Assembly: GCF_003315345.1 (NCBI RefSeq)
Contig: NZ_QNRO01000005.1
Location: 62,001-126,000, forward strand
DNA from: Marinobacter pelagius
Lineage (GTDB): Bacteria > Pseudomonadota > Gammaproteobacteria > Pseudomonadales > Oleiphilaceae
DNA: 64,000 bases
Direction: 5' to 3'
The position numbers were made by a program, and so were the translations under genes. The notes below the pieces were generated by a model that ran no database searches, was not told the DNA's origin, and was given only the letters and a program-made list of their open reading frames with translations. Shown one piece after another: positions 1 through 64,000 of this stretch (position 1 is its first letter; the number at the start of each line of letters is the position of its first letter).

Positions 1-1089
1 CAGGCGGGTGCTCTTCATCGGGCCATACTCCTCCAGGAAGGAGGACATGCCCGGCAGGCCACTCCAGGTTTCGGTCCAGGGGCGCATCCAGGCCAGGCCC
101 CAGCCGGTATAGAGCCCCTTGGTGATCTGCTCGTGGCCATTGATGGCGGCTATCCGGTCGGGCTCTTCCAGGCCATCCACCACGTTCTGGGCGAGCTTGA
201 CGAACCGCTCCCGGTTGCCGTCGTATACCGGCGTGTCGTTCACCTCGGCGAACACGGCAAGGAGCGTCAGTGGCTGCATGGCATAGTTCAGGTACTCCAG
301 GGCGCGATCCTCGCGGCTGAGCTCCTTGGGCAGGTAGCCGTCGGAGGTGATCTGGCCCATGGCCTCGTCAAACTTGGCAAGGGACCAGGACCAGTCGTCA
401 CAGTCACCGGTCGCCACGGACGCAGACATGACCGCCCAGGCGGCCCAGTAGTCGTGGTTGTTCACCTTCCTTGGCTCGCGATCGGTGTAGTATTCCCTCA
501 CCCCACCGACCACCCGGGAGAACCAGTCCTCGATGCGGGCCAGTCGCTCCTGGTCCAGGGCGGTTTCGCTCGACGACAGCTTCATCCGCAGGTAGGCATT
601 GGCCGATGCTGCCAGTGCCCATTTGCGCACCGCCTGGCCAACATGGTTGATGTTCTCCGGCAACAGGGCGTCGGCACTGGCCCACTGTTCCAGGTTGTCC
701 AGCACGCAGTCCCGGGCGGCAGGGCCGTCCCCGTCTACCTGGTAGTCGTCGGCGGCGGCGATAACCGTTTTTTCGAAGTTGCGGATGTTTTCCGATGCCT
801 TCAGGTATTCCTGGTAGGCGGCTTCGTTGAGTTCATTGCGGGCGCTGTCGCTGCCCTCGTACTTGCTGGTGAAGTCCATGTCACCGGTGTGCGGTGGCAC
901 CATTTCGCAGTCGTAGTCGCCGGCACCCTCCCGGACTTCGGGGATCTGGTAGTAGCCGAGAGGCGCCCTCAGGCCCTCAGTCGGGCATTCTGCGGCGTTG
1001 AGAACGGGCGTGGCGGCCAGGCTCAGCACTGTGGCCGGGAGGAGGGTGCGCCAGGCTCCGGGTATTCGTATCGGGTTTTCCGTGCTCAT
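1..1089 (-). CDS. algL: Alginate lyase AlgL (3' end beyond window)
   Basis: Periplasmic mannuronate-specific lyase that degrades alginate stranded in the periplasm during export. Reading the minus strand from ATG at 1089 gives 363 codons with no stop, so the gene runs off the window start. A signal peptide ends near NAA|E (about residue 32). The catalytic NNHxYW motif is seen as NNHDYW at residues 210-215, close to the position of His202 in P. aeruginosa AlgL. The start is preceded by AAAGGAGAG. It is the last alg gene visible, 33 bases after algX. Identification is firm; only the C-terminal end is missing. Confidence 0.93.
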   Translation of the reverse strand, partial: MSTENPIRIPGAWRTLLPATVLSLAATPVLNAAECPTEGLRAPLGYYQIPEVREGAGDYDCEMVPPHTGDMDFTSKYEGSDSARNELNEAAYQEYLKASENIRNFEKTVIAAADDYQVDGDGPAARDCVLDNLEQWASADALLPENINHVGQAVRKWALAASANAYLRMKLSSSETALDQERLARIEDWFSRVVGGVREYYTDREPRKVNNHDYWAAWAVMSASVATGDCDDWSWSLAKFDEAMGQITSDGYLPKELSREDRALEYLNYAMQPLTLLAVFAEVNDTPVYDGNRERFVKLAQNVVDGLEEPDRIAAINGHEQITKGLYTGWGLAWMRPWTETWSGLPGMSSFLEEYGPMKSTRL

Positions 1090-1122
1090 AAGGCAACTCT
1101 CCTTTCAGAGTTGATGAATTGC

Positions 1123-2568
1123 TCAGATTTCCTGACGGCGGCAGATTTTGGCCGTGACCGTCAGGCCTTCGGTGACCTGTTCCGGTTCCAGCGCCAGGTC
1201 GAGGGACATGAACAGCTCGTCGTTCCAGCTTTCGCCAGTGGGTAGCTCAAACATGAAGCGTCCGGTGGTCTCGACCCGGGAGCCGTATTCCAGATCAATC
1301 CGGTCCTTACGGCCGAAGACGAACCAGATGAGAGCGTCGAGCTTCTTGACCTTCGGATCGCTGAACTGGAGTTCGATGAGGTACTCGTCACTTGGCAGTT
1401 CCAGGAATTCACCACCGCCGTTGAACAGCACTTCCGTGGTTCCGGCGGAGACTTTGGCGGTGTTCTGGAGTACCGGCTCGCTGCCGGAGCAGCCGTCGGT
1501 CACCATCGGGACGAGCTGGCGGTAGAACTCGGCGCTGTCCAGAGTGTGGTAGGCCGGCACCTCCCAGAGCAGGATCTTTGGAGGCGACTGCTGGAAGTTA
1601 TCGGACATCAGGTACTCGAAGATGGAACCGTCGTAACTGCCGCCGGCAACGGCGACGTTGAGAATCTCCACGCCGAGAAACTCCTGCAGATAACCGACAA
1701 AGTTATAGTCCTGGGCACCTTTGCTGTTACTGGTGCCCACCAGGGTGATGGGCGGCAGGGTGTCCTCGCCGAACAGGGCGCTGGCCTCGGAGGATTCCAG
1801 GGTGCCAGCGGCCTGGGTACGGAACTCGTCCACGTACTGGGTGGGCCAGGTCTGGCCACAGATCCTGCGGGCGGCATCCTGCAGCGAACCGTCCTTGCGG
1901 ATCAGGCCGGTGCGTCGGGTCTCGAAGCTCTGTTTGGGCAGGGACTGGTAGGCCGGCATCTGCTTTATCCGGTCGGCCACCAGCTGCGCCGTGCGTTTGG
2001 CTCCGAAAGGGGTCCAGTGGTGGTCACGCTTGAAGTAGTAGGCATCCTTGCGGTCCTGCTCCCGCAACAGGGGGCTGAGGTCGGGTACCACCAGCCCCGC
2101 CGAGCGGAAACGCTCGAGCGCGGCGACGTAATTGGTCCGGGCAAAGGGCCAGGAGAAGGACACCGGCATGTACTCCGGTAGCTTGTCGGGGTGCACCAGG
2201 CCTTTGGTTGGCTGGAACACCATGACCAGTTCGGTGCCGGTGGTCTGTTTCAGGTGACGGGCAAATCGCCTGAGGTGGGCAAGCCCTTCGGGGCTGGGAC
2301 CGAATTGTTCGGGCAGCTCGGCTTCTGACCGGAACAGCCAGCCGTCCTTGCCATCGACGAGAACATTGAAGTTCTTCAGATAGCTGGTGTCGTAGGACTC
2401 GATCCGGGAAGCTGCCGGGCAGAGGTCGCAGCAGGGCTCGACCTCGTACTCCGGGAACTCCACCGCCGATGCGTCCGGCAGGCCGAAGGCAACCCCGGCC
2501 AGAACCGCCGCCAGAAACCGCCCCGGTCCAGGGCCGAGGCGGAGTGCACGCTTGCTGATGCGGTGCAT
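1123..2568 (-). CDS. algX: Alginate O-acetyltransferase AlgX
   Basis: Periplasmic enzyme that transfers acetyl groups onto mannuronate residues of the nascent polymer, working with AlgI and AlgJ. 481 residues from ATG 2568 (family about 474). An in-frame upstream TTG at 2622 exists, but ATG 2568 has GGAGAC 8 bases before it and begins a good signal peptide. The SGNH-like catalytic site is visible: DHHW at residues 182-185 and the Ser in GTSNS at about 280-282. The C-terminal part should be the carbohydrate-binding module. Here algX follows algF, not algG as in Pseudomonas. Confidence 0.93.
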   Translation of the reverse strand: MHRISKRALRLGPGPGRFLAAVLAGVAFGLPDASAVEFPEYEVEPCCDLCPAASRIESYDTSYLKNFNVLVDGKDGWLFRSEAELPEQFGPSPEGLAHLRRFARHLKQTTGTELVMVFQPTKGLVHPDKLPEYMPVSFSWPFARTNYVAALERFRSAGLVVPDLSPLLREQDRKDAYYFKRDHHWTPFGAKRTAQLVADRIKQMPAYQSLPKQSFETRRTGLIRKDGSLQDAARRICGQTWPTQYVDEFRTQAAGTLESSEASALFGEDTLPPITLVGTSNSKGAQDYNFVGYLQEFLGVEILNVAVAGGSYDGSIFEYLMSDNFQQSPPKILLWEVPAYHTLDSAEFYRQLVPMVTDGCSGSEPVLQNTAKVSAGTTEVLFNGGGEFLELPSDEYLIELQFSDPKVKKLDALIWFVFGRKDRIDLEYGSRVETTGRFMFELPTGESWNDELFMSLDLALEPEQVTEGLTVTAKICRRQEI

Positions 2569-2618
2569 GAATACCGTCTCCAGTTGTTTCACGGAATGTT
2601 TCTTTGCCCTGTCACGGC

Positions 2619-3266
2619 TCAAATCGAGGTGTCCACCTTGTTCTCACTCACGATCAGTCGCGGTGAGCCTTCCACCTCCAGGATGAAGAAACTGAACACC
2701 TTGCCGCGCTGCAGGTTGACCGGCGGGGTGGTGGCCAGTGCCTGGCCGTCGTCGAAGGCACCCAGAGATACCTTGACCGCATTGATCTCGCGGTTGGCCA
2801 CGTCCATGGAATCCAGGCCCTTGATGACGTCGACCTTGCCGTCGGCGGTCTTCAGTGAAATGGGCGCCTCAGGCGTCAGGTTGTAGAAAGAAATCAGCGC
2901 CTTGCGCGGATTGTTGAAGGCTTTGTCCTCAAGGATCATCAGCTCGCCGGAATCCATTACCACGGCGGTGTAGAACCGGTTCTTTTCCATGGTTACCGGT
3001 GCCGAGCGGCCGGCGACGGACAGGTGATAACCGCCCTCGGGCAGGTAGATGTAGGGGCTGGCCTGCAAGGGCTCGATATCCTTGAGGGATTTGCCGCCAA
3101 TGGAGGCTTCGGGCACGGTGCCCTTGATGTCGGCGTTGACCACCCGGATGAACGCGGCGCCATCCGGCGCTTCAGCGGCATACAGGGCGTCCTCGCCCGC
3201 CTGGGCGGCCAGGGGAGTGAGCAGAAATGTCAGTAGCAGAGTCAGGGCTTTGAAGATTGGATGCAT
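2619..3266 (-). CDS. algF: Alginate O-acetylation protein AlgF
   Basis: Periplasmic adaptor needed for alginate O-acetylation, thought to hand acetyl groups or partners between AlgI/J and AlgX. 215 residues from ATG 3266, against 216 in P. aeruginosa. The start has GAGGAGC upstream and encodes a signal peptide (hydrophobic LTLLLTFLL, cleavage near AQA|GED). A longer frame reaching 3362 has no ribosome site and no signal sequence at its start. The gene lies one base after algJ, so it is probably translationally coupled. Two beta-rich domains are expected from the family; I cannot verify the fold from sequence. Confidence 0.9.
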   Translation of the reverse strand: MHPIFKALTLLLTFLLTPLAAQAGEDALYAAEAPDGAAFIRVVNADIKGTVPEASIGGKSLKDIEPLQASPYIYLPEGGYHLSVAGRSAPVTMEKNRFYTAVVMDSGELMILEDKAFNNPRKALISFYNLTPEAPISLKTADGKVDVIKGLDSMDVANREINAVKVSLGAFDDGQALATTPPVNLQRGKVFSFFILEVEGSPRLIVSENKVDTSI

Positions 3267-3267
3267 G

Positions 3268-4425
3268 TCAGTGCTCCTCAGAGATTGATGGGTTGCGGTT
3301 GGTGGCAGCAGCCAGTTGATGGCTGTTGTTCCCGAACCAGGCGAGTGCCTGTTCGGATTCAATGGGCTGGGCCAGGTATCGCTCCGGGAATTCCCAGAGC
3401 ACCAGGCTCGGCCGGTTGGTCCGGAACTCCTCGGACTGGAGGTATTCCGTCATGGGTTCAAACGGGCCTTGTCCTTCCTCGGCCAGGTTGATCAGATCCT
3501 TGCCCAGGTAGCGGCGCAGGGCGCCCGGAAAGTCCCACAGGGGATTGGCGCTGTAGCTGGTGCCGACCAGCACAAGGTCGGTCTGCTGTTCCGAAAACAG
3601 CAGGTCACTGGCGCTCTCGTCGCTTTTGGCCTTCACTGTTTCGCGCTTGTTGAAACGGTCCGGGCGGGGAGCCAGGTGCTCGAACAGCGGGTCCAGGGGC
3701 AGGTAGTTGAGCAGATCGCCCTCATGACGAATCGGTTCGCCCAGCGTGGTCACAAACGTCTGCTCTCCCCATGACTGCTTGTCCAGGCTATGGCGGATGA
3801 AGCCCGAAGCATGGCGCGCGAAGACTTCGGCGCCTGCAGGCGACCAGTGGGTGTCGGTCCGGAGGAAGACCTGTGTTCCCTCCACCTGCGCCCGCTCCAG
3901 TTCGCCCAGCAGATCTGGCGCGTCGACACCTTCCGACTTCAGGCGCTCCAGGAACCGGGGATACAAGGCCTGCATCTCGGGGGCAGGGCGGGTATCGCCG
4001 AGTTTTTCGGTATAGACGCGGGCTTTGCTGGGGACGACCAGAACGACCAGCGGGATATCTCGGGCGCGCAGGAAGTTGCTGACTTCAGCCACACGCTCGA
4101 GATTGGTGTCGATCAGTTCGGGATTGTCGGTGGCCGGGAACAGTTCCTCATCGGTGAACAGCCAGTTATCACGCCCGATGGTCACGCCGGGACGTCCCTC
4201 GTCGAACACCAGGTAATTGATCGCCGCCCAGATATTCGTCCCGAGGTCTCGAACCGGGAACTGGTCGTCGTAGTGGCTTTCCAGATCCCGTGCCAGCTCG
4301 CCGTTGATGGGGTCGAGCTTTTCGGCAGCCCCGTAGTTGGCTAGCGAGCGCAGGGACAGCCCGCCCAGGGTCAGGACAGTGACGATGAAGAGTCCGGCGG
4401 TCAGTTTTTTCGAAGTCCTGGTCAT
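3268..4425 (-). CDS. algJ: Alginate O-acetyltransferase AlgJ
   Basis: Membrane-anchored periplasmic SGNH-like acetyltransferase/acetylesterase of the AlgIJFX acetylation machinery. 385 residues with an N-terminal signal anchor (about residues 10-30). The catalytic Asp-x-His is D191-T-H193-W and the serine motif GTSYS follows about 100 residues later, matching the arrangement in P. aeruginosa AlgJ (Asp190, His192, Ser288). The start ATG has GAGGTGAT upstream, 9 bases after algI. AlgJ and AlgX are paralogous, and the two copies here can be told apart by their length and by the cysteine-rich N-terminal region of AlgX. Confidence 0.93.
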   Translation of the reverse strand: MTRTSKKLTAGLFIVTVLTLGGLSLRSLANYGAAEKLDPINGELARDLESHYDDQFPVRDLGTNIWAAINYLVFDEGRPGVTIGRDNWLFTDEELFPATDNPELIDTNLERVAEVSNFLRARDIPLVVLVVPSKARVYTEKLGDTRPAPEMQALYPRFLERLKSEGVDAPDLLGELERAQVEGTQVFLRTDTHWSPAGAEVFARHASGFIRHSLDKQSWGEQTFVTTLGEPIRHEGDLLNYLPLDPLFEHLAPRPDRFNKRETVKAKSDESASDLLFSEQQTDLVLVGTSYSANPLWDFPGALRRYLGKDLINLAEEGQGPFEPMTEYLQSEEFRTNRPSLVLWEFPERYLAQPIESEQALAWFGNNSHQLAAATNRNPSISEEH

Positions 4426-4434
4426 GGCATCACC

Positions 4435-5853
4435 TCAGAACTGGAAGTAGAGGAACGGCGAGAAGCTTTCCGCGGAGAGCTTGAGCACCGCCATCAGGAA
4501 CACGGGCAACAGCAGCGTTGGCAGCACCACCCGCAACGGCGTGGCACGGACCCCGTCGAGGCTCCAGGAGAAACGGTCCTTCATACCCATGACCACAACG
4601 ATCAGGTAGGCCAGTACCAGGATCGCCACGTTGAGGCCGCGAATGTCCTTCAGGTAGGCGCCGCTCAGCTCAAAGCCGGAGAAACTGAACATGGCGCTGT
4701 AGAACTCGAAGGCCGATCCGATAGTCGAGGCCCGGAAGGTTACCCAGCCGACCATCACGAACAGGAAAGTCATGAGCCAGCGGCTGACCCGGAAGCTGCG
4801 GGGTGCACCCGACACACCCAGGGCCCGCTCGATCGCCAACAACCCGCCGTGCCAGGCGCCCCAGAGGAGGAATGTCCAGTTGGCGCCGTGCCAGAGACCA
4901 CCGAGCAGCATGGTCAGCAACAGGTTGCGATAGGTGCTGAACACACCACCCCGGTTGCCGCCGAGCGGGATGTACAGGTAATCGCGCAGCCAGCTGGACA
5001 GGCTGATGTGCCAGCGCCGCCAGAACTCGGTGATGCTCTGGCTGATGTAGGGCTGGTTGAAGTTCTCGATAAAGCGGAAACCCATCATCAGCCCCAGTCC
5101 GATGGCCATGTCCGAGTAGCCGGAAAAGTCGAAGTACAGCTGTGCGGTGTAGGCCAGGATGCCGAGCCAGGCGTCCGCCGTGCTCGGATCGGACAGGGCA
5201 AAGGCGCTGTCCGCCAGCGGTGCGATTGAGTCGGCGATGAACACCTTCTTGATGAAACCCTGCATGAAACGGATGGCACCTTCGCCGAACTTTTCCAGGG
5301 TATGGGTGCGGTAGGCGAACTGGTCCGCCAGGTCCTTGTAGCGCAGGACCGGACCGGCAATCAGTTGCGGGAACAGGGCGATGAACGCAGCGAAGTCGAC
5401 AAAGCGCCGGGTCGGCTCGGTGTCGCCCCGGTAGACATCCACCACGTAGGAAATGGCCTGGAAGATGTAGAAGGAGATGCCGATGGGCAGGATGATGTGG
5501 GCCAGTTCCAGCGGCTGATAGCCCAGGGACACGAACAGGCCGTTCAGGCTGTCCACGCCGAAGTTGGCGTACTTGAAGTAGCCGAGAGTTGCCAGATCGC
5601 CGGCGATACCCACGGCGACCCACTTTCGGGCCTTTGCGGTGCCAATGCCACTGTGATGGATTCCGAGGCCGATCAGGTAGTTCCAGAGCGTGACCGCGAC
5701 GAACAGCAGCAGGAAATCCACCCGCCACCAGGCGTAGAAGGCATAGCTGCCCAGCAGAATGACCCAGGACCGGTGCCGGAATGGCGTCAGGTAATACAGC
5801 CCCAGGAACGCGGGCAGGAACAGGAACAGAAAGATATTGGAAGAGAAAACCAT
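4435..5853 (-). CDS. algI: Alginate O-acetylation MBOAT protein AlgI
   Basis: Polytopic inner-membrane O-acyltransferase (MBOAT family) that moves acetyl groups from a cytoplasmic donor across the membrane to AlgJ/AlgX. 472 residues with many hydrophobic segments starting at residue 4. The invariant histidine is His322 in GGLWHGANW, the same number as the essential His322 of P. aeruginosa AlgI. The gene starts 2 bases after algG stops and is followed by algJ after 9 bases, so algGIJF is tightly packed. No irregularity seen. Confidence 0.95.
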   Translation of the reverse strand: MVFSSNIFLFLFLPAFLGLYYLTPFRHRSWVILLGSYAFYAWWRVDFLLLFVAVTLWNYLIGLGIHHSGIGTAKARKWVAVGIAGDLATLGYFKYANFGVDSLNGLFVSLGYQPLELAHIILPIGISFYIFQAISYVVDVYRGDTEPTRRFVDFAAFIALFPQLIAGPVLRYKDLADQFAYRTHTLEKFGEGAIRFMQGFIKKVFIADSIAPLADSAFALSDPSTADAWLGILAYTAQLYFDFSGYSDMAIGLGLMMGFRFIENFNQPYISQSITEFWRRWHISLSSWLRDYLYIPLGGNRGGVFSTYRNLLLTMLLGGLWHGANWTFLLWGAWHGGLLAIERALGVSGAPRSFRVSRWLMTFLFVMVGWVTFRASTIGSAFEFYSAMFSFSGFELSGAYLKDIRGLNVAILVLAYLIVVVMGMKDRFSWSLDGVRATPLRVVLPTLLLPVFLMAVLKLSAESFSPFLYFQF

Positions 5854-5855
5854 CG

Positions 5856-7433
5856 TCAGCCTCCGGCGTTACCGTTGTTGGAAACGGGTTCCGGTGTCAG
5901 GCGCACGGCGTGGCGCCCGTTCAGGAGAGCATCGAAAATTTCGGTCTGATAGGTGCCCAGCAGGCCTTCGAAGTGGATGCCCACGTCCGAGCGCGGAAAG
6001 CGCATGTTGACGTCATAGAGCTCGAGATACTGCGGGTTGTCCGAGGCCAGGGGACCGCTGGCGTTGGCGGCCAGGTTGCCGCCGACGATGGTCATCGACA
6101 CCGCCTGGTGGTAGTAGTCTTCCTCGAAGTTCCGGTCGGTGGCGCTCAGGTCCTTGACCTGACCGAGCACGCCGTAAGTACCGTTGAGGGCGGCGACGTT
6201 GTTGTAGACCCGGACATTGGTGCTGTTGCGCACACGGATGCCATTGCGCAGGTTGTTCATCAACCGGTTTTCCCACAGCAGGTTGTCCGGTGACTCGTAC
6301 AGGCCGATACCGTCGCCCTGGTTATCATGGACCAGGTTGTTCGCGACCACGTTGCGGCGGCTTTGCCGGTCCAGCACGATGCCCGACAGGCCGTTCTCGT
6401 AGCTGTGGTTGTTGATGATCCAGCTGTCGTTCACCTCCCGGGAGATGATGATGCCGTGCTTCTCCCTGGTCCCGTAGACCTCGTTGCCGGCGATCAGCAG
6501 ATGGCTGGAGTAGTCGTGCGGGTCGATGCCGTAAACGATATTGTCGTGGTAGACATTGTTCACGATGGCCACGTTCTCGGCTTCGTAGCAGTAAAAGCCG
6601 TAATAGATGTCGGAGAAGGTGGACTCGACCAGCCAGGCTTCCGGCGCCGACCGTTGCAGACGTTTGTTGTCGTATTCCGAGTATTGGGCCACGGTGAAGC
6701 CGTAGGATTTGCTCTGGTTGTATCCGAGGTGCTTGAAGGTTGAGCCGAGCACAAAGGTCTCGCTGCCGCCCCAGCCAACGAAAAATGGTCGGAAGTTGGA
6801 CTTCCTGACGAAGGTGGCCGGGCCTTTGGCCTTTTCCCGCCAACCGGTGACGGTGCTGTCGATCACGAACAGCCAACCGTCATTGGCCATGAACGCGCCC
6901 CGTTCCTCGGACAGGCGCAGGGTCTGGTCGCGGATCACCAGGGTCGCTTCCGGCTGCACCACCAGCGGCAGACGTATGGTGTAGGAGCCGTCGTCGTTGC
7001 GCTCCATGTAACGGGGATTGCCGACCTGCTCGTACACGTCATCGAGCGTTGCCCGGCCGGCATCCACCAGGATCGCCTTGGGGTGGGAATACTGGCGAAT
7101 CACCCATTCCCGGGCCCGGCCCTGATCGACGAAGTCCCCCAGGGCCGGGATGTCGCCGATGCGCTGGACGGATACCCGGGGAGCACCCTCTGGCCGTTGG
7201 GCCAGCTGCTGCTCCACCGCATCGCGGTTGTATTGCGACACGTCCGGAAGTTCCGGAAGCTCGGTGGCCACCTCCTCGCCTGGTACTACCTGCAACCGAT
7301 AGTCCTCCAGCTCGTACTGGGGCGCGGATTCCGATGGCTCCAGCCGGGTTTCCAGATTCGCCGCAGCCGCCACGGGTACCAGCAGGGCGCAGGTACAAAG
7401 AGGCAGCAGGCGTAACAGTTGATGGTGTTTCAT
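5856..7433 (-). CDS. algG: Mannuronan C5-epimerase AlgG
   Basis: Periplasmic epimerase that converts D-mannuronate to L-guluronate in the polymer and also belongs to the export scaffold. 525 residues from ATG 7433 (P. aeruginosa 543); signal peptide residues 1 to about 27 (ending AAA|N). The C-terminal two thirds carry right-handed beta-helix repeats rich in Asn and Val (for example NNVYHDNIVYGI, NNHSYENGLSGI, NNLVHDNQGDGI). The catalytic DPHD is at residues 304-307. The start lies 10 bases after algE with AGGGAA in the gap; a longer frame to 7619 would overlap algE and lacks a signal peptide start. Confidence 0.95.
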   Translation of the reverse strand: MKHHQLLRLLPLCTCALLVPVAAAANLETRLEPSESAPQYELEDYRLQVVPGEEVATELPELPDVSQYNRDAVEQQLAQRPEGAPRVSVQRIGDIPALGDFVDQGRAREWVIRQYSHPKAILVDAGRATLDDVYEQVGNPRYMERNDDGSYTIRLPLVVQPEATLVIRDQTLRLSEERGAFMANDGWLFVIDSTVTGWREKAKGPATFVRKSNFRPFFVGWGGSETFVLGSTFKHLGYNQSKSYGFTVAQYSEYDNKRLQRSAPEAWLVESTFSDIYYGFYCYEAENVAIVNNVYHDNIVYGIDPHDYSSHLLIAGNEVYGTREKHGIIISREVNDSWIINNHSYENGLSGIVLDRQSRRNVVANNLVHDNQGDGIGLYESPDNLLWENRLMNNLRNGIRVRNSTNVRVYNNVAALNGTYGVLGQVKDLSATDRNFEEDYYHQAVSMTIVGGNLAANASGPLASDNPQYLELYDVNMRFPRSDVGIHFEGLLGTYQTEIFDALLNGRHAVRLTPEPVSNNGNAGG

Positions 7434-7443
7434 GGCCGGTTCC

Positions 7444-8868
7444 CTAGAATCGCTTCGCGACATCGAGCACGACACGATGACGGGCGTCGTCCGCGTCCGG
7501 ACCATAGGCGTCGCCCGGGAAGAAAACGCCGCCGCGCAGTCGCACGTCAAAGGTGTTCCAGGCAGCGCCGTCATCACCGTAGTAACCCAGCACCAGATCG
7601 ACGGACTCGCCCAGGTCATCGCTGGTGCCGGTGAATCCGGGCTCGATCAGGTCCGAGGTCACGGAGCCGGCCTGGTCTGCCAGCCAGTAGCGGTGGTAGA
7701 TGAGGTTGGCTGCCCAGTCGTCCCGGTTGGTGAGGGCGGTGTAGGCCGTGACGGTCTTCAGGTTGCTCCACTCGGGCTGGAAGGCCTCCCCGAACCGGGC
7801 GACCTGGGAGCGGGTGCCGGTGTACCGGGACCGGTTGCTCTCCAGACCGGTCTGGCGGAAGGCGTCGGATTCGTCTCCGCTGTCGCCGCCGGAAGCGATG
7901 GCACCATGGACCCCTGCGGTCCAGCGTGGGCTGTCCACAAGCTGGGCCCGCAGGCCGATATCGGCTGCCCAGCCGCTGACATCCTGCTCCTGCCGGGACA
8001 GTAATCCGGTCTCGGTGGTCGACAGACGGGACTGGTCACCGGTCACGGCCGCCACCGACGCCAGGTACTGGAGTCGGCTGTGGGAGTGCCAGTCGAAGTA
8101 GGCGTTATCTGCTCGGGCGTTGGCCCAGGTCAGTGAGTCGGTCACCCGCTCGGGCAAGCCATTGTCGGTCTCGGCTGCCAGGTCGCGGTCATTGCTGTAG
8201 CGCTCGGCATGGGTCACAAGGAAGGTGAGATAGTGGTCCTTGTGCCACTGCCACCGGGTCTGACCAAAGGCCCGGGCAATGTCCTGTTCCTCGACCGGCA
8301 GTTCGCTGACATCGGTATGTGCCTCGGAAATCTTGTTGGCAATACCCGCCGTGGCGTCCAGCAGCGTGGTGTCGAAAATCCAGCGGGTCAGGGTGATGTC
8401 ATCGTCCCACCACATGCCGGTGTCCTCTTTCAGTCGCTCACGACCGAAGCGGATCGATTCCCCGGGGTAGTCGGTCAGGCCGTTGTAGTCGAACCAGAAT
8501 TCCCTGAGCGCAAAGAAGGCGTCGGTTTCGGTACCGCCGATTTCATCACTGACGTCCACCTGGCCGGTGGCCCCGAACGCCTGCAATCGGAGCTTCGAGC
8601 GCCAGTGATCGGACAGCTGCCAGACCCACTCGGGCTTGAGGTCCAGTGCCACTTCGTCCGACTTGGTGCTGGAGCCGGGGGTGGTGCCGAGCCTGCGGTC
8701 ACCCTCGCTGATCAGGCTGAACTTGGCCCGGGTGTTGTAATCCAGAAGCCTCGGATAGGACACGTCGGTTTCGCTGTCCCGGGTTTCCTGTGCCCAGCTG
8801 GTAGTTGTTCCGAGGCAGCCGAGTACCATCATCAGTCCGGCCATTCCGGTGGTTCCGTTCGTTGCCAT
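7444..8868 (-). CDS. algE: Alginate export porin AlgE
   Basis: Outer-membrane beta-barrel through which alginate leaves the cell; the family has 18 strands and an arginine-lined pore. 474 residues, signal peptide ending near SWA|QE (about residue 26), alternating aromatic/polar strands throughout and a C-terminal Phe (VAKRF), as expected for Bam-dependent insertion. It starts 5 bases after algK ends; the ribosome site is poor (G-rich stretch overlapping the algK stop), which suggests coupling to algK. AlgK is its lipoprotein partner. Family assignment rests on barrel character plus position. Confidence 0.9.
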   Translation of the reverse strand: MATNGTTGMAGLMMVLGCLGTTTSWAQETRDSETDVSYPRLLDYNTRAKFSLISEGDRRLGTTPGSSTKSDEVALDLKPEWVWQLSDHWRSKLRLQAFGATGQVDVSDEIGGTETDAFFALREFWFDYNGLTDYPGESIRFGRERLKEDTGMWWDDDITLTRWIFDTTLLDATAGIANKISEAHTDVSELPVEEQDIARAFGQTRWQWHKDHYLTFLVTHAERYSNDRDLAAETDNGLPERVTDSLTWANARADNAYFDWHSHSRLQYLASVAAVTGDQSRLSTTETGLLSRQEQDVSGWAADIGLRAQLVDSPRWTAGVHGAIASGGDSGDESDAFRQTGLESNRSRYTGTRSQVARFGEAFQPEWSNLKTVTAYTALTNRDDWAANLIYHRYWLADQAGSVTSDLIEPGFTGTSDDLGESVDLVLGYYGDDGAAWNTFDVRLRGGVFFPGDAYGPDADDARHRVVLDVAKRF

Positions 8869-8873
8869 GTGGG

Positions 8874-10244
8874 TTAGCCCCCCTGACGTTGTCTGTTTGT
8901 TTGGTCTGAAGCGCCGGTCGCCTGGCGGCGTGCTGCCAGCTCCCGGTTCGCCAGTGTTTCAGCCGCCTGCTCCAGCGCCCTGGGCATCTGGGGCACCATC
9001 TCTACCAGGAGCTCTCTTGCTCTTGGCAAACCGGCATCGGTGGCAAGCAGGGCGAAGGACCAGGCGTAGAGCTTGTTGACCTCGATGCCCTTGCCTTCCC
9101 AGTACATCTCCGCAAGCAGGTAATCTGCCTTGGGGTACCCGCGCCGGGCCGCCTTGAGCAGGTGATCCCTGGCCTTGCGCGGTTCCGGCTCGCCCAGGTA
9201 GCCGCGCTTGTAGATCCGCCCCAGCAGGTAGTCGGCCGAGGGATATTTCTTGCTGGCTTCGCGGGCATACTCGATGGCCTTGCGGGCATCGATCGGGACA
9301 ATGCGTCCCCGCTCATACAGCCGGGCCAGGGTGAGGGAGGCCTTCAGGTCCCCCTGGCTGCGGGACGTTTCCAGCAGCCGGATGACTTCCTCCGCGTCCG
9401 CCAGATAGGTGTTGTCCATGATCAGGCGCGCCCGGCCGGTGATGGCCGGCACATAGTCGGGAATAAGCAGTTGGTAAAGCTCGTTTGTGACGGCGACTTG
9501 CTTCGCTGGTGATTCCTCGTCCGATAGCCAGCGGGCAAACAGGTACAGGTCACGGTCGTCGATCTTGCCCTGTTTCCAGGCCTTACGGGCCCTGGCCACC
9601 AGTGCGTTGAAGCGGTCGGTGTGTCCGTCCGCCAGGTAGACCCGGGCGAGGATCACCAGGCAATCCGGATGGGATACGGCGATCGGCTCGCACAGGGAAA
9701 CGATTTCACCGGCCCGGGCTTGCAGCTGACCGTTCAGGATGTAATAGCGCGCCAAGGCAAGATCACCGGAGGGGTCGCCTTTCTGCCGTGCCCGCTGGAT
9801 CCACTGCATCGGGTCGGCCTTGGGGAACTCCTGCGGATGATCCAGGTAGAGCTCGATCAGCGGCATCAGCGCGCTGTCATCGCCTGCCGCCATGGCTTTT
9901 TTCAGGTAGAACTCGCCTTTGGCTCGCTGGCTGACGCTTTTGCCCTCGCGGGCATACAGCTTGCCCATCCGGCTCAGGGCCCGGTCGCTGCCTTGCTCGG
10001 CCGCAGCCTGGTACCAGTGCAGTGCCTTGCCAAAGGCCGCTTCGGAGTCCTCGTCGGAGTACAGGTCGCCGAGCTCCACCTGGGCGTCGGCAAGCCCGAA
10101 CTTTGCGAGTTTGGTCAGCTCCGCCCGGGCCGCGCCGAGGTTACCGGCGGCGGCCTCCTGCTCGGCGCGTTGCATGTCCGGGAGGCCGCTGCAACCGGCG
10201 ATTCCCATCAGCAGGAGCATGGCTGTGGATGCCTTGTGGATCAT
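8874..10244 (-). CDS. algK: Alginate secretion lipoprotein AlgK (TPR/Sel1 repeats)
   Basis: Outer-membrane lipoprotein with tetratricopeptide-like repeats that localises AlgE and bridges to Alg44/AlgX. 456 residues (P. aeruginosa 475). The lipobox IAGC gives Cys18 as the lipidated residue. Sel1-type repeats are easy to see, e.g. around LGDLYSDED..AFGKALHWYQAAAEQG, LARLYERGRIVPIDARKAIEYA and LLAEMYWEGKGIEVNK. The C-terminal 60 residues are Arg/Glu/Ala rich. It sits 14 bases after alg44 in the same direction. Confidence 0.92.
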   Translation of the reverse strand: MIHKASTAMLLLMGIAGCSGLPDMQRAEQEAAAGNLGAARAELTKLAKFGLADAQVELGDLYSDEDSEAAFGKALHWYQAAAEQGSDRALSRMGKLYAREGKSVSQRAKGEFYLKKAMAAGDDSALMPLIELYLDHPQEFPKADPMQWIQRARQKGDPSGDLALARYYILNGQLQARAGEIVSLCEPIAVSHPDCLVILARVYLADGHTDRFNALVARARKAWKQGKIDDRDLYLFARWLSDEESPAKQVAVTNELYQLLIPDYVPAITGRARLIMDNTYLADAEEVIRLLETSRSQGDLKASLTLARLYERGRIVPIDARKAIEYAREASKKYPSADYLLGRIYKRGYLGEPEPRKARDHLLKAARRGYPKADYLLAEMYWEGKGIEVNKLYAWSFALLATDAGLPRARELLVEMVPQMPRALEQAAETLANRELAARRQATGASDQTNRQRQGG

Positions 10245-10258
10245 GGCCTGGGCTCCAA

Positions 10259-11428
10259 TCAGTTGCCGGATACCCGGTCGACGATGCCGTCCAGGGCAGA
10301 CAGCTGGATGACATCAACGGTCACGCCGATGGGGCGGCCCACCGATTCAAGCGGCATGGGTTGCTCGGCCTGGATCAGGGCGTTGATCGCGGTGCCCGGC
10401 TGGTTGGGGGTCTCGGCGTCGACATAGAGTGATTCGATGGAGCCCCCGCGGGTCTCGCCACCGGCCAGGTGCAGGGTGACGCTCTGGCCCTCCTGCAGAT
10501 TTTCACCTTCGGTGAAATTGAACCGGGCGATGATGTGGGCAGAGGCGTCGGTCGGGACCAGCACCGCGATCTGTTCACCCTTGCTCATGTACTGGTCTTT
10601 GGCGGGCAGCAGGTTCAGCACCTTGCAGTCACACGGACTGGTCAGGGTGCCCCGGACGCTCTGGCCCAGGAGTTCCTCGATCTGCTCGACGGTGTAATTG
10701 CCGTTACCCACCAGTTCGTTGACGTAAGCCAGCATGGGCGCGTCGAACGTGGCAATGGGCTGGCCTGCTTCGACCTGATCACCGGGTTGGACCAGGGTGG
10801 TGACCTTGCCGTCCTTGGGCAGGCTGACCGGGATGTCCTCGGAGGCCACCATGGCGGTCTCCGCCTTGGTGACGAAGTAGATCTGCCAGAGCTGGTATCC
10901 GATGAAGGTAACGGCGATCAGGCCAATCCCCATCACCACCAGGCTCACGACCATCGCCCGGGCGCTGGCGAAGAACCCGAGGGCCTGACTGGACTTGCTC
11001 TTGCGCGCCTTGGTGAAGTTCTCCCGGGACAGGGTGTTGAGGACATCTCCGGCAGACACGATCTCACCACTGAGGAACGAGGTGATCAGGTAACGCAGGA
11101 CGGAAACCTCGCGCTGGCCCAGGTTCTGGAATTCACAGCCACAGCGGTCACTGTCGTGCCCGAGGTTCCTGGGCACGAATTCCACTTCCACCGCCATGTC
11201 CATGCCGTCCACCTTGAACACCAGCCGGCCGTTGTAGACCTTCCCGCGGCGCAGGGACTCATTGCCCAGGCGGATGCAGAAACCACCGGCAGACAGATCT
11301 TCCAGTGGAAAGCGCACGGGGGCGCCGTCGAGTTTCACGAAGAGTGTCGCCGGCATGCGGACCCGGGCGAACTGCCTCTGTGCTTCGGATTCGTGTACAA
11401 ACTGCGGTGCTATCGCTGCCGTGTTCAT
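10259..11428 (-). CDS. alg44: Alginate co-polymerase Alg44 (PilZ c-di-GMP receptor)
   Basis: Inner-membrane protein that switches on the Alg8 synthase when cyclic di-GMP binds its N-terminal PilZ domain; the periplasmic part resembles membrane-fusion proteins. 389 residues. PilZ signature residues are present: Arg18 and Arg22 (RxxxR) and Asp44-x-Ser46-x-x-Gly49. One transmembrane helix lies at about 160-185 (SLVVMGIGLIAVTFIGYQLW), followed by a lipoyl/barrel-sandwich-like domain. Polymerisation should therefore be controlled post-translationally by c-di-GMP. The start follows AAGGGTC; 62 bases separate it from alg8 and contain a 17-base motif shared with the algD upstream region. Confidence 0.95.
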   Translation of the reverse strand: MNTAAIAPQFVHESEAQRQFARVRMPATLFVKLDGAPVRFPLEDLSAGGFCIRLGNESLRRGKVYNGRLVFKVDGMDMAVEVEFVPRNLGHDSDRCGCEFQNLGQREVSVLRYLITSFLSGEIVSAGDVLNTLSRENFTKARKSKSSQALGFFASARAMVVSLVVMGIGLIAVTFIGYQLWQIYFVTKAETAMVASEDIPVSLPKDGKVTTLVQPGDQVEAGQPIATFDAPMLAYVNELVGNGNYTVEQIEELLGQSVRGTLTSPCDCKVLNLLPAKDQYMSKGEQIAVLVPTDASAHIIARFNFTEGENLQEGQSVTLHLAGGETRGGSIESLYVDAETPNQPGTAINALIQAEQPMPLESVGRPIGVTVDVIQLSALDGIVDRVSGN

Positions 11429-11462
11429 TACTTTGACCCTTGAATGTTGGCTGTTTTGTTAA

Positions 11463-11479
11463 TGCTTGATTCCCCGTGG
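11463..11479. repeat. 17-base motif, copy 1 (alg44/alg8 gap)
   Basis: TGCTTGATTCCCCGTGG occurs here in the 62-base gap between alg8 and alg44 and again, identical and in the same orientation, at 14732-14748 upstream of algD. Both copies are non-coding. The role is unknown; a regulator-binding site or RNA element is possible. Confidence 0.6.
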
Positions 11480-11490
11480 CGCGGTTGGCG

Positions 11491-12975
11491 TCACACGATG
11501 AACATGACGGTTGCCAGGAAGACGCTCGAGGCAGAGAACGTCATGATCCGGGATGACCAGCGGTTCATGCGCTGCTGGAACGAGGCCGAATCCGTGCTGT
11601 AACTGGTCTTCTGGCGTGTCCAGGACTGCCGGTCGAGCCGGAAGAACACATAGATCTTCATCAGCGACCCGAAGATCTGGTTGAAGTACAGGATCAGCGG
11701 GTAGGCCGGCCCCACCGGGTGCCCCGTGGCCACCAGCATGGCGCTCAGCACCAGGCGGGTAAGGCCGATCCAGAGCAGGTAGGCGATCAGGATCACGCCG
11801 GAGTATTTGATCGCTGCCACGATCGCGGCGGTCAGTCCCAGGATGCTGGTCCACATGGAGATCCTCTGATCCCAGAGCACGTACCAGGTGAACCACCCCA
11901 GGCGGCCCGGCCCCAGCTTGGTGGCCCGGCTGTTCTGGCGCAGGTTGTTGCCGTACCACCGGAACATGAGCTGCCTGGCCGAGCGGATGAAACTCGGATC
12001 AGGTGGATGCTCGACGGTGTGGATGGACGCATCGGGCACGTAGAAGGTGTCGTAGCCAAGGCGCATCATGCTGTACCAGCTGGACTTGTCGTCGCCGGTC
12101 AGGAACCGGAACTGGCCCAGCCGCCAGTGTTTGAGGGAGTCGTACTCCACGTCGGAGATGAACTCCGGACGGGTCACCACGCTGGCGCGGAAGACCGACA
12201 TCCGGCCGGTCAGCGTAAGGACGCGCCGGGCAAGCCCCATGGAGCACATGTTGATGTGCCGTTGAGCAAAGCGCAGCTTGTGCCACTCGGACATCATGTA
12301 GCTGCCCTTGACTTCGCAGAATTCGTTGGTGGTCAGTGCACCCACCCGCGGCATCAGCTTGAAAAAGGGGGCGGTCTTGCGCACGACACCCGAGTCCAGG
12401 ACGGTGTCGCCGTCGACCACCGCAACGATGGCGTTGTCATCGGGAATGGCGCGGGAAATGGCCCGGAAGCCATAAGCGAGGCCGTCGCGTTTACCGGTGC
12501 CGGGAATGCGGACCAGGTTCAGCTGGACCCGCTCCGGTGGGTTGAGCTTACGCCAGAGCGAGCGCATCAGCATTTCATCGGACAGTTCCACGATGGAGGC
12601 AACCACGGTGGTCGGCCAGCCACAGTCGATGGCTTCGCGGATGATGGATTCGTAAACCTGTGCGGTGGTGGCGGCGTCGATCCGGAAGCTGGTCACCATC
12701 AGGAAGACATGGGACGGCGCTCCCTCATCCCCCAGTTTCCGGGCCTTGCGACGCAGGATCGGGTAGGCGTGATGCAGGAAGTACATGCCCCGGACAAAAT
12801 GGGTGATGCCCACGGAGTAACGCCAGAGTCCGATGCCGCCGATCAGCAGGATGAAGTGGGCGCCGCCCGGGACAATGAACTCCCTGGGCAGGGCGACCGC
12901 TAGCGATCCCAAGGCCGCCAGGTACAGGCACCAGCCACCGGCACGGGAAAAAGGGTTGTCCGGAATCATCGACAT
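11491..12975 (-). CDS. alg8: Alginate polymerase Alg8 (GT2 glycosyltransferase)
   Basis: Inner-membrane processive family 2 glycosyltransferase that polymerises GDP-mannuronate. ATG 12975 is preferred over the upstream in-frame start at 13032: it has TGGAGAA upstream and gives 494 residues, the P. aeruginosa length. N-terminal transmembrane helices occupy about residues 10-60; the GT domain has the AVVDGDT (DxD) motif, TGDDKSSW and a QxxRW-like segment (RQLMFRW). C-terminal helices follow. It acts in complex with Alg44. The gap to algD is 78 bases and holds a GC-rich hairpin. Confidence 0.94.
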
Positions 12976-13020
12976 GGCCGAGGTTCTCCAGGGTTCATCA
13001 ATAAGGTCTGCTTGCAAGGA

Positions 13021-13046
13021 GCCCCGGCGCACTGGGGTGCCGGGGC
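13021..13046. other. GC-rich hairpin between algD and alg8
   Basis: GCCCCGGC (13021-13028) pairs perfectly with GCCGGGGC (13039-13046), giving an 8-bp stem and 10-base loop just after the algD stop. No U tract follows on the minus strand, so it may be a partial attenuator or an mRNA-stability element that protects algD message, not a full terminator. Confidence 0.45.
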
Positions 13047-13053
13047 GCGGGCG

Positions 13054-14364
13054 TTACCAACAGATGCCTTCGAGCACACCGTTGGTGGTGGTTTTCATGA
13101 AACCCACCAGGTCCACGACCCGTTTGCCTTCGGGCACTTCCGCGATGACGGTTTCAAACAATTCGTCGTTGTTGCCGACCACCAGTACATCCCCATGCTC
13201 GACCACGCCGCGCAGATCGCTGTCCATCAGGTTGGAGAGATGGGGAATCTTCTGGTTGATGTATTCCCGGTTGGCGCCGTGGGTGCGGGCATAATCCACG
13301 TTGCGGTCGAAGATCCGGAGGTCATAGCCCTTGCCGATAAGCAGCTCGGCCAGCTCCACCAGGGGGCTTTCCCTGAGGTCGTCGGTGTTGGCCTTGAAGC
13401 TCAGGCCCAGCATGCTGATCTTGCGGCGGCCGTAACCGGTCACGATGTTGAAGGCCTTGGCCACCTGCTCGTTGTTGCTGCTCATGATGGAGCTGAGCAG
13501 GGGATGTTTGACGTCCATCTGGTTGGCCCGGTAGGTCAGGGCGCGGACATCCTTGGGCAGACAGGAGCCGCCGAAGGCGAAGCCGGGGCGCATGTAATAG
13601 CGGGAGATGTTCAGCTTGTTGTCGAGGCACATCACGTCCATGACGTCCCGGCCGTCCACACCCATGGACTTGGCGATGTTGCCGATCTCGTTGGCAAAGC
13701 TGACCTTGGTGGCGTGCCAGACGTTGCAGGTGTACTTGATCATTTCCGCCACCTCGATGGGCTTGCGGATCAGCGGCGCATCCAGATCGCCATAGAGTTC
13801 CGCAAGCAGTTCACCGGAGCGGTTATCCAGCTGCCCGATCACGGTCATGGGCGGATGGTCGTAGTCCTTGATAGCCGTGCTTTCCCGGAGGAATTCCGGG
13901 TTCACGCAAACACCGAAATCCTGTCCGGCGATCTTGCCCGAGGCCTCCTGCAGGATCGGGATGACCACGTCCCGCACGGTGCCTGGCAGCACGGTGCTGC
14001 GAACCACCACCAGGTGCCAGCTGTCCTTCTCGCGCAACGCCATGCCGATGTCCCGGGAAACCTTCTCAACAAAGGTCAGATCCAGGTCGCCATTGGGCTT
14101 GCTCGGTGTGCCGACACAGATCATGGACATCTCGCTTTCCAGTACAGCGGTCATTCCCTCGGTGGTCCCTTTGATGCGGTGGGCGCGAACGCCGTCACCC
14201 AGCAACTCTTCAAGGCCCGGCTCAACGATCGGCGATTTGCCGCTGTTCACCAGTTCGATCTTGACCGGGGAAACGTCCACCCCGACCACCTCATGACCGC
14301 GACGGGCCAGACTCGCCGCACAAACGGCACCCACATAACCCAGACCAAATATGCTTACACGCAT
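13054..14364 (-). CDS. algD: GDP-mannose 6-dehydrogenase AlgD
   Basis: Cytoplasmic four-electron dehydrogenase making GDP-mannuronate, the committed step of alginate synthesis. 436 residues, identical in length to P. aeruginosa AlgD. The N-terminal Rossmann motif is GLGYVG (residues 7-12); the catalytic nucleophile is Cys268 within GGSCLPKD, again the same number as the known enzyme. First gene of the operon: upstream lies a 665-base gap, so the operon promoter should be there. Its substrate GDP-mannose needs AlgA/ManA-type enzymes that are not in this window. Confidence 0.96.
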   Translation of the reverse strand: MRVSIFGLGYVGAVCAASLARRGHEVVGVDVSPVKIELVNSGKSPIVEPGLEELLGDGVRAHRIKGTTEGMTAVLESEMSMICVGTPSKPNGDLDLTFVEKVSRDIGMALREKDSWHLVVVRSTVLPGTVRDVVIPILQEASGKIAGQDFGVCVNPEFLRESTAIKDYDHPPMTVIGQLDNRSGELLAELYGDLDAPLIRKPIEVAEMIKYTCNVWHATKVSFANEIGNIAKSMGVDGRDVMDVMCLDNKLNISRYYMRPGFAFGGSCLPKDVRALTYRANQMDVKHPLLSSIMSSNNEQVAKAFNIVTGYGRRKISMLGLSFKANTDDLRESPLVELAELLIGKGYDLRIFDRNVDYARTHGANREYINQKIPHLSNLMDSDLRGVVEHGDVLVVGNNDELFETVIAEVPEGKRVVDLVGFMKTTTNGVLEGICW

Positions 14365-14450
14365 GGTTTCCGCTCCCTTGTTGTTCCGGAAAGATGTGCC
14401 GGTGTTACCGGTTTCGATGTTGCTCTCCGAAAAACGTCAAAAAAATGGTG

Positions 14451-14478
14451 TTTCTGAGGTTGTCTGCCAAAGCCGTTC
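14451..14478 (-). promoter_or_regulatory. Weak AlgU/sigma-E-like promoter candidate for algD
   Basis: On the minus strand GAACGG (14478-14473) is followed after 15 bases by TCAGAAA (14457-14451). The AlgU consensus is GAACTT, 16-17 bases, TCtgA. The match is imperfect in the -35 and the spacer is short; it would give a leader of about 80 bases. Confidence 0.22.
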
Positions 14479-14731
14479 TGTCCTTGCTTCGTGTCTGCAA
14501 AAAAATGGTCCATCACCGCGCTGTGAATCAGTGCGAACACGACCGGTTTTCCTGCAGTCCTTTTGCTGTTTCGGGCTCTGGAAAAATTTCCTCCGGCGGC
14601 CCTGAAACAGTTTTAAAACGTACCGAAACAAATAATTAAATGCCTGTTACGCAATGATAATTTTGACTTGTCGGCTTGATTTACATGTATGGGATCTGGT
14701 GTGAATCCGGGATTGACAGGTGTGCGTCAAG

Positions 14732-14748
14732 TGCTTGATTCCCCGTGG
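14732..14748. repeat. 17-base motif, copy 2 (upstream of algD)
   Basis: Same 17 bases as at 11463-11479, about 370 bases upstream of the algD start. See the first copy for the sequence. Confidence 0.6.
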
Positions 14749-14980
14749 GAGCACCAGGCGGATCTGTCGTTTTCACAGGCAGGAATGGGCGACAAAAATT
14801 TGACGATGGTGATTTTGTAAATTCTGTTTATCTATTTTGGGGAGGGAAACTATTTCGAAAACGTCTTAAAAATAGTTCTTGTTACGGGAACTTTCTGAAC
14901 GATGTCCCGATTGTCATTTCCGGGATGGATCTTTTTTGAGGGCTCATCGTGTCCGCGCGCCGCCTTCCCGAAATTGGGGC

Positions 14981-15009
14981 TTGAATATTTCGAGCGCTCG
15001 TTCTATTTT
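14981..15009 (+). promoter_or_regulatory. Sigma-70-type promoter with internal palindrome, SDR operon
   Basis: TTGAAT (14981-14986) and TATTTT (15004-15009) are 17 bases apart, and the spacer contains the perfect 10-bp palindrome CGAGCGCTCG (14991-15000). Transcription would start near 15016, just before GGAGG (15018-15022) and ATG 15030. A repressor such as the TetR protein at 24831-25523 could block this promoter by binding the palindrome; that link is inference. Confidence 0.45.
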
Positions 15010-15029
15010 TGGGTTCCGGAGGTCGAGAT

Positions 15030-15830
15030 ATGAACAATTCCAATAACACGAACCCTGGCAATACAGACTGGTCCCTGCACGTTGGCGGCAAGACCGCACT
15101 GGTCACCGGCGCCGCTGGCGGTCTGGGCCACAGCTTTACCCAATGCCTGCTCGAAGCCGGCGCCACGGTCATCGTCAGTGGCCGCCGCCGCGAGGCGCTG
15201 GAGTCTCTGAAGAGCGATTTTCCCGAACATGCTGGCCGGATCCATGTGGTCACCATGGATGTCACCGACGAGGCAAGTGTCACCGAAGCCTTCGACACCA
15301 TGGCCGATGACGTCGGCATTCCGGATGTGGTGGTTTCCAATGCCGGTGTCGCCACCAGCAAAAAGGCGCTGGACCTGACTGGCTCCGACTGGGACCAGGT
15401 GGTCGACACCAATCTGAAGGGTTGCTGGCTGGTGGCCAATGAGGCCGCCCGTCGTCTGTCCGCCATCAACCGGGGCGGCAGCATCATCATGATTTCTTCC
15501 ATCCTGGGCCATCGGGTGGCCGGCAACGTGGCGCCCTACGCGGCGGCCAAGGCCGGTGTCGAGCAGCTGACCCGGGCACTGGCGCTGGAATGGGCCCGTT
15601 ATGGTATTCGCGTCAATGCCCTGGCTCCCGGCTACATCGAGACCGATCTGAACCGTGTTTTCTTCGCGACCGAGCCCGGCCAGAAAATGATTCGCCGTAT
15701 CCCCCAGCGCCGCCTCGGCCAGGCCGGGGATCTGAGCGGGCCATTGCTGCTGCTGGCCTCGGACCTTTCCGACTACATGACCGGCAGCACCCTCGTGGTG
15801 GATGGCGGCCATCTTCAATCCTCGCTGTAA
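15030..15830 (+). CDS. SDR oxidoreductase, LvaD-like position
   Basis: Cytoplasmic short-chain dehydrogenase/reductase, 266 residues from ATG 15030 (GGAGG 7 bases upstream; an in-frame upstream start at 15009 has no such site). Cofactor motif TGAAGGLG near residues 27-34, NAG motif (SNAGVA), catalytic Tyr170-x3-Lys174 (YAAAK) with the preceding ISS serine. First gene of a set matching the levulinate/4-hydroxyvalerate pathway, where LvaD reduces the 4-oxoacyl-CoA to a 4-hydroxyacyl-CoA. It could instead be a generic 3-oxoacyl reductase; the neighbourhood favours the first reading. Confidence 0.85.
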   Translation: MNNSNNTNPGNTDWSLHVGGKTALVTGAAGGLGHSFTQCLLEAGATVIVSGRRREALESLKSDFPEHAGRIHVVTMDVTDEASVTEAFDTMADDVGIPDVVVSNAGVATSKKALDLTGSDWDQVVDTNLKGCWLVANEAARRLSAINRGGSIIMISSILGHRVAGNVAPYAAAKAGVEQLTRALALEWARYGIRVNALAPGYIETDLNRVFFATEPGQKMIRRIPQRRLGQAGDLSGPLLLLASDLSDYMTGSTLVVDGGHLQSSL

Positions 15831-15840
15831 GGAGCAGGCT

Positions 15841-17046
15841 GTGGACTTCAATCTGGATCCCAGGAATGAATCGTACCGGAAACGCATCCGGGACTTTGTG
15901 GAACAGGAGCTTTTGCCGCTGGAGCAGAATCCGGACGCCTATGACGAGCATGAGAACATTGCGCCGGAATATCTGGAGCAGATGCGCGCCAAGGCCAAAC
16001 AGCAGGGCCTGTGGTGCCTGCAGATTCCCGAGCATCTCGGTGGCCAGGGGCTGGATATCTCCGGCATGGCGGCCTGCTACGAGGAAATGAACCGGTCCAT
16101 CTTCGGGCCAGTGGTGTTCAACTCCGCCGCACCCGATGACGGCAACATGATCGTGTTGGCCAAGGTGGCCACCGAGGCCCAGCAGGAGCGTTGGCTCAAG
16201 CCCATTGTGGAGGGCCGGGTCCGGTCGTCCTTCGCCATGACCGAGCCACCTCCCGGCTGCGGCTCGGACCCCGGCATGATGCAGACCACCGCTACCCGCA
16301 AGGGCGATCGCTGGGTCATCCATGGTCACAAGCATTACATCACCGGGGCCGGGGAAGCGTCCCATTTCATCCTGATTGCCCGTACCTCCGACGATACCCG
16401 CAAGGGGCTGAGCGCCTTCATGTTCCACAAGGACGATCCGGGCTGGGAAGTGGTGCGGCGTATTCCGATCATGGGGCCGGAGGAGCACGGCGGCCATTGC
16501 GAGATCCGTTTTGACGGCCTGGAGATTCCCGACGAGAACCGGCTGATGGAAGTGGGCGACGGCCTCAAGGTGACCCAGATCCGCCTGGGCACAGCCCGCC
16601 TGACCCACTGCATGCGCTGGCTGGGACTGGCCCGCCGTTCCCTGGAAATCGCCACCGACTATGTCGAGAAGCGCGAATCCTTCGGCCAGACCCTGGCCCA
16701 GCGTGAAGGTGTCCAGTGGCTGCTCGGTGAGGCCGCCATGGAAATCCAGATCGGCCGGCTGCTGACCATGCACGCCGCCTGGAAGCTGGACCAGGGCGAC
16801 TTTGCCCGCAAGGAAGTGTCCATGGCCAAGGTTGCGGTGGCGGATACCCTGCATAAAGCCGTCGATACGGCGATCCAGCTCTGTGGTGCCCGGGGTTATT
16901 CCAAGGATACACCGCTGGAGTGGATCTACCGCTATGCCCGCCAGGCCCGCCTGGTGGATGGCGCGTCGGAAGTGCACAAGATGGTGTTCTCCAAGCTGCT
17001 GCTGTCGGAGCGCACCGATTTCTGGCACTGGGGAGTGAAGCCCTGA
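15841..17046 (+). CDS. Acyl-CoA dehydrogenase, LvaC/ACAD11-like
   Basis: Flavoprotein of the acyl-CoA dehydrogenase family, 401 residues, starting at GTG 15841 with AAGGAG upstream. FAD/acyl-binding landmarks are present: AMTEPPPGCGSDP, WVIHGHKHYITGA and a C-terminal CGARGYSKDTPLEWIYRYARQARLVDGASEVHK. It overlaps the following kinase gene by one base (TGATG). In LvaC and in mammalian ACAD11 the ACAD acts on a 4-phosphoacyl-CoA made by a partnered APH-type kinase and ends with a 3-hydroxyacyl-CoA. The same pairing here supports that role; ordinary acyl-CoA dehydrogenation is the alternative. Confidence 0.88.
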   Translation: MDFNLDPRNESYRKRIRDFVEQELLPLEQNPDAYDEHENIAPEYLEQMRAKAKQQGLWCLQIPEHLGGQGLDISGMAACYEEMNRSIFGPVVFNSAAPDDGNMIVLAKVATEAQQERWLKPIVEGRVRSSFAMTEPPPGCGSDPGMMQTTATRKGDRWVIHGHKHYITGAGEASHFILIARTSDDTRKGLSAFMFHKDDPGWEVVRRIPIMGPEEHGGHCEIRFDGLEIPDENRLMEVGDGLKVTQIRLGTARLTHCMRWLGLARRSLEIATDYVEKRESFGQTLAQREGVQWLLGEAAMEIQIGRLLTMHAAWKLDQGDFARKEVSMAKVAVADTLHKAVDTAIQLCGARGYSKDTPLEWIYRYARQARLVDGASEVHKMVFSKLLLSERTDFWHWGVKP

Positions 17047-18071
17047 TGTCTGCTTTGGCCGACACCTTCAGCAATTTTATTGTCCGGCAGAGTGGTGCCG
17101 AAAGCGCGCGGGTCATCGAGTTCAGCAAGCTCTCCGGGGGCGCCATCCAGGACAACTTCGGGTTAACCCTGGAGCTGGAAGGCGGCGACCGGCCGGGCCG
17201 GCAGGAATTCGTGGTCCGGCAGGACGCCCCCTCGGGGGTGGCGGAGAGTCTGTCCCGGCCGGAGGAATTCCGGGTATTGCAGGCGGCATTCGGCGCCGGA
17301 GTTACCGCGCCGGAGCCGCTCTGGCTATGTGAGGACGCCGAAGTCAGCGGCCGTATCTTTTATGTCATGAGCCGGGCCTCCGGGTCCGCGTCGCCGCGCA
17401 AACTGGTCAAAGGGGATCTCACTGACGATCAGCGTCGGCACCTCGTGCGCCGGCTCGGTGCCGAGCTGGCCCGGCTGCACACGGTGCGGCCGCCGATGGC
17501 ATCACTGGCTTTTCTCGACATGCCGGCAGGGAACAATCCGGCCCTGAGCCGGGTGGCGCTGTACCGCCGCTACCTGGAGGAAATCGGGGAGCCGCATCCG
17601 GTGCTGGAATGGGCCCTGAACTGGCTCGAGGACCACGCGCCGGAACCCGGTCCCACGGTGCTGTGCCACTGTGATTTCCGCACCGGAAACTACATGGTGG
17701 ATGGTGACGAGCTGACTGCTGTGCTGGACTGGGAGTTCGCGGCCTGGAGCGATCCCTGCGAGGACCTGGGCTGGCTGTGCTGCCGCAGCTGGCGCTTCGG
17801 TGGTGATGACCGGGAAGTCGGTGGCGTTGGCGATAAAGACGATCTTCTGGCCAGCTACCGGGAAGTGAGTGGCGCCGACATCGATCCGGCTGCGGTCAGT
17901 TACTGGGAAGTCGTGGCACTGGTGCGGTGGGCGATGATCGCATTGCAGCAGGCACGCCGGCATATGTCCGGAGAACAGCGCTCCCTGGAGCTGGCCCTGA
18001 CCGGGCGCATGGTGGCCCAGATGGAATACGACCTGCTGAACCAGATTCCGGAACTGGAGGAGGGGCAATGA
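17046..18071 (+). CDS. APH-family phosphotransferase, LvaA-like
   Basis: Kinase-like protein of the aminoglycoside phosphotransferase superfamily, 341 residues from ATG 17046. The Brenner motif H208-C-D210-x4-N215 and the metal-binding segment LDWEFAAWSDPCEDLGWL are intact, so it should be an active kinase. It is sandwiched, with 1- and 4-base overlaps, between an acyl-CoA dehydrogenase and a DUF6285 protein. LvaA of P. putida phosphorylates 4-hydroxyvaleryl-CoA with help of the small LvaB; human ACAD11 fuses the kinase and dehydrogenase. The likely substrate is therefore a 4-hydroxyacyl-CoA; antibiotic resistance is unlikely in this setting. Confidence 0.87.
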   Translation: MSALADTFSNFIVRQSGAESARVIEFSKLSGGAIQDNFGLTLELEGGDRPGRQEFVVRQDAPSGVAESLSRPEEFRVLQAAFGAGVTAPEPLWLCEDAEVSGRIFYVMSRASGSASPRKLVKGDLTDDQRRHLVRRLGAELARLHTVRPPMASLAFLDMPAGNNPALSRVALYRRYLEEIGEPHPVLEWALNWLEDHAPEPGPTVLCHCDFRTGNYMVDGDELTAVLDWEFAAWSDPCEDLGWLCCRSWRFGGDDREVGGVGDKDDLLASYREVSGADIDPAAVSYWEVVALVRWAMIALQQARRHMSGEQRSLELALTGRMVAQMEYDLLNQIPELEEGQ

Positions 18072-18430
18072 TCAACGAGCCGGATAGCCGCGACCTGCTG
18101 ACCGAGGCCCGCCAGGTATTACTGGATTCCCTGGTACCGGATCTGGCGGGGGAGCAGAAATACCAGGCCCTGATGATTGCCAACGCCATGGGCATGGCCA
18201 TCCGGGAGATCGAGCAGCGGGCGCAGGGTGAACCTGACGCCACCGACCGGTCGCTGTCGCAATTCCTGGCCGGACACCAGTTACCGGATGACCCTTCACA
18301 GGGTGAGCAGACCCTCGCCCGGGCCCTCCGTGACCGCCGGCTCGATGGCGATGATCCGGAACTGAGATCGGTTCTGAAGGGCATGACGGAGGCCCGGTTG
18401 CGAATCAACAACCCGGGCTTTCTGAAATAA
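18068..18430 (+). CDS. DUF6285 small protein, LvaB-like
   Basis: 120-residue, mostly helical, cytoplasmic protein with no signal or membrane segment. The start overlaps the kinase stop (ATGA), strong evidence for coupled expression with it. I recognise it as the DUF6285 family by its pattern (RDLLTEARQVL..DLLVPDLAGEQKYQALMIANAMGMAIRE-like N-terminus, C-terminal LRINNPGFL). LvaB, the corresponding protein in the levulinate operon, is required by the kinase LvaA for activity; the mechanism is not well understood. Probably forms a complex with the 17046-18071 product. Confidence 0.82.
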   Translation: MINEPDSRDLLTEARQVLLDSLVPDLAGEQKYQALMIANAMGMAIREIEQRAQGEPDATDRSLSQFLAGHQLPDDPSQGEQTLARALRDRRLDGDDPELRSVLKGMTEARLRINNPGFLK

Positions 18431-18455
18431 TCCGGACAGTCCAACACGGTGCGAT

Positions 18456-20069
18456 ATGAACAAGTACAAGAACCTGAACAAGACCGCCGCCAATCATTCC
18501 GCCCTGACCCCGCTGACTCTGCTGCAGCGGTCGGCGCGGGTCTACCCGGACAAGCAGGCGGTCATCGACGATGACATGAGCCTGTCCTACCGGGACCTGT
18601 ATCGCCGTTGCCGACAGATGGCGGATGCCCTGCGCGCCCGGGGTATTGCCACCGGCGACACGGTAGCGATCCTGTGCCCCAACAGCCATGAAATGCTCGA
18701 GTCCCACTACTCGGTACCCATGGCCGGGGCGGTGCTCAACGCCATGAACATCCGTCTGGACGCCGGCACCCTCTCGTTCATCCTGGCCCACGGTGAGGCG
18801 CGGGTGCTGTTCTACGACACCCAGTGGGAAAACCAGGTCCGGGCGGCGATTGCCGAGCTCGAGGTGCGGCCACTGCTGGTGGCCATCGAGCGCAAGGCCG
18901 GCGCCAGCGAAGGTCTGGCGGAACTGGACTATGAGTCCCTGATTGCGGAGGGCGGCCCGGAGGCATCGTGGTCGCAGCCGGACGACGAATGGGATGCCAT
19001 CACCCTGAACTACACCTCCGGCACCACCGGCAATCCCAAGGGCGTGGTCTATCATCACCGGGGGGCCTACCTGGCCGCCATGTCGAACGCCATGGCCTTC
19101 GATATGACCGCCGAAACCGTCTACCTGTGGACCCTGCCCATGTTCCACTGCAACGGCTGGGCCTACACCTGGGCGATCACCGCCGTCGGCGGCACCCATG
19201 TCTGCCTGCGGGAGGTCGATACCCGGGAGATCTATCGGCGGATCGAGGAATACGGCGTGACCCACATGTGTGGCGCCCCGGTTGTGATGAACATGCTGGT
19301 GCAGGATCTCGGTCATGAGAACCTGACCCTTTCACGGCGCGCCCGTTTCGCCCTCGGTGGCGCCGCGCCCCCCAGCGCCGTGATCCGCAAGGCGGAGGAA
19401 ATCGGTTTCGAGATCACCCACCTCTACGGCCTGACCGAAACCTTCGGCCCGTCCACCCTGTGCGTGCCCCAGCCGGAATGGCAGGCGCTGCCCCTGGAAG
19501 AGAGGGCGGTGAAAATGTCCCGCCAGGGCGTGCCCACCCATGGCCTGGACGACGTGGACATCCTCGATATGGCCAGCGGTGAGCCGGTACCGGCCGATGG
19601 CAGGACCATGGGGGAGATCTGTATCCGGGGCAACACCGTGATGAAGGGCTATCTCAAGAACCCGGAAGCCACCGACAAGGCCTTCCGGGATGGCTGGTTC
19701 CATACCGGCGACCTGGCGGTCATGCACCCCGACCGCTACGTTGAAATCCGGGACCGGGCCAAGGACGTGATCATCTCCGGCGGCGAGAACATCTCCAGCC
19801 TCGAGGTGGAGGAAGTGCTCTACCGGCACCCGAAAGTGTCCGAAGCGGCGGTGGTGGCCATGCCCGACGAGAAGTGGGGCGAGGTGCCCTGTGCCTTCGT
19901 CAATCCCATTGATGACGGTGACGAGCTGACTGCCGAGGACATTATTGCCTTTTGCCGGGACAACATGGCGCACTTCAAGGCGCCGAGGAAGGTGGTGCTG
20001 GGCGAGCTGCCCAAGACCGCCACCGGCAAGATCCGCAAGAACATTCTCCGGGACTCCCTGTCCCGATGA
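18456..20069 (+). CDS. Acyl-CoA synthetase (AMP-forming), LvaE-like
   Basis: ANL-family CoA ligase, 537 residues. ATP-binding P-loop YTSGTTGNPKGVVYHHRG at about residues 187-204, adenine motif YGLTETFG, hinge WFHTGDLAV and C-terminal catalytic Lys in PKTATGKIRK. It most resembles medium-chain/DMSP-type ligases (MlcR/AlkK-like). As the fifth gene of the LvaD-C-A-B-E-like set it would activate the free acid to its CoA ester, the entry step. The ribosome site is weak (CGGTG); the 25-base gap after the DUF6285 gene suggests the same transcript. Confidence 0.88.
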   Translation: MNKYKNLNKTAANHSALTPLTLLQRSARVYPDKQAVIDDDMSLSYRDLYRRCRQMADALRARGIATGDTVAILCPNSHEMLESHYSVPMAGAVLNAMNIRLDAGTLSFILAHGEARVLFYDTQWENQVRAAIAELEVRPLLVAIERKAGASEGLAELDYESLIAEGGPEASWSQPDDEWDAITLNYTSGTTGNPKGVVYHHRGAYLAAMSNAMAFDMTAETVYLWTLPMFHCNGWAYTWAITAVGGTHVCLREVDTREIYRRIEEYGVTHMCGAPVVMNMLVQDLGHENLTLSRRARFALGGAAPPSAVIRKAEEIGFEITHLYGLTETFGPSTLCVPQPEWQALPLEERAVKMSRQGVPTHGLDDVDILDMASGEPVPADGRTMGEICIRGNTVMKGYLKNPEATDKAFRDGWFHTGDLAVMHPDRYVEIRDRAKDVIISGGENISSLEVEEVLYRHPKVSEAAVVAMPDEKWGEVPCAFVNPIDDGDELTAEDIIAFCRDNMAHFKAPRKVVLGELPKTATGKIRKNILRDSLSR

Positions 20070-20073
20070 TTGG

Positions 20074-20089
20074 GCTGACCATGGTCAGC
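20074..20089. promoter_or_regulatory. 16-bp perfect palindrome upstream of livK
   Basis: GCTGACCATGGTCAGC reads the same on both strands. It begins 5 bases after the CoA-ligase stop, in the 130-base gap before livK. It could be an operator for a dimeric regulator or a short RNA hairpin; it differs in sequence from the palindrome at 14991-15000. Confidence 0.45.
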
Positions 20090-20199
20090 AGGAGGTTGCG
20101 ATAGCGCGAACAACGCATTCAGACCCACGAAAACCGGCCCCGATGTAACGGGCCTGACAGTTCCAGTGACAACAAAGACAAGAACACAGGAGCAATACC

Positions 20200-21423
20200 A
20201 TGAAGAAAACAAGCATGAAGAAACTGCTGGTTGCGATGACCGCAGCCGCAACTCTCGGTACCGCCGGGACCAGCTATGCCGAGGATCCGATCCAGATTGG
20301 CGGGATCTACATTCTGTCCGGCAGTGCTGCCACTTACGGTGAGTTTGCCCAGAAGGGTATCAACCTGGCGGTGGATGAAATCAACGCCTCCGGCGGCATC
20401 CTGGGTCGCCAGGTGGAAATGGTTTATGAGGACAGCCAGGGCAAAGCCTCGGTGGCTATCCAGGCCGCCCGGAAACTGGTCTATTCCGAGGGTGTTGAAG
20501 CCCTGGTGGGCCTGGACAGCTCGGGTGTTGCCCAGGGCATGGTGCCGACCATGCCGGAGTTGCAGAAACCGCTGATCATTACCCACGCCGCCACGCCGGA
20601 TGTAACCGGCAAACTGTGTAACCCGTTCACCTACCGCATCAGCGTCAACGTGGCCCAGAACATGAAGGCTGCGGCTCTGGTTGCGGCGGAAACGGATGCT
20701 ACCAACTGGACCACCATCGGTCCGGACTACGCCTTTGGTCACCAGTCCTGGGAATTCTTCGGTAATTACCTGAAGGAAATCAATCCGGACGTGAACCTGA
20801 TGTCGGAGACCAACTTCCCGCGCTTCGGTGCGGAGGACTTCACGCCATTCATCGACCGGGTGATGAACTCCGATGCCGAGGGTGTGCTGATCTCCGTCTG
20901 GGGTGGTGACCTGGTCAACTTCATCCGTCAGGCCAACACCCGTGGTTTCTTCGACAAGGACATGGAAGTGATGTTCACCGTGGGTGCCGCCACCGAGGTG
21001 CTGTCCGCCCTGGGTGAGGAGATGCCTGAAGGGGTTCACCTGTCCACACGCTACTGGTATGACGCTTACGACAATGAGGTGAACGACCGCTTTGTCAAAG
21101 CCTACATGGATGCCTATGGTACGCCGCCCAGCTATAACGCCGAGGGTGCCTACGCTGCCATCTATGCCTACAAGCAGGCGATGGAAGCGGCCGGAACCAC
21201 CGAGGGTCCGGCTGTGGCCAAGGCCCTCAGTGGCATGAGCATGGAAGCGCCGAATGGCACCGTGACCTTCCGTGCCGGGGATCACCAGGCCATGGTCAGC
21301 CCGAACTGGGGTGTTTCCGGCCCGATGCATGCCGAGCACGGTATCCGGACCCTGACCAACCTGCAGATCTTTGACGGCGAGAAAGTAGCCCGCACCATTG
21401 AAGAGACCGGTTGCAAGCTCTGA
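20200..21423 (+). CDS. livK: Branched-chain-type ABC substrate-binding protein (copy 1)
   Basis: Periplasmic binding protein of the Leu/Ile/Val type I fold, 407 residues with a signal peptide ending SYA|ED (residue 27). Typical family features: IGGIYILSGSAATYGEFAQKGINLAVDEIN at the mature N-terminus and the ABC-typical GGILGRQVEMVYEDSQG. RBS CAGGAG precedes the start. It delivers substrate to the livHMGF products encoded next. Placement directly behind CoA-ligase and acyl-CoA genes suggests a carboxylate or short acid substrate and not amino acids; the true ligand cannot be read from sequence. Confidence 0.9.
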   Translation: MKKTSMKKLLVAMTAAATLGTAGTSYAEDPIQIGGIYILSGSAATYGEFAQKGINLAVDEINASGGILGRQVEMVYEDSQGKASVAIQAARKLVYSEGVEALVGLDSSGVAQGMVPTMPELQKPLIITHAATPDVTGKLCNPFTYRISVNVAQNMKAAALVAAETDATNWTTIGPDYAFGHQSWEFFGNYLKEINPDVNLMSETNFPRFGAEDFTPFIDRVMNSDAEGVLISVWGGDLVNFIRQANTRGFFDKDMEVMFTVGAATEVLSALGEEMPEGVHLSTRYWYDAYDNEVNDRFVKAYMDAYGTPPSYNAEGAYAAIYAYKQAMEAAGTTEGPAVAKALSGMSMEAPNGTVTFRAGDHQAMVSPNWGVSGPMHAEHGIRTLTNLQIFDGEKVARTIEETGCKL

Positions 21424-21447
21424 TCAGACCATCTTTCATCAGCTTGA

Positions 21448-21471
21448 CGTGGCGCCCTCCGGGGCGCCACG
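21448..21471 (+). other. Strong hairpin between livK and livH
   Basis: CGTGGCGCCC (21448-21457) and GGGCGCCACG (21462-21471) form a perfect 10-bp stem with a TCCG tetraloop, 24 bases after the livK stop. There is no following U run, so it probably acts as a 3' stabiliser or partial attenuator that makes binding protein more abundant than permease, a common arrangement for ABC importers. Confidence 0.6.
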
Positions 21472-21500
21472 AAACCGGCCCTAACCTAATGAGGTAATCC

Positions 21501-22370
21501 ATGTCTGGCATCGGAGCGGCGTTGCTAAACAGTCTTGATATCGGGCTGCTGCTGTTCATCATCGCAGTGGGCCTGAACATCGTGTTCGGTGTGCTGAACA
21601 TCATCAACTTTGCCCATGGGGCGTTGTACATGTTGGGAGCCTACCTGGCTTTCACCCTGATCAATCTTGTGGGGATGCCCTTCTGGGCGGCCCTGCTGCT
21701 GGCGCCGATCGGTGTGGCCATCCTGGCCGTCATTATTGATCGGCTGCTGTTGCGATTCATCTACAGTCGGGACGTGGCGGACAGCCTGTTGCTGACCTTC
21801 GCGATCCTGCTGATCATCAACGAGAGTGTCCGCGTTATCTGGGGCAGTGGCATCCACGTGGTGCAGCCACCGCAGCTGCTGTCCGGCTCGATGGAGCTGC
21901 TGGGCAGTTCCGTGTCCACTTACAGCCTGTTCGTGATTGTTGTCGGCCTGCTGTTGCTCGCCGGGCTGTGGTACCTGTTCAATCGCACCCGTGTTGGCCG
22001 CATCATGCGCGCCGCAGCCCTGGACCGGGACATGGCCGAAGCCCTGTGCATCAATACCCGCATGGTGGTCACCGGCGTGTTTGCCTTCGGTGCCTGGCTG
22101 GCCGCTGTTGGTGGTGTGGTGGCAGCGCCGATGCGGGCCCTGGACCCGGGCATGGGCGACAAGATCATCATCGAGTCCTTCATTGTGGTGGTCATCGGCG
22201 GCCTGGGCAGCTTCCCGGGCGCACTGCTCGGTGCCATCGTCCTCGGCCTGATTCACGGCTTTGGCGGCCGCTATCTGCCGGAAGTGAACCTGCTGCTGCC
22301 GTTCCTTGGCATGGCGCTGGTTCTGTTGTTCAAACCCAATGGCATCATGGGCAAGGGGGCGACCGCATGA
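21501..22370 (+). CDS. livH: Branched-chain-type ABC permease LivH (copy 1)
   Basis: Inner-membrane permease, 289 residues, about eight hydrophobic helices. Family hallmarks: GLNIVFGVLNIINFAHGALYMLGAY near the N-terminus and the cytoplasmic coupling segment AALDRDMAEALCINTRMV. The start has GAGGTAATCC upstream; its stop overlaps the livM start (ATGA). Partner of LivM in the heterodimeric channel. No truncation. Confidence 0.92.
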   Translation: MSGIGAALLNSLDIGLLLFIIAVGLNIVFGVLNIINFAHGALYMLGAYLAFTLINLVGMPFWAALLLAPIGVAILAVIIDRLLLRFIYSRDVADSLLLTFAILLIINESVRVIWGSGIHVVQPPQLLSGSMELLGSSVSTYSLFVIVVGLLLLAGLWYLFNRTRVGRIMRAAALDRDMAEALCINTRMVVTGVFAFGAWLAAVGGVVAAPMRALDPGMGDKIIIESFIVVVIGGLGSFPGALLGAIVLGLIHGFGGRYLPEVNLLLPFLGMALVLLFKPNGIMGKGATA

Positions 22371-23314
22371 AGACCAAGATCCTGATGGGCCTGCTGGCCG
22401 TGGCGATTGCGGGGCTGATTGCGGTGCCCTGGATTGCTTCCTACTTCTATATTTTCATCCTCACCGAGATCCTGATTCTTGGCCTGTTCGCGGCCAGCTT
22501 CAATCTGATCTTCGGCTACACTGGCATGCTCAGTTTCGGCCATGCGGCCTTTTTCGGTATCGGTTCCTACGCCACGGCGCTGGTGCTGATTCACCTGGAG
22601 TGGCCATTCCTGGCCTGCCTGCTGGTGTCCATGGGCGCCTCGGCACTGCTGGCCCTGGTGATCGGCTTCCTGAGTGTAAGGCTCAATGAGGTCTATTTCG
22701 CCATGCTTACCCTGGCGTTCGGCATGATGGTATTTGCCATCGCCTACCAGTGGCGTTCCGTGACCAACGGCAGTGACGGCCTGGCCGGCTTTACCCTGGG
22801 CTCCTTCGGGCTCGGCGTGGACCTGATCCTGGGTAACCCGGCGGTCTACTACCATGTGGTGCTGGTCATCGTCGCTATTGCCGCGGTGGTGCTGTACCTG
22901 GTCTGCCGCAGTTCCTTCGGCATGATCCTCAAGGCGATCCGCCAGAACCCGGAGCGGGTGTCCTTCGCCGGGCTGAACGTGCGCACCTACCGCCTGGTGG
23001 CATTTGTCATCGCAGGCTCCTTTGCCGGCCTCGCCGGTGGCCTGATGGCCCCGTTCCTGCGGGTGGCCAGTCCGGAGCTGTTGCACTGGTCCATGTCCGC
23101 CGAACCGGTTCTGATGGCGATCCTTGGTGGCACCGGCTACTTCCTGGGGCCGTTTGTCGGCTCTGCGGTGTTCGTGCTGCTGGAAACCTGGATCACCAGT
23201 TTCACCGAGTCCTGGATGCTGGTTCTGGGGATCATTCTGGCGATGATGGTGATTTTCTTCCGCAAGGGGTTGCTGGGTACCGCCCTTGACTGGTGGCTGG
23301 AGGTGAAGAAATGA
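22367..23314 (+). CDS. livM: Branched-chain-type ABC permease LivM (copy 1)
   Basis: Second permease subunit, 315 residues. ATG 22367 overlaps the livH stop by four bases and is the natural start; the open frame continues upstream but only as a shadow of livH. Hallmarks: FNLIFGYTGMLSFGHAAFFGIGSYATALV and the EAA-like loop AIRQNPERVSFAGLNVRTYRL. Eight or more helices. The stop overlaps livG (ATGA), so the permease and ATPase genes are translationally coupled. Confidence 0.92.
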   Translation: MKTKILMGLLAVAIAGLIAVPWIASYFYIFILTEILILGLFAASFNLIFGYTGMLSFGHAAFFGIGSYATALVLIHLEWPFLACLLVSMGASALLALVIGFLSVRLNEVYFAMLTLAFGMMVFAIAYQWRSVTNGSDGLAGFTLGSFGLGVDLILGNPAVYYHVVLVIVAIAAVVLYLVCRSSFGMILKAIRQNPERVSFAGLNVRTYRLVAFVIAGSFAGLAGGLMAPFLRVASPELLHWSMSAEPVLMAILGGTGYFLGPFVGSAVFVLLETWITSFTESWMLVLGIILAMMVIFFRKGLLGTALDWWLEVKK

Positions 23315-24093
23315 GCAAGCCGATCCTGACCATAGACAACCTCACCAAGCGTTTTGGTGGTGTTACTGCTGTCAACGGTATCAACCTGGAGGTCATGCCG
23401 AAGGAAACTATCGCCATCATCGGGCCCAACGGTGCCGGCAAGACCACTTTCTACAACATGGTGTCCGGGCGGATGCTGCCGACCGAGGGCAAGATCACCC
23501 TGGACGGGCAGGACATCACCGGACTGCCGCCCCACAAGATCAGCCGTCTGGGGGTGTCCCGGTCGTTCCAGATCAACAACATCTTCCCGGAGATGACGGT
23601 GCAGGAGAACGTGGAGGTGGTGCTGTCGGCCTACCATGGCCACAGCCGGAAACTGTTCAACATTGCCTCCCGCAATACCGGGATCCAGCAGGAGGCCGTG
23701 GAGTACCTGAAGCGGCTGGGCATTGACGGTCTCAGGGACCAGCGGGCCGAGGTCATCAGTTACGGTGACAAACGCTTGCTGGAAATTGCCATGGTGCTGG
23801 CCACACAGCCCAAGCTGGTGCTGCTGGACGAGCCCACTGCCGGCATGACCCCGGACGAGACCCGCCGCACCACCAAACTGGTGAAGAGCCTGGCGGACAG
23901 TGGCGATTACACGTTTCTGATCACCGAGCACGATATGGACGTGGTGTTCAATCTGGCCGATCGCATTCTGGTCATGCATCGCGGCGAAAAACTGTTTGCC
24001 GGCACTCCGGAAGAAGTGAAGAACCATCCGGAAGTTCGTGTCGCCTACCTGGGTGAGGAAGAAGAGGACGCGGTCGAGGAGGCCAACCCATGA
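23311..24093 (+). CDS. livG: Branched-chain-type ABC ATPase LivG (copy 1)
   Basis: Cytoplasmic ATP-binding subunit, 260 residues from ATG 23311. Walker A GPNGAGKTT, Walker B LVLLDEPTAGM and the LivG-typical switch EHDMDVVFNLADRI are present. The signature is degenerate (SYGDKRLLEIAM) as is common in LivG proteins, where the canonical LSGGQ is replaced. It overlaps livM upstream and livF downstream by four bases each. An acidic tail (GEEEEDAVEEANP) follows the ABC domain. Confidence 0.92.
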   Translation: MSKPILTIDNLTKRFGGVTAVNGINLEVMPKETIAIIGPNGAGKTTFYNMVSGRMLPTEGKITLDGQDITGLPPHKISRLGVSRSFQINNIFPEMTVQENVEVVLSAYHGHSRKLFNIASRNTGIQQEAVEYLKRLGIDGLRDQRAEVISYGDKRLLEIAMVLATQPKLVLLDEPTAGMTPDETRRTTKLVKSLADSGDYTFLITEHDMDVVFNLADRILVMHRGEKLFAGTPEEVKNHPEVRVAYLGEEEEDAVEEANP

Positions 24094-24794
24094 TTCTTGA
24101 TGTTCGCAATATCCAGACCTTCTACGGCGAGAGCCAGGCGCTTCAGGGTGTCACGCTGCAACTGGACGAGGGCGAGACCGTGTGCATCCTGGGCCGGAAC
24201 GGTGCCGGCAAGAGTACGACCCTGAAAAGCATCATGGGCCTGACACCGCCACGATCCGGCGAGGTGATCTTTGATGGCAAGCCGATTCACGGTCTGCCGG
24301 CCCATCAGATTGCCCGGGCCGGTATCGGTTATGTGCCGGAGGACCGGCGGATTTTTCCGGGCCTGACAGTGCGGGAGAATCTGGATGTGGCTGCCTACCA
24401 GCGCAAGGGCAGTGCCGCCCGCTGGACCGTGGATGGCATTCTCGATAAGTACGAGATGCTGGGTGAGCGGGCCGATCAGGACGGCGCCACGCTTTCAGGT
24501 GGACAGCAGCAGATGCTGGCCGTGGCCCGGTCCCTGATGATCCAGCCGCGGCTGTTGTTGCTGGATGAGCCCAACGAAGGGCTGGCTCCGGTTATTGTGC
24601 AGCAGATCGGTGAACTGATCGACGACCTCAGCAAGACCACCACCATTCTGTTCACTGACCAGAGCGTACAGTTCGCCCTCAAGCATGCCCGCAGGGCGTA
24701 CATTCTTGAAAAAGGACAGGTGGTGCACGAGGCACCGAGCGATGAGTTGCGCAAAGACCAGGCAACCCAGGACCGGTTCCTGTCGGTGGCGTGA
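24090..24794 (+). CDS. livF: Branched-chain-type ABC ATPase LivF (copy 1)
   Basis: Second ATPase subunit, 234 residues. Walker A GRNGAGKST, signature LSGGQQQMLAVAR, Walker B RLLLLDEPNEGLAP. It starts in a four-base overlap with livG. It ends 36 bases before the TetR gene, and a near-consensus -10 (TATAAT, 24802-24807) lies just after its stop, so the importer transcript probably pauses or ends here. Pairs with LivG to energise the LivHM channel. Confidence 0.92.
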   Translation: MILDVRNIQTFYGESQALQGVTLQLDEGETVCILGRNGAGKSTTLKSIMGLTPPRSGEVIFDGKPIHGLPAHQIARAGIGYVPEDRRIFPGLTVRENLDVAAYQRKGSAARWTVDGILDKYEMLGERADQDGATLSGGQQQMLAVARSLMIQPRLLLLDEPNEGLAPVIVQQIGELIDDLSKTTTILFTDQSVQFALKHARRAYILEKGQVVHEAPSDELRKDQATQDRFLSVA

Positions 24795-24830
24795 TCTGAC
24801 TTATAATCCCCGCCGCAGGAGCAGACAGGC

Positions 24831-25523
24831 GTGGTACCAATGATTGAAAACTACGAGGCATTTCGCAACGAGCTGAGCATGTCCAAGGAGGATGTGGTCC
24901 GCGAGGTTTATCGTCAGAACAAGGACAGGATCAGCATCAAGAAGGAGGCGACGGCGGTCAAGAACCTGATCCGCATCATCGAGTCGACGCTGAGACTGGC
25001 CAACTCCAAGGGCTTCCATGCCATGACCCTAAGGGATCTGTGTTCGGATTCGGGCATGAGCATGGGCGGTCTTTATGCCTACATTCGCAACAAGGACGAC
25101 CTGATCCACCTGATCCAGAGTCACGGCTTCACCATCACCCGTCGCACTTTGTTGCACTACACTGGCGAGGTGGATGACGTACGTGACAAGCTGTTCTCGG
25201 CGATCAAGGCGCACCTGTACCTGAGCGAGCTGATGCGGGCCTGGTTCTATTTCTCCTACATGGAAGCGAAAAGCCTGCCGGCGCCGGAGAAGCGGGATGC
25301 GGTGGCCATTGAGCTGGAGATCGAAGACATCTTTCTGGGTGTTATCGAGGACGGTATCGAGGCTGGCGTGTACCGGCCGAGGAATGCCCGGCTGGTGGCC
25401 TCGATGATCAAGGCCCTGCTGCAGGACTGGTACCTGAAGCGCCGGAAATACCGCGACCAGAATGTGGCCGTTGACGACTATGCTGCCTTTGTCAGGGATG
25501 TGATCGAAAGCTATCTGCTCTGA
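24831..25523 (+). CDS. TetR-family transcriptional regulator
   Basis: 230 residues from GTG 24831 (AGGAG 9 bases upstream; ATG 24840 is a possible later start). After a 35-residue leader the helix-turn-helix is seen in FHAMTLRDLCSDSGMSMGGLYAYIRNKDDLIHLI (about residues 63-96); the C-terminal helical ligand domain follows. TATAAT at 24802-24807 could give it its own promoter. It sits between the importer and the dehydrogenase/CoA-transferase pair and is the only regulator of the catabolic island, so acyl-CoA-responsive repression of the 14981 promoter is the simplest model (inference). Confidence 0.85.
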   Translation: MVPMIENYEAFRNELSMSKEDVVREVYRQNKDRISIKKEATAVKNLIRIIESTLRLANSKGFHAMTLRDLCSDSGMSMGGLYAYIRNKDDLIHLIQSHGFTITRRTLLHYTGEVDDVRDKLFSAIKAHLYLSELMRAWFYFSYMEAKSLPAPEKRDAVAIELEIEDIFLGVIEDGIEAGVYRPRNARLVASMIKALLQDWYLKRRKYRDQNVAVDDYAAFVRDVIESYLL

Positions 25524-25553
25524 GGGCGTTGACTCTCTCCTGTGAGGACTGTG

Positions 25554-27023
25554 ATGACTATCAGTTTGACGAATCCGGAACTGCTGCGTGAAAGCGCTTA
25601 TATCAATGGCGAGTGGGTCCAGGCTCATTCGGGGGATCTGTTGCCGGTGACCAACCCTGCCAATGGCGAACATCTGGCCAGCGTGCCTGACATGGGCGCC
25701 GACGATACCCGGCAGGCGATCCAGGCGGCCGAGGCGGCATGGCCGGAATGGCGTGCCCGTCCTGCCAAGGAACGCGCTGGTATCCTGCGCCGGTGGTTTG
25801 ATCTGGTGATGCAGAATCAGGAAGACCTGGCCCGGCTGATGACCGCGGAGCAGGGCAAGCCCCTGGCGGAAGCCCGGGGCGAGGTGGGCTACGGCGCCAG
25901 TTTCATCGAATGGTTCGCCGAGGAGGCCAAGCGGGCCTATGGTGACGTGATTCCGGGCCACGGCCGTGACAAGCGCATCGTGGTGATCAAGCAGCCCATC
26001 GGGGTGGTGGCGGCAATCACACCCTGGAACTTCCCGGTGGCCATGATCACCCGCAAGGTGGCCCCGGCCCTGGCTGCCGGCTGTCCGGTGGTGGTCAAGC
26101 CGGCGGAGGATACCCCGCTGTGCGCCCTGGCCCTGGCGGTGCTGGCGGAAGAAGCCGGTGTCCCGCCCGGGATTCTCAACATCGTGACCTGTTCGAAGGG
26201 CCGGGCGCCGGAGGTGGGCGAGGAGCTGAGCACCAACCCGGTCATCCGCAAGGTGTCGTTCACCGGCTCCACGCCGGTGGGCAAGTTGCTGATGCGCCAG
26301 GCCAGCGGCACGGTCAAGAAAGTGAGCCTGGAGCTGGGTGGCAATGCCCCGTTCATCATCTTTGACGACGCTGATCTCGATGCCGCGGTGGCGGGGCTGA
26401 TGGCCTCCAAGTACCGCAACACCGGGCAGACCTGCGTGTGCGCCAATCGCATCTATGTCCAGTCGGGTGTCTATGACGAATTTGTTGAGAAGCTCAAGGC
26501 TGCCGTCAGCAAGATGGTGGTGGGTGCCGGCCTTGAAGGTGACACCCAGCAGGGCCCGCTGATCAATGCCGCGGCCCTGGACAAGGTCCAGCGCCACATC
26601 GAGGATGCCACCACCAAGGGCGCAAAGGTGGCCCTCGGTGGCAAGGTGCATGCGCTCGGCGGTACCTTCTTCGAGCCGACTATCCTTACCGACGTCACCC
26701 AGGACATGCTGGTGGCCAGTGAGGAAACCTTTGGCCCGGTGGCGCCGCTGTTCCGGTTCGACACCGAGGAACAGGCGATTGCCATGGCCAATGATTCGGA
26801 ATTCGGCCTGGCAGCGTACTTCTACAGCAATGACATCCGTCGCATTTGGCACGTGGCCGAGGCCCTGGAAACCGGCATGATCGGTATCAACGAGGGCATT
26901 ATTTCCACCGAAGCGGCGCCGTTCGGCGGGGTCAAGGAGAGCGGCCTGGGCCGGGAAGGTTCCCGTTATGGCCTGGATGAGTTCATGGAGCTCAAATACC
27001 TGTGCCTTGGTGGCATGCGCTAA
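25554..27023 (+). CDS. gabD: Aldehyde dehydrogenase, succinate-semialdehyde type
   Basis: NAD(P)-dependent aldehyde dehydrogenase, 489 residues, closest in style to GabD. Motifs: PWNFPVAMITRKVAPALAAGCPVV, Rossmann FTGSTPVG, general base Glu in LELGGNAPF (about 260) and catalytic Cys in GQTCVCANR (about 294). ATG 25554 is chosen because TGAGGA lies 5 bases before; GTG 25551 and 25542 are alternatives. A semialdehyde substrate such as succinate semialdehyde fits a neighbourhood handling C4-C5 oxo/hydroxy acids. The symbol reflects family resemblance, not proof of substrate. Confidence 0.85.
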   Translation: MTISLTNPELLRESAYINGEWVQAHSGDLLPVTNPANGEHLASVPDMGADDTRQAIQAAEAAWPEWRARPAKERAGILRRWFDLVMQNQEDLARLMTAEQGKPLAEARGEVGYGASFIEWFAEEAKRAYGDVIPGHGRDKRIVVIKQPIGVVAAITPWNFPVAMITRKVAPALAAGCPVVVKPAEDTPLCALALAVLAEEAGVPPGILNIVTCSKGRAPEVGEELSTNPVIRKVSFTGSTPVGKLLMRQASGTVKKVSLELGGNAPFIIFDDADLDAAVAGLMASKYRNTGQTCVCANRIYVQSGVYDEFVEKLKAAVSKMVVGAGLEGDTQQGPLINAAALDKVQRHIEDATTKGAKVALGGKVHALGGTFFEPTILTDVTQDMLVASEETFGPVAPLFRFDTEEQAIAMANDSEFGLAAYFYSNDIRRIWHVAEALETGMIGINEGIISTEAAPFGGVKESGLGREGSRYGLDEFMELKYLCLGGMR

Positions 27024-27047
27024 CACGTCGGTTGCGAGGAGAGTCGG

Positions 27048-28271
27048 ATGGCAGGCCCCCTGTCGCACCTGCGTGTGCTGGACCTTTCCCGGGTTCTGGC
27101 TGGCCCCTGGGCCGGTCAGATTCTCGGAGATCTTGGCGCCGAGGTAATCAAGATCGAGCGCCCAGGCACCGGGGATGACACCCGGTCCTGGGGGCCGCCC
27201 TATCTTCAGGGCGCGGATGGCAGTGCCGAGTTATCCGCCTACTTCCTGACCGCCAACCGCAACAAACAGTCCCTGGCCGTGGATATCGCCCATCCCGAGG
27301 GGCAGGCGCTGGTCCGCAAGCTGGTGGCCGAATCGGATGTGGTGCTGGAGAACTTCAAGGTCGGCGGCCTCAAGCGCTATGGCCTGGATTACGACAGCCT
27401 CAGGCGCATCAACCCGAAACTCATCTACTGCTCCATTACCGGCTTTGGTCAGGATGGCCCCTATGCCAGTCGTCCGGGCTATGACTTCCTGATCCAGGCC
27501 ATGGGCGGGCTGATGAGCATCACTGGCCAGCCGGACGGCGAACCCGGGGCTGGGCCGATGAAAGTCGGCGTGGCCCTGACGGACATCATGACCGGGCTCT
27601 ACGCCACCATTGGCGTGCTCGCCGCCCTCAGCCACCGGGACCGGACCGGGGAAGGGCAGTACGTGGAGGCCGCGCTGCTGGACGTGCAGGTGGCCTGCCT
27701 GGCCAACCAGGCCATGAATTACCTGACCACGGGCACGGCACCGGCCCGTATGGGCAATGCCCACCCCAATATCGTGCCTTACCAGGACTTCCCCACCGCG
27801 GACGGCAACATGGTACTGACGGTGGGCAACGATCAGCAGTTTGCCCGCCTGTGCGACGTGCTCGAACACCCGGAGTGGGCCAGCGATGAACGCTTTGCCA
27901 CCAACCGGGCCCGGGTGGCCAACCGCAAGGAACTGATCCCGAAACTGAGGCAGGCCACGGTGATGCGCTCGACCCGGGAGTGGGTCGGGATCCTGGAGCA
28001 GGCCGGGGTACCCTGCGGACCGGTGAACACCCTGGATCAGGTCTTTGACGATCCCCAGGTGCTGGCGCGGGGCATGAGGCAGAATGTTGCCCACCCCAAC
28101 CTGGGTGAGATACCGACCGTTGGCAATCCGATCAAGCTGAAACTGACCCCGGTCACCTACCGCACGGCGCCACCATTGCTCGGGGAGCAGTCCGAACAGG
28201 TGTTGCAGCGGATTGCCGGTCTGTCTCCCGGAGAGATCGAAGCGCTCCGGGAGCGCGGCGTGATCTCATGA
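27048..28271 (+). CDS. CaiB/BaiF family class III CoA transferase
   Basis: 407 residues. N-terminal LSHLRVLDLSRVLAGPWAGQILGDLGAEVIKIERP is diagnostic, and the catalytic aspartate is expected in EAALLDVQVACLANQ (about residue 195). RBS GAGGAG. These enzymes move CoA between acids through an aspartyl-CoA intermediate without ATP. It lies 24 bases after the aldehyde dehydrogenase and is probably co-transcribed. It could recycle CoA from a pathway end product (for example succinyl-CoA) to the incoming acid. Substrate unknown. It converges on the crotonase gene 41 bases away. Confidence 0.9.
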   Translation: MAGPLSHLRVLDLSRVLAGPWAGQILGDLGAEVIKIERPGTGDDTRSWGPPYLQGADGSAELSAYFLTANRNKQSLAVDIAHPEGQALVRKLVAESDVVLENFKVGGLKRYGLDYDSLRRINPKLIYCSITGFGQDGPYASRPGYDFLIQAMGGLMSITGQPDGEPGAGPMKVGVALTDIMTGLYATIGVLAALSHRDRTGEGQYVEAALLDVQVACLANQAMNYLTTGTAPARMGNAHPNIVPYQDFPTADGNMVLTVGNDQQFARLCDVLEHPEWASDERFATNRARVANRKELIPKLRQATVMRSTREWVGILEQAGVPCGPVNTLDQVFDDPQVLARGMRQNVAHPNLGEIPTVGNPIKLKLTPVTYRTAPPLLGEQSEQVLQRIAGLSPGEIEALRERGVIS

Positions 28272-28312
28272 CACCGACGGTGCGGGGATTCCGATACAGG
28301 TGCCCGCATCGC

Positions 28313-29104
28313 TCATTGCCCCCGGAATTGTGCCGGTCGCTTGGCGAGAAACGCGGCGACCCCTTCCTGGAAGTCCGAAGTTCCAACCGCTTCCAGAAAG
28401 GCCTGTCTTTCCGCTTCCAGGTGTCCGGAAAGGGCACCGCCGAAGGCCTCATCCGAGAGTCGTCGGAAGGCGGCGTAGGCTCGGCTCGCGCCGTTGGCAA
28501 CCTTGCTGGCAAGGTCGGTCAGGGCATCGTCAAACTCGCCTTCGGGGGCAACCCGGTTGATCAGCCCCCAGTCCAGCGCCTCCTCGGCGGTCAACGTCTG
28601 GCCCAGCAGCATCAGCTGACTGGCGCGACCGGCACCGATGCGGCGGTTCAGGAACCAGGTGCCCCCGCAGTCCGGAACCGTCCCGATGCCATCGTAGGCC
28701 ACCATGAACCGGGCGTTGGCGTCAGAAATAATCAGGTCCGCGCCCAGGGCCAGGCTCAGCCCGGCGCCGGCGGCAAAGCCCCGGACCCCGGCAATGACGG
28801 GGGCGTTCAGTTCGCGCAGGATCAGGATGGCCGGGTTGAGGGCATCCAGCAGAGCATTGACCACCTCCCGGGCCTGTTCGGGGCCGCCAGCCATGCTGGC
28901 GACATCTCCGCCGGCCATAAAGGCACGGCCGGCGCCGGTCAGCACCACGCACCGAAGCCCGGTCTGGTCCCTCAGGGCTTTGGCGGCCTCCAGAAAGGCC
29001 TCGGCCATGGGAATGTCGATGGCATTCAGCGCGTCGGGGCGGTTGAAAGTCAGGGTGGCCACGCCGGTGTTGTCGTCGAACTGCAGGATCACGGGGGAGG
29101 TCAT
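28313..29104 (-). CDS. Crotonase-family protein (PaaG-like active site)
   Basis: 263 residues from ATG 29104 (AGAGGAA upstream). Crotonase fold with oxyanion-hole segments GRAFMAGGDV and GFAAGAGLSLALGADL. Both catalytic glutamates of classic enoyl-CoA hydratase appear replaced: the first site reads GAGLSLA (Ser) and the second reads AYDGIGTVPDCGGTWFL (Asp-type position). The VPD-GGTW context resembles PaaG-type enoyl-CoA isomerases, which use a single Asp. I therefore expect isomerase activity, not hydration. It is the only minus-strand gene in the island and diverges from importer 2 across 156 bases. Confidence 0.85.
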   Translation of the reverse strand: MTSPVILQFDDNTGVATLTFNRPDALNAIDIPMAEAFLEAAKALRDQTGLRCVVLTGAGRAFMAGGDVASMAGGPEQAREVVNALLDALNPAILILRELNAPVIAGVRGFAAGAGLSLALGADLIISDANARFMVAYDGIGTVPDCGGTWFLNRRIGAGRASQLMLLGQTLTAEEALDWGLINRVAPEGEFDDALTDLASKVANGASRAYAAFRRLSDEAFGGALSGHLEAERQAFLEAVGTSDFQEGVAAFLAKRPAQFRGQ

Positions 29105-29193
29105 TGTTGTTCCTCTTTTTTTGGCAGACCTGAACCCTGAATATAGAACACAGTTTTCTGGCGCGGGCCCCCTGCGTCGACTATTTTTAAGAA

Positions 29194-29214
29194 TGGACGT
29201 TCCACACTCGTCCA
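29194..29214. promoter_or_regulatory. Inverted repeat between crotonase and importer 2
   Basis: TGGACG (29194-29199) and CGTCCA (29209-29214) form a perfect 6-bp dyad with a 9-base spacer, centred in the divergent 156-base gap. The region upstream is AT-rich (CTATTTTTAA). A shared operator for both directions is plausible. Confidence 0.4.
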
Positions 29215-29260
29215 GACCAGCAAATAACAACAATCATAAACATCTTGAGGCGTGTTATAC

Positions 29261-30076
29261 GTGAGTATCCTCGAGGTCAGTAACCTGTCCTTGTCCTTTG
29301 GCGGTGTAAAAGCGCTGCAGGACGTCAGTTTCCGTGTGCCGGAAAATACCGTCACCACCATCATCGGTCCGAACGGGGCGGGCAAGACGTCGCTGTTCAA
29401 CTGTATTTCCGGTTTCTACAAGCCCCAGCAGGGCACCATCCGCTATGAAGGGCGGGAGCTTTCCAGTGGCATCAAGCCGCCGAAACGGGCCGCCCTGGGC
29501 CTGGCCCGGACTTTCCAGAACATCGCCCTGTTCCGGGGCATGACCGTACTGGACAACATCAAGCTCGGTGCCCATGTGCACATGAAAAGCGGGCTGCTGG
29601 GTTCGATGTTCTACTTCGGGGCCGTCCGTCGGGAAGAGATGGAAGTGCGCCGGGAGGTGGAGCACCGGATCATCGACTTCCTGGAGATCGACCATATCCG
29701 TCGCCAGTCGGTGGCCAGCCTGTCCTATGGCCTGCAGAAGCGGGTCGAGCTGGCCCGGGCGCTGGCGATGCGCCCGAAGGTGCTGATGCTGGACGAGCCG
29801 GTGGCGGGCATGAACCGGGAAGAGAAGGAGGACATGGCCCGCTTCATCCTGGATATCCGGGAAGAGTGGGGCGTGACCGTGCTGATGGTAGAGCATGACA
29901 TGGGCATGGTGATGGACATCTCCGACCACATTGCCGTGCTCAACTTCGGGCAGGTCATCACCGAGGGCGAGCCGGCGGATGTCCAGAACAACCCGGAAGT
30001 CATCAAGGCCTACCTGGGTAACAGTGACATCGACAGCCTGCGCAAGAAACTCAATCCGGAAGGGGAGGCCGCCTGA
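29261..30076 (+). CDS. livG: Branched-chain-type ABC ATPase LivG (copy 2)
   Basis: ATP-binding subunit, 271 residues from GTG 29261; TTGAGG lies 10 bases before, whereas the earlier in-frame GTG 29252 would sit on top of it. Walker A GPNGAGKTS, degenerate signature LSYGLQKRVELAR, Walker B VLMLDEPVAGM and EHDMGMVMDISDHI. First gene of the second importer, ordered livG-H-M-K-F, unlike copy 1 (K-H-M-G-F). The stop overlaps the livH start by one base. Confidence 0.91.
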   Translation: MSILEVSNLSLSFGGVKALQDVSFRVPENTVTTIIGPNGAGKTSLFNCISGFYKPQQGTIRYEGRELSSGIKPPKRAALGLARTFQNIALFRGMTVLDNIKLGAHVHMKSGLLGSMFYFGAVRREEMEVRREVEHRIIDFLEIDHIRRQSVASLSYGLQKRVELARALAMRPKVLMLDEPVAGMNREEKEDMARFILDIREEWGVTVLMVEHDMGMVMDISDHIAVLNFGQVITEGEPADVQNNPEVIKAYLGNSDIDSLRKKLNPEGEAA

Positions 30077-30954
30077 TGGACTGGTTGTTCTTTGGTGAGA
30101 TCAGTCTGGCGGGGCTGGCCATGGGCGGGCTGTATGCCCTGATCGCCCTGGGATTCGTGATGATCTACAAGGCCACCCGGGTGATCAACTTCGCCATCGG
30201 CGAAATCATGATGTTTGCCGCCTACCTGTTTCTGGCCTTTGCCGGTGGTATGGAACTGTCCGCCTGGATCGCGCTGCCACTGGCTGTGATCGGCGGCAGT
30301 ATCCTGGGCGGGGTGATCGAGAAAACCATGATCCGTCCGATGTTGGGGGAGTCTCCGATCTCGGTGGTGATGGTGACCATCGGTATCGCCAGCATCCTGG
30401 TGGGCCTGGTGGAATTCATCTGGACCGCCGACCCGCAATTGCTGCCGAGCTTCCTGCCCCGTGAGCCGGTGTTCATCGGCCCGCTCTACCTGGCTCCAAA
30501 AATCGCCTACGGTTTCTTGATCGGTTCCGCCCTTTTGATCATTTACCTGCTGTATTTCCGGTTCTCCCGGGGTGGGGTGGCTCTTCGGGCCACCGCCTCG
30601 GACCAGGCCGCGGCCTATTCCATGGGCATCAATGTGCGCCGGGTATTCAACCTGGCCTGGGTGTTCGGCTCACTCGCCGCCTCCCTGGCTGGTGTGCTGG
30701 TGGCGGCCACCGGGGGGCTCAGTCCCCAGTTCGGGATCATCGGGCTGAGTGTGCTGGTGGTGGTGATTGTCGGGGGGCTGGACAGCATCCTCGGTGCCCT
30801 GGTGGCTGGCGTGTTCATCGGCTGGCTGGAAACCGTGGCCGGCGCCTACCTGGGTGGCGAATACCGGATGCCGGCCACCTTTGTGGTGCTGGCGGTGATT
30901 CTGGTGATCCGTCCCTATGGCCTGTTCGGCACCCACGAAATAGAGCGAGTATAA
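30076..30954 (+). CDS. livH: Branched-chain-type ABC permease LivH (copy 2)
   Basis: 292-residue polytopic permease. Hallmark GGLYALIALGFVMIYKATRVINFAIGEIMMFAAYL and loop ATASDQAAAYSMGINVRRVF. Starts within the livG stop (TGATG) and ends 1 base before livM. Clearly diverged from copy 1, so the two importers are not a recent duplication. Confidence 0.91.
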   Translation: MDWLFFGEISLAGLAMGGLYALIALGFVMIYKATRVINFAIGEIMMFAAYLFLAFAGGMELSAWIALPLAVIGGSILGGVIEKTMIRPMLGESPISVVMVTIGIASILVGLVEFIWTADPQLLPSFLPREPVFIGPLYLAPKIAYGFLIGSALLIIYLLYFRFSRGGVALRATASDQAAAYSMGINVRRVFNLAWVFGSLAASLAGVLVAATGGLSPQFGIIGLSVLVVVIVGGLDSILGALVAGVFIGWLETVAGAYLGGEYRMPATFVVLAVILVIRPYGLFGTHEIERV

Positions 30955-30955
30955 G

Positions 30956-31999
30956 ATGCGCATCGGTGACGCAAAACAGACCTACGAGGCCGATGAGGCA
31001 ATCTGGACCAGTAGCACCCAGAAGTTCTGGTTTGGCCTGTTGATGCTGATTCTGCTGCTGTTCCCGTTCATGGTTGACTCCTATCTGCTGTATCTGGGTT
31101 GCCTGGTGGGCATTGCCGTGATCAGTGCTACCGGCCTGAATATACTGACCGGTTTTACCGGCCTGATTTCCCTGGGACAGGCGGGCTTCATGGGGGTGGG
31201 TGCCTACACCGTGGCCTGGCTCTCACTCAACACCGGCCTGCCGTTTCCGGTGACGCTGCTGCTCGCGGGACTGGCGGCCGCCGCTGTCGGTATTCTGGTA
31301 GGGCTGCCCTCGCTGCGGGTCAAAGGGCTGTACCTGGCGATTGCCACCCTGGCGGCCAGTGTGTTCCTGCATTTCATTTTTGCCGAGTGGGAATCGGTCA
31401 CCGGGGGTATGGGAGGGCTGAGCCTGGAGCCGGCGCATCTGTTCGGTCTGACTTTCCAGAGCGACTTCCGGATGTATTTCATCATCGTGCCGCTGGCGGT
31501 GCTGATGGTGTTCGCCGCCCGCAATGTGTTGCGGACCCGGGTTGGCCGCGCCTTCATCGCCATCCGGGACCGGGATATTTCTGCCGAGATCCTGGGCATC
31601 AACCTGTTGCGCTACAAGCTGATGTCCTTTGCCCTCAGCTCCTTTTATGCCGGTGTCGCCGGCGGCCTGTTCGCCTATTTCTATCGGGTGGTGACCCCAG
31701 AGAGCTTCCCGCTTTCCATGTCGATCTTCTACCTGGCCGCAGTGATCGTCGGCGGCATGGGTAACCTGCTGGGGGGCATTCTCGGTGCCGCCTTCATGAC
31801 CCTGGTGCCGGAAGCCCTGAAACTGCTGACCGCCGCGCTGACACCGTTCTATCCCAATGCCCCCGTGTTCATGTCGCCGATGCTGGAGATCATTTTCGGT
31901 GCCCTGATCGTGGGCTTCCTGATCTTCGAACCCCATGGCCTGGCGGAGATCTGGCATCGCATCCGCCGGTTTTTCCGGCTGTGGCCATTCCGGAATTAA
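30956..31999 (+). CDS. livM: Branched-chain-type ABC permease LivM (copy 2)
   Basis: 347-residue permease with a longer hydrophilic N-terminus (about 25 residues) than copy 1 and a C-terminal basic tail. Hallmark GLNILTGFTGLISLGQAGFMGVGAYTVAW and loop AIRDRDISAEILGINLLRYKL. Lies 1 base after livH; 71 bases follow before the binding-protein start, containing only its leader and ribosome site. Confidence 0.91.
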   Translation: MRIGDAKQTYEADEAIWTSSTQKFWFGLLMLILLLFPFMVDSYLLYLGCLVGIAVISATGLNILTGFTGLISLGQAGFMGVGAYTVAWLSLNTGLPFPVTLLLAGLAAAAVGILVGLPSLRVKGLYLAIATLAASVFLHFIFAEWESVTGGMGGLSLEPAHLFGLTFQSDFRMYFIIVPLAVLMVFAARNVLRTRVGRAFIAIRDRDISAEILGINLLRYKLMSFALSSFYAGVAGGLFAYFYRVVTPESFPLSMSIFYLAAVIVGGMGNLLGGILGAAFMTLVPEALKLLTAALTPFYPNAPVFMSPMLEIIFGALIVGFLIFEPHGLAEIWHRIRRFFRLWPFRN

Positions 32000-32070
32000 T
32001 CGTGTTTCAACGAGTCTTTCTCCGAGAGACCGTGCAACACCAACAACAAGAAGCAGCAAGGAGAAGAAAC

Positions 32071-33279
32071 ATGTTCAGAAACATCCTCAAAAAAGGACGC
32101 AAGCTCGCCGGGCTTGGTGGCCTGGTTGCTGCGTTGACCGTAGCCGCCCCTGCCATAGCCCAGGACAAGGAGCCCATCGTGTTCGGTGGTTCCATTCCGC
32201 TCTCCGGTGTCTTTGCCTTTGCCGGTATCCATATTCATGCCGGCCTGACGGACTACACGGACTGGATCAACAGCCAGGGTGGCATCAACGGCCACCCGGT
32301 GGAATACGTGATGGAGGACACCGCCTACGAGGTGGACCGTTCGGTGGCCGCCTTCAAGAAAATCTCCGGCAGCAGCTCACCGGCGACCTATTACGGTGAC
32401 AGCACCGGCTTCATGAAGGCCATTGCCTCGGAACTCAACAGCATGGGGACCACGCTGATGAGTGGGGCGTCCTTCGCCACGGCGCTGACTGACAACGAGC
32501 AATATCCCTACCAGTTCATCCCCGGTCCCAACTACAGCCAGATGTTCGGCATTATTCTGGAGTACATCGCCTCCCAGGGTGAGGGCGACGACATGCCGAC
32601 AGTGGCCTTCGTCTACAGCGATACCGAGTTCGGCAAGGATCCCATCGAGAACGGCAAGGCCCGGGCTGCCGAGTTGGGCATCGAGGTGGTCGAGGAGATC
32701 GTCACCAAGCCGGGCAGTGTGGACGTGTCCGCCGAGGTTCTGAAACTGCGCCGGGTTCGTCCGGATTACGTGGTGTTCCACGGCTACGTGCTGTCGCCGA
32801 TCAACGAGTTCATGGTGCAGATGCGCCAGATGGGCCTGGATACCCAGTTCATGGGTACCTTCTGGTCCTCCGACAAGCTGATCATTGACAAGATGGGCGC
32901 GGACGCCGACGGCTACATGGGGGTCATGCCGTACAACTACTATGACAGCGAGGAGAGCGGCCCGATGCTGGATGCGCTCCGTGCCCAGGCCGAGAAGAGC
33001 GATCCTGAGGCAGGGTATCGTCCCACCGGCTACATGCAGGGCTGGTTCAACGCCATGGTCTGGACCGAGGTGATCAAGCGCACCCTGGATGCCGGAAAGG
33101 AGCTGACCGCGGACAACATGGCCGCGGCACTGGCTTCCATCGAGGACTGGGATACCGGCGGCATCATCGGTATTCCGGTCACGGTGAAAGACATGTCGTT
33201 CCCGGTCGGCCGGATCTGGCGCGTCAATGCCGAGAAAGGCCGTTACGAGCCGGTGTCGGACTGGATTCACCTCGACTGA
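32071..33279 (+). CDS. livK: ABC substrate-binding protein (copy 2)
   Basis: 402-residue type I periplasmic binding protein from ATG 32071 (AAGGAG 7 bases upstream; the frame stays open upstream to 31981 but without signal sequence). Signal peptide ends AIA|QDKEP (residue 31). The ligand region differs strongly from copy 1 (GGSIPLSGVFAFAGIHIHAGLTDYTDWIN), consistent with a different substrate. Encoded between permease and second ATPase. Homologues of this type sit with CoA ligases in other marine bacteria, pointing to an organic acid ligand (inference). Confidence 0.9.
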   Translation: MFRNILKKGRKLAGLGGLVAALTVAAPAIAQDKEPIVFGGSIPLSGVFAFAGIHIHAGLTDYTDWINSQGGINGHPVEYVMEDTAYEVDRSVAAFKKISGSSSPATYYGDSTGFMKAIASELNSMGTTLMSGASFATALTDNEQYPYQFIPGPNYSQMFGIILEYIASQGEGDDMPTVAFVYSDTEFGKDPIENGKARAAELGIEVVEEIVTKPGSVDVSAEVLKLRRVRPDYVVFHGYVLSPINEFMVQMRQMGLDTQFMGTFWSSDKLIIDKMGADADGYMGVMPYNYYDSEESGPMLDALRAQAEKSDPEAGYRPTGYMQGWFNAMVWTEVIKRTLDAGKELTADNMAAALASIEDWDTGGIIGIPVTVKDMSFPVGRIWRVNAEKGRYEPVSDWIHLD

Positions 33280-33287
33280 GGGGCTGT

Positions 33288-34097
33288 ATGGAAGCCTTAC
33301 TGGAAATCGATAACATCGAGGTGGTCTACAACAAGGCGGTGCAGGTCCTCCGGGGCCTGTCACTGCGGGTACCGGAGGGCGCCATTGTGGCGCTCCTCGG
33401 TTCCAATGGCGCCGGCAAATCCACCACCCTGAAAAGTGTTTCCGGCCTGCTGACCCTGGAAGACGGCGAAGTCACTGCCGGCGAGGTGCGCTTTCGGGGC
33501 CAGGATGTGAAGGGCATACCGCCGGAGAAACTGGTGCGCAACGGTCTGTTCCACGTGATGGAGGGGCGCCGGGTATTCGAGGACCTGACCGTCGAGGAAA
33601 ACCTGATTGCCGCCACTTACGCGCTCAGTGGCCGCAAACCCTCTTTGAGCGACAGCTACGAGCTGGTCTACAACTATTTCCCCCGGCTCAAGGAGAGGCG
33701 CAAACAGCTGGCGGGTTACCTGTCCGGCGGTGAACAGCAGATGCTGGCCCTGGGTAGAGCCCTGATTGCCCAACCGGACCTGATCATGCTCGACGAACCG
33801 TCCCTGGGCCTGGCGCCACTGCTGGTCGAGGAAATCTTCACCATTGTGGCCCGCATCAACCGGGAGCAGGGCACGGCGATCCTGCTGGTGGAACAGAACG
33901 CGGCGGTTTCCCTGGCGATCGCCTCCTACGGCTACATCATGGAAAACGGCAAGATCGTGATCGATGGGCCGACGGAAAAACTCACCGCCAATGAGGATGT
34001 CCAGGAGTTCTATCTGGGGGTGGGCGGTGCCGAAGGTGAAACCCGCAGTTACCGGGATATCAAGCATTACAAACGTCGTAAGCGATGGCTCTCATGA
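33288..34097 (+). CDS. livF: Branched-chain-type ABC ATPase LivF (copy 2)
   Basis: 269-residue ATPase, longer than copy 1 by a 30-residue C-terminal tail (GGAEGETRSYRDIKHYKRRKRW) rich in Arg/Lys. Walker A GSNGAGKST, signature LSGGEQQMLALGR, Walker B LIMLDEPSLGLAP. RBS TGAGGGG. Its stop overlaps the start of the next CoA ligase, so uptake and activation are expressed together. Confidence 0.91.
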   Translation: MEALLEIDNIEVVYNKAVQVLRGLSLRVPEGAIVALLGSNGAGKSTTLKSVSGLLTLEDGEVTAGEVRFRGQDVKGIPPEKLVRNGLFHVMEGRRVFEDLTVEENLIAATYALSGRKPSLSDSYELVYNYFPRLKERRKQLAGYLSGGEQQMLALGRALIAQPDLIMLDEPSLGLAPLLVEEIFTIVARINREQGTAILLVEQNAAVSLAIASYGYIMENGKIVIDGPTEKLTANEDVQEFYLGVGGAEGETRSYRDIKHYKRRKRWLS

Positions 34098-35896
34098 CAA
34101 CACCGACAATACCCGAACTCACCCTTCCCCAGATGCTGCGGGCCCACGCCCGGGACCGTTCCGATCACCTGGCCCTGCGCCAGAAGGATTTCGGCATCTG
34201 GCAGGCCTATACCTGGCAGGACTACTATCAGCGCGCCTGTCATTTCGGACTGGGACTGCGGGCACTTGGCCTCGGCGAGGGTGGCCATGTGGCGATCATC
34301 TCGGAAAATCGGGTGGAGTGGGTGATTGCCCAGATGGGTATTGGTTTGGTGAAGGGCATCTGTGTCGGTGTCTACCCCACCAGTCCCTGGAATGAAGTAG
34401 CCTACGTGTTGGAACACAGCGATGCCGAAATCGTGGTGTGCGAGGATCAGGAACAGACCGACAAGGTGATCGAGGCCTGGCCGCAGCTCCCGCACCTGCA
34501 GCACTGCGTCACCGTCGATATGAAGGGCCTGCGCAACTATCCGGCGCCACCCACCGCCTTCGAGGCCGTGGAAGCCATGGGCCGCGAGTATGAAGCGCAA
34601 CACCCGGACCTGATTGACCAGATGCTCGCCAGCCAGGTCATGGACGATACCGCGCTGATGATCTACACCTCCGGCTCCACCGGGCGTCCCAAGGGCGCCA
34701 TGATCAGCTGGGGCAACCTGCATGCCGCGGCGCCGGGGCTGATTGAACTGCTGGGTGTCGACCGGCACGCGTCCAGCCTGTCCTACCTGCCTTTGTGCCA
34801 CGTGGCCGAGCAGGCACTGACCAACATTGCGCCGGTGTATGTGGGCAGCACCGTGAGTTTCGGGGAAAGCCTGCGGACCGTGCAGGAGGATCTCCGGGAA
34901 ATCGCGCCGACCTTCTTCCTGGGCGTGCCCAGGATCTGGGAAAAGCTGCATTCCGCTATCTACATCAAGATCCAGGAGACGGGGCGCCTGCGCCAGGCCC
35001 TGTTCAATTGGGCGATGCGGGCCTGCGAGCCGCTGGCCACCAAAAACCGGGCACAGCGGACCCTGAAGGAGAAACTGGTCTATGGGATGAGCTACTGGCT
35101 GGTCTTCCGGGCCTTGCAGAACTACATCGGCCTGCGCCGCTGCCACATTGCCCTGACCGGCGCGGCCCCGATCTCTACCGGCATTCTCTCCTTCTTCCGG
35201 ACCATTGGTATTCCCCTGGTGGAAGTCTATGGCCAGACGGAGAGCACTGGCGTTGCCACCGCCCAGCCCCTGGACGACATCCGGCTCGGTACCGTCGGCG
35301 TGGCGATCAGGGGCGTCGAGGCCAAGCTCGGGGAACAGGACGAAATCCTCATGCGCGGCGGCAGCATGTTCAAGGGCTATTACAAGAATGACGAGGCCAC
35401 GGCATCGACCCTGAAGGACGGCTGGCTCCACACCGGGGATGTGGGTGAGTGGTGTGACGGCCAGTTGAGGATTGTCGACCGCCTGAAAGACATCATGATC
35501 ACCGCCGGAGGCAAGAACCTGTCGCCCACCGAGATCGAGAACACCATCAAGGCCAGTCCCTACATCAAGGAGTGCATCGTGGTGGGGGAGGCGCGGAAGT
35601 ACGTCTCGGCCCTGATCCAGATTGATTTCGAGACGGTGGCCAAGTGGGCGGAGCAGGAGCGGATCCCCTACACCACCTTCCGCAGCCTGGCCGAGCACGA
35701 GCAGGTCAATGACCTGATCCGCACCGAAATCGAGAAGGGTAATGACCAGCTGCCCCAGGTGGCGCAAATCAAACGCTTCCACCTGCTGACCAAGGAACTC
35801 GACCACGACGACGATGAAGTGACGGCGACCATGAAGGTGCGCCGCAGCAACATCTACGAAAAGTACATTGATGTGATCGAGTCGCTGTACGCCTGA
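34085..35896 (+). CDS. Long-chain-type acyl-CoA synthetase (AMP-forming)
   Basis: 603-residue ANL ligase of the FadD15/long-chain type, larger than the 537-residue enzyme at 18456. P-loop YTSGSTGRPKGAMISWGNL (about residues 195-213), YGQTESTGVA, and WLHTGDVGEW; the C-terminal segment KDIMITAGGKNLSPTEIEN is characteristic of this subgroup. It overlaps livF by 13 bases (or 4 if the second ATG, 34094, is used), which ties it to importer 2 as the step that traps imported acid as a CoA ester. It converges on the lipoprotein gene with 8 bases between stops. Confidence 0.88.
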   Translation: MALMTTPTIPELTLPQMLRAHARDRSDHLALRQKDFGIWQAYTWQDYYQRACHFGLGLRALGLGEGGHVAIISENRVEWVIAQMGIGLVKGICVGVYPTSPWNEVAYVLEHSDAEIVVCEDQEQTDKVIEAWPQLPHLQHCVTVDMKGLRNYPAPPTAFEAVEAMGREYEAQHPDLIDQMLASQVMDDTALMIYTSGSTGRPKGAMISWGNLHAAAPGLIELLGVDRHASSLSYLPLCHVAEQALTNIAPVYVGSTVSFGESLRTVQEDLREIAPTFFLGVPRIWEKLHSAIYIKIQETGRLRQALFNWAMRACEPLATKNRAQRTLKEKLVYGMSYWLVFRALQNYIGLRRCHIALTGAAPISTGILSFFRTIGIPLVEVYGQTESTGVATAQPLDDIRLGTVGVAIRGVEAKLGEQDEILMRGGSMFKGYYKNDEATASTLKDGWLHTGDVGEWCDGQLRIVDRLKDIMITAGGKNLSPTEIENTIKASPYIKECIVVGEARKYVSALIQIDFETVAKWAEQERIPYTTFRSLAEHEQVNDLIRTEIEKGNDQLPQVAQIKRFHLLTKELDHDDDEVTATMKVRRSNIYEKYIDVIESLYA

Positions 35897-35904
35897 GGCG
35901 ACTC

Positions 35905-36852
35905 TCAGTAGCTATCATTGAGCAGCTGGTGGTATTCCGTCTTGAAGCGCTCCAGGCTCAGGTAACGGTTCCGGTGATCCACCAACCCGGCAGCGTTGAA
36001 GGCTTTGACGAAAGCTTCGGATTCGCCGGAATAGACTGTGCCGTACAGGCCCTCCCAATCCGCGAACTGGACGAGATCCAGCAGTACCGTCAGGGCAAGT
36101 TGGCCGTTCGCCTCTTCCAGGTAGTGGTAGGCCAGGGCGTAGTGTTCGAAGCGGTAGTCGGTGGTGGTGGCGTCGTAGATGGTGACATCCAACAACGGGT
36201 CGTAATCATAGTGCTGGTAGACCGGCGCAATGGGCTCTCCGGCTACCAACGCTGCCTGGCCTTCGGCAAACCACAGGGGCAGGAGCGAATTCCTCGCCTG
36301 ATAACGGCTCAGGTTTTCCTGGACGTAGTGGGCCAGTTCATGGGTGAGGATCCGGTCGGTGTCGTAGGGCCACTGGCTGGTGTAGGGCATGATGCTGACG
36401 GCCGCAACCGATGCGGACGCAAACTCGGTTCGGGAAACGGTCGGGCTCAGGCAACCAATCAGCCGGTCCGGGTAGCGAACCGCGGTGCTCCGGTCCTCAA
36501 CAAACTCCGGCCAGCGTAGCTGGAACCGGCTCAGTACCCCATCAATGCGCCGCTCCAGTTCGGTTGCCGCCGCGCGGAAGTCGGTTTCGCTGTAGGCGGA
36601 TGAACCGTAGACCCGGACCCGGCCGCTCTCGGTTTCAAAATACAGGTTATCGTCAACACAGACTTCCGCTGCCGCGTCCAGGCTCCAGGAATCGTCCGGG
36701 AAGTCATCACCGGTGTCACCCACATAGAGGAAGAATCCGGGGGTATAGGAATCCCGGTCCCAGTCGTCATCATAACCATCGGACACCGTCACCTTGCAGC
36801 CTGAGAGCAAGATAACGGCAAGGCCTGTGAGTACTGCTGCGGTTCTGTTCAT
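35905..36852 (-). CDS. Lipoprotein with gluzincin metalloprotease motif
   Basis: 315 residues. The lipobox LSGC puts the lipidated Cys at residue 19; an Asp-rich linker (GYDDDWDRD) follows. The zinc motif His171-Glu-Leu-Ala-His175 and a downstream Glu197 in WFAEGQAAL give an HExxH...E gluzincin pattern, as in peptidase MA-like proteins. I do not recognise a named family member. Likely an envelope-anchored, zinc-dependent peptidase of unknown substrate; the Asp-rich start may delay Lol sorting or bind cations. Start ATG has GGGGGGCGG upstream. It is 103 bases downstream of the mechanosensitive channel gene on the same strand. Confidence 0.8.
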   Translation of the reverse strand: MNRTAAVLTGLAVILLSGCKVTVSDGYDDDWDRDSYTPGFFLYVGDTGDDFPDDSWSLDAAAEVCVDDNLYFETESGRVRVYGSSAYSETDFRAAATELERRIDGVLSRFQLRWPEFVEDRSTAVRYPDRLIGCLSPTVSRTEFASASVAAVSIMPYTSQWPYDTDRILTHELAHYVQENLSRYQARNSLLPLWFAEGQAALVAGEPIAPVYQHYDYDPLLDVTIYDATTTDYRFEHYALAYHYLEEANGQLALTVLLDLVQFADWEGLYGTVYSGESEAFVKAFNAAGLVDHRNRYLSLERFKTEYHQLLNDSY

Positions 36853-36955
36853 CCCGCCCCCCGGCGATATTGTTGTTACCCGCTATCTTCTCAGAGCGGG
36901 AAACGGGATGCCGTCAACCGGTGTAAAGATCCGGTAAATGCCGTTCCTCTGAGAC

Positions 36956-39724
36956 TTATTCCGGATCATAAGCCTGCTCCCTGGGCGAATCCACAGCTCT
37001 GCCCGGGAATGAGCCCGTAGCGGTGCGGATGTGAATGTCCCGCTGGGGGAAGGGGATCTCGATCCCTGCCTCCCGCAAGGACCGGGTGATGGTTGCGTGC
37101 AGCTCGTGAGACAGGAGCATGATGTCGTTGATGTCCCGCACGAACACCCGGATCTCGAAGTTCACGCTGCTGTCGCCGAGGCCAACGCAGAATACCGCCG
37201 GTGCCGGATCGTCTACCACCCGTTCGTTGTCGGTGGCTATCCGGAACAGCAGTTCCTGAACCTTGTCCACGTCGGAGCCATAGGCAACACCCACCCGGAC
37301 GATAACCCGGGTAATGGCGTCGGTCAGGGTCCAGTTGGTCAGGTCCTGGGTGACAAAGGTCTTGTTGGGAATGATCTGTTCCTTGCGGTCCCAGTCCACC
37401 AGGGTAGTCGCCCGGATGCGGATCCGGGAGACGGTGCCGGTAATGCCGCCAATGGAAACGGTATCGCCGACCCGGATAGGCCGTTCGAACAGCAGGATCA
37501 GGCCCGAGACGAAGTTGGCCACGATTTCCTGCAGACCAAAGCCCAGCCCCACCCCGAGGGCTGCTACCAGCCACTGCAGTTTCGACCACTGCACGCCCAG
37601 CACCCCGAGCGCGGCGATGATGCCGATAAAGACGATGATGTAGGTGGCCATGGTGGTGATGGCGTAACCCACACCAGGCTCCAGCCGCAGCCGGCTCAGG
37701 AACATGACTTCCAGGGTACCCGGCAGGTTGCGTGCCGCCAGTACGGTGCCTGCGCCGACCGCGAGCGCGAGCATCAGGTCACCGAGGTTGATGGGCACGG
37801 GATCTTCACCCTCGACCCCGGCATCGATGCTCCAGAGGGTGATGGCGTCAAAGATGCCCAGGGCCGGGAAGACATCGTCCCACAGCATCCACAGGCCGAT
37901 ACCGGCCACCACTAGTGAAAGCGTGCGAAGCAGGGTCTCACTCTGCTGGCTGATGTCGTTCATGTCCTGGCGGGGGGATTCGAAACTGGCCGGCATTGCC
38001 TCACCAGTGGACTCAGCCGCTTCCCGGGCCTCAGCCAGCTTGCGCTCGGCCTCGCGCTCCTCAAGACGTCGGATCAGCGCCATGCGCCGTTCCCGGACAG
38101 ACAGGCCCCGCAAACCAAGGTAGTGCAACAGGATCACGAAGGCGAGCCAGCAGATACTCATGAACATCAGGCCTTCGAGGCGCACCGCACTGTAGTGGTA
38201 GCCCCAGAAGGAGAGCACGGCGAGCATCGGTGGCACAGCAACCGCCCCGACATGCAGGATCTTGAGGGCCCGACGTCCGGGCTGATCCTGGCGCACAGCG
38301 GACATGAACTGGTGGGCGAACCAGGCCAGTGCCAGTGAGGCGATGGCAAAAAGCGCGCGGCCCAGGCTATCACTGTAGGCCGAACCTTCCGGGATGGCCA
38401 TGGTCGGCATGATGATCACGATCGGTGTCAGTATCCACAGCAGAAGCGGAATCTGCCTGCGGAGGGCCTGGAGCGTGTTGGAATTCCAGTGGAAATGCCG
38501 CTCGCCCAGCCCTTCGGGATAGGCAACGGTATACACGCTCCGCAACAGGAGCATGGTGAAGGCAGCATTGGAGAAACCCCGGGACAAAGCGTGCAGGAAC
38601 TCGTTACCTTCGTCGAGCAGCAATGAAACCAGCCCCAGTGCCCCAACTGCCGGTAGTGCCCGGAGCAGGCTCAGCAGGCTCGCGTAAAGAGTCAGGTTCC
38701 AGTGGTCCTTCCCGACATTGCCCACGTCTTCCCCGGTTTTGACCAGCGCCCTGCGGAAGGCAGTACGACGCGCCGAGAGGATGATCAGCACGATTACAAG
38801 TGCCGTGATCGCCAGCCAGTCCTCATTGAAGGAAGCTTTTACCGCCTCGCGCAGCCCCGACCAGCCCGGGTTTGATACCAGCCAGCTGACACTCTGGAAC
38901 AGCTTTCCAAATGTTTCCGTGTTGATGGTATTGGTACTGGGAAGCCAGAACAGGCGCTGCTGCAGCAGTTCCTTGTAAGCCTCGAGGCGATCCTGGATCT
39001 GCGTGACGGTGCTGTAATAGTCGTTCAGCACCTCGATGTGTTCGGTGACCGCACCGTGCAACTGACGCAGGAGGCGGGCCCGGCGTACCTCCAACTGGCC
39101 CCGGATGTCGTCGGTGGGATTGATTACCGCTTCGAACTCCTCAAGGCGCAGCTGTTCCTCCCGCGCTGCGGAGAGTTGGGCGCTGATGCCCTGGGTGAGC
39201 CCCGCTGCGATGGTCTGGCTCCGCAGGCGTTCGAGGCGCTGGCGAAGCAGATTGGCATACTGGTTGGTCAGGTTCAGCCCGGCGCGCTCCAGCCGCAGCT
39301 GGAAACTTTCGTACTCGTTGTCGAGGCGCTTGAGCAACGACTCGGCAAATTCCAGTCGTTCCTGGCTGGTGCCCAACGCCTGCTGGCGCGTATTCAGGGC
39401 TTCTTCCAGTTTCTGGATCTGCTGGCGGATGTCCTCGGTCTCGGGTGCCGGTAGCTGGCTTTCCAGCGGCTCTTCCAGTGCCTCGATTTCCGGCTTTACC
39501 GGAGTGGGAGAGGGTTCGGGCTCTTTCTCCTCTTCTTCGGGCGCCTCCTGATCCTTATTCTCGCCGTTCTCGCTGTCTTCCTCTTGCACGGGGGGCTGCT
39601 GCTCGGTCTGGGTCTGTACCGGTGGAAGCAGGTCGTCCAGGGCCGCAGTCATCTGTTGGGCGGCAACCCCGCTGGTCCAGAAGGCCAGGGAGCAAAGCAA
39701 CAGGAGAAGCAAGCGAATAGTCAT
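36956..39724 (-). CDS. Large mechanosensitive channel, MscS superfamily (MscK/MscM-like)
   Basis: 922 residues from ATG 39724, where a signal peptide begins (LLLLLLCSLAFWTSGVAA|QQ); an open frame continues upstream but has no signal. Domains in order: acidic Glu/Pro-rich linker (about 35-90), long periplasmic coiled coil (about 90-290), about eight transmembrane helices, then the MscS pore and beta domain: LGVGLGFGLQEIVANFVSGLILLFERPIRVGDTV and the carboxy-terminal alpha/beta cage. It should release solutes on hypo-osmotic shock. Shorter than E. coli MscK/MscM (about 1110) mainly in the periplasmic part. Confidence 0.88.
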   Translation of the reverse strand: MTIRLLLLLLCSLAFWTSGVAAQQMTAALDDLLPPVQTQTEQQPPVQEEDSENGENKDQEAPEEEEKEPEPSPTPVKPEIEALEEPLESQLPAPETEDIRQQIQKLEEALNTRQQALGTSQERLEFAESLLKRLDNEYESFQLRLERAGLNLTNQYANLLRQRLERLRSQTIAAGLTQGISAQLSAAREEQLRLEEFEAVINPTDDIRGQLEVRRARLLRQLHGAVTEHIEVLNDYYSTVTQIQDRLEAYKELLQQRLFWLPSTNTINTETFGKLFQSVSWLVSNPGWSGLREAVKASFNEDWLAITALVIVLIILSARRTAFRRALVKTGEDVGNVGKDHWNLTLYASLLSLLRALPAVGALGLVSLLLDEGNEFLHALSRGFSNAAFTMLLLRSVYTVAYPEGLGERHFHWNSNTLQALRRQIPLLLWILTPIVIIMPTMAIPEGSAYSDSLGRALFAIASLALAWFAHQFMSAVRQDQPGRRALKILHVGAVAVPPMLAVLSFWGYHYSAVRLEGLMFMSICWLAFVILLHYLGLRGLSVRERRMALIRRLEEREAERKLAEAREAAESTGEAMPASFESPRQDMNDISQQSETLLRTLSLVVAGIGLWMLWDDVFPALGIFDAITLWSIDAGVEGEDPVPINLGDLMLALAVGAGTVLAARNLPGTLEVMFLSRLRLEPGVGYAITTMATYIIVFIGIIAALGVLGVQWSKLQWLVAALGVGLGFGLQEIVANFVSGLILLFERPIRVGDTVSIGGITGTVSRIRIRATTLVDWDRKEQIIPNKTFVTQDLTNWTLTDAITRVIVRVGVAYGSDVDKVQELLFRIATDNERVVDDPAPAVFCVGLGDSSVNFEIRVFVRDINDIMLLSHELHATITRSLREAGIEIPFPQRDIHIRTATGSFPGRAVDSPREQAYDPE

Positions 39725-39851
39725 GGATGAAAAGAGATCCCGCACGAGTTTCCGATAGTGTAGCCAGAATACCGGGTGGGGAGGGAGGATAACGGCGTTA
39801 CGGTCGTGTAAATGGCCGACGGGTAACGCCGCATGATAGGGCGGTGGCAGC

Positions 39852-40139
39852 TTACTCGCCGGTTTCCCCGGCGGCCTCTGCATTCAGCACCTGCGGCTTC
39901 TTCAGGGCCTTCTGGAACAGGTCTTTCTCTTCGGCAATGGCCATGGCGCATTGTTCGGCCAGTTGCTCGCCCAGCCCCTCGACCTTGCGCTCCAGGAACA
40001 TCTGGATGTTCTCGGCCAGTTCCAGAATCTTGTCGCGGGCATCCGCCTCGGCTTTGGATTGAAAAAGCATCGTGTCGGGATTCTTCAGAGCCATTTCCAG
40101 GCCATCCTTATCCGAGTAGTAGAGTGCTTGTACTGCCAT
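39852..40139 (-). CDS. yebG: YebG-like SOS-inducible protein
   Basis: 95-residue cytoplasmic protein resembling E. coli YebG: start MAVQALYYS, central FQSKAEADARDKILELAENIQMFLE and LAEQCAMAIAEEKDLFQKALKKP align well with YebG's FTSKKEADAYDK...LAEQKDVLSTILK. ATG 40139 has GCGAGGAAAC before it; the longer frame to 40196 would run through the LexA box. YebG is DNA-damage inducible through LexA in E. coli; its biochemical role is not settled. The LexA box at 40166-40181 supports the identification and predicts SOS control. Confidence 0.85.
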   Translation of the reverse strand: MAVQALYYSDKDGLEMALKNPDTMLFQSKAEADARDKILELAENIQMFLERKVEGLGEQLAEQCAMAIAEEKDLFQKALKKPQVLNAEAAGETGE

Positions 40140-40165
40140 GAGGTTTCCTCGCAGTCTTTTGGGAT

Positions 40166-40181
40166 CTGTATGTTTGTACAG
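40166..40181 (-). promoter_or_regulatory. LexA (SOS) box of yebG
   Basis: CTGTATGTTTGTACAG: both CTG and CAG arms are exact with the required 10-base spacing, and 13 of 16 positions match CTGTATATATATACAG. The box lies 27 bases upstream of the yebG start. Confidence 0.9.
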
Positions 40182-40291
40182 TAGTGGATGGTACACGAGT
40201 GTGGGGAAGTTGGGGAGTCAAATACAAACAGCAAGGCGGTTGTGGAGCCTTGGGATACAGTTCGTAACGAAAAATACCGCTCTTTTTACAT

Positions 40292-40305
40292 TGAACAACC
40301 GTTCA
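40292..40305. promoter_or_regulatory. TGAAC-N4-GTTCA operator candidate with promoter
   Basis: TGAACAACCGTTCA is a perfect 5-bp inverted repeat with 4-base spacer, the geometry of many TetR-type operators. TTTACA (40285-40290) could be a -35, with a T/A-rich -10 (TTTTAA, 40309-40314) 18 bases on, so the operator would lie between the promoter elements of the 40370 gene. Confidence 0.4.
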
Positions 40306-40369
40306 GTTTTTTAAATGCGGGTATAGTTCCGACACCAAAAAATACAAGACAAATCAGAGGACTGTATCA

Positions 40370-41620
40370 ATGAAAAGGAGAGCAATCCTGCTCGCGGGCT
40401 TGATCCTGTGTATTGCCAGTTTCCCGTTGATGGCGGAAACGATACGGCTGGGCTTCAATTATCCGGAATCCGGGCGTTATAAAAATCTTGGCTTGCAGCA
40501 AAGACTCGCAGCCTTCCTTGCGGTGAATGAAATCAACGAGGCTGGTGGTATCCTCGGCAGGGAGGTTGAGCTGGTCATTCGCAATACGGCCGGTGAGCCA
40601 GAAAGGGGCGCTACCAACACGGAAGAGCTCATCCGCGAGGAGAACGTGGACATGATCTTCGGCGGCGCCTCAAGTGCTGTGACCATCGCCTCGGGCAAGG
40701 TGGCGAAAAAGCTGGGCCGCCTGTATTTCGGAACCACCACTTCCGCCAACGCCACCACTGGCAGCGAAGGCCATGATCACATGTTTCGTGAGTATCCCAA
40801 CGCCTGGATGACCGCGAACGCGCTCGGCCACTACCTGACCGAAAACTTTGGCGATGCCAATTACTTCTACGTGACCGCCGATTACACCTGGGGCCATTCC
40901 TCGGAGGCGTCACTCCGGGCGTTCACCAATACCACCGACACCGAGAAACACCCGCATGCCATGACCCCCTTTCCAAGGGCGCTGATCCGGGATTTCAGGA
41001 AGGCTCTGGAGGCTGCCGAGGCAAGCAATGCCGACGTGGTGGTGTTGGTTCTTTACGGCGATGACCTGGTTCGGGCACTGCAGGTAGCCTATGAAATGGG
41101 TCTGAAAGACAAGGTGCAGATCGTCCTGCCCAACGTCACGCTGGGCATCGCCCAGGCCGTCGGTGCCACAATCCTGGAAGGGGTTATTTCCACCACGCCC
41201 TGGGAGTGGATGATTCCCTACCAGCTCGACTTCCCCCGAGGCCAGGAGTTTGTCGAGGCGTTTACGCAAGAATACGGGGTAAGGCCCACCTCAACCGCAG
41301 CTACCGCCTATGGCATTGTCTATGAGTACAAGTCTGCCGTTGAACGTGCTGGCACCACCGACACCGAGGCGCTGATCAAGGCCCTGGAAGGGCATGAGTA
41401 CACCCTGCTGAAAGACCGTCAGCAATGGCGTGCGTTCGATCACCAGAACCTGCAGACGGTTTATGTGGTGCGCAGTAAGCCCCGGAATCAGGTGCTCGAC
41501 GATGAACTGCGCAGTGACTTCTTCGAGGTTGTTGGTTCTCTTGAAGGGGGGAAAGCCGCGCAGACACTGGAGCAGTGGCAGGCTGAACGGGCAGCAGCGA
41601 ATAAGCCGCCGTATTTGTGA
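40370..41620 (+). CDS. Solitary LivK-type substrate-binding protein
   Basis: 416-residue type I periplasmic binding protein with signal peptide ending LMA|ET (residue 23). Typical start IRLGFNYPESGRYKNLGLQQRLAAFLAVNEINEAGGILGREVELV; RBS AGAGGA. No permease or ATPase gene is adjacent, so it either uses one of the two importers in this window (or elsewhere), or acts in sensing. It stands alone between yebG and the convergent TusA-like gene, with a hairpin directly behind it. The ligand is unknown; urea/amide (UrtA/AmiC-like) proteins share the fold. Confidence 0.87.
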   Translation: MKRRAILLAGLILCIASFPLMAETIRLGFNYPESGRYKNLGLQQRLAAFLAVNEINEAGGILGREVELVIRNTAGEPERGATNTEELIREENVDMIFGGASSAVTIASGKVAKKLGRLYFGTTTSANATTGSEGHDHMFREYPNAWMTANALGHYLTENFGDANYFYVTADYTWGHSSEASLRAFTNTTDTEKHPHAMTPFPRALIRDFRKALEAAEASNADVVVLVLYGDDLVRALQVAYEMGLKDKVQIVLPNVTLGIAQAVGATILEGVISTTPWEWMIPYQLDFPRGQEFVEAFTQEYGVRPTSTAATAYGIVYEYKSAVERAGTTDTEALIKALEGHEYTLLKDRQQWRAFDHQNLQTVYVVRSKPRNQVLDDELRSDFFEVVGSLEGGKAAQTLEQWQAERAAANKPPYL

Positions 41621-41646
41621 GAGGGATTGATCCCGCCTGACACGCC

Positions 41647-41677
41647 AGAAGCGCCCCGCTCAAGACAGGGCGCTTCT
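41647..41677. terminator. Bidirectional hairpin between converging genes
   Basis: AGAAGCGCCC (41647-41656) pairs perfectly with GGGCGCTTCT (41668-41677): 10-bp stem, 11-base loop, between the stops of the binding-protein gene (+) and the TusA-like gene (-). No clear U run on either side, but the position fits a shared terminator. Confidence 0.65.
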
Positions 41678-41682
41678 GAAGC

Positions 41683-41937
41683 CTATGCCAAACAGATCCG
41701 ATAGCGGAGAACGCCCGCCTCCTCCTCCCGAATCCATTCAATCCGGTGCCCTGTTACCTCGCAAAGTGCCTGCATGTCCTTGCGGCCGCTGGGATCGTCG
41801 GCCAGGAACTCGACCTGCGTGCCACTGGGCAAACCCTGGGTGCGTTTCTTGAAGCGCAGAATCGGAAGAGGGCACACCAGACCGACTGCATCGATCTGGT
41901 ATACCCCGGACTGATCAGTCAAGACGCACGCTCTCAC
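41683..41937 (-). CDS. TusA-family sulfur-carrier-like protein
   Basis: 84 residues with the TusA/SirA/YedF core: the sulfur-binding Cys in LVCPLPILRFKK (about residues 21-32) and the C-terminal GHRIEW strand. The frame opens with GTG 41937 overlapping the end of the 41-residue peptide gene; a TTG at 41922 is a possible shorter start. Such proteins pass persulfide sulfur. As the last gene of the formate dehydrogenase operon it could supply sulfur to FdhD for the bis-MGD cofactor (inference), because FdhD needs a sulfur donor to activate FdhA. Confidence 0.8.
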   Translation of the reverse strand: MRACVLTDQSGVYQIDAVGLVCPLPILRFKKRTQGLPSGTQVEFLADDPSGRKDMQALCEVTGHRIEWIREEEAGVLRYRICLA

Positions 41938-42040
41938 TGCTGGTCATTTCGGCTGAGGACCAGCCGAACTGGTTCAGAACGATCGGGGAGAGAGAAGCAA
42001 TGACCAATGCTGCGACAAATGCGGAAATCATGACCTTCAT
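41915..42040 (-). CDS. 41-residue single-helix membrane peptide coupled to fdhC
   Basis: ATG 42040 overlaps the fdhC stop (ATGA) and has AAAGGAGG 7 bases upstream, inside the end of fdhC; the peptide ends at TGA 41915. Sequence: a short MKVM start, a hydrophobic helix of about 18 residues (ISAFVAALVIASLSPIVL) and a polar tail ending VRLD. The excellent ribosome site and stop/start overlap argue that it is translated. I recognise no family. It might be a small accessory subunit of the membrane-bound formate dehydrogenase or stabilise the cytochrome b subunit. Confidence 0.6.
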   Translation of the reverse strand: MKVMISAFVAALVIASLSPIVLNQFGWSSAEMTSSESVRLD

Positions 42041-43209
42041 GAAGATCCTCCTTTGTCCTGTTTGGCCTCGACGTCGGCCACCCAGAGGTCGTGGTGCTGG
42101 CGGGCCCACTCGAGGTCAACCTGACCGTTACCCATGGCATCGAAAGCACCTTCCATACCGACCGAGCCGATGTAGATGTGAGCGATGATGGCCACCATCA
42201 TCACGAACGCCACGATCGAGTGCCAGATGTTGGCATACTGCATCTCCTGATGCGGTGCCAGGTCAGTCGGGAGACTGGTACCCAGAACGCTGTTGATGAC
42301 ACCAAAGGTGTCGGCAAACATGGGCATCTGGAACGGAAACAGCAGCGACAGCCCGGACAGGGAGACAGAAACACCCAACACCATCACCGTCCAGAAAACG
42401 ATCTTCTGGCCCGCGTTGAATTTCTTTGCCGAGGGATGGCTCTTGGTAAAGATGCCGCCACCAGCCTTGAGCCACTGCCAATCCAACTTGTTGGGAATGT
42501 TGTGCGCCACCCACATGACAAACGTCATGACCAGGCCCAGCATAAAGGCCCAGGCAATGTTGTTGTGAAGCCACTTGGAGCCGGCTGCCAGAGTCGCAAA
42601 GGCGTCGGGCCCCAGAACGGGAATCAGGAAGCTGCGCCCCATCAGGGTAATCAGTCCGGTGATACCCAGTGCGATAAACGAGCCCGCCAGTAACCAGTGA
42701 CCAAAGCGTTCCACGGGCTTGAATCGTTCAATGGTCGTGCCCGCAGGGCCGCCATCGATCATGATTCTTCCGCGAACGAAGTAGAAAATTACAAGCAGTA
42801 CGATGATGCCCAACAGGGCGCTGCCACCGTAGGTAATGACCGGACCTTCCCGCAGCTTGTACCAGGCAATGCCTTCATCCTGGATCATGACGCCATTGGC
42901 GGGGCCGGGGGACTGAACGGTAGGGTCAATCTTGTTGTAGCGGATGGAACGCCAGGCATCGGCATCAGAGATACCGCCCCGGGTTCCAAGCTGATCGGTG
43001 ATTGGCGCCGCATTGGCCGGATTACCCAGGTTCTCGGAGCGGAAACTCTCGTCCAGTTTCAACTGCTCCTGACGGCGCATTATGTCTTCGAGGGTCTGGG
43101 CTCCCCCGGTCGCTGTTCGATCAGCCGTCGGGGCCTCTTGTGCCCAGGCAGGATTGAACAGCAGTGTCGCCAGCACGAGGGCGGCGGCACCCAATAGGTT
43201 TTTGTTCAT
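42037..43209 (-). CDS. fdhC: Formate dehydrogenase gamma subunit (cytochrome b556)
   Basis: Inner-membrane di-haem cytochrome b that passes electrons from FdhB to quinone. 390 residues from ATG 43209 (TTGGAGTG upstream); the frame is open further upstream but lacks a signal. Signal peptide ends AWA|QE (residue 23), then a periplasmic stretch of about 100 residues not present in short FdnI, then four or five helices. Haem-ligand-type histidines occur in FGHWLLAG, WLHNNIAW and NIWHSIVAFVMMVAIIAHIYIG. Its stop is fused with the start of the 41-residue peptide gene. Confidence 0.9.
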   Translation of the reverse strand: MNKNLLGAAALVLATLLFNPAWAQEAPTADRTATGGAQTLEDIMRRQEQLKLDESFRSENLGNPANAAPITDQLGTRGGISDADAWRSIRYNKIDPTVQSPGPANGVMIQDEGIAWYKLREGPVITYGGSALLGIIVLLVIFYFVRGRIMIDGGPAGTTIERFKPVERFGHWLLAGSFIALGITGLITLMGRSFLIPVLGPDAFATLAAGSKWLHNNIAWAFMLGLVMTFVMWVAHNIPNKLDWQWLKAGGGIFTKSHPSAKKFNAGQKIVFWTVMVLGVSVSLSGLSLLFPFQMPMFADTFGVINSVLGTSLPTDLAPHQEMQYANIWHSIVAFVMMVAIIAHIYIGSVGMEGAFDAMGNGQVDLEWARQHHDLWVADVEAKQDKGGSS

Positions 43210-43256
43210 TAGAGCACTCCAACGGAATGAACAAGAAGACTTCGTTGCCTCAATGG

Positions 43257-43283
43257 ATTCCGGGGCCCAATGGACCCCGGAAT
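43257..43283 (-). other. Hairpin between fdhB and fdhC
   Basis: ATTCCGGGG (43257-43265) and CCCCGGAAT (43275-43283) form a perfect 9-bp stem with 9-base loop, 13 bases after the fdhB stop within the 86-base gap. Likely protects the upstream fdhAB message or tunes fdhC output. Confidence 0.55.
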
Positions 43284-43295
43284 ACTCAGGCCAGT

Positions 43296-43904
43296 TTATG
43301 CGCCCTTCTTCTCGTAGGCTGTGCCCCATCCCCAGGCGCCGGAACCGAAACCACGGTTCACAACACGCTGGCGATAGATGTCCGCCACCTCGTTGCCGTC
43401 ACCGGCCAACAGGGCTTTGGTGGAGCACATTTCCGCACAGATTGGCAGTTTGCCTTCGGCAATACGGTTGCGACCGTACTTCTGGAACTCGACGGTGGAA
43501 TTGTCTTCTTCCGGGCCGCCTGCACAGAAGGTGCACTTGTCCATCTTGCCCCGGCTGCCAAAGTTACCCGCTTGCGGGAACTGGGGCGCGCCGAAGGGGC
43601 AAGCGTAGAAGCAATAGCCACAACCGATACACAGATCCTTGGAGTGCAGCACCACACCGTCTTCGGTCTGGTAGAAGCAGTCCACCGGACAGACGGCCAT
43701 GCAGGGCGCGTCCGAACAGTGCATGCAAGCTACCGATATCGAGCGCTCGCCCGGCTTACCATCTTCGATGGTTACCACGCGGCGACGGTTGATGCCCCAG
43801 GGGACTTCATGTTCATTCTTACAGGCCGTTACGCAGGCATTACATTCGATGCAGCGCTCGGCGTCGCAAAGGAATTTTGCTCTTGCTTGTCCTTCAATAG
43901 CCAT
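43296..43904 (-). CDS. fdhB: Formate dehydrogenase beta subunit (four [4Fe-4S])
   Basis: 202-residue electron-transfer subunit with four ferredoxin-type clusters: CIECNACVTACKNEH, CMHCSDAPCMAVCPVDC, CIGCGYCFYACPFGAP and CTFCAGG...CAEMCSTKALLAGD. Unlike E. coli FdnH (294 residues) it lacks a C-terminal membrane anchor, so it must be held by FdhA and FdhC. RBS AGAGGTG. It carries no signal peptide and would be exported with Tat-targeted FdhA. Confidence 0.93.
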   Translation of the reverse strand: MAIEGQARAKFLCDAERCIECNACVTACKNEHEVPWGINRRRVVTIEDGKPGERSISVACMHCSDAPCMAVCPVDCFYQTEDGVVLHSKDLCIGCGYCFYACPFGAPQFPQAGNFGSRGKMDKCTFCAGGPEEDNSTVEFQKYGRNRIAEGKLPICAEMCSTKALLAGDGNEVADIYRQRVVNRGFGSGAWGWGTAYEKKGA

Positions 43905-43919
43905 GGTCTACACCTCTTG

Positions 43920-46805
43920 TTATGCCGGCATGATCGAACACAGGGTTGCTTTGGTCTCTTGCATCTGCGTGACCGAGTCATACCCGTATGTTTGAACCGT
44001 GTTGGTGGATTCGCCCAGAACGATTGGGTCGGCGCCCTTGGGATACTTGTCCCGCAGGTCCTTGCCCTGGTAGTGACCACCGAAGTGGAAGGGCATGAAT
44101 GCCACGCCTTCTCCGACACGTTCTGTCACCATGGCCTTGACCTTGATCTTGGCGCCCTCCGGACCATGAACCCAGACGTCGTGACCATCACGGATGTTCA
44201 GGTTATTCGCATCGCGCGGGTTCACCTCAATGAACATCTCCTGCTGAAGTTCTGCCAGCCAGGGGTTCGAGCGGGTTTCATCACCACCACCCTCGTATTC
44301 GACCAGACGGCCGGAGGTGAGGATGATGGGGAACTCCTTGCTGAAGTCCTTCTTCTGGATTGACTCGTACAGAGTCGGCACCCGCCAGAAGGTCTTGTCT
44401 TCGTAGGTCGGGTAATCCTGGACCAGATCCCGGCGGTTGGTGTACAGCGGTTCGCGATGCAGCGGTACCGGATCCGGGAAGTTCCAGACGATGGCGCGGG
44501 CCTTGGCGTTACCGAAGGGTGCGCACTCGTGCTTGATTGCCACGCGCTGGATACCACCGGACAGGTCGGTCTTCCAGTTGGTTTCCGGGCCTGCAACCGC
44601 GTCGATGGCGGCACGTTCCTCGGCGGTCAGATCGCCATCCCAACCCAGGTCCATCAGCATCTGCATGGTGAATTCCGGATAGCCGTCCTTGATCTCGGAG
44701 TTCTTGGAGTAAACACCGTCTGCCAGAATGTTCTGGCCATTGTGCTCAACACCAAACCGCGCGCGGAACGTCAGGCCGCCCTTGGATACCGGCAACGACA
44801 TGTCGTACAGGTTCGCGGTGCCCGGGTGGTTCATCTCTGCGGTACCCCAGCACGGCCACGGCAGACCGTAGAAGTCACCATCGCAAGGTCCACCAACCGC
44901 GCGCAGGGTGGTCTTGTCGAAATGGTGCTGGTATTTCATGTGCTTCTTGAGACGCTCCGGGGACTGGCCGGTATAGCCGATGGTCCACATGCCGCGGTTG
45001 AACTCGAGGGTAATGTCCTCAATCGACGGCTCATCGCCATTGATGGCGATGTTGCGGAACATGCGATCGGTGAAACCGAACTTGTCGGCAAACAGCTTCA
45101 TGATTTCGTGATCGACCTTGGAGTCGAACAGCGGCTCAACCACCTTTTCCCGCCACTGGAGTGAGCGGTTGGAAGCGGTTACCGAGCCGTAAGTCTCGAA
45201 CTGGGTCGTGGTGGGCAGCAGATAAGCGCCTTCTTTACGATCATGCAGCACTGCAGAGACGGTGGGGAACGGATCGACGACGACCAGCAGGTCGAGCTTT
45301 TCCATCGCTTCCTTCATTTCCGTCATCCGGGTCTGGGAGTTGGGCGCGTGGCCCCACAGCACCATGGCCCGGGTGTTGTCCGGCTGCTCCAGGTTTTCCT
45401 TGGCCTCCAGAACACCGTCGATCCAGCGGGATACAGGGATGCCCTTCTCGTTCATCATGGCCTTGGATTTACCGTTCTTGTCCCACACGGCAAAGCGGCC
45501 TTTCAGATAGTCCAGATCCTCTTCCCAGACTCGTGCCCAATGGGCCCAGGAGCCAGCGGACAAGCCATAATAGCCGGGCAGGGTGTCGGCGAGCACACCG
45601 AGGTCGGTAGCGCCCTGAACGTTGTCGTGGCCGCGGAAGATGTTGGTGCCGCCGCCGGCGACGCCCATGTTGCCGAGGGCCAGTTGGAGTACGCAGTAGG
45701 CACGGGTGTTGTTGTTACCGTTGGTGTGCTGGGTACCACCCATACACCAGATCACCGTGCCGGGACGGTTGTTGGCCAGAGTGCGGGCGACCCGCTCGAG
45801 CTGTGCACCCGGTGTACCGGTGACTCGCTCTACCTCTTCCGGCGTCCACTTGGCGACTTCGGCGCGGATATCTTCCATGCCGTAAACGCGGGTACGGATG
45901 AACTCTTTGTCTTCCCAGCCGTTTTCGAAGATGTGCCAGAGAATACCCCACACCAGTGCCACGTCAGAACCCGGGCGGAAACGCACGTATTCGTCGGCGT
46001 GGGCTGCGGTGCGGGTGAAACGTGGGTCGCATACGATCAGCGGCGCGTTGTTTTCTTCCTTGGCCTTCAGTACGTGTAACAACGACACCGGGTGCGCTTC
46101 GGCGGGGTTACCCCCGATAATGAAGATCGCCTTGGAATTGTGGATGTCGTTGTAGGAGTTGGTCATTGCGCCGTAGCCCCAGGTGTTGGCTACGCCGGCA
46201 ACGGTCGTCGAGTGACAGATCCGGGCCTGGTGGTCGACGTTGTTGGTACCCCAGTAGGCAGCGAACTTGCGGAACAGATACGCCTGTTCGTTGTTGAACT
46301 TGGCGCTGCCCAGCCAGTAGACGGAATCGGGGCCGCTTTCCTCACGGATTTGCAGCATCTTGTCGCCGATTTCGTTAATGGCCGTATCCCAGGAAATCTT
46401 CTGCCACTGGCCGTTGACCATTTTCATGGGGGACTTGAGGCGACGTTCGCCATGGGCGTGTTCACGGACCGAAGCGCCTTTGGCACAGTGAGCGCCCAAA
46501 TTGAAGGGGCTGTCCCAGCCAGGTTCCTGACCGGTCCATACGCCATTCTGGACTTCGGCTTCAACGGTGCAGCCGACCGAACAGTGCGTACATACCGATT
46601 TCTTGACGACGACTTCGCCACCCTCAGTCGATGGGGTCGCAGCTTCAACCCTCCCCGACGTCAGCGATAGTGCCGCCAAACCACCCACTGCGACACCGGA
46701 GGTTGTCAGGAACTGACGACGATCCAGAGTCTTGGCAGCGAGAGACGAAAGCAAAGAGCCTGCACGGGGGCCTTTCGCTACCCCGTTGGTCTTCTTCCTT
46801 AACAT
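43920..46805 (-). CDS. fdhA: Formate dehydrogenase alpha subunit (Cys type, Tat-exported)
   Basis: 961-residue Mo/W-bis-MGD catalytic subunit oxidising formate to CO2 at the periplasmic face. Twin-arginine signal DRRQFLTTSG at about residues 28-37; N-terminal [4Fe-4S] site CTHCSVGC...GAHCAKG; and the active-site residue is Cys197 in QARICHS, aligned with selenocysteine 196 of E. coli FdnG/FdoG. No in-frame TGA is needed, so no Sec machinery. A C-terminal MopB cap domain (NPRDANNLNIRDGHDVWVHGPEGAKIKV) completes it. Metal (Mo or W) cannot be told from sequence, but a tungstate-type importer lies 10 kb away. Confidence 0.95.
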   Translation of the reverse strand: MLRKKTNGVAKGPRAGSLLSSLAAKTLDRRQFLTTSGVAVGGLAALSLTSGRVEAATPSTEGGEVVVKKSVCTHCSVGCTVEAEVQNGVWTGQEPGWDSPFNLGAHCAKGASVREHAHGERRLKSPMKMVNGQWQKISWDTAINEIGDKMLQIREESGPDSVYWLGSAKFNNEQAYLFRKFAAYWGTNNVDHQARICHSTTVAGVANTWGYGAMTNSYNDIHNSKAIFIIGGNPAEAHPVSLLHVLKAKEENNAPLIVCDPRFTRTAAHADEYVRFRPGSDVALVWGILWHIFENGWEDKEFIRTRVYGMEDIRAEVAKWTPEEVERVTGTPGAQLERVARTLANNRPGTVIWCMGGTQHTNGNNNTRAYCVLQLALGNMGVAGGGTNIFRGHDNVQGATDLGVLADTLPGYYGLSAGSWAHWARVWEEDLDYLKGRFAVWDKNGKSKAMMNEKGIPVSRWIDGVLEAKENLEQPDNTRAMVLWGHAPNSQTRMTEMKEAMEKLDLLVVVDPFPTVSAVLHDRKEGAYLLPTTTQFETYGSVTASNRSLQWREKVVEPLFDSKVDHEIMKLFADKFGFTDRMFRNIAINGDEPSIEDITLEFNRGMWTIGYTGQSPERLKKHMKYQHHFDKTTLRAVGGPCDGDFYGLPWPCWGTAEMNHPGTANLYDMSLPVSKGGLTFRARFGVEHNGQNILADGVYSKNSEIKDGYPEFTMQMLMDLGWDGDLTAEERAAIDAVAGPETNWKTDLSGGIQRVAIKHECAPFGNAKARAIVWNFPDPVPLHREPLYTNRRDLVQDYPTYEDKTFWRVPTLYESIQKKDFSKEFPIILTSGRLVEYEGGGDETRSNPWLAELQQEMFIEVNPRDANNLNIRDGHDVWVHGPEGAKIKVKAMVTERVGEGVAFMPFHFGGHYQGKDLRDKYPKGADPIVLGESTNTVQTYGYDSVTQMQETKATLCSIMPA

Positions 46806-46893
46806 GTCTCATACCTCTCTCATTGTTATTCTCGTTTTTTTGGAGGTGTGATCATCCAAGAGCATCACGCAATCTTGAATGAATCACGCTTCC

Positions 46894-47085
46894 TCAAAAG
46901 CGAGCCGATTCGAAATACTTACGTGTATGTTCGGTATCCCGTAAACCGCGGCTTTTTGGCGCGTCTGTTCTGACGACCTCCGCAGCGGCGTTCGGTGCAA
47001 CCGTCATTGCCACAGCAGCCGGAGCTGCGGCAGCGGCCATTTTCAGGAAACGGCGACGGCTGTTTTCACGCTTCGGGTTGTCCAT
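46894..47085 (-). CDS. fdhX: Small Tat-signal protein of formate dehydrogenase operon
   Basis: 63 residues beginning with a twin-arginine signal (SRRRFLKMAAAAAPAAVAM) followed by a short mature part (about 25 residues) with TEHTRKYFESARF at the end. This is the 'formate dehydrogenase region Tat target' family commonly found just before fdhA. RBS GGGGGAGGTG. Its function is uncertain; it may aid assembly or export of the FdhAB complex. Eighty-eight bases separate it from fdhA. Confidence 0.88.
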   Translation of the reverse strand: MDNPKRENSRRRFLKMAAAAAPAAVAMTVAPNAAAEVVRTDAPKSRGLRDTEHTRKYFESARF

Positions 47086-47125
47086 TGGACACCTCCCCCT
47101 GGGTTAAGGGATCTTTCGATCCCGG

Positions 47126-47737
47126 TTACTGAATCGCAAAGGCGTCGGCTTCCACGGCCATGAAGGCTCTTCCAAGCGAGCCAACCGGCGCGTAAAAGAC
47201 GGCGCTTTGCGCTTCCTCCAAATCGGTAAAAAACAGTGCTGCCCACTTCGCCAGATGAGCGTCAAAAAAAACTTTCTGCGATTGAAGTCCGCTATCGCAG
47301 GGAAATTCGCCGGTAATGATGCCCGCCATGATTTCACACAGGGTGCCGATATGGTCTTCGGGCTCTTTCACCTCACTGCGGGCTTTGATGCCCCGGGACC
47401 TGAGGTCCGTTCGCAGCTCCGCCAGGGGCTTCTCGTTCAGAAAGCCGGTGAGGTAATAACTTGCGTAGGGGAGCAGCTCGCCACGGCCGAGGCCAACAAA
47501 CAGGTTATTGAACTCTCGCTCGGCATCGCAGGGATTGGTTCGTTCGGCAAGGGCGGCCAAATTTTTGCAGGCCAAACCCAGGGGCGTTTCATCGCCCTGC
47601 AGTGACGCCAACCCCTGTAACAATTCACCGGAGGGTGGGTCTGCAAGCAGAACGCCCAGCAGTTGATAGATCTGGGCCCTCGCACGATCCTCTTCGGAGA
47701 CCGAACGCGGGCACTGGATTTCCGCAGTGTTACTCAA
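47126..47737 (-). CDS. TorD/DmsD-family redox-enzyme chaperone
   Basis: 203-residue helical cytoplasmic protein starting at a rare TTG (47737) with GAAGGAAC 7 bases upstream. TorD-family features: RAQIYQLLGVLLADPPSGELL near the N-terminus, REFNNLFVGLGRGELLPYASYYLTG and the EPEDHIGTLCEIMAGI motif. Such chaperones bind the Tat signal of the molybdoenzyme and hold export until cofactor is inserted; the partner here should be FdhA and perhaps FdhX. The TTG start may keep its level low. Confidence 0.88.
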   Translation of the reverse strand: MSNTAEIQCPRSVSEEDRARAQIYQLLGVLLADPPSGELLQGLASLQGDETPLGLACKNLAALAERTNPCDAEREFNNLFVGLGRGELLPYASYYLTGFLNEKPLAELRTDLRSRGIKARSEVKEPEDHIGTLCEIMAGIITGEFPCDSGLQSQKVFFDAHLAKWAALFFTDLEEAQSAVFYAPVGSLGRAFMAVEADAFAIQ

Positions 47738-47773
47738 TTCGTGTTCCTTCTAGTTATTATTTGCGGTCTGTCA

Positions 47774-47803
47774 CACTATTCTAGTACACATTCAAGAATA
47801 GTG
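47774..47803. other. 9-bp inverted repeat upstream of torD-like gene
   Basis: CACTATTCT (47774-47782) and AGAATAGTG (47795-47803) are perfect complements around a 12-base loop in the AT-rich 109-base gap between the DUF3306 gene and the chaperone. Two imperfect copies of ATTCG(G)CTAATAG lie next to it (47819-47852). Could be a terminator, operator or processing site inside the operon. Confidence 0.45.
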
Positions 47804-47846
47804 GCCTAACCCGACTTTGATTCGCTAATAGCTGAAATGTATTCGG

Positions 47847-48473
47847 CTAATAGTCAAAACGCATCCTTGGCCGGAATCGTGGTTCCGGCGTTTCTTCCGG
47901 CTGGCTGGTTTCTTTTTGGGCAAATTGTTGCTCGGGAAGTTCTGTCGGCGTTGCCTTGTCATCAAGCTCAAGGGTGTCATCGGGCTCCGGATCCTCGGCG
48001 TTTGTCGAAACAGGCTCAGCCGAGGATATCCGCACCTGCTCGTTCGACTGGTCTTCCACGACGTCAGCGGCTTTTTTGGCTTTGTCGACAAGGCCCTCGC
48101 CAACTTTGTACACCGATGTCACGGTCTGGCCGGCCGTCGAGGCCAGGGTGTAATCCTCATCGTAATCATTGAGTCCATCCAGAACTGCGAGTACCGGGTT
48201 GGATTTCCAGAGCCCCCGCAGAGCCTTCCGGCGAAGGAACTCCGGAATTTCCTTGCGCATGAATCCGGTGATGTCGGTGCCCAGCTCGATGGTTTCCGGG
48301 TCGGGCAGGCCATATTTCTCGAGCAACTCGTGTTCGGGCAATGCTTCGTTGATCGCAAGCTCCTGCTCCTCCGGGGTAGGCTCGGACTCGACAACCGGAG
48401 GGGGGGATTGTTCTGCCTGCTTGCCGGCTTCGGCTTTTCTGCGCGCCCAGCGCTGAAGACGTGACTCGGCCAT
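47847..48473 (-). CDS. DUF3306 protein
   Basis: 208 residues, acidic and Pro/Glu rich at both ends. Core: MAESRLQRWARRKAEAG start and ELLEKYGLPDPETIELGTDITGFMRKEIPEFLRRKALRGLWKSNPVLAVLDGLNDYDEDYT, the pattern I know as DUF3306, which is found almost only beside formate dehydrogenase genes. No signal or helix for membranes. Start overlaps the DUF3305 stop (TAATG). Function undescribed; probably cofactor delivery or assembly of FdhA. Confidence 0.82.
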   Translation of the reverse strand: MAESRLQRWARRKAEAGKQAEQSPPPVVESEPTPEEQELAINEALPEHELLEKYGLPDPETIELGTDITGFMRKEIPEFLRRKALRGLWKSNPVLAVLDGLNDYDEDYTLASTAGQTVTSVYKVGEGLVDKAKKAADVVEDQSNEQVRISSAEPVSTNAEDPEPDDTLELDDKATPTELPEQQFAQKETSQPEETPEPRFRPRMRFDY

Positions 48474-49051
48474 TACTGAATTCTCGGTTTTTTGATGTTC
48501 GCAGGAGCACGGAAAACGTCGCTTTCCTGACGTATGCGCGGGTCGCCCTTGGCGTCCTCAACGCGATCGACACGGACTTCGTCGCGACGGCGCTTCTTGA
48601 ATGGCTCCTCGATGTAGTGCATGTCGATGAACTCTTTGATCCAGGCCGCCAGGGATTCGGGAATCGGAACCGCCTCGACAATGCTTTCGCCACTATCCAG
48701 GGAATCCAGTGCTTCATGGGCGCTGGCTGTCACGGTGCTGACAACCCACCCGGATGGCGACTGGCTCGTTACATCTTTGTCCATAATGATCCAGACAGAA
48801 GGCACGGCCATGTTAAGGGAGACCAGATAGCCCTCCACATCAGCCCGAAACAGTTCCATTGTCACGGTGCCCGCGTGGTAATCGACGACTTCGCCCCCGC
48901 GAACCATCTCTTTCCAGAACGCGTCAGGTGCCCCCGGTATGACAGCAACGGGCTTCCAGATATCCTTTGCCCAACGTGTCACGCCTGGAGATCGGCGGAC
49001 GACGGCGCCCACCTTCAATTCGCGATTCCACTGTTCTGTACGACTACTCAT
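48473..49051 (-). CDS. DUF3305 protein
   Basis: 192 residues from ATG 49051 (GAGAAG upstream; ATG 49063 is possible but has no ribosome site). Recognisable DUF3305 features: KVGAVVRRSPGVTRWAKDIWKPVAVIPGA and the basic segment FKKRRRDEVRVDRVEDAKGDPRIRQE. First gene of the leftward formate dehydrogenase operon; overlaps DUF3306 by one base. The two DUFs nearly always occur together. The function is unknown; an accessory role in FDH maturation is inferred from position. Confidence 0.82.
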   Translation of the reverse strand: MSSRTEQWNRELKVGAVVRRSPGVTRWAKDIWKPVAVIPGAPDAFWKEMVRGGEVVDYHAGTVTMELFRADVEGYLVSLNMAVPSVWIIMDKDVTSQSPSGWVVSTVTASAHEALDSLDSGESIVEAVPIPESLAAWIKEFIDMHYIEEPFKKRRRDEVRVDRVEDAKGDPRIRQESDVFRAPANIKKPRIQ

Positions 49052-49153
49052 GGTGCTTCTCATTTTTTGTTATAGCGTAAAACTAGCAGGGCACAAACGA
49101 TTATCCAATTGTCCCAAAGATAATGCCTGTGGCATGCTCGAAAAGCGATACGG

Positions 49154-49167
49154 ATACGTATACGTAT
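49154..49167. promoter_or_regulatory. 14-bp perfect palindrome in divergent FDH promoter region
   Basis: ATACGTATACGTAT reads identically on both strands. It lies in the 143-base gap between the DUF3305 gene (-) and the ferredoxin gene (+), 28 bases before ATG 49195, so one regulator could control both FDH operons from here. Confidence 0.55.
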
Positions 49168-49194
49168 AAAAACAACGAAAGAGTCAAACTCCTG

Positions 49195-51174
49195 ATGACG
49201 GCATACAAGACCCTATTATTATGCAGCTGCGATAAATCACAGACCTTCGATTCAGAGGCCTTGCGCAAAGCCGCGGCCGCTGAGCAGGTGGTCGCGGTTG
49301 ATCAACTGTGCGGCAAGGAAATGAGTATTGCCGCCGAGCACCTGGGCGCCAGCAACGACGTGCTCATTGCCTGTGGTCAGCAGGCGGCTCTGTTCGAGCG
49401 CCTCGCCGAGGACATCTACGCCGAGATCCAGCACTCTGCACCGCTGCATACCATTGATATCCGGGATCGCGCCGGCTGGAGTGCACCCGACGCGAAGCCC
49501 GAGCGATTGCACGCCAAACAGGCAGCCCTGATTGCCGCAGCTCAGCTGCCAGCGCCTATGGCACCGGCAAAGACCATCCAGTCCAGCGGTGTGTGCTGCA
49601 TCGTCGGTCCGACCGAACAGGCGATAAGAATGGCCGAACTGGTACAGGACGAGCTGGGTGTGACCTGCATCGTGAACGATGCAGGCCCCATTCAGCTGCC
49701 ATCCGCCGCTTACGACGTGGCTAAAGGTCAGCTAACGGGCGCCTACGGCGCACTTGGCAATTTCAAGCTGGAATTTGCCCACCTGCAAACCCTGCATCCG
49801 GCCGGTCGCGGTGAACTGGGTTACGAGGCCGCAAAGCCCACCGCCCGCAGTGAGTGCGATGTTTTTATCGACCTTCGTGGCGGCGCTCCGGCATTCCCCA
49901 GCCACGAAAAACGCAACGGTTATTTCTGGGCCGACCCGAAGAAGACCGGCGAGCTGGAGCGAATTGCCCTGACGGCCAGGGAAATGGTGGGCGAATTCGA
50001 GAAAACCGTGTTTTTCCGGTTGGAAGAATCCCTGTGCGCGCACTCCCGAGCCAATAAGCCCGGTTGTACCCGTTGCCTGGATGTCTGTCCCACCGAGGCT
50101 ATTTTTTCCGCCGGGGACCACATCCAGATTGATTCGGATATTTGCGCCGGCTGCGGCTCCTGCGCCGCTGTCTGTCCCACTTCTGCGGTGACCATGAACG
50201 AAACCCCGTTCGAGGCGCTTACCAAGGCCGTGGAAGTCATGGCCAAGGTTTATCGGGAGCATACCAACCAATCGCCAAGGCTGGTGTTCCACACTCTTGG
50301 TGCGGGTACCGAAGCCATTGCCAACCTCGCCCGTTACGATAATGGCCTTGCGGATGATTTGATCCCTATGGGGCTGGAGCATGTCGACCGGATTGGCCAC
50401 GCAGAAATCATGGCGGCGTTCGGGGCAGGTTACGCGGAGGTGCTGATCCTGGCGGACAACGAGATCGACCGTCGGGCGCTGGCTGCGGAAGTGGAGCTGG
50501 CCCAGGCCATGCTCAAAGGTACCCATAACTCGCCGAGCCGGGTGCGGGTTATTTCCGCCATTGAACTCTGCGATGCCGGTGACAACGCCGGCCGCGTGAG
50601 CGACCCGGTCTTGCTGGTGGGCGGTCGCCGGGACATCACCCGGGTGACGGTTGCCGCCATGTCAGACAAGATCGAAGAGCCGATTCCGCTACCTGTGGGC
50701 GCACCCTACGGCGCGATCGAAATCGACTCCGATAAATGCACGCTCTGCCTGGCCTGTGTATCACTTTGCCCGACCGGTGCACTTGGCGATCACCCGGACC
50801 GACCGGAAGTCCAGTTCACGGAGAACGCCTGCGTCCAGTGCGGCATCTGCGACAGCACTTGCCCGGAGACGGCCATTACCCTTAAGCCGCAGCTGGATGT
50901 CTCCAAGGCAGCACTGAGTGCCCGGGCATTGCACGGTGAAGAGCCGTTCGAGTGCATAAAGTGTGGGAAGCCATTTGGCGTGGCCAGTACCATTAACCGG
51001 ATCGTCGAGAAGCTGGAAAACCAGCACTGGATGTACAAGAACTCTGATAACGTGCAGCTCATCAAGATGTGTGACGACTGTCGGGTCAAGGCTCAATTCC
51101 ATGGGGACACCGCACCCATGGCGGGCGGTGAACGCCCCCGGGTCCGCACCAGTGATGATTATCTGGACAGCTGA
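49195..51174 (+). CDS. Four-cluster 4Fe-4S protein of FDH accessory operon
   Basis: 659-residue cytoplasmic iron-sulfur protein from ATG 49195. Residues 1 to about 270 show no cluster and include a nucleotide-fold-like stretch ([23 protein letters not shown]). Four ferredoxin motifs follow: [13 protein letters not shown] and [16 protein letters not shown] (about 285-330), then [16 protein letters not shown] and [16 protein letters not shown] (about 515-570), plus a CIKCGKPF and CDDCR zinc-like pair near the C-terminus. Found next to formate dehydrogenases in many proteobacteria; may feed electrons for cofactor or cluster insertion. Role not established. Confidence 0.85.
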
Positions 51175-51191
51175 AAACAACAGGACACACC

Positions 51192-52040
51192 ATGGTTGAG
51201 TACACCGAAGTAGGAAAGAAGCCGAACCTGATCGGAACTGACGCCCCCCGGCCCCAGGATAAAAACCCCAGAGGGGTTGATCGGATCATTGCCATCGCCT
51301 CGGGTAAGGGCGGCGTTGGCAAGTCCACTGTATCGTCCAACCTGGCCGTTGCCCTGGCCTCGAAAGGTCTCAAGGTCGGCCTGCTGGATGCGGATGTCTA
51401 CGGCCCGAGCCAGCCCCGTATGCTGGGGGTTTCCGGCCGTCCGTCCAGTCCGGATGGAAGTACAATTCTGCCTTTGAGAAACCACGGGGTAACACTGATG
51501 TCCCTGGGTCTCATGGCCCCTGATGATGAAGCCATCGTCTGGCGCGGGCCGATGTTGATGGGTGCCCTGCAGCAGATGATGAATCAGGTGGAGTGGGGCC
51601 GGCTGGATGTACTGCTGGTGGATCTGCCGCCTGGCACCGGCGATGTCCAGATGACCCTGAGCCAGAAATTCTTCGTGGCCGGCGCGGTCGTCGTCTCGAC
51701 GCCCCAGGACATTGCCCTGATGGATGCCCGCAAGGGGATCGATATGTTCAAGCGGATGGACGTGCCGCTGTTTGGGCTGATCGAAAACATGGCCTCGTTT
51801 ATCTGTGATGGTTGCGGTAAAGAGCATCACCCCTTCGGGCACGGCGGTGCGCGGGCGGAGGCCGAGAAACTGGGCGCGCCTTTCCTGGGAGAGATTCCGC
51901 TGGATCTCGATATCCGGGTCGGTTCCGACGGCGGTGTCCCGATTGTGGTGTCGAAGCCGGACAGCCCCCAGGCGCAGGCTTTCCAGCGCATTGCCGATGA
52001 AATTGTCGCCTCTGACGTCTACGCCCGGGCTATCCAATGA
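51192..52040 (+). CDS. Mrp/ApbC-type Fe-S carrier ATPase
   Basis: 282-residue P-loop ATPase with deviant Walker [11 protein letters not shown] (about residues 37-46), switch motifs [16 protein letters not shown] and [18 protein letters not shown], and the Fe-S-binding CxxC in ICDGCGKEH. It lacks the N-terminal DUF59 domain of housekeeping Mrp. RBS AGGAC. It probably loads [4Fe-4S] clusters onto the neighbouring ferredoxin or FDH subunits. Stop overlaps the next gene by four bases. Confidence 0.9.
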
Positions 52041-52741
52041 TCGAGTCACCCCAGTTCCCGCCGTTACTGACCGGAGAAGTGGTACCCAGGCACACCGATC
52101 CTTTTGACAAGGCTGTCAGCCGGGCCATCGCGGGTGTCGATTCCGGCACGGTGTTTTACTCCGAGCAGGGCGACACCCTGCGAGCGGCCTTGGTGCTGGC
52201 GCCGGAAACACCCCTCGAAGAGGCGATTCAGGCAGTCTATGTCGCCCAGATAGGCCTGGCCGAGAGTCTAGGTGCACTGGCGCCGCCTGAAGTTCCGGTG
52301 CACTTTCAATGGCCCGACCGCATCAAGGTCAATGGCGCCCTTTGCGGCAGTGTTCGTTTCGCTGCGGATGTTTCTGACCCGAAGGCGCATCCCAATTGGC
52401 TGGTCATTGGCATTGAGGTGCCCTTTATCCCGATGACTGACGAGCCGGGAGAGAATCCGAACGAAACCTGTCTGTACGAGGAAGGCTGCGTCGAGATTAC
52501 TCCCATGGCGCTGCTGGAAAGCTGGTCCAAACACACCCTGCTGTGGCTGACCTATTTCATGGACAGCGGATTTGAGCGCGTCCACAACGAGTGGCGGCCA
52601 CGCTGTGACACTCTGGGTAAAATGATTGACTATCCCAGGCCCGGGCTCTTTGTCGGGCTGGACGAGAAAGGCCGGATGTTGTTGCGTGAGGGTGTCATGA
52701 CCGAGACAGTGAGCCTGATTGAATTTGCGGAGCATGTATGA
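52037..52741 (+). CDS. Degenerate biotin/lipoate ligase-like protein
   Basis: 234 residues. The middle ([19 protein letters not shown]) matches the KWPNDI...GKKxGGI region of biotin-protein ligases, but the GRGRxG nucleotide loop is missing, so it may not ligate biotin. Annotated in databases, as I recall, as biotin/lipoate ligase family. The C-terminal part ([28 protein letters not shown]) is distinctive. Four-base overlaps on both sides lock it into an operon with Mrp and DUF6505, next to FDH. A cofactor-handling or adenylate-binding role in FDH maturation is possible; unknown. Confidence 0.75.
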
Positions 52742-53214
52742 AATTGGCCCGAACCCTTCAGTTGGACATTTCTGACGAGAACGTCTTTGAAAAGCCTGCG
52801 CCCAGCGGCGAGTGGGCGATCTCCGGGGGCTTCGAATTTTCCAACTGGAGCGACGCGGATCTGAAGGGCAAGGCCCGCCAGGCCTTCAGCAACGGCTGGT
52901 ACAGCATCGAGTCCGGTGGCCGCGCCAGTTTTGTGGGCGTTTGTGATATCACCGAAGCCGAACTGGAGCAGCTGCGGCTGACCTTGGCGCAAACCTTTGT
53001 CGAGATTTACGGCGCGCCGGATATCGATGCGGCCTATCCGGTCGCCTGTGAAGAGATTGATCAGATGCGCAGCATGTGTGAGGACTTCGAGGATAACACC
53101 CTGTTGATGGTCAGCCGCCGGCTGACCGATCTGGGTGTTGAGGAAACCTACCGTTCCCGGGCCCCGCAGGATGCCTCACTGGAGGCGTTTGCGGTGCACG
53201 GCAGCGTTGACTGA
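52738..53214 (+). CDS. DUF6505 protein
   Basis: 158-residue acidic protein. Pattern [34 protein letters not shown] and DQMRSMCEDFEDNTLLMVSRRLTD fits what I recall as DUF6505. No signal or transmembrane helix. It overlaps the biotin-ligase-like gene (ATGA) and ends exactly where the convergent moeA stop begins. Last gene of the FDH-linked Fe-S operon; function unknown. Confidence 0.75.
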   Translation: MKLARTLQLDISDENVFEKPAPSGEWAISGGFEFSNWSDADLKGKARQAFSNGWYSIESGGRASFVGVCDITEAELEQLRLTLAQTFVEIYGAPDIDAAYPVACEEIDQMRSMCEDFEDNTLLMVSRRLTDLGVEETYRSRAPQDASLEAFAVHGSVD

Positions 53215-54477
53215 TTACAGCCCGAAACTGCCGTACGGAATAAACTGGACGGGGGTTCCCGGCTCGATCTGCCGGGCACTCTCATCCAGATCCACCAAGC
53301 CTTCGGACCAGGCCAGACCGGTGACCCGCCCCGAGCCTTCCGAACCGAACACTTCGACCTTCCCATCACGGACCCGGGCGCGCAACATCTCGCTGCGCCC
53401 CGGTTTCTTGTTCTTGGAAAAGTTGGCTGGTACGAGATAGCCTTGGGGTTCGAACCATTCGGCCCCTGCCAGCAGCGCCATGGCCGGCGCACCAAATCGT
53501 AGCGCACAGACCCAGGCGGCAACCGGATTGCCCGGCAACCCCACCACGGGCGTGCCTTTGAACATGGCCAGCGCCAGGGGGCGCCCCGGTTTGATCGCGA
53601 TGCGCCAGTTGCTGATCTCGCCATGGGCTTTCAGGGTCTTCGACACATGATCCTCGTCCCCGGCGGAAACACCGCCACTGGTCAGGATCAGATCGCATTG
53701 CTCAGCGCCGCGCTCCAGTGCCGCTTTTACCTCTTCGGCCCGGTCCAGCGAATGGCCGAGGTCCACCAGCTCATAACCCAGCTGTGTCACCAGGGCGCTC
53801 AGCATCGGGCGGTTGGCATCATAGATTTGCCAGTCGGTGACCGGGGAGCCGACGGGTTTCACTTCATCGCCCGTCGATAGCACGCCGACGCGCAGCCGCT
53901 GATAGACGTCGACCGACTCGACCCCCACACTGGCGAGTACCGAAATCTGGGTTGGGGTCAGGCGGGTACCCGCTGTCAGAATCCGGTCCTGTGCCTGGAT
54001 GTCCTCTCCGGCCTTACGCCGATTGGCCCCGGCCTTTAACGTGCCATTCAGATGGAGCTGGCCATCGACTACCTCGCAATCCTCCTCCAACACCACAGTG
54101 TCCGTACCAGCCGGCATTATCGCGCCGGTCAGGATACGAATCGCGTGCCCCTCGGGCACCTGCCCGCTGTACGGTTCACCGGCAGCACTACGGCCATCCA
54201 GCAGGGGCAGGGTGCAGGGCACATCGGTCAAAGGTCCCGCAAACGCATAACCATCGACCGCGGAATTGCTGCTGGGCGGATGGGCCCGAGGCGCATGGAC
54301 ATCGCTGGCCAGTATCCGGCCATTCAGCTGCGACAGCGGGACGTCAAGATCCACGCCCACCACCGGATGCAAGCGTGAACGTAATCGCTCCAGGGCCTCG
54401 TCCACCGGCGTCCAGTTCACCCCGGGGGGCAGGGCAAAACAGTCGTTGCGAAGCGGTTTCATGGTATTTCCGTTCAT
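53215..54477 (-). CDS. moeA: Molybdopterin molybdenumtransferase MoeA
   Basis: 420-residue enzyme that inserts molybdate into adenylated molybdopterin. Family motifs: SNSAVDGYAF, GEPYSGQVPEGHAIRILTGAIMPAGTDTVV, and the MPT-binding LTSGGVSAGDEDHV and GLPGNPVAAWV segments. ATG 54477 overlaps the mobB stop (ATGA); ATG 54462 is an alternative. Last gene of the leftward fdhD-mobA-mobB-moeA operon. Confidence 0.94.
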   Translation of the reverse strand: MNGNTMKPLRNDCFALPPGVNWTPVDEALERLRSRLHPVVGVDLDVPLSQLNGRILASDVHAPRAHPPSSNSAVDGYAFAGPLTDVPCTLPLLDGRSAAGEPYSGQVPEGHAIRILTGAIMPAGTDTVVLEEDCEVVDGQLHLNGTLKAGANRRKAGEDIQAQDRILTAGTRLTPTQISVLASVGVESVDVYQRLRVGVLSTGDEVKPVGSPVTDWQIYDANRPMLSALVTQLGYELVDLGHSLDRAEEVKAALERGAEQCDLILTSGGVSAGDEDHVSKTLKAHGEISNWRIAIKPGRPLALAMFKGTPVVGLPGNPVAAWVCALRFGAPAMALLAGAEWFEPQGYLVPANFSKNKKPGRSEMLRARVRDGKVEVFGSEGSGRVTGLAWSEGLVDLDESARQIEPGTPVQFIPYGSFGL

Positions 54478-54965
54478 GGTTTTTCACGGTTCAGAATGAA
54501 GTTAGCGATTGCGGGCACATCACTTACGTCGAAAACCGGGCCCGCAAAATCCGGAGTATAGTCCGTCGCTACGGCAATGATGCTGGCGTCTTCCCGGTAA
54601 AGGGGTGAACGGGAAGACTCTTGGCGGTGTACTTCAATCTTGGGGTGTGCATGGGTCTTAAACCCCTCGACGACCACCCAGTCGCAGGGGCCCAACCGTC
54701 TCAGCAGTTCATCCAGTGTTGGCTCCTTGGCTCCCCGGAGTTCGTGCATGATGGCAAAGCGCTGACCGCCCGCCAGGATAACTTCCCGGGCACCGGCCTC
54801 CCGGTGTTTGTAGCTGTCGGTGCCGGGTTGGTCCACATCCACCATGTGATGGGCGTGTTTGATCGAGTTGACGGTTAACCCTCGGCCGGATAACTCGCGA
54901 ATCAAAGCGCTGGCCAGAGTGGTCTTGCCCGAATTTTTCCAGCCTACGATGCCTATAACGTTCAC
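54474..54965 (-). CDS. mobB: MobB, molybdopterin guanine dinucleotide accessory GTPase
   Basis: 163-residue P-loop protein: Walker A GWKNSGKTTL (about residues 7-16) and the MobB-typical SIKHAHHMVDVDQPGTDSYKHREAGA plus VEGFKTHAHPKIEVHR. GTG start (54965) overlaps the mobA stop. It helps MobA form the bis-MGD cofactor needed by FdhA. Confidence 0.93.
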   Translation of the reverse strand: MNVIGIVGWKNSGKTTLASALIRELSGRGLTVNSIKHAHHMVDVDQPGTDSYKHREAGAREVILAGGQRFAIMHELRGAKEPTLDELLRRLGPCDWVVVEGFKTHAHPKIEVHRQESSRSPLYREDASIIAVATDYTPDFAGPVFDVSDVPAIANFILNREKP

Positions 54966-55549
54966 TTCAGATGCTGCTCCGCCCAGGCCAGATCTTCTGG
55001 CGTATTGATGTTGAAAAAATCGCCCTCATCGAAAATCACCAGGGTTTCACCCTGGGCTTGTGTCCACTGGCGGATCTTGCGTACGCCGTCGTTCAGAGCG
55101 GCTCTCAGTTCGTGCCGCAGCGAGACCTGCCAACGGCCAAAGGTTGGCTGTGGCACCCGGCCACGCTCCGGGTCCGGCGTTGCCGCCAACACAACCGGGG
55201 TGTCGTGCCCGGACAATCGCTGGACCAGTTCCAGGGGGAAAGACGGCGTATCAGCGGCGACACTGATCAGCCACTCATGGCCCTGTTCGGCCGCCCAGTC
55301 CATACCCGCCAGCACGCCCGCCAGAGGCCCGGCATAGCCGGGGACCGAGTCGGCGACCACCGGCAGCCCCAGATCCTCGAAACGGCTCAGGTCGCCGTTG
55401 GCATTCAATACCACGGCGTCCACCTGCGGCGTGATTCGATCGATGACGCGCTGGATCAGGGAACGGTCGCCCAACATCAGTCGCCCTTTATCGCCACCGC
55501 CCATGCGGCTGGCCTGGCCACCGGCCAGAATGACGGCGCACTCAGTCAT
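54962..55549 (-). CDS. mobA: Molybdenum cofactor guanylyltransferase MobA
   Basis: 195 residues from ATG 55549 (AAAAGGGG upstream), overlapping the fdhD end by 8 bases; the frame extends upstream inside fdhD without a better start. Nucleotidyltransferase motif VILAGGQASRMGGGDKGRLML (first 20 residues or so), and the metal/GTP segment YAGPLAGVLAGMDW. Adds GMP to molybdopterin to form MGD. Confidence 0.93.
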   Translation of the reverse strand: MTECAVILAGGQASRMGGGDKGRLMLGDRSLIQRVIDRITPQVDAVVLNANGDLSRFEDLGLPVVADSVPGYAGPLAGVLAGMDWAAEQGHEWLISVAADTPSFPLELVQRLSGHDTPVVLAATPDPERGRVPQPTFGRWQVSLRHELRAALNDGVRKIRQWTQAQGETLVIFDEGDFFNINTPEDLAWAEQHLK

Positions 55550-56411
55550 GCTCTGCCCCTTTTCGACGCATTTTCTTGTCTTCATCGGGAACCTGCGACA
55601 GATCCTGATCGAACACCAGACGGTGCTGGCCGCTGAGGCAGGTGAATTTCTTGCCCCGCATCCGGCCGATCAGTGTCAACCCGACCTGCCGGGCGATATC
55701 GACGCCCCAGGCGGTGAAGCCGGACCGGCTGATCAGGGTCGGAATGCCCATCAGTGATGTTTTGATCACCATTTCAGAGGTCAACCGGCCCGTGGTGTAG
55801 AGAACCTTATCGGCGGCCGGGATATCGTTCAGGTGCATCCAGCCGGCGATCTTGTCGACCGCGTTATGGCGTCCGACATCTTCCATATAGACCAGAATCT
55901 GCCGGCCCTGGCACAGGGCGGTGCCATGGATGGCGCCGGTTTCCATGTACAGGCTGGGCGTGTGGTTGATCTGGTAGGAGAGATCGTAAAAGGTGCTGGT
56001 GTGCACCGGCGTATCCGGCAATGACAGGCCCTCAAGGCCTGCCATCATGTCACCAAAGACCGTGCCCACGGCACAGCCGGACGTCCGGGTTTTCTTTTCC
56101 AGCTTGCCCTCGACATCGGTGACACCGGCAGTGCGGACCACAGCGACTTCCAGTTCTTCATCGAAATCGATTTTGGTGACCTGGTCGGTCTCTTTCAACA
56201 TGCCCTGGTTCAGGAGAAAGCCGAGGGCCAGATACTCCGGATGATCGCCAATGGTCATGGCCGTGACTATCTCCTGACTGTTCAGGTAGATGGTCAGGGG
56301 GCGTTCTTCGATCACACTGATCGACTTCGGTTGACCGGTTTCATCGACGCCCTCTACCCCGCGGGACAGTCGGGGGTCTTTGGGATCGGGAAGTATGGGA
56401 TCAATCGTCAT
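55542..56411 (-). CDS. fdhD: Formate dehydrogenase sulfurtransferase FdhD
   Basis: 289-residue protein that transfers sulfur to the Mo/W-bis-MGD cofactor, essential for FDH activity. Family segments: RPLTIYLNSQEIVTAMTIGDHPEYLALGFLL, YMEDVGRHNAVDKIAGW, YTTGRLTSEMVIKTSLMGIP and SRSGFTAWGVDIAR. The usual CxxC loop appears as TSGCAVG, with only Cys113 and no second cysteine. The ribosome site (CAGAG) is weak and lies in a predicted hairpin. The TusA-like protein encoded at 41683 could be its sulfur donor. Confidence 0.93.
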   Translation of the reverse strand: MTIDPILPDPKDPRLSRGVEGVDETGQPKSISVIEERPLTIYLNSQEIVTAMTIGDHPEYLALGFLLNQGMLKETDQVTKIDFDEELEVAVVRTAGVTDVEGKLEKKTRTSGCAVGTVFGDMMAGLEGLSLPDTPVHTSTFYDLSYQINHTPSLYMETGAIHGTALCQGRQILVYMEDVGRHNAVDKIAGWMHLNDIPAADKVLYTTGRLTSEMVIKTSLMGIPTLISRSGFTAWGVDIARQVGLTLIGRMRGKKFTCLSGQHRLVFDQDLSQVPDEDKKMRRKGAEHD

Positions 56412-56416
56412 TTTTA

Positions 56417-56470
56417 CTCTGGCCGTCTCGGAGGTGCCGTAGAATAGATTATCTACGGAGATTGCCAGAG
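56417..56470 (-). promoter_or_regulatory. Nested hairpin leader before fdhD
   Basis: Outer stem CTCTGGC (56417-56423) with GCCAGAG (56464-56470) and inner stem CCGTAGA (56437-56443) with TCTACGG (56452-56458), both 7 bp and perfect. It fills almost the whole 65-base gap between the tupA stop and the fdhD start and includes the CAGAG ribosome site of fdhD in the outer stem. Confidence 0.5.
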
Positions 56471-56476
56471 ATTAGC

Positions 56477-57283
56477 CTATTTGGCATTCGGGAAAAACAG
56501 CTGTTGTCCATCCACCTTGAAGTCGGCAATCGCTTGTTGGCCATCCTCGGAAATCAGCCAATGGTGCCACTGTTTGGCCAGATCGTGCTTGAGGTGCGGG
56601 TGCTTCTCTTCGGAGAGCAGCAGGCTACCGTACTGGTTGAACATCGACTCGTCGCCGGCAAACAGCAGTTTCAGGTTCTGAGGATTTTCAAAGGCCACCC
56701 AGGTGGCGCGGTCGGACATCACGTAGGCATCCATGGCGGCGGCGGTGTTGAGGGTTTGTCCCATGCCGCTGCCCAGCTCGCGATACCAGTCGCCGTCCGG
56801 TTTGACGCCCGCGTTTTCCCAAAGGCGCAACTCGGCGCGATTGGTGCCGCTGTCATCGCCACGTGATGCGAAAGGCGCTTCGGCCTCGGCGATCGCCGCG
56901 AAGGCCTCGGCGGCACTCTCCGCCTCACTGATATTGGCAGGGTCGTCCGCGGGGCCAATCAACACGAAGTCGTTGTACATGACATCGGCCCGCTCGGTGG
57001 CGTAGCCGTTTTCGACAAAACGCTTCTCACCTGCGGTGTCATGCACCAGAAGGCTGTCGGCGTCGCCCCGGCGGGCGATTTCAAACGCCTGACCGGTGCC
57101 TACGGCTACCACACGTACGTCGATGCCGGTCGCGTCTTTAAACTTCGGTAAAATAGAGTCGAACAGCCCCGAGTTTTCGGTAGAGGTCGTCGAGGCCAGG
57201 GTGATGTAATCCTCGGCGTGAGCGCTGAACGCCAGACCCAGGGTGGTCACGCCTGCCAGTACCAGATTCAACGTCTTTTTCAT
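56477..57283 (-). CDS. tupA: Tungstate-type ABC binding protein TupA
   Basis: 268-residue periplasmic oxyanion-binding protein from ATG 57283 (AAGGAGA upstream), signal peptide ending AHA|ED (residue 21). The TupA motif TTSTENSGL near the mature N-terminus and the GDADSLLVHD, SRGDDSGTNRAE loops provide the oxyanion site and separate it from ModA. TupA proteins prefer tungstate; molybdate cannot be excluded. Last gene of tupB-C-A; an unusual run of 11 C (minus strand) lies just before its ribosome site. Confidence 0.9.
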   Translation of the reverse strand: MKKTLNLVLAGVTTLGLAFSAHAEDYITLASTTSTENSGLFDSILPKFKDATGIDVRVVAVGTGQAFEIARRGDADSLLVHDTAGEKRFVENGYATERADVMYNDFVLIGPADDPANISEAESAAEAFAAIAEAEAPFASRGDDSGTNRAELRLWENAGVKPDGDWYRELGSGMGQTLNTAAAMDAYVMSDRATWVAFENPQNLKLLFAGDESMFNQYGSLLLSEEKHPHLKHDLAKQWHHWLISEDGQQAIADFKVDGQQLFFPNAK

Positions 57284-57302
57284 CTTGTTTTCTCCTTGTC
57301 GT

Positions 57303-57313
57303 GGGGGGGGGGG
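57303..57313. repeat. Run of 11 G (C on the tupA mRNA strand)
   Basis: Eleven consecutive G at 57303-57313, in the 76-base tupC/tupA gap and only about 8 bases upstream of the AAGGAG of tupA. Runs this long are rare and prone to slippage, and could also be a sequencing error. Confidence 0.85.
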
Positions 57314-57359
57314 ACTGCATTCTTTTGGGCAACTACTCGGCAAAGCCGTACGAGCCGAA

Positions 57360-58103
57360 CTACTCAACGAGCTCTCCAGCAACAAACGCCTGCGCCTCCC
57401 GCGAGACGGGCGCGTTGAAAAACGCATCAGCAGAGGTGTGCTCGCGAACTTTTCCGCCAGAGAGAAACAGTACATCGCCGGCAAGGCGCCTGGCCTGATG
57501 GATATCGTGGGTGGTCATCACGATGCGCGTGCCTCGCTGATGAAACTCCCGCACCGCCGCCTCTACGGCCTTGATCGCCGCCGGGTCCAGCGCGGACGTA
57601 GGTTCATCCAGGAACAGCACTTGCGGAGAAAGCACCCAGGCGCGTGCCAGTGCCAGGCGCTGTTGCTGGCCGCCAGAGAGCACCCGTGCAGGCGTGCGGG
57701 CGCAGGCGCTCAGTCCGAATCGATCGAGTGCATCAAACGCGAGCTTGCCACGTTCCCTGCGCGGGACGTTATTCACCGCCAGTGCATGAATGAGGTTGGC
57801 CACGGCCGATCGACGCAACAGCACGGGTTGCTGGAATACCATCGCCTGACGGGGTTTCCGGTCGCCTGACCACGTCACCCGTCCCTGAGAGGGGGAGAGC
57901 AAACCATGGGCCAGACGGAGGAGAAGACTCTTGCCTGCCCCGTTGGGCCCCATCACAAGGGTAGGGCCGATGCCGTCCAGGGTGAATGAGCAGGGGCCCA
58001 GAAGAACCTTTTCCTCGTGGCTGTAGGTGACCCCCTGAAAGGACAGGGATGGTGGTGAAAGCAGGGCAGAGGAGGCGAGGCGTGGAGCGTTTAATGAGGT
58101 CAT
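57360..58103 (-). CDS. tupC: Tungstate-type ABC ATPase TupC
   Basis: 247-residue ABC ATPase: Walker A GPNGAGKSLL, signature LSGGQQQRLALAR, Walker B VLFLDEPTSALDP and H-loop TTHDIHQARRL. A 20-residue Ala/Ser/Leu N-terminal extension precedes the ABC domain. Overlaps tupB by four bases. Provides energy for the TupB channel. Confidence 0.9.
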   Translation of the reverse strand: MTSLNAPRLASSALLSPPSLSFQGVTYSHEEKVLLGPCSFTLDGIGPTLVMGPNGAGKSLLLRLAHGLLSPSQGRVTWSGDRKPRQAMVFQQPVLLRRSAVANLIHALAVNNVPRRERGKLAFDALDRFGLSACARTPARVLSGGQQQRLALARAWVLSPQVLFLDEPTSALDPAAIKAVEAAVREFHQRGTRIVMTTHDIHQARRLAGDVLFLSGGKVREHTSADAFFNAPVSREAQAFVAGELVE

Positions 58104-58798
58104 CCTGTCCGCCTCCGGGTCAGTTCACCCAACAGATAGGCAGCTGCGTTAATCAGCATCACCAGCGTCAGCAGCACAATGCCCAGCCCAAGCGCGAGGG
58201 GCAGGTTGCCCTTGCCGGTTTCCAGCACGATGGCCGTCGTCATGACCCGGGTGACCCCATCAATGTTGCCGCCCACCATCATCACTGCGCCCACTTCGGC
58301 ACTGGCCCGGCCAAATCCGGCGAGCAGAACGGTCAACAGCGCAAAACGGGCATCCCACAAGAGGGTGGGCATCATGCGTGCCCGGGACATCCCCAGTGAA
58401 ACAAACTGCTCGCGATATTCACCCAGCATTTCTTCTACTTTCTGGCGCGAGAGCGCGGCGAGGATCGGCAACACCAGCACCACCTGCGCAATCACCATGG
58501 CCCCCGGTGTAAACAGCAAGCCCCACTCACCCAGGGGGCCGGCGCGAGAGAGCAGTAAATAGACCATGAGCCCGGCCACCACGGGAGGTAGTCCCATCAG
58601 GGCATTGAGCACGACAATCACAGCGCCACGCCCGGGGAAACGCCAAAGCGCCACGGCCGCACCGAGGGGAAATCCCAGCACAGCCGCAATCAGTACCGCC
58701 AGCAGCGACACCTGCAGCGAAAGCGCCACGATTTGATACAGCGAGGCGTCGAAATTTAACAGTAGCGAGAGCGCCACATAGAACGCATTATTTTCCAC
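58100..58798 (-). CDS. tupB: Tungstate-type ABC permease TupB
   Basis: 232-residue permease with five or six helices, starting at GTG 58798 with AAGGAGA upstream. The cytoplasmic EAA loop is EQFVSLGMSRARMMPTLLWDARFALLTVLLAGFGRASAEVGAVMMVGGNI, typical of TupB/ModB. First gene of the importer operon, divergent from the HTH-PBP regulator across 117 bases. Confidence 0.91.
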   Translation of the reverse strand: MENNAFYVALSLLLNFDASLYQIVALSLQVSLLAVLIAAVLGFPLGAAVALWRFPGRGAVIVVLNALMGLPPVVAGLMVYLLLSRAGPLGEWGLLFTPGAMVIAQVVLVLPILAALSRQKVEEMLGEYREQFVSLGMSRARMMPTLLWDARFALLTVLLAGFGRASAEVGAVMMVGGNIDGVTRVMTTAIVLETGKGNLPLALGLGIVLLTLVMLINAAAYLLGELTRRRTG

Positions 58799-58915
58799 AG
58801 CTGCGTCTCCTTTATATTGAGCATCGTGGCGTTTTTAACTACGCTTTGCACAGTCTTCTGGAAAATATGCAGAATAAAACAGTCCTGTGCTTTCCCTGCA
58901 CAGCAGGAGAAACTG

Positions 58916-59800
58916 ATGCCCCTTCCCGCTTACCTCACCACGGCCGAAGCTGCCGAGTATTTGCGCCTGAAAGAAAGAAAAATCTACGACCTGGTCAGCC
59001 AGGGCGTTATCCCCTGTGTGCGGGTGACAGGAAAACTTTTGTTTCCGCGCCAGCGTATAGATCTGTGGTTGATGAACCATCTGGAGGGTGACGATGCCGT
59101 CAGCTCTCCGATCCCGCCGGTGCTGGCAGGCAGTCAGGATCCCCTGTTGGAGTGGGCCGTGAAGGAAAGCGGCGCGGAGCTGGCGTTGCTTTGTCAGGGA
59201 AGCGGCGATGGCGTACAGAGATTAGTCGACGGGCGCGCAATGCTCGCGGGTATGCATATCTGGCATGCTGAAAGCCTGCGCTACAATGACCCTGCCACGC
59301 TGGGGCTGAGCGGGATGCGCGATCTGGTTCTGATCCGGTGGGCAAAGCGCCGGCAGGGGCTGCTCCTGGCGGCCGATAACCCTCACCGGCTCGAACGACT
59401 TGAGGATATCGCCCGTCCCGGCATACGGGTTGCGCATCGCCAGCCCGATGCCGGTGTCAGCCATTTGCTACAGGGGTTACTTGCTCGCCACCGTATCAAT
59501 GCCACGCAGCTTACGTGGGCCGACCACCCTTCGCTCAGCGAGGACGATCTCGCCCTGGCCATTCGCCAGGGCGAAGCGGATATCGGCCTGGGAATCGAAG
59601 CTGCGGCCCGGCGCCAGGGGTTGGCTTTTATTCCTCTGCAGCAGGAACATTTTGATCTCGCCATGCGCCGGCGTCACTACTTTGAACCGGCCATGCAACG
59701 GCTGCTGGCGTTTGCCGGTAGCGAGCGTTTTGAACAGCGCGCCGAGGCTCTGGGTGGTTACGACATCAGTGAACTGGGACGGGTCGTATATAACGCTTGA
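58916..59800 (+). CDS. HTH regulator with periplasmic-binding-like domain
   Basis: 294 residues from ATG 58916 (CAGGAGAAAC upstream). N-terminal MerR/excisionase-type helix-turn-helix, YLTTAEAAEYLRLKERKIYDLVSQGVIPCVRVTGKLLFPRQRIDLWL (residues 5-51), then a PBP-like (COG1910-type) domain of about 220 residues ending GRVVYNA. No signal peptide, so it senses a cytoplasmic ligand. It is divergent from tupBCA, and the likely ligand is tungstate, molybdate or the cofactor. An imperfect dyad CGTGG-N9-CTACG (58825-58843) lies in the shared promoter region and is a candidate target. Confidence 0.85.
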   Translation: MPLPAYLTTAEAAEYLRLKERKIYDLVSQGVIPCVRVTGKLLFPRQRIDLWLMNHLEGDDAVSSPIPPVLAGSQDPLLEWAVKESGAELALLCQGSGDGVQRLVDGRAMLAGMHIWHAESLRYNDPATLGLSGMRDLVLIRWAKRRQGLLLAADNPHRLERLEDIARPGIRVAHRQPDAGVSHLLQGLLARHRINATQLTWADHPSLSEDDLALAIRQGEADIGLGIEAAARRQGLAFIPLQQEHFDLAMRRRHYFEPAMQRLLAFAGSERFEQRAEALGGYDISELGRVVYNA

Positions 59801-59832
59801 GCGGCGCCAATAATAGATGGGCGAATGAAATC

Positions 59833-59862
59833 GGGGTCAGAAGAAAGCCTTCTTCTGACCCC
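59833..59862. repeat. 13-bp perfect hairpin, REP/MITE-like
   Basis: GGGGTCAGAAGAA (59833-59845), loop AGCC, TTCTTCTGACCCC (59850-59862). The TCTGACCCC end resembles repeat sequences associated with REP-type transposases in gammaproteobacteria (from memory). Lies in the 98-base gap between the regulator and the MOT1-type transporter; may also end transcription of the regulator. Confidence 0.6.
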
Positions 59863-59898
59863 TGGGACAATAACCAGACAGGCGAACCGGGAGCCTGC

Positions 59899-61029
59899 AT
59901 GCCTTCAACCCGAAAAGATCTGGTCAACGAGCTCAGCGGGGCTTTGGGTGATATCGGTACCCTGCTGCCATTGAGTCTGGGGGCTATTGCGGTCGCAGGG
60001 CTGGCACCGGTACCCGTGCTGTTGGGCTTCGCCGCATTCTATATTGCAACGGGACTGTATTATCGTCTGCCGATACCGGTGCAGCCCATGAAAGCGGTTG
60101 CAGCGTTGTTGCTGACGACCCAGGTGAGTTCCGGGAGCCTGATCGCCAGTGGCCTGTTGATCGGGGCCATACTATTGCTGCTGGGTACAACCGGATGGAT
60201 CAACCGGGTGGCCCGTCTGGTACCGGGATCGGTATTGAGCGGCCTTCAGTTGGGACTGGGATTGTTGCTGGCCTACATGAGTCTGGGCCTGATGGCCACG
60301 TCTTTGGCGCTGGGCGTGATAACTCTGTTGCTCTTGGTCATTACCCTGAAAATGTTTCCAAACTGGCCGGCGGCGCTGATAGGGCTGGGTGTATCCGTAG
60401 CAATCGGGGTAGTGCTGGGGGCGCCGGGGCTCTCGCTTCCTGTGGCGGATTCCGTGGCATTCACCATGCCCCGGTTACCGGGCATCGACGAATGGCAACA
60501 GGGCTTTTCAACGTTGGTGTTACCCCAGCTGGCCCTTACGATCACCAATGCCATCGTATTGACGGCTCTGGTGGCGGGGGATTATTTCGGCGAGCAATCG
60601 AATCGCGTGTCGCCTGCCCGGCTGTCCGTGAGCACCGGCCTGGCCAACCTCTTTCTGGTTCCGTTTGGTGCGTTGCCCATGTGTCACGGGGCGGGTGGCG
60701 TGGCCGCGCATTATCGCTTCGGCGCGCGGACCGGAATGGCTCCCGTTCTTCTGGGAACGGGCTTGCTCCTGGTCGCTTTTATACCGGGCGGCCTCTCGGT
60801 CATTGCCGCGATTCCAACGGCCGGCCTTGGCGCCCTGTTGTTGGTGGCCGCCGTCGAACTGGCTGCGTCGAAGCGCCTCTGGACAGCCAAGCCGTCCTGC
60901 TGGCCGGTCATCGCCATAACCGCACTGGTGACTGTCTGGGCCGACCCGTTTTTCGGGCTTCTGGCCGGGGTAGCATCGGAAACGGTTCGGGCGGCCCTGG
61001 TGCGTAGGCAAAAGCCTGGAGTGGTTTGA
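59899..61029 (+). CDS. MOT1-type molybdate/sulfate transporter
   Basis: 376 residues from ATG 59899 (GGGAG upstream; the open frame upstream runs through the hairpin and is discarded). About ten transmembrane helices. MOT1 signatures: NELSGALGDIGTLLPLSLGAIAVAGL, YRLPIPVQPMKAVAA and PFGALPMCHGAGGVAAHYRFGARTG. The family includes high-affinity molybdate carriers in plants and algae and putative bacterial molybdate or sulfate carriers. With tupBCA alongside, the cell would have two routes for Mo/W oxyanions for its FDH. Confidence 0.88.
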   Translation: MPSTRKDLVNELSGALGDIGTLLPLSLGAIAVAGLAPVPVLLGFAAFYIATGLYYRLPIPVQPMKAVAALLLTTQVSSGSLIASGLLIGAILLLLGTTGWINRVARLVPGSVLSGLQLGLGLLLAYMSLGLMATSLALGVITLLLLVITLKMFPNWPAALIGLGVSVAIGVVLGAPGLSLPVADSVAFTMPRLPGIDEWQQGFSTLVLPQLALTITNAIVLTALVAGDYFGEQSNRVSPARLSVSTGLANLFLVPFGALPMCHGAGGVAAHYRFGARTGMAPVLLGTGLLLVAFIPGGLSVIAAIPTAGLGALLLVAAVELAASKRLWTAKPSCWPVIAITALVTVWADPFFGLLAGVASETVRAALVRRQKPGVV

Positions 61030-61090
61030 GCCCATCGTCGAGAAACGCCATCTACCGCCGAGTGAAGATCCACGGAAAGCTTGGGTTTCA

Positions 61091-62047
61091 TTACTGAGGA
61101 GTATCGTTTCCGGCGGCCCTGTATCCAGTGCTTACATTGCGGTTGGCGGACTGAACCGGCTGGTCGGAATTGTTTCGGGACATTTCCCGTGTCAGCCAGG
61201 CACCGGCGCCGAGCAGGAGTATCCCCCCGTAAAGCATGCTGGGCGCAGGAACTTCGTTGAATATGAGGAAACCCAGCAACGTCGCGACCGCAGGCGAGAC
61301 GATGATATCAATCAGCGAATACAGGTTCGCGTTAATGGACTTCAGTACGATCGAGATGCCGAAATAGGCGAACCCCATGGATATCAGTCCCAGCCCTGCT
61401 GCCCAGAGCATCACTGGTAGAGACAGGTTGAGGCTGTCATAGCGGATAAAGCCGGTTACATCGCCCGGGCCAATAACCAGTACCGACGGAGACATGATCA
61501 GCGCCGCGAACAGCAGAGACCACGCGATATCATTGCCGGTTTCGGTTTTGCCTTCATGGCGCATATACGTGACCATGGCCGCGTAGATCGCACCCACGCC
61601 AAGCGCCACCATGTTACCAAGCAGGTAACCCTCCTGAAGCGGCTTGGCAATGACGATCCCGGCGAGGGCAATAATAAAAATGAGGATATAGCTCTTTTTC
61701 GCCTTTTCACCCAGAAAGAGCCACGAAAGAATAAAAGTGAAGAAGGGTGCGACACTCCAGAAAATTACCGCATTGGCAATGGGTACCAGGGTCATGGCGT
61801 AGTTGAAAAAGCCGCTCTGTCCCGCAATCAGTGCGCCTATCAGAAACGTATCCTTCCAGTTGCCATGGGGCAGCTCAAGAGGCTGTCTGTTCGCCCTTGG
61901 CATGGCCAGCATCAGAAATGCCGTTGCAAAAACAAAGGCATAAAAAGTCAGCGTCTGGACCGGAATCCGGCCATCCGTGAGCTTGACGAAAACACCGATG
62001 GTTGCTTCCGACAGGGTTATCAGAGCCAGCAATAGCCAGACTTTCAT
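61091..62047 (-). CDS. EamA/DMT-family transporter
   Basis: 318 residues with ten predicted helices and two EamA repeats (start KVWLLLALITLSEATIGVFVKLTDG; second repeat from about residue 150), plus a polar C-terminal tail of 35 residues. RBS AAAGGGGG. Seventy-five bases downstream of the TPP-controlled symporter on the same strand, so it may be in the TPP regulon and export or import a thiamine-related or other metabolite; substrate unknown. Confidence 0.85.
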   Translation of the reverse strand: MKVWLLLALITLSEATIGVFVKLTDGRIPVQTLTFYAFVFATAFLMLAMPRANRQPLELPHGNWKDTFLIGALIAGQSGFFNYAMTLVPIANAVIFWSVAPFFTFILSWLFLGEKAKKSYILIFIIALAGIVIAKPLQEGYLLGNMVALGVGAIYAAMVTYMRHEGKTETGNDIAWSLLFAALIMSPSVLVIGPGDVTGFIRYDSLNLSLPVMLWAAGLGLISMGFAYFGISIVLKSINANLYSLIDIIVSPAVATLLGFLIFNEVPAPSMLYGGILLLGAGAWLTREMSRNNSDQPVQSANRNVSTGYRAAGNDTPQ

Positions 62048-62058
62048 CGACGCCCCCT

Positions 62059-62085
62059 TTATCTACCCGGTTGAACGGGTTTCAT
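62059..62085 (-). CDS. Possible 8-residue leader peptide before the EamA gene
   Basis: ATG 62085 with GGAGG 10 bases upstream starts MKPVQPGR and stops at TAA 62059, 11 bases before the EamA start. The good ribosome site suggests real initiation; it may couple translation to the EamA gene. Too short to judge otherwise. Confidence 0.35.
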   Translation of the reverse strand: MKPVQPGR

Positions 62086-62122
62086 GTCAGATGATCCTCC
62101 GGGGTATTTCAAGACACCCATT

Positions 62123-63502
62123 TCATCCTGATGACGCCCGGGCAGATCGCACCAGGGGTAGTAGCAACGTAACTCCGCCCGAAGCCAGGATTGCTCCGGC
62201 AAACGGCGCCAGTGTCGGCACCCCACCGGGGAAACTGGCGATCTGGAGCGCTTCGTTGAAACTTCCGCTCATGATCCAGCCCGGCAGAATCGCGCCGATC
62301 ACCCCAGCCACCACCCCACTCAAGGCAGCAACTGGTGTCACCCGGGCCCAGAGCCCCATCAGGATGGGAATGATGGCCGTTGCGCACAGCAGATCGGCGA
62401 TCAGGAATAGCCGCAGAACCGACGCACCCTGCAAGGCTATCACCACAACCGGCACCATCAGTGCGACCGTTACCCAGCGCGCGCCGGAGAGTGTCAGGCC
62501 CGCTTTTTCGGCGACCGCGAGGGAGGCGATGCCGTTCTGTAGGGTATCCACGGACGATGCTACCAATGTGACGGCCAATACCAGCGCGACCGCGCCCAAC
62601 CATTGTGGTGCTTCATTGATCAGGGCAAAAAACGGAATGGGCGGCTGCCCCAGTTCAAGCCCGGCCATAGCCGCGCTGATTCCGAGGCCACCCACAACGG
62701 CAACCACAATGATGGTAGTGCCACCGCCGAGGAGGGCGCCTTTCCACAGTGAGGCGCTGTCCCGTGCGGCCCAGACACGTTGCCAGTAGCCCTGATGAAA
62801 GAGATTGGCCGCGGTTACCGCCAGCACCAGGGTAAGCGCGACACTGACCGCGCTCCAGAAGGGAATGCCTGGCATTTCGGCCGATTCCGCCACCGAAGGC
62901 AGGTGTTTCCAGTCCACAAATAGCACAGTCGCCAGCAGCGCCATCAACAGCAACGCCTGCCAGCGATCGGTGGCCAGGCTGGCGCGTAATCCACCCCAGG
63001 TGGTGTAGACCAGCGTTGTGACTGCAACGCCAATAATGACGATCTGACCGTTCAGATCCGACAGCAGCCCGGTAATCGCGCCGATGGCGGTAAGCTCTGC
63101 GGCCAGAAAGCAGGACATGTACAACACCGAGATCAACGAGACCCAGCGGCGCATGCCTTTGCCAAAGCGCTTTTCGGCGAACTCGCTGATGCTGCGCCCC
63201 TCGGGCATCTGCCGGCGAATGACGGGGCCGAGCATGGCGAATACGATAAAGGGCAATGCCGCCCCCAGGGCGTAGCCGGCGAGTGCCACCGGCCCGACAA
63301 ACGCGCCCACTTCCGGTGGCGCAAAGAGTATCCAGGCGCCCATGCCCGAAGCAAGAAAGGAAAGACCAATGGTGGTGGCGCCCTGACTGTTGCGGGCGGT
63401 CATGTAGTCGTCAATGCCGTTGGCTGTTTGACGGGCACGCAAGCCCAGCCAACCGAACAGGCACAATGCCGCGACAATGGCGGCCATCTGGGTAATCATC
63501 AT
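62123..63502 (-). CDS. Sodium:solute symporter, probably thiamine-related
   Basis: 459-residue SSS-family symporter with about 12-13 helices (QTANGIDDYMTARNSQGATTIGLSFLASGMGAWILFAPPEVGA; RSISEFAEKRFG; TTWGGLRASLATDRWQ). Two ATG codons (63502 and 63499) start it; GGAGGA at 63511-63516 lies inside the TPP riboswitch. Riboswitch control points to uptake of thiamine or a precursor, like the ThiV-type SSS transporters proposed from comparative genomics. The substrate is inferred only from regulation. Confidence 0.87.
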   Translation of the reverse strand: MMITQMAAIVAALCLFGWLGLRARQTANGIDDYMTARNSQGATTIGLSFLASGMGAWILFAPPEVGAFVGPVALAGYALGAALPFIVFAMLGPVIRRQMPEGRSISEFAEKRFGKGMRRWVSLISVLYMSCFLAAELTAIGAITGLLSDLNGQIVIIGVAVTTLVYTTWGGLRASLATDRWQALLLMALLATVLFVDWKHLPSVAESAEMPGIPFWSAVSVALTLVLAVTAANLFHQGYWQRVWAARDSASLWKGALLGGGTTIIVVAVVGGLGISAAMAGLELGQPPIPFFALINEAPQWLGAVALVLAVTLVASSVDTLQNGIASLAVAEKAGLTLSGARWVTVALMVPVVVIALQGASVLRLFLIADLLCATAIIPILMGLWARVTPVAALSGVVAGVIGAILPGWIMSGSFNEALQIASFPGGVPTLAPFAGAILASGGVTLLLPLVRSARASSG

Positions 63503-63504
63503 GT

Positions 63505-63598
63505 CGCGCTTCCTCCGCCGGAATGATCCGGATCAGGTTCCAGGGTCTGCCGAAGGCACTCTCAGCCCCGGCTGTGTTGCCGGAACTCCCCTGTCGAC
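63505..63598 (-). ncRNA. TPP riboswitch (THI element)
   Basis: Read on the minus strand: GGGGAG near the 5' end, the invariant CTGAGA (63565-63560), then GACCCTGGAACCTGATCC and GGATCATTCCGGCG, and finally the GGAGGA ribosome site of the symporter gene 8 bases from its ATG. TPP binding should hide that site and lower translation. A possible promoter upstream is TTGCCC-N17-TACCAT around 63700-63672. Confidence 0.92.
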
Positions 63599-63710
63599 TG
63601 GAATTGTCTGTGTGTGGTGTTGAATGCGTAGCCGGTGGGTAAGGGCATCAGGCATTCATTTGATCGCCAACGGCATGGTAAAGACATGTCAGTTGGTGGG
63701 CAACTCTACC

Positions 63711-63739
63711 TCGACGCCTGCCCTGCGCCGCTTTATAAT
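63711..63739 (+). promoter_or_regulatory. Promoter of the glycine riboswitch transcript
   Basis: Perfect -10 TATAAT (63734-63739) and -35 TCGACG (63711-63716, 4 of 6) with a 17-base spacer. Transcription would begin near 63746, directly before the riboswitch. Confidence 0.7.
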
Positions 63740-63745
63740 GCGCGC

Positions 63746-63925
63746 CTCCGCAGGAGAGTGGGCATCTTGCCCCGCCGAAGGCGCAACCTCCCATAAACGC
63801 TCAGGCACATGTACTGCGGACATCATTCATAGCCGTCTGGAGAGAGGCTGCCAAAGCAGTCCACCGAAGGGGCAAGCAGAGCCGGGCTCTGTAAACTCTC
63901 AGGTATCAGGGACAGGGGGAGAGGC
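63746..63925 (+). ncRNA. Tandem glycine riboswitch
   Basis: Two aptamers in series. Aptamer 1: GGAGAGTGGGC (63752-63762), GCCGAAGGCGCAA, AAACGCTCAGGC. Aptamer 2: CTGGAGAGAGGC (63837-63848), CACCGAAGGGGCAAGC, AAACTCTCAGGTATCAGGG, GACAGGGGGAGAGG. These are the conserved GCVT/glycine blocks. Glycine binding usually turns on the downstream gene, here the UPF0126 protein. Confidence 0.95.
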
Positions 63926-63947
63926 CACAGAAACTCAGGAGTCCTGT

Positions 63948-64000
63948 GTGCTGATCTCCATCTATATGATTGCCATTACTGCCGAAGCCATGTCCGGAGC
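63948..64000 (+). CDS. UPF0126/TRIC-family membrane protein (start only)
   Basis: GTG 63948 with AGGAG 6 bases before begins LISIYMIAITAEAMSG and runs off the window. The ITAEAMSG segment is characteristic of the first helix of UPF0126 (YadS/YicG, trimeric intracellular cation channel family) proteins. Location behind a glycine riboswitch suggests glycine transport or export. Confidence 0.72.
   Translation, partial: MLISIYMIAITAEAMSG

Follow-up and report, generated by a model that had tools for sequence, protein, structure and literature searches.

A small membrane protein encoded directly after fdhC in Marinobacter pelagius: a conserved family associated with one lineage of FDH3-type formate dehydrogenases

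The window analyzed here, a stretch of 64,000 nucleotides of the Marinobacter pelagius genome, carries on its minus strand an operon of the FDH3 type with the order DUF3305-position protein, DUF3306 protein, TorD-like chaperone, small Tat protein, fdhA, fdhB, fdhC, a 41-codon open reading frame and a tusA-like gene. The features, in the order of transcription, are as follows.

48473..49063, minus strand: protein in the DUF3305 position (open reading frame and placement as in the Alloyangia operon)
47847..48473, minus strand: DUF3306 protein of formate dehydrogenase operons (PF11748)
47126..47737, minus strand: TorD-like chaperone (PF02613)
46894..47085, minus strand: small Tat-signal protein of formate dehydrogenase regions (TIGR02811, 43.8 bits, slightly below the cut-off of 48.45)
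43920..46805, minus strand: fdhA, catalytic subunit with a Tat-like signal (PF00384, PF01568 and PF04879)
43296..43904, minus strand: fdhB, FDH3 beta subunit of 202 amino acids (NF038355, 347.9 bits, cut-off 240)
42037..43209, minus strand: fdhC, cytochrome b (gamma) subunit (TIGR01583, 129.7 bits, above the cut-off; PF01292)
42047..42054, minus strand: ribosome-binding site AAAGGAGG within the 3′ end of fdhC, read directly from the sequence
42037..42040, minus strand: ATGA overlap of the fdhC stop codon (TGA, 42039-42037) and the peptide start codon
42040..41915, minus strand: peptide gene, ATG start, 41 codons, encoding a 41-residue single-span membrane protein
41683..41937, minus strand: TusA-like sulfurtransferase (PF01206, 57.1 bits)

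By its NF038355 score of 347.9 bits and its b561-domain gamma subunit (TIGR01583, 129.7 bits), the encoded enzyme belongs to the respiratory FDH3 type. FdhA has a cysteine at the metal position (in the motif RICH), and its best relative in the PDB is FdhA of Shewanella oneidensis (9vap_A). FdhC is 390 residues long when read from the likely ATG at 43209, within an open frame that extends to 43329, and consists of a signal-like N-terminus, a periplasmic stretch, an extra helix and a four-helix b561 domain; a single-chain AlphaFold model predicts, with moderate confidence, a helix at residues 112-145 and four more membrane helices, five in total. A hydropathy search found no hydrophobic segment near the C-terminus of FdhB, where E. 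coli FdnH ends in a membrane helix. FdhAB of FDH3 must therefore be held to the membrane via FdhC.

Translation of positions 42040..41915 gives MKVMISAFVAALVIASLSPIVLNQFGWSSAEMTSSESVRLD, and the junction with fdhC reads ...gacAAAGGAGGatcttcATGA..., in which both the ATGA overlap and AAAGGAGG, located 6 bases before the ATG, can be seen. The tusA-like gene starts either at GTG 41937 or at TTG 41922, and both starts overlap the 3′ end of the peptide gene. In the peptide, K2 is followed by a hydrophobic helix (approximately residues 3-23), and a polar tail, GWSSAEMTSSESVRLD, in which V38-R39-L40 are near-invariant. There is a single hydrophobic segment (19-residue Kyte-Doolittle maximum of 2.41, residues 3-21), and AlphaFold2 predicts a helix at residues 2-25 with a flexible tail of low confidence. 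The sequence-only reading of this DNA had described an unannotated small membrane protein with an ATGA overlap, AAAGGAGG at ideal spacing, one hydrophobic helix and a position inside a formate dehydrogenase operon; each of these structural points was borne out, the position being between fdhC and the tusA-like gene of an FDH3-type operon. The word “unannotated” holds loosely, since alphaproteobacterial relatives do appear in RefSeq, labelled only as “hypothetical protein”.

Comparison of 30 congeneric loci leaves it beyond reasonable doubt that the gene codes for protein and is under purifying selection. The peptide frame is free of stop codons in all 30, while each of the two other forward frames is interrupted in every one of them; its pN/pS is 0.20, vs. 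1.7 and 2.8 in the other two. An open reading frame arising by chance was thus rejected. The sequence-only reading had named a lack of frame conservation in relatives as a refutation of its small protein; the frame is conserved, and the claim of a real small protein is further supported by synteny and by co-occurrence with FDH3 (see below).

Across the genus, K2, M4, F8, G26, W27, S28, A30, V38, R39 and L40 are invariant, and the close relative G043 is 95% identical over the peptide. The alignments contain no conserved Cys or His, and a redox centre is thus not expected. Conservation in the helix is concentrated on one face (residues 4, 7, 11, 14, 18 and 22), with a permutation p of ~0.01 in alignment A4, which was not selected by N-terminal pattern, and of ~0.10 in alignment A7, which was collected by such a pattern and is biased there. 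The single Lys and the mostly acidic tail point to an N-in/C-out topology, in which Lys2 would be cytoplasmic and the conserved tail (G-W/F-S-S-A-E...S-VRL) periplasmic. In the Marinobacter sequence, the helix is followed by S-S-A, a weak cleavage site, and one could imagine that the helix is a signal cut near SSA|E that releases an 11-residue peptide. We rejected this as hardly credible: relatives do not keep the site (SSQE, STQD, SAQQ), and the gene is tied to formate dehydrogenase rather than to receptors or exporters.

Profile searches retrieved a strong full-length match in 78 of 124 congeneric genomes (E from 2e-20 to 2e-9), with the MK-helix-S/T-rich tail-VRL layout, as was also the case with the A3 and A4 profiles; there is one copy per genome, located at the FDH3 locus. 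These 78 genomes are exactly those in which the FDH3 beta subunit scores over the curated cut-off, with no exception in either direction, although the 124 genomes are related by descent and a Fisher value for the association overstates their independence. In one Marinobacter genome (G065, C1:2313787-2314322), the FDH3 beta gene appears to be in two pieces, owing to a frameshift or an assembly error, although the peptide gene is intact.

The peptide is also encoded in Litoricolaceae (Litoricola/Litorivicinus), another family of the same order, where profile matches were found in the gene order fdhB-fdhC-peptide-tusA, the same as in Marinobacter. In a scan of named genomes made with alignment A2, 71 of 72 peptide loci lie near fdhC, fdhB or fdhA; the remaining one, on a short contig, has the cytochrome gene of the operon alongside. 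The four-nucleotide ATGA-type overlap with fdhC is present in 36 of 108 relatives examined; many of the others have a cytochrome c gene inserted in front of the peptide gene, the two being separated, or overlapping, by a few bases. On Roseobacteraceae plasmids, it follows either fdhC directly or a WD40-cytochrome c gene located after fdhC, and the order fdhC(-cytochrome c)-peptide recurs in Roseobacteraceae, Roseibium and others. The peptide was not found by a DNA-level search of plasmids, which did retrieve formate dehydrogenase operons; the protein-level search found it. A class-wide search with an early profile gave mostly chance matches, but one match led to a true member of the family beside the DUF3306 gene, on the strand opposite to fdhC.

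We sampled 398 genomes of the phylum, 61 of which contain FDH3, and searched the neighbourhood of almost every FDH3 copy outside Marinobacter with a successively growing profile. Most alphaproteobacterial FDH3 clusters contain the peptide. In whole-genome searches, exactly one strong match (E <= 8e-10) was present in 26 of the 28 FDH3-positive alphaproteobacterial genomes, and none at this threshold in 52 genomes outside the FDH3 list. Three strong matches lie 12-14 kb from fdhB, and the two that were inspected remain within the formate dehydrogenase locus. Some alphaproteobacterial genomes encode the peptide on the opposite strand or at a distance of several kb from fdhC, so that its tight translational coupling with fdhC is not universal. 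With the growing profile, no peptide was found in the FDH3 clusters of families f37, f153, f228, f230 and f234, where other genes stand after fdhC. Among such clusters (L141-L149 and L107-L144), those of f228, a family that from its gene content we take to be Shewanella, have a gene for a 138-residue membrane protein after fdhC; in those of f153 and f230, the gene there encodes a short protein that has a signal peptide and starts with a KLPAPS-like sequence.

The tusA gene, which adjoins the peptide gene in Marinobacter and Litoricola, is missing from the alphaproteobacterial operons examined, which keep the peptide. This bears on two alternatives. One is a translated leader that brings ribosomes to tusA, the peptide itself being inert; its overlap with both neighbours would fit, but residue-level conservation across classes, including in genomes without tusA downstream, makes this reading very improbable, and we rejected it. 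The other, the main rival to a subunit, is a factor that acts transiently in FDH3 biogenesis (FdhC insertion, heme loading or FdhAB docking) and is not part of the final complex. The maturation-type genes of the operon, for the TorD-like chaperone, the small Tat protein, the DUF3306 protein and TusA, speak for it, as does the placement of the peptide gene several kb from fdhC, within the same locus, in some genomes. Against it, the peptide gene mostly comes right after the structural fdhC or the cytochrome gene, as do genes of structural small subunits, and it persists where TusA is gone. On balance, we hold an assembly factor to be a serious but minority possibility.

On a quick tree of FdhB and FdhC, the peptide-bearing clusters fall into one clade with 100% SH-aLRT support (35 rows). 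Six rows of the tree were included because they bear the peptide, and unbiased evidence therefore comes from the rows of the census. The f228 clusters, which have no peptide gene, are located outside of it. Two members of the clade in which the peptide was not recognized are second FDH3 copies, and the other copy in each genome has it. One of these second copies (L150, in G1040) has a 50-residue single-helix open reading frame, MSPAQEDPVKAFVGG...TTHLD, that overlaps the fdhC stop and may be a diverged family member below the reach of the profile. Marinobacter and Litoricolaceae are nested among the alphaproteobacteria, suggesting that they acquired the entire operon, with the peptide gene, by transfer. 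Judging from these comparisons, we conclude that the peptides constitute an undescribed small-protein family, tied to and inherited with one FDH3 lineage.

Neither Pfam nor NCBIfam, scanned with the peptide and 35 relatives, gave anything credible or a model that covers it: none of the 35 family members matched NapE at E<=1, and none matched CydX. A PDB search with the peptide profile returned chance matches only and no convincing chain. A literature search found no paper on this peptide, and formate dehydrogenase goes unmentioned in a methods article about small membrane proteins. Known small proteins of respiratory complexes offer analogies. TorE and NapE, which belong to TMAO respiration and periplasmic nitrate respiration, are small membrane proteins credited with helping to anchor and multimerize the membrane electron carrier; they improve anchoring and multimerization of their cognate respiratory components (PMC6134056). 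Like the peptide, they are very small and single-span, are encoded in operons of periplasmic molybdoenzymes, are patchily distributed among proteobacteria and are conserved on one face (PMC6134056). They differ in that they go with NapC/NirT multiheme cytochromes and are homologous to each other in the helix only, whereas the peptide family has a conserved tail, a b561-type FdhC as neighbour and partner and no detectable sequence relation to them. CydX, the 37-residue, one-helix small subunit of cytochrome bd oxidase (PMC4325964), is likewise a tiny single-helix part of an integral-membrane respiratory enzyme; that enzyme is a different one, Pfam and NCBIfam reveal no relation, the peptide gene is in a formate dehydrogenase rather than a cydAB operon, and CydX is a proven subunit while the peptide is a candidate. 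We regard the likeness to TorE/NapE and CydX as analogy rather than homology, and the functional precedent of TorE/NapE supports a small accessory role for it.

Among formate dehydrogenases with solved structures, E. coli FDH-N (FdnGHI, 1kqf) resembles FDH3 in that formate oxidation in the periplasm feeds a cytochrome b, and FdhC matches FdnI; FdhC has in addition an extra N-terminal region and helix, and the C-terminal membrane helix of FdnH is missing in FDH3 FdhB. In 1kqf, this FdnH helix serves as an anchor and runs out-to-in. As this orientation is opposite to the likely one of the peptide, the peptide is not a simple replacement for the FdnH helix. The nearest solved FDH3 is that of S. 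oneidensis (9vap), and no solved structure is closer than its FdhA and FdhB; it is a two-subunit preparation, of which only chains A and B were found in the PDB search, and it comes from a lineage in which the peptide gene appears to be absent. Together with the five families in whose FDH3 clusters no peptide was found, this solved two-subunit enzyme indicates that FDH3 chemistry does not depend on the peptide.

We consider it fairly probable that the peptide is an accessory membrane protein of one FDH3 (FdhABC) lineage that packs on FdhC and stabilizes the anchoring of FdhAB. The helix would pack onto the FdhC helices through the face formed by residues 4, 7, 11, 14, 18 and 22, and the tail with its invariant Arg would make contact on the periplasmic side, the docking site of FdhAB and, in many species, of a WD40-cytochrome c. 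The peptide would thus steady FdhAB on FdhC and raise the efficiency of the enzyme while carrying no redox centre. The simplest role would be that of a brace for FdhC or for the surface on which docking takes place, and bracing would matter here, as FDH3 FdhB does not have the anchoring helix of the FdnH type. The gene usually comes next after fdhC or the cytochrome c gene of the operon, which is consistent with this role, and a structural subunit of the FDH3 complex is likely. The proposal of a small subunit of a respiratory formate dehydrogenase made by the sequence-only reading therefore stands as to the tie with FDH3, strongly supported by frame conservation, synteny and one-to-one co-occurrence, while its structural part is plausible.

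A special form of the accessory-subunit idea gives the peptide a role in electron exit. In many alphaproteobacterial FDH3 operons, the gene between fdhC and that of the peptide (L057:7931-9229 and relatives) codes for WD40 repeats and, at the C-terminus, a cytochrome c domain; its product may be a periplasmic electron acceptor for FDH3. The peptide could tether this cytochrome: in 41 of the 72 named loci the cytochrome gene is immediately followed by the peptide gene, nine Litoricola-type loci have the cytochrome after tusA, and the neighbouring protein combines WD40 repeats with cytochrome c. Marinobacter and several alphaproteobacteria, by contrast, have the peptide in operons without that cytochrome, and a single protein query detected none in the M. 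pelagius genome, which is weak evidence. Tethering is an unlikely role. A more novel reading, to which we give a low probability, is a previously undescribed fourth FDH3 subunit, fixed in one large clade that spans alphaproteobacteria and marine gammaproteobacteria, which would tune the destination of electrons from periplasmic formate oxidation between the quinone pool and a periplasmic cytochrome c and would have spread by transfer with the operon into Marinobacter and Litoricolaceae.

Should the accessory-subunit reading be correct, this FDH3 lineage would have a dedicated small subunit that goes with FdhC. Work on FDH3-type enzymes as oxygen-tolerant CO2/formate catalysts has so far used a two-subunit FdhAB preparation; if this lineage does have such a subunit, its purified or transplanted enzymes may miss a native part. 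The clade that carries the peptide is large, comprising marine and soil bacteria, with a near-exact gene-by-gene association with FDH3, and the peptide would extend the set of helpers of respiratory complexes shorter than 50 residues that size cut-offs have hidden.
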